10,026 nucleotides of DNA from an uncultured Lachnospiraceae bacterium. Lineage in GTDB: Bacteria > Bacillota > Clostridia > Lachnospirales > Lachnospiraceae. The notes beneath the pieces are model-generated. The model saw nothing but the letters and a program-made list of their open reading frames with translations. It was not told the DNA's origin and did not search any database. This document shows, piece after piece, positions 1-10,026 of this stretch (within the stretch, counting starts at the first letter, position 1; each line of letters opens with the position of its first letter). Location: assembly GCA_945788595.1 (NCBI GenBank), contig CALZMS010000016.1, positions 1 through 10,026 of the forward strand. Reading direction: 5' to 3'. The position numbers were made by a program, and so were the translations under genes.

Positions 1-86
1 ACTGCCTTACCTGTAGCAATACCAATACCTACACCTGCACCTACGCCTGCAAGAGCTGCGATAGCTGCGCCAATTGCTGTAAACAT
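1..86 (-). CDS. atpE: ATP synthase Fo subunit c, N-terminal part (cut by window edge)
   Basis: This is the proteolipid that forms the rotating membrane ring of the F1Fo ATP synthase. Only the first 28 residues are in the window. They form a small, Gly/Ala-rich first transmembrane helix with the alternating glycine pattern typical of subunit c (about residues 14-26), followed by GK. The ATG at 84-86 has an AGGAG Shine-Dalgarno at 96-100, nine bases upstream. The gene lies 61 bases after atpB on the same strand, the usual atpB-atpE order. Residue 21 is Ile at the place where Na+-dependent c subunits such as that of Ilyobacter carry Gln, which points to proton coupling. The ion-binding carboxylate in helix 2 is outside the window, so this is inference. 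Confidence 0.9.
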   Translation of the reverse strand, partial: MFTAIGAAIAALAGVGAGVGIGIATGKA

Positions 87-147
87 AATCTTATTCTCCT
101 TTTCTCAAAAAAATCTTTCCTAAAAATTTACTAATACAAACGTTCTC

Positions 148-822
148 TTACTCCACTGCCTCTGCAATATACATGGATGTCAGCAGGGTAAATACGTATA
201 CCTGGATCAGTCCGTCGAAGAAATCAAAATACAACGAGAACGGAACCGGTACGATGATCCGCACCAGACCCTCGATCATACACATGATGATAAATGCGCC
301 GAGCACGTTACCGAACAGTCGCATGCAAAGGGATACAGGTTTGATAAAAAGCTCCAGAATGTTCATGGGCAGCATGGCGGGCATGGGTTCCAGAAAACTG
401 TGCAGCCAGCCTTTCACGCCTTTTGTCTGAATTCCGGCCATCTGTACGAGTACGATGGACATAACAGCCAGAGCAGCCGTCACTGTCAGATCTTTCGTCG
501 GCGGCTTGATGCCAAATACATAAAAGATATTCGCCAGTGCGACATAGCAGGCAATGGTCATCATGTACGGTACATACCTTTTTCCCTTCGGACCCAGAGG
601 ACCCTCATAGAATTTCTGCAGCCAGAGTACAAAAGACTCTACCGCCAGCTGACGTCTGGAGGGATTCTCTACACTGAATCCGCTTGTCAAAATTAGTCCC
701 AGCACCAGCAAAAGGATACTGATGAACAAAGTAACAATGACCGATTCATGAATTCCAACACCGCCGATATTGATGACTTCACATTCCAGTTCTTCCTGAA
801 TCGTTGAAATATAGGCTTCCAA
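148..822 (-). CDS. atpB: ATP synthase Fo subunit a
   Basis: Subunit a is the membrane stator that forms the two ion half-channels against the c ring. The 224-residue product is hydrophobic, with about five to six membrane segments, and is of normal family length for Firmicutes. The key helix (about 154-180) carries the essential arginine, R168, in an SLCMRLFGN context. The last helix (about 203-221) carries Q207 in GLIQVYVF, the usual partner of that arginine. The start is a TTG at 820-822, preceded by an AAGGAAG Shine-Dalgarno at about 832-838; no in-frame ATG lies nearby. It is followed by atpE on the same strand, and the rest of the operon should continue to the left. No atpI is visible upstream, where a DnaA-box-rich non-coding region begins. 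I could not place a convincing promoter for this operon. Confidence 0.95.
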   Translation of the reverse strand: MEAYISTIQEELECEVINIGGVGIHESVIVTLFISILLLVLGLILTSGFSVENPSRRQLAVESFVLWLQKFYEGPLGPKGKRYVPYMMTIACYVALANIFYVFGIKPPTKDLTVTAALAVMSIVLVQMAGIQTKGVKGWLHSFLEPMPAMLPMNILELFIKPVSLCMRLFGNVLGAFIIMCMIEGLVRIIVPVPFSLYFDFFDGLIQVYVFTLLTSMYIAEAVE

Positions 823-1003
823 AATATGTCACTTCCTTTCCAGCCAGGATATCGTTCGTATGTCAGTATCTTTCCTGACATTCTCCCGAATACGGTATAA
901 TCATACTATTTTTTACAGAAAAATCTATAGTAAAATTTACTTAAAATAAGAAGACAATCAGTTTTTTTCTGTGTGTTATCCCCTTAGAGCTCTTCTATTT
1001 CAA

Positions 1004-1033
1004 ATTGTCTGAATTGTTTGTTCAATTCACAAT
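1004..1033. repeat. AT-rich inverted repeat in the atpB-DUF885 intergenic region
   Basis: TGAATTG at 1010-1016 pairs exactly with CAATTCA at 1023-1029 across a 6-base loop. The pairing extends with ATTG (1004-1007) and CAAT (1030-1033) if a two-base bulge is allowed. The stem is AT-rich, so it is a weak hairpin; a binding site or part of an origin-like structure is as likely as a terminator. Confidence 0.45.
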
Positions 1034-1123
1034 GTTTTTCACCGCTGTCAGAAAGACAAAATGTCAACTGCTATTTTGAATTTTTTGTCGATTTATCCAT
1101 TTTTCACAGAACATCTGTTTGTC

Positions 1124-1147
1124 TTTTGCGTTATGTAAATCGCAAAA
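1124..1147. repeat. Perfect 7-bp inverted repeat beside the DnaA boxes
   Basis: TTTTGCG at 1124-1130 is followed, after a 10-base spacer, by its exact complement CGCAAAA at 1141-1147. It ends 15 bases before the first DnaA box. It could be a protein-binding dyad or a small hairpin; there is no T-run suited to a terminator. Confidence 0.55.
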
Positions 1148-1162
1148 AACTGGGGATTATTT

Positions 1163-1261
1163 TGTGGATAATGTGGATAACTCTGTGTATAACCGAATTT
1201 TCCCTGTTTTTACAGGATTTTATGTGTGGATAACCCGATTTGTTTTCCACACTTATCGACA
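1163..1261. promoter_or_regulatory. DnaA-box cluster (candidate origin, titration or regulatory site)
   Basis: DnaA binds the 9-mer TTATCCACA. Its exact reverse complement TGTGGATAA occurs at 1163-1171, 1172-1180 (directly abutting the first) and 1225-1233. One-mismatch copies are TGTGTATAA at 1184-1192, TTTTCCACA at 1243-1251 and TTATCGACA at 1253-1261. A further TTTTCCACA lies at 1421-1429, inside the start of the next gene. Three perfect copies of a 9-mer in 71 bases cannot reasonably be chance. The first four boxes by position (three perfect, one with a mismatch) share one orientation and the later ones are opposite. The AT-rich stretch at about 895-970 could be an unwinding element. No dnaA, dnaN or rpmH is in the window, so an origin is only one option; a DnaA titration site or DnaA control of the atp operon are the others. 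Confidence 0.8.
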
Positions 1262-1410
1262 GTGCTTATTTTACCTCGACATTTTTTTGTGCAGTTTCCA
1301 CAATCTGACAATTCATGGGGAATTTTCTGTAATTTCAACCTTTCGTCATACAACAGTCTGTCCTGTCATACATTGCTATCAAAGCACATTGATATAGGAA
1401 CGGGCTTATA

Positions 1411-3168
1411 TTGAAAAATATTTTCCACAGAAAAAACATACCTTTCCTTTTTTCCGTTGCTGTAATTATTCTCATTTTATCGGCATCCATAACCTTTCGT
1501 TGTCTTTTTAACGACAGTCTCGCTTTTAACCGCTTTACGGAAATTTACTGCCGACAGATTCTGTCTCAGGACACCCTTTCTTTACATTACACGCTGGCAG
1601 ATCCCAAAGCCCGGGGAATACAATGCGATACATTCACCCTGGGAACTTTTCCTTCCATAGATAATACTGCTGCAAAGGCAGCCCTTGAAAATCAGTCTTC
1701 CCTTCTTTCCGCCTTTAATCCGGATTGCCTGTCTGACGAGCAGGCGCTTATCCTTCATATCATGAGCTGGCAGAATTCTCTGGAACAAAAGCTGCAGGAC
1801 GGCTGCATCTTCCTGGAACAGCCCAGCTCCAGCCTCGGTATACAGGCGCAGCTGCCCATTCTTCTTGCGGAATACGAATTTCGCTGCCGGGAGGATATCG
1901 ATACATATTTTCTTCTTCTTGAGGATACAGACCGTTATCTTCGGGAATACCTTTCCTGGCAGCAGGCAAAAATTGTTCTGGGCGTTGCGCCTGCCACAGA
2001 AACACTGGACAGTCTGATCGACCAGTGCCGGGAATTTCTCGGAGAGGAAAGCCGCGAACACTTTTTACAGACTGTTTTTGTCTCACGATGCCAGGACTGC
2101 GAATTTCTGTCCGAACAGGAGCGGCTTTCTCTGGCGGACCGGCATTTTTCTCTGCTGACAGAGCATGTTTTTGCGGCCTACCATACGCTGATCACAGGCT
2201 TTCAGGCCATGCAGAATGAGGCCGGAGCCCTTGCCGGCCTGTGTTCGTATCCTGGCGGACGCGACTTTTATGAAGCCTGTGTGCAGTATACCTGCGGTAC
2301 GGATCTCTCACTGGAGGAAATACGCCTGCGCCTGTACACCCAGCTTATCTCCGATATAACCGCAGTCAGACAGCTTGATCTTTCTGCGCTGAACGAATCC
2401 ACCCTCTATGACCAGATGGATGCCGCCGATATGGTAACAGCGCTGCGTGAGCGTATAAAAACAATGTTCCCTGAGGGACCGGAAGTCTCGTGGACCCTCA
2501 AGGAAATTGCGCCGGAGCTTGCTTCCTACGCAAGTCCTGCCTTCTATATGGTTCCTCCCACGGATGCGCTTACAGAAAACACCATCTATCTGAATCCCCA
2601 GAATGAACTCACCGGATTTTCCCTGTATACAACGCTGGCTCATGAAGGTTTCCCCGGTCATCTGTACCAGAATACCTATTATTACAGCCAAAAACCGCCT
2701 CTGATCCGGCGGCTTTTGTCCTTTGGCGGCTACACAGAAGGCTGGGCCACCTACACGGAATCTCTGATCTGCGAGCTTGCCGGTCAGACATGGGATGGCG
2801 CTAAGGCTTTCTGGCTGGACCGTTCCCTGAATCTTTGTGTCGCCTCTCTTCTGGATATCGGTATCCATGGGGAAGGATGGGATATGGACAAAGCGTCAGG
2901 TTTTCTGACCGATCTTGGCATCACGGATCCTCTTGTCATCAAAGAGCTGTATCAGTATATTGTGGAAAATCCGGGAAATTATCTCCGCTATTATCTGGGC
3001 TGTCTTTCCTTTCTGGACCTTCGGGCACAATGCAAAAAGGAGCTGGGGGATAACTTTTCTCTGACAGAATTTCACCAGGCAGTTCTGGATGCAGGTCCGT
3101 GTCCCTTTTCTATTCTGGAAAACTGGGTACGAAGCCGTCTGGGACTTTCGTCTGCGCAGTTTCCCTGA
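1411..3168 (+). CDS. DUF885-family membrane-anchored metallopeptidase-like protein
   Basis: The 585-residue product belongs to the DUF885 family, placed in the zinc-metallopeptidase MA clan. The signature is HEGFPGH at residues 411-417 (H411, E412 and H417 as presumed zinc/catalytic residues) followed by YTEGWATY at 441-448, whose E443 is the likely third ligand. Residues about 10-30 form one hydrophobic segment after a basic start, so the protein is probably a signal-anchored or secreted enzyme acting outside the membrane; no clear lipobox is seen. The start is a TTG at 1411-1413 with AGGAA at 1396-1400. An in-frame stop just upstream (1390-1392) and the N-terminal membrane segment support it. 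The substrate is unknown. A DnaA-like box (1421-1429) lies within codons 4-7. The gene stands alone; its 3' end overlaps an antisense MarR remnant. Confidence 0.88.
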   Translation: MKNIFHRKNIPFLFSVAVIILILSASITFRCLFNDSLAFNRFTEIYCRQILSQDTLSLHYTLADPKARGIQCDTFTLGTFPSIDNTAAKAALENQSSLLSAFNPDCLSDEQALILHIMSWQNSLEQKLQDGCIFLEQPSSSLGIQAQLPILLAEYEFRCREDIDTYFLLLEDTDRYLREYLSWQQAKIVLGVAPATETLDSLIDQCREFLGEESREHFLQTVFVSRCQDCEFLSEQERLSLADRHFSLLTEHVFAAYHTLITGFQAMQNEAGALAGLCSYPGGRDFYEACVQYTCGTDLSLEEIRLRLYTQLISDITAVRQLDLSALNESTLYDQMDAADMVTALRERIKTMFPEGPEVSWTLKEIAPELASYASPAFYMVPPTDALTENTIYLNPQNELTGFSLYTTLAHEGFPGHLYQNTYYYSQKPPLIRRLLSFGGYTEGWATYTESLICELAGQTWDGAKAFWLDRSLNLCVASLLDIGIHGEGWDMDKASGFLTDLGITDPLVIKELYQYIVENPGNYLRYYLGCLSFLDLRAQCKKELGDNFSLTEFHQAVLDAGPCPFSILENWVRSRLGLSSAQFP

Positions 3169-3350
3169 TCCTCATCGCTCAAAATGAAAAACCTTCTGTC
3201 TTCATCCATTCTGGGTTTCTGTTCTTTTACAGCTTCTTTTCCGGCGGTGGTCAGACAAATGATATCTTTTCTCTTATCTTCGCTGTCCTTTTCTCTGGTA
3301 ATCAGCTCGTTCTGCTCCATAGTCCGCCGGATCATCTGTGGATATGCAAG
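3160..3350 (-). pseudogene. Remnant of a MarR-family regulator
   Basis: Read on the minus strand, this frame encodes the end of a recognition helix followed by a very typical MarR wing: about residues MEQNELITREKDSEDKRKD then an LTTAGKE segment, and a helix ending in LSDEDQ. The first 60-70 residues of a MarR protein, with the front of the helix-turn-helix, are missing. Upstream in the same frame the sequence does not look like MarR and runs into the terminator hairpin of the neighbouring gene. The far end runs into the antisense of the DUF885 gene. It is best read as a decayed, truncated gene, possibly an old paralogue of the intact marR upstream. The boundaries are approximate. Confidence 0.6.
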
Positions 3351-3359
3351 GCAATAAAA

Positions 3360-3393
3360 CAGCCGGTACAGATTTCTTTCTCCGTACCGGCTG
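3360..3393 (-). terminator. Rho-independent terminator of the marR gene
   Basis: CAGCCGGTAC (3360-3369) pairs perfectly with GTACCGGCTG (3384-3393), a 10-bp GC-rich stem with a 14-base loop. It starts 8 bases past the marR stop codon. On the minus strand the hairpin is followed at once by TTTTATT. On the plus strand a T-rich run at 3402-3416 comes 9 bases after the hairpin, so weak termination of the DUF885 transcript is also possible. Confidence 0.8.
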
Positions 3394-3400
3394 CAATACT

Positions 3401-3838
3401 CTATTTTTGTTTTTTAAAGAAATCACTGATATTCTTCAAGGCTTTGACAAGCACATTGGCTTCTTCTTCCGAAAGGTCTGTCGTCAGCGCCTCGATCATC
3501 TCCTCATGGAATCTGCGGTGATGGTCGTAGGCCCTGCGCCCTTTCTCTGTCAGCGACAAAAGTACGATCCTGCGGTCTTTTTCACTGCGCACCCTGTCTA
3601 TATAGCTTTTCTTGACCAGACTGTTTACCGCTGTCGTCAATGTCCCCACCGTCACCATCAGCTTCGCCGCGACGGTGGACATATTGCGGGGTTCTTCAAT
3701 ACCCACAGCCTCAATGATATGCATATCATTGTTCGTAATATCCGAAAACTCTTCTGTGATCAATGCCCGGCCTTCGATCGCCATAATCTCCTGAAAAAGA
3801 TTTGATAACACATCGTTAAATGTCCCGTAGTGATCCAT
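3401..3838 (-). CDS. MarR-family transcriptional regulator, FabT-like
   Basis: This 145-residue winged-helix DNA-binding protein is of normal MarR length. The helix-turn-helix lies at about 52-78 and the wing at 82-99, with the hallmark DRR (residues 88-90) and LTEKG (96-100). The overall pattern, including the FSDI..NDMH segment at 31-40, the VTVGTLTTAVNSL recognition helix and the HRRFH stretch at 107-111, resembles streptococcal FabT, the repressor of fatty-acid synthesis genes. No fab gene is present here, so its targets are unknown. The ATG at 3836-3838 has a strong GGAGGT at 3845-3850. It has its own promoter (3865-3893) and terminator (3360-3393), so it is a single-gene unit. The call as MarR is firm; FabT orthology is inferred from resemblance recalled from memory. 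Confidence 0.9.
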   Translation of the reverse strand: MDHYGTFNDVLSNLFQEIMAIEGRALITEEFSDITNNDMHIIEAVGIEEPRNMSTVAAKLMVTVGTLTTAVNSLVKKSYIDRVRSEKDRRIVLLSLTEKGRRAYDHHRRFHEEMIEALTTDLSEEEANVLVKALKNISDFFKKQK

Positions 3839-3864
3839 ACCGCCACCTCCGTCTCTGTTTTTTC

Positions 3865-3893
3865 ATCATACCCGATTTTCCGCCAAAAATCAA
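3865..3893 (-). promoter_or_regulatory. Sigma-A-type promoter of the marR gene
   Basis: On the minus strand, TTGATT (3888-3893) and TATGAT (3865-3870) are separated by exactly 17 bases. The -35 box sits only five bases after the stop codon of the SpmB-like gene. The predicted transcript start lies near 3858, just ahead of the GGAGGT ribosome binding site. No clear palindrome for self-repression was found. Confidence 0.75.
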
Positions 3894-3898
3894 CGATT

Positions 3899-4423
3899 TT
3901 AGACCATTCGCCCCAGCCATATACTGACAGCGATCCCGGCCATCACACTGAGCATTGCCCCCGGCAGAATAAAGCGGCTTTTCCGGATACCGATGTGCAT
4001 AAGATAAAGGGACATGGTATAGAAAAGTGTTTCCGTACAACACATGATCAAGGATGCCGTATAACCGATCACCGAATCCGTACCGTACCTGGCATACAGA
4101 TCAGTCAAGAGTCCCACCGCGGCGCTGTTGGAAAACATTCGCACCACGCAAAGTGGCACCAGCTGCGCAGGAAGGCCGATATATGCTGTAAATATCCCCA
4201 GTTTTTCACTGAAAACCTCCAGAAATCCCGAAGCCCGCAAAACTGATACCGCCGTCATCAGCCCGATCAGCGTCGGCAGGATCTCCAATGCCGTATGTAC
4301 CCCCTCTTTAGCTCCTCTCACAAAAATCTCGTAACAGTCCTTTTTTCGCAGAAGACCGTACCCGATGACATACAGGATCAGAAGTGGAATCATCAGTGCA
4401 GAAATAAAGGAAAGTATGTTCAT
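3899..4423 (-). CDS. SpmB-like membrane protein (nucleoside recognition/Gate domain)
   Basis: From the ATG at 4421-4423 the product is 174 residues, close to the about 178 of Bacillus SpmB, and the start aligns with that family. It has several membrane helices and the SpmB-type central segment (around SNSAAVGLLTDLYARYGTDS) followed by IGIRKS near the C-terminus. The usual RP before this segment reads RM here. SpmB and its partner SpmA act in spore core dehydration; here no spmA is adjacent. The frame is open further upstream: a TTG at 4553-4555 overlaps the stop of the MocA-ModE gene (TTGA) and has a GAGGATG Shine-Dalgarno, and an ATG at 4478-4480 has GGGGAAGGA. These give 44 or 19 extra, non-conserved residues. 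I prefer 4423 on family length, but translational coupling from 4555 is a real alternative. The role here is unknown. Confidence 0.75.
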   Translation of the reverse strand: MNILSFISALMIPLLILYVIGYGLLRKKDCYEIFVRGAKEGVHTALEILPTLIGLMTAVSVLRASGFLEVFSEKLGIFTAYIGLPAQLVPLCVVRMFSNSAAVGLLTDLYARYGTDSVIGYTASLIMCCTETLFYTMSLYLMHIGIRKSRFILPGAMLSVMAGIAVSIWLGRMV

Positions 4424-4551
4424 GTTTTCCCCGAAACATTTCCGATATTTGTCAGTGTATGCTGCTTTACCGTATTTCATTCCTTCCCCAAGTACAGATA
4501 ATACAAAGAAAATATCCTCTCCGGGGCATTTTACATACTCGTTGTTTCTAC

Positions 4552-5475
4552 TCAAAAAACATCCTCAAAATATTTTCTATATAGAAACTCCGCATACTCC
4601 CTGAGTTCTTTCAGCGAATCATTGTAACGGGAAAGCAATCTTTTCCCCTCCGGAGTCAGCCTGCTTTTGCCCCCTTTTGCCCCTCCCTGACTGCGTATCA
4701 GCAGAGGCTGTGAAAGCTGCGACTCCAGCGTACGGATCATATTCCAGCCGGAGGAATAGGAGATCTGCATGCGCTGACACGCGGTCCGCACAGACTGGCT
4801 CTCCTCGATCAGCTGCAGAAGCATCATCATTTTTTCATCCAGAAAAGGAACCTCTCTGGCAAAGGAAAGCGAGACTACCGGCCGCACCAGCTGCTGGTTG
4901 TGATACTGCAAAAGCGCCTCGAAATCCTCCGGCGTATCCGCATCCCGAAGAATTCCCGGATCATTGACCGGAACCGTCTTCATCTCTGTATCCAGACGGC
5001 TAAAAGCCCCCTGCAGTCCGCCTTCTCCCGTATCCTTCAGGATCTGCTCCACCTGCTCTGCGCCGATCAGCACCGGATGCCCTGTCTCCTGCCCGCAGAC
5101 AGGGCAGGCCAGCCGATGACCACAGCGAAGCAGTGTTTTTACAGTGGATACGGTAAAAAGCGGTATATCCACCGGCGTAAATAATATCACATCGCATTTA
5201 TCCTTCAGATAGGCCAGTCCGATCCTGGCAGAGTCAAACATCTGGGTCGTCTCATACTTTTCATTCCGAAGAAAAACCACGCCCTCACGGCTCAGATGAC
5301 GTTCCAGTGTAGCCGCCTGATAACCGGTCACAACAACGATCCTGTTCACTCCTGCCTGCTTCAGCGTAGCGATCACCCGCTGCGCAACAGATATGGAACC
5401 AATATTCAGCATCGGCTTAAACTCACCCATTCTGGACGACATTCCCGCCGCAACGATCACTGCGCCTGTCTTCAT
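4552..5475 (-). CDS. Fusion: MocA/MobA-like molybdopterin nucleotidyltransferase + ModE-type winged-helix domain
   Basis: This 307-residue protein has two parts. Residues 1-190 are a MobA-like NTP transferase: the nucleotide loop AAGMSSRMGEFKP at 9-21, metal-binding PVDIPL at 101-106, GHPVLIG at 132-138 and DADTPED at 178-184. Such enzymes attach CMP or GMP to molybdopterin; the adjacent Mop-type enzyme uses the cytosine form, so a CTP:molybdopterin cytidylyltransferase (MocA) role is likely. Residues 206-290 match the N-terminal DNA-binding domain of ModE: a LysR-like helix-turn-helix (about 225-250) and the ModE-typical GGAKGGKSRLTPEGKRLL at 264-281. The ModE molybdate-binding (TOBE) part is absent. 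The ATG at 5473-5475 has GGAGGA at 5481-5486 and a strong promoter. The stop overlaps a TTG of the downstream SpmB-like frame. From memory it resembles the DVU_1551-type NTP transferases; whether the fusion is usual there needs checking. Confidence 0.9.
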   Translation of the reverse strand: MKTGAVIVAAGMSSRMGEFKPMLNIGSISVAQRVIATLKQAGVNRIVVVTGYQAATLERHLSREGVVFLRNEKYETTQMFDSARIGLAYLKDKCDVILFTPVDIPLFTVSTVKTLLRCGHRLACPVCGQETGHPVLIGAEQVEQILKDTGEGGLQGAFSRLDTEMKTVPVNDPGILRDADTPEDFEALLQYHNQQLVRPVVSLSFAREVPFLDEKMMMLLQLIEESQSVRTACQRMQISYSSGWNMIRTLESQLSQPLLIRSQGGAKGGKSRLTPEGKRLLSRYNDSLKELREYAEFLYRKYFEDVF

Positions 5476-5500
5476 TTTCTTCCTCCACCGTCATCACAAA

Positions 5501-5646
5501 GCGACTTGCAAAATAATATACTTCCATTATATCGGAAACCTCTGGCTTTTCAATGTGTTTGTGAATTATTTATCATTTTTTTATGGTTATCTTCCGTTTT
5601 CTGTATATTTTATTCGATAAGCGACTGTTATTTTATTGTAAGTTGC
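5501..5646. repeat. Repeated element in the divergent promoter region (candidate operator)
   Basis: The 11-mer GCGACTTGCAA (5501-5511, plus) recurs as GCAACTTACAA on the minus strand (5646-5636), differing at two positions, and the match continues into AT-rich flanks. AAGCGACT also occurs exactly at 5499-5506 and 5619-5626. The 5621-5626 and 5641-5646 copies form an imperfect inverted repeat, GCGACT-N14-AGTTGC, that runs into the -35 box of the rightward promoter. The 5501-5511 copy lies just after the leftward transcript start. Placement at both promoters suggests a shared operator. The ModE-like domain encoded next door is an obvious but unproven candidate binder. Confidence 0.5.
5526..5553 (-). 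promoter_or_regulatory. Promoter of the MocA-ModE fusion gene
   Basis: On the minus strand, TTGAAA (5548-5553) and a perfect TATAAT (5526-5531) are 16 bases apart. The predicted start is near 5519, about 45 bases before the ATG. A copy of the repeated element described at 5501-5511 lies just downstream of that start, a position where a bound protein could block transcription. Confidence 0.8.
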
Positions 5647-5671
5647 TATTTTTACCAGTAAACAGTAAAAT
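5643..5671 (+). promoter_or_regulatory. Promoter of the small ORF-mop transcript
   Basis: TTGCTA (5643-5648) and TAAAAT (5666-5671) are 17 bases apart on the plus strand. The -35 box overlaps one arm of the imperfect inverted repeat at 5621-5646. The leader to the first ATG (5717) is about 40 bases and AT-rich. Alternative -10 matches (TATTAT, TATAAA) lie a few bases further right, so the exact start is uncertain. Confidence 0.55.
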
Positions 5672-5716
5672 TATTATATAAATATTGTTATTTTTAACAA
5701 AAAGGGGGCATGTGTC

Positions 5717-5965
5717 ATGGACGAATCTTGTTTTGAAATTTCTGCAAAGCAGGTGACCATCGAAGTCACGGACGAAGCGACAGGCAGAGTATTTCGCAGG
5801 GAGCTGCCCATTGATTTTTACGAAAACGCCAATTTTCTGCGGCTGCAGGGAGAAAACCTGGACGGAAGCGTTTCCCAGCTGGTTTTCTACAGTGCCAGAG
5901 GATTGCAGCGACTTAAGGATCTGACCGGCCACGGCGCCGATCACGACAATTGCGGCACCCATTGA
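5717..5965 (+). CDS. Small protein of unknown function upstream of mop (82 aa)
   Basis: I do not recognise this protein. The 82-residue product starts at ATG 5717-5719 with AAGGGGG at 5702-5708. It is soluble, with no membrane segment. Residues 10-60 look like beta strands (alternating polar/hydrophobic, for example QVTIEVTDE and RRELPIDFYE). The C-terminal tail has H72, H76, C79 and H82, which could bind a metal; C5 is the only other cysteine. It lies 47 bases before mop on the same strand, without a terminator between, so the two are probably co-transcribed. A role in Mop maturation, cofactor or metal handling, or electron transfer is possible from position alone. Normal codon use and a good ribosome binding site support it as a real gene. 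Confidence 0.75.
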   Translation: MDESCFEISAKQVTIEVTDEATGRVFRRELPIDFYENANFLRLQGENLDGSVSQLVFYSARGLQRLKDLTGHGADHDNCGTH

Positions 5966-6012
5966 CCCAGCCCCGTTTGTTTAAAAATCTCAAAAAATCA
6001 GGAGGAAACGAC

Positions 6013-8760
6013 ATGATCAAAAAGACACTTATCATCAACGGTGTTACCCGCTCACTGCTGGTAAACGAAGACGATACTCTTGCGTCTGTCCTTCGTGAAA
6101 GACTGCTGCTCACCGGCTGTAAGATCGGCTGCGGCGAAGGACACTGCGGTGCTTGTAATGTCATTATGGACGGAAAAGTTACACGCTCCTGTATCGTAAA
6201 AATGAAACGCGTTCGCGATAACGCAGAGATCACAACTATCGAAGGTGTCGGTACTATTTCCGACATGCACCCACTGCAGGTAGCCTGGATGGCTTACGGC
6301 TGCGCACAGTGCGGTTTCTGTTCTCCGGGATTTATCATCAGTGCCAAAGTGCTTCTGGACAACAATCCGAATCCCACCCGTGAAGAAGTCCGCAACTGGT
6401 TTGACAAAAACCGCAACCTCTGCCGCTGTACCGGTTACAAGCCGCTGATCGATGCCGTTATGGCTGCCGCTGCCGTTATGCGCGGCGAGATGAGCAAAGA
6501 AGATCTCGTATTCAAACCCACCGGCGACAGCATCGTCGGTACATCCTATATTCGTCCGTCAGCAGCACAGAAGGTTACCGGAACCTGGGATTTCGGTGCT
6601 GACGACGCGTTAAAGATGCCGGAAAACACCCTGCGTCTGGCTCTGGTTCAAGCAGAAGTATCCCACGCTAACCTGAAAGGTGTGGATACCTCCGAAGCAG
6701 AAAAAATGCCCGGCGTATTCAAGATCATTACCGCCAAGGATGTTCCCGGAAAGAACCGTATCAACGGTCTTGTCATGCTTCCGCTGAACAACAAATGCGA
6801 CGGTTGGGATCGTCCGATCCTCTGTGATGAGAAGATCTTCCAGTTTGGCGATGCCATCGCCATCGTTGCTGCCGATACAGAGGCTCACGCAAGAGCTGCT
6901 GCTGCCGCAGTCAAAGTAGATCTGGAAGTACTTCCGGCTTACATGAATGCCATGGACGCTATTGCTGAGGATGCTATTGAAATCCATCCCGGCACACCGA
7001 ATGCCTACTATGAGACCAACTGTATCAAAGGACCGGACTTTGACTTTGACAGTGCTCCCAACGTTGTGGAAATTGAGAGCTACTGCTCCCGTCAGCCCCA
7101 TCTGCATCTGGAACCTGACTGCGGTTATGCCTATATCGATGAAGATGGCATGCTGACCATCCACTCCAAATCCATCGGTATCCATCTGCACATGCCGATG
7201 ATCGCCGACGGTATCGGCATCCCCATGGAGAAGCTGCGTATGGTACAGAACCATTCCGGAGGTACCTTTGGTTACAAATTCTCCCCGACAAACGAGGCTA
7301 TCCTTGGTGTGGCTGCTCTCGTATGTCAGAGACCTGTATCTCTTGTATTTAACCAGTTCCAGAACATTACCTATACCGGTAAACGTTCACCCGCTTTCAT
7401 GCACATCAAGCTGGCAGCGGATGAAAAAGGTAAACTTCTTGGTCTGTGGGGCGACAACTATGTGGATCACGGTCCCTACTCCGAGTTCGGCGATCTGCTG
7501 ACCCATCGTCTGAGTCAGTTCGTAGGCGCCGGATATCATATCCCGACCATCAGAAACAAGAGTACTACCGTATTTACCAACCATGCCTGGGGCTCTGCGT
7601 TCCGTGCCTACGGTTCACCGCAGTCCTTCATGGGTTCTGAGATTGCCATCGATGTTCTGGCAGAAAAAATGGGCATGGATCCCTTCGATATCCGTGAGCT
7701 GAACTGCTACAAGGAGTCTGAAGGTTCTACCATCCCCACCGGCTACAAACCGGATGTATACTGTCTGGAAGAAATGTACAAACAGGCTCGTCCGCTGTAC
7801 GAAGCCGCAAAGAAACGTGTAGCAGAAAAGAATGCCGCATCCGACGGCAGATATAAATACGGTATCGGTGTTTCCTCCGGTGTTTACGGCTGCGGTCTTG
7901 ACGGTGTGGACTCTTCCCAGGCCTATGCCGAGCTGAATCCGGACGGCACGGTAACCATGTACGCCTCCTGGGAGGATCATGGCCAAGGTGCTGATATGGG
8001 TGTCCTTGTATCCGCTCATGAGACTCTGCGTCAGGCAGGCATCCAGCCAGAGCAGATCAAGCTGGTGATGAACGATACCAAATTCACCCCGAACTCCGGT
8101 CCTGCCGGCGGTTCCCGAAGCCAGGTAATGTCCGGCAACGCCTGCCGTATTGCCGCTGAAAATCTCCTGGCCGCCATGAGAAAAGAAGACGGCACTTACC
8201 GTACCTACGACGAGATGAAAGCCGAAGGTATCGATACAAAGGTTCAGGGCCAGTGGGTTGCCAGCTATTGCGCAGAGCATCCGGTAGATCAGGCCACCGC
8301 CCAGGGCGATCCGTTCTCCGTTTATATGTACACACTTTTCCTTCCGGAAGTATGTGTAGATACCCAGACCGGTAAAGTTAAAGTGGAGAAATTCACCTGC
8401 GTTGCCGACGTTGGTACCATCATGAACAAGCTTCTGGTAGACGGTAACTTCTACGGCGGTCTCGTTCAGGGTATTGGTCTGGCACTGTCTGAGGATTTCG
8501 AAGATCTGTCCAAACATACATCCTTAAAGAACTGCGGTATCCCGTACCCCAACGATGCTCCGGATGACATCGAACTGCATTATGTACAGACCTACCGTCC
8601 GGAAGGACCTTACGGTGCTGCAGGCTGCGGTGAGGCTCCGCTGGACGCTCCGCACCCGGCTATCCTGAACGCTATCTTTAACGCAACAGGCGCACGCATC
8701 ACCCGTATCCCCGCAAGACCAGACGTTGTTCTGGCCGCGCTGAAGGAGCTGGAGAAATAA
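6013..8760 (+). CDS. mop: Single-chain molybdenum hydroxylase, aldehyde oxidoreductase (Mop type)
   Basis: The 915-residue enzyme belongs to the xanthine oxidase family and closely resembles Desulfovibrio gigas Mop (about 907 aa), which oxidises aldehydes to carboxylic acids. Residues 1-80 hold a plant-type [2Fe-2S] cluster (C40, C45, C48, C60) and 81-160 a second one (C100, C103, C137, C139), the same numbering as I recall for D. gigas. The molybdenum domains follow from about 175, with no FAD domain. Motifs include GGTFGYKF (F419, F423), FRAYGSPQ (R531, Y533), GQGADMG, AGGSRSQ and the catalytic glutamate E874 in GCGEAPL. The cofactor is expected to be molybdopterin cytosine dinucleotide. 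The ATG at 6013 has AGGAGG at 6000-6005; an in-frame ATG at 5950 would overlap the upstream gene and add 21 unrelated residues. The natural substrate cannot be read from the sequence. Confidence 0.95.
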   Translation: MIKKTLIINGVTRSLLVNEDDTLASVLRERLLLTGCKIGCGEGHCGACNVIMDGKVTRSCIVKMKRVRDNAEITTIEGVGTISDMHPLQVAWMAYGCAQCGFCSPGFIISAKVLLDNNPNPTREEVRNWFDKNRNLCRCTGYKPLIDAVMAAAAVMRGEMSKEDLVFKPTGDSIVGTSYIRPSAAQKVTGTWDFGADDALKMPENTLRLALVQAEVSHANLKGVDTSEAEKMPGVFKIITAKDVPGKNRINGLVMLPLNNKCDGWDRPILCDEKIFQFGDAIAIVAADTEAHARAAAAAVKVDLEVLPAYMNAMDAIAEDAIEIHPGTPNAYYETNCIKGPDFDFDSAPNVVEIESYCSRQPHLHLEPDCGYAYIDEDGMLTIHSKSIGIHLHMPMIADGIGIPMEKLRMVQNHSGGTFGYKFSPTNEAILGVAALVCQRPVSLVFNQFQNITYTGKRSPAFMHIKLAADEKGKLLGLWGDNYVDHGPYSEFGDLLTHRLSQFVGAGYHIPTIRNKSTTVFTNHAWGSAFRAYGSPQSFMGSEIAIDVLAEKMGMDPFDIRELNCYKESEGSTIPTGYKPDVYCLEEMYKQARPLYEAAKKRVAEKNAASDGRYKYGIGVSSGVYGCGLDGVDSSQAYAELNPDGTVTMYASWEDHGQGADMGVLVSAHETLRQAGIQPEQIKLVMNDTKFTPNSGPAGGSRSQVMSGNACRIAAENLLAAMRKEDGTYRTYDEMKAEGIDTKVQGQWVASYCAEHPVDQATAQGDPFSVYMYTLFLPEVCVDTQTGKVKVEKFTCVADVGTIMNKLLVDGNFYGGLVQGIGLALSEDFEDLSKHTSLKNCGIPYPNDAPDDIELHYVQTYRPEGPYGAAGCGEAPLDAPHPAILNAIFNATGARITRIPARPDVVLAALKELEK

Positions 8761-8803
8761 TCCGCCATCTTGTGTAAGGCAGATGCAAAACTGATAATTT
8801 TTC

Positions 8804-8832
8804 AATACAGATCCAGAGTTTTGTACTATAAT
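8804..8832 (+). promoter_or_regulatory. Possible promoter downstream of mop
   Basis: A perfect TATAAT lies at 8827-8832. The -35 position gives AATACA (8804-8809, 17-base spacing), a poor match that keeps only the ACA. A short inverted repeat, GTACT (8823-8827) and AGTAC (8839-8843), straddles the -10 box and could be a regulator site. If active, transcription would start near 8839, just before the large hairpin. Confidence 0.4.
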
Positions 8833-8856
8833 AAAAGCAGTACTCTGTAAATCAAA

Positions 8857-8928
8857 AGGGCTTTTCAATCCCTGTCTGCATACCCGCCTTATAATGGGTA
8901 TGCAGGGGCTTTGAAAAGCCCTGTTTTT
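8857..8928 (+). terminator. Long hairpin with T-run: mop terminator or attenuator of the next gene
   Basis: The outer stem AGGGCTTTTCAA (8857-8868) pairs perfectly with TTGAAAAGCCCT (8911-8922). An inner stem CTGCATACCC (8876-8885) pairs with GGGTATGCAG (8896-8905), closing a 10-base loop. The hairpin is followed by GTTTTT (8923-8928). It is clearly able to end transcription. Because a possible promoter (TATAAT at 8827) lies between mop and this hairpin, and the next gene starts at 8973 without an obvious promoter of its own, it may work as a leader attenuator or end a short RNA of about 90 bases. Confidence 0.85.
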
Positions 8929-8972
8929 CCATAACAGACCGAAACATAATATTTTTAAAAGGATGTGAACCT

Positions 8973-10026
8973 ATGATACTGGATGAACGGGCCTCCACCC
9001 ACGTATACCGCCAGAAAAGGATGCTGACCAAGGAAGAGTTGACCGAAAAGGAAAGTCTCTGTGTCCATGAGCAGCCTGCCTACTGTAATGCTGCCTGCCC
9101 CCTAAAGCTGGATGTCAAAGGGATGATCGGTGCCATTGCTGCCAACGACTGGCGAAAAGCGCTGTCTTTTTACGAAAAGATCACTCCGTTCCCCCATCTG
9201 CTGTCTGCCGGCTGCGAAGCTCCCTGCCAGAATGCCTGCAAGCTCTGTTCACTGCAAGGCACCGACGCTGTTTCCATCAAAGGGCTGGAGCATGCTGTAG
9301 CTCTGTACGGAGAAAAGCCCAAATCCCGGGCACTTCCCCGGATGAAAAAGAAAAAAACTGTGGCCATTTTCGGCTCCGGTCTGTTCTGCCTGTTTCTGGC
9401 CGGTGAGCTCCAGAAAAAAGCCTACCCTGTCACCGTATTCTGCGCTGAACCGGATATACAGACATTTCTGTCAAAGGGTACGGATTTTGCCGGCCAAACC
9501 GCTCTGGATGACACCCGAACCGCTCTTGACTCCATGGACATCCGTTTTGTATTTTCCGCCGCTTCTGACACACTGGAAAAAGAGCGGGGAAATTATGATA
9601 TTCTCTGCGCGGAATACAATCTGGCCAGACAATGCTGTCCAGACCTGGAGATTGACGCCCATCTGATGTTTTCCAGAAGTGAAGGACTGATCACCGGCCC
9701 CTGTACCGGCGTTCTTGATACGGCCTACGCTGCCAAACGGGCTGCGCTGACCGCCGACCGTCTGTCCCAGAATCTGGATCCATCCAACACCCGGGGTGAA
9801 GAAGGTCCCTGTGAAACCCGTCTGTACACGGATATGAAAGGTGTAGAACCCTCTCTGTGCCAGATTCCCTCTGCTGCAGAAGTTACGAAGGAGCAGGCCG
9901 TGGCAGAAGCCTCCCGCTGCATCCAGTGTCAGTGTGATGCCTGCATCAAAGGCTGTGCCTACCTGCAGCATTACAAAAAATTCCCCCGGATACTGACCCG
10001 GGAGATCTACAACAATGTCAGTATTA
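8973..10026 (+). CDS. Fe-S/pyridine-nucleotide oxidoreductase-like protein (3' end outside window)
   Basis: The first 351 residues are present; the frame is open at the edge. Residues about 28-115 resemble the N-terminal Fe-S domain of glutamate synthase beta subunit/dihydropyrimidine dehydrogenase: C30, C38, C42 and C81, C85, C89, C92, with VSIKGLE at 100-106. Residues 129-158 look like the first strand-loop-helix of a nucleotide-binding fold, but the loop reads GSGLFC (134-139), lacking the third glycine. A second cysteine cluster, C316, C319, C321, C324 and C328, follows. The ATG at 8973-8975 has AAGGATG at about 8959-8965. It probably passes electrons between Mop and a carrier, since Mop lacks FAD. 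From memory it matches an NCBI family named pyridine nucleotide-disulfide oxidoreductase/dicluster-binding protein; the detailed function is unproven. Confidence 0.82.
   Translation, partial: MILDERASTHVYRQKRMLTKEELTEKESLCVHEQPAYCNAACPLKLDVKGMIGAIAANDWRKALSFYEKITPFPHLLSAGCEAPCQNACKLCSLQGTDAVSIKGLEHAVALYGEKPKSRALPRMKKKKTVAIFGSGLFCLFLAGELQKKAYPVTVFCAEPDIQTFLSKGTDFAGQTALDDTRTALDSMDIRFVFSAASDTLEKERGNYDILCAEYNLARQCCPDLEIDAHLMFSRSEGLITGPCTGVLDTAYAAKRAALTADRLSQNLDPSNTRGEEGPCETRLYTDMKGVEPSLCQIPSAAEVTKEQAVAEASRCIQCQCDACIKGCAYLQHYKKFPRILTREIYNNVSI

Follow-up and report, generated by a model that had tools for sequence, protein, structure and literature searches.

What is a dense cluster of DnaA boxes doing between atpB, a gene of the ATP synthase, and a gene for a DUF885 protein? 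The question was raised by the window, i.e. the whole stretch of 10,026 nucleotides from an uncultured Lachnospiraceae bacterium that was analysed here, for which the original prediction had offered three answers: a displaced or split oriC, a site that titrates DnaA, or regulation of ATP synthase expression by DnaA. The three exact and three one-mismatch boxes that it had described between 1163 and 1261 were all found in place (Table 1). Such a cluster is indeed improbable by chance, as three exact boxes were never obtained when the intergenic region (823-1410) was put through 5000 Markov shuffles. Over the window, 12 DnaA-box matches with at most one mismatch were counted for 2.35 expected, a number attained by none of 200 shuffles. 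Exact TTATCCACA words were counted 31 times in the assembly to which the window belongs, and the same word reversed was counted 5 times. A genome scan for further clusters of this word, which had been suggested as a check, left this cluster as the only site of the assembly with three exact boxes inside 200 bp. GC skew, once computed, was negative over most of the window and kept its sign at the cluster, in agreement with the earlier impression by eye that the G/C bias does not switch there. The statement that no dnaA lies nearby holds for the window but is uninformative, the assembly being 57% complete (291 contigs, of which the window is contig 16) and no dnaA having been found anywhere in it.

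Table 1. Position in the window of the DnaA boxes, of the other parts of the conserved element and of the neighbouring genes.
Feature	Position	Strand	Evidence
Whole element by comparison, from the upstream TGCACAAA to the TTGACA block	1055..1293	-	profile R1 and positional conservation
Upstream motif TGCACAAA, moderately conserved	1286..1293	-	alignment of copies
Accessory one-mismatch box, TTATCGACA	1253..1261	+	sequence match
Accessory one-mismatch box, opposite strand, TTTTCCACA	1243..1251	+	sequence match
Box1, TTATCCACA, exact	1225..1233	-	sequence match
Weak box2, TTATACACA, one mismatch	1184..1192	-	sequence match
Box3, TTATCCACA, exact, abutting box4	1172..1180	-	sequence match
Box4, TTATCCACA, exact	1163..1171	-	sequence match
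GAAC-ATCT-GTTT dyad (GAACATCTGTTT), LexA-type operator candidate, 42 bp past the tandem	1109..1120	.	sequence match
Conserved TTGAC[AT] block, TTGACATTTTGTC (TTGACA at 1062-1067)	1055..1067	-	positional conservation
atpB, ATP synthase subunit a; neighbour, outside the conserved element	148..822	-	PF00119, 5.8e-40
DUF885 protein; neighbour	1411..3168	+	PF05960, 1.7e-87

Further along the window (4552-8760), a protein combining a MobA-like NTP transferase and a LysR-type HTH (PF12804, PF00126) was observed near a 936-aa open frame. This frame presumably encodes a protein resembling molybdenum hydroxylase.

Conservation of the boxes upstream of atpB in close relatives had been proposed as a check. 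Three other genomes of the same genus were available, and atpB was found in two, both with the cluster upstream of it; the refuting outcome named beforehand, loss of the boxes in close relatives, thus did not arise. All six boxes are the same as in the window in G002, whose AtpB is 97% identical, and the order and spacing of box1, weak box and tandem are the same in G001 (AtpB 73% identical). The third genome, G003, which is 84% complete, yielded no atpB and no match to the strict box pattern described below. The two accessory boxes, kept in G002, are absent from the family consensus. Of 80 atpB loci compared, these two were the only ones with exact boxes in the 1.2 kb upstream; none was found in the other 78, whose AtpB is at most 57% identical, 6 of the 78 having less than 1.2 kb of upstream sequence.

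The box arrangement itself is widespread. A strict three-box pattern (box1-53-box3-9-box4) was present in 40 of 397 family genomes, representing 35 of 334 genera, and a reversed control pattern in none. A profile, R1, was built on sequence only from 33 sequences, one of them the window, and gave scores of 66 to 121 bits for 98 of 99 copies; the exception (L171, in an hpf-secA context) reached 48.9 bits, and other DnaA-box clusters in 29 sources stayed at or below 44 bits. The best 150 R1 matches listed (65 bits or more) came from 150 different genomes of the 346 searched, so that at least 150 of the 346 carry the element, in one copy each at this threshold. Counting as copies the 319 of 346 genomes matching R1 at an E value of 0.001 was rejected, because the model also catches other DnaA-box clusters; at this E value no match was found in the remaining 27, and the element may thus not be universal in the family. 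In a class-wide sample of 343 genomes, all 8 matches above 50 bits belonged to Lachnospiraceae, and the best scores outside the family were 48.7 and 47.5 bits. Judged by these sequence comparisons, the cluster represents a short non-coding DNA element of which many Lachnospiraceae have a copy. A limited literature search on DnaA boxes and Lachnospiraceae retrieved plasmid work only, and in another, combining DnaA boxes with four genera of the family, the term "DnaA boxes" was absent among the matches listed.

The tandem by itself (TTATCCACATTATCCACA) was present in 166 of 299 family genomes. These sites could not be treated as one kind, as 9 of 20 fetched stretches belong to a second cluster, which adjoins a Mur ligase gene and/or an operon with dnaD/dnaB_2, dnaI-like and prs genes (assigned with Pfam in L158 only, and by sequence similarity in the rest). 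It was seen at L158:7721-7894, L162:7294-7487, L165:7225-7242, L167:5695-5767, L169:7869-8041, L170:7579-7760 and L172:7388-7572, and would place helicase-loader genes under DnaA. In G001 (loci L155 and L157), contig C64 ends inside a tandem DnaA-box pair and contig C233 starts near one, with the same gene families as L158; the two ends are possibly one locus split by the assembly. Another locus, L134:1438-1949 (genome G195), held 22 exact DnaA boxes in a stretch of about 510 bp, a number unmatched at the other loci listed with it.

The plan of the conserved element is constant: box1, 44 bases that include a weak box, the abutting box3 and box4, the dyad 42 bp further on, then TTGACA. The window copy conforms to it (R1 match at 1088-1283 on the minus strand, 92.4 bits), with its TTGACA at +95 from the tandem. 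The anatomy was counted on 66 fetched copies outside the R1 training set, drawn from the longer match list, one of which (L291) is also a strict-pattern hit. With 0 or 1 mismatch allowed, box1 was found 52 to 54 bp ahead of the tandem in at least 61 of the 66, and the tandem in 60 of the 66; the strictly fixed spacing of 53 bp assumed for box1 was relaxed to 53 +/-1 after these copies had been measured. In 37 of the 66, the weak box, at -12 from the tandem, had at most one mismatch. RAAC-N4-GTTY lay at +41 to +45 past the tandem in 60 of the 66, for 0.1 expected in the interval, a count that is partly circular since the R1 training copies contained the dyad. The TTGAC[AT] block, which is outside the R1 model, was present in 60 of the 65 copies with enough sequence (3.7 expected), 56 times at +103 to +108. 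In an alignment of 33 copies (the window, G001, G002 and 30 of the 40 strict-pattern copies), AA-N5-GTT, then TG, was invariant in all 33, meaning that sequence unused for selection is conserved too.

Conservation between these motifs is low in the family consensus, which argues against a conserved non-coding RNA gene or leader in which the DnaA-like words would be incidental. An AT-rich conserved intergenic block with a TTGACA-like word could be expected of such a gene, but these words are complete DnaA boxes whose spacing is fixed, and no Rfam match was found in 700-1500, even at E values up to 1. We regard the RNA explanation as highly improbable.

The genes next to the element change from genome to genome. 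When the downstream neighbours of the 99 copies were compared with 13 reference proteins, DUF1858 was found 33 times, hpf 27 times, trmB 5 times and atpB 3 times; an opposing NlpC/P60 gene was found in 3 cases, and 28 copies gave no reference match. The latter include WecG-type glycosyltransferase genes and convergent V-type ATP synthase D genes (identified with Pfam in one example each). The contexts seen are thus DUF1858-mecA, hpf-secA, trmB, WecG-type, V-ATPase and atpB, the atpB/DUF885 context being seen only in the genus of the window. As the neighbours vary, it is the element itself that is conserved, not its link with a gene, and on the sequences compared the atpB neighbourhood is a peculiarity of this genus among the loci seen. 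DnaA control of ATP synthase, as suggested originally, is therefore not supported as the conserved function of the element, which adjoins other genes elsewhere; ATP synthase control was rejected as the general function on account of this varying context.

A broader version of this proposal is that DnaA, with LexA, acts as a local transcription factor, the element being a promoter-regulatory region of whichever gene lies downstream; in this genus the gene would be atpB, and the replication state would tune ATP synthase. The element does point to a gene start about 250 to 520 bp beyond the start of box1 in the genus of the window and in many DUF1858, hpf and trmB contexts, its TTGACA looks like a -35 box, and uvrB of E. 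coli is described as jointly regulated by DnaA and LexA (PMC6015884). Against this, the downstream gene differs between genomes, the 78 other atpB loci carry no exact boxes upstream, and TTGAC was discarded as a promoter -35, no common -10 following it across the gene contexts. In some genomes, moreover, the next gene is convergent, as in L283, where a trxB-like gene comes before the element and a V-ATPase D gene ends towards it. Varied and partly convergent neighbours are hard to reconcile with a promoter-only role, and we consider regulation of the downstream gene to be possible but unlikely.

Two side observations concern these contexts. At L283:3201-5267, the genes for subunits D and B of a V-type ATP synthase run convergently towards the element (Pfam, L283 only), and the trxB- or NlpC-flanked loci L290, L310 and L205 have genes resembling the V-ATPase D and B genes of L283, also convergent on it. 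With the F-type atpB, this makes two ATP synthase neighbours, possibly through shared synteny near the origin alone. In addition, TTTGTCGAAAAA lies about 80 bp past the tandem in L194, L202, L209 and other DUF1858-context copies, a word that we take to resemble a Spo0A box. The Spo0A-like TGTCGA/TCGACA was present in 23 of 65 non-training copies (2.1 expected), and since 17 of the 23 are in the DUF1858 context, it is probably local to that context.

The position of the element relative to dnaA could be measured in 13 genomes with a strong copy and dnaA on one contig. The distances ranged from 36 to 470 kb (G148, 35.6; G038, 38.9; G386, 49.4; G141, 50.8; G298, 65.4; G088, 67.1; G273, 68.9; G417, 103.5; G194, 141.9; G105, 181.8, its largest contig being taken as circular; G267, 237.2; G347, 371.2; G393, 470.5 kb) and exceeded 100 kb in 6 of the 13, the set being biased towards short distances by the draft genomes it contains. 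In 17 further genomes, dnaA and the element were on different contigs, giving no distance. The element was co-oriented with the replication fork in all 13 placed genomes. Nine of these 13 genomes consist of a single contig, and all 9 had the element at 1.4 to 15.3% of the chromosome from dnaA; G325, G415 and G383, single-contig genomes with listed strong copies, were left out of the placement, dnaA being absent from the contig start. Because the copies share ancestry, no probability is attached to these position counts. In the single-contig genome G049, a divergent copy (48.9 bits) lies 984 kb (14%) from dnaA and by its coordinates points against the fork. By analogy with these relatives, we infer that the window's own copy is origin-proximal.

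Could the element then be a displaced, second or split replication origin? Its strong boxes are dense, it is usually origin-proximal in relatives, and in G298 no other exact-box cluster of the 300 kb examined, that at dnaA included, is as dense (the element and the dnaA cluster were equal in G088, and the element was the less dense in G273). Yet the cumulative GC-skew minimum, examined within 280 to 400 kb around the origin in each genome, fell at dnaA in three relatives out of three, 64 to 69 kb from the element: at 3,833,406 in G088, adjoining dnaA, for an element at 3,767,729; at 127,719 in G298, for dnaA at 126,161 and the element at 191,596; and at position 20 in G273, for dnaA at 101 and the element at 68,873. 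No minimum was found at the element in these three, and the window is likewise devoid of a skew switch. In the same genus as the window, G001 keeps an ordinary dnaA locus with boxes of its own, arranged differently from those of the element. The clostridial bipartite oriC at rpmH-dnaA-dnaN shares DnaA-box clusters with the element, but lies at dnaA with its unwinding region; as described in PMC7561715, unwinding occurs at dnaA-dnaN in C. difficile and is proposed to occur there in other clostridia as well. In the relatives, by contrast, the element is away from dnaA/dnaN by 36 to 470 kb (13 genomes), and by 984 kb in G049. An origin at the element was thus rejected on GC skew in the three relatives, and we give this explanation almost no credence.

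The dyad past the tandem matches the clostridial LexA operator type GAAC-N4-GTTT, a type of dyad that recurs upstream of lexA in family genomes. In C. difficile, LexA uses GAAC....GTTT, as described in a study that measured the binding with surface plasmon resonance (PMC4234289). Among 20 lexA loci from 20 family genomes, RAAC-N4-GTTY was found in the 200 bp that precede the first possible start codon of lexA in 15, often several times, for a density of one per 1.2 kb over all 20 loci; the 5 loci lacking it include those of the window's own genome (L341) and of G001 (L352). The flanks differ, with C before most GAAC-type lexA boxes and A before most element dyads, so that recognition of the element by LexA, although plausible from its sequence, is unproven. 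The presence of this LexA-type dyad suggests that DNA damage may feed into the element. A limited literature search on LexA, DnaA box and oriC retrieved the uvrB promoter work alone (PMC6015884). This promoter resembles the element in having DnaA and LexA sites together, and is that of a repair gene, whereas the element adjoins varying genes.

A position near, not at, the origin and the many different gene neighbours make control of initiation likelier than control of ATP synthase genes. Taken with the single copy, the fixed boxes and the operator-like dyad, they point to a DnaA control locus of the kind of datA, DARS or the DBCs, which by analogy fits best. Our preferred interpretation, probable though well short of certain, is that the element is a single-copy, usually origin-proximal, non-coding cis element, on which DnaA binds three strong boxes and a weak one, and which most likely controls free or active DnaA for oriC. 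DnaA would assemble on these boxes at their fixed spacing, and the element would thereby set the amount of free or active DnaA available to oriC, a role also ascribed to datA, DARS and the Bacillus DnaA-box clusters. As the element usually lies only a few percent of the chromosome away from oriC, it would be copied soon after initiation; its dosage would double early, and DnaA could be titrated, or its state changed, at the time when re-initiation must be blocked. The LexA-type operator, at a fixed distance, would let DNA damage alter the DnaA complex. Among the three answers proposed at the outset, a titration or DnaA-control site fits best; titration is the simplest action and suits the position, sequence alone being unable to separate it from ATP hydrolysis or reactivation of DnaA.

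In Streptomyces, a DnaA-box cluster outside oriC is thought to titrate DnaA. The element is a non-coding DnaA-box cluster outside oriC, single copy and of fixed arrangement, and in relatives it is, like the Bacillus DBCs, close to oriC without being part of it. In Bacillus subtilis, removal of all six DBCs outside oriC led to early initiation, partly relieved by one restored cluster (Okumura 2012, as summarised in PMC5295017); the review itself terms the role of the Bacillus DBCs not significant. Compared by description, the Lachnospiraceae element differs from these six clusters in being one single-copy element of fixed geometry that carries a LexA-type dyad as well as a TTGAC block, and in belonging to another family. 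With datA, DARS1 and DARS2, known in detail in E. coli (PMC5295017), it shares a non-coding nature, DnaA boxes combined with a site for a second DNA-binding protein, and a conserved chromosomal position (PMC5295017, PMC4585315, PMC5010248). The second protein is IHF or Fis at the E. coli loci, whereas it is a LexA-type candidate dyad that adjoins the boxes here. The element also recalls the E. coli titration model, in which boxes enriched near the origin are proposed to titrate DnaA, although this enrichment is a broad density as presented in PMC12371093, and the element is discrete.

DnaA and LexA sites on one element of fixed geometry, independent of its genes and near the origin, lead us to a more speculative proposal, which we put forward tentatively and expect to be wrong more often than right: a device specific to the family that wires SOS into initiation, in which LexA cleavage after damage would switch the element between two DnaA-binding states, stopping or permitting new rounds. 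Should the preferred interpretation hold, the Lachnospiraceae would be a further lineage with dedicated DnaA-control DNA, in the form of a discrete, conserved DnaA element of fixed architecture. Studies of how initiation is set in this family, and possibly of its link to DNA damage, would also gain a defined target, about 200 bp long.
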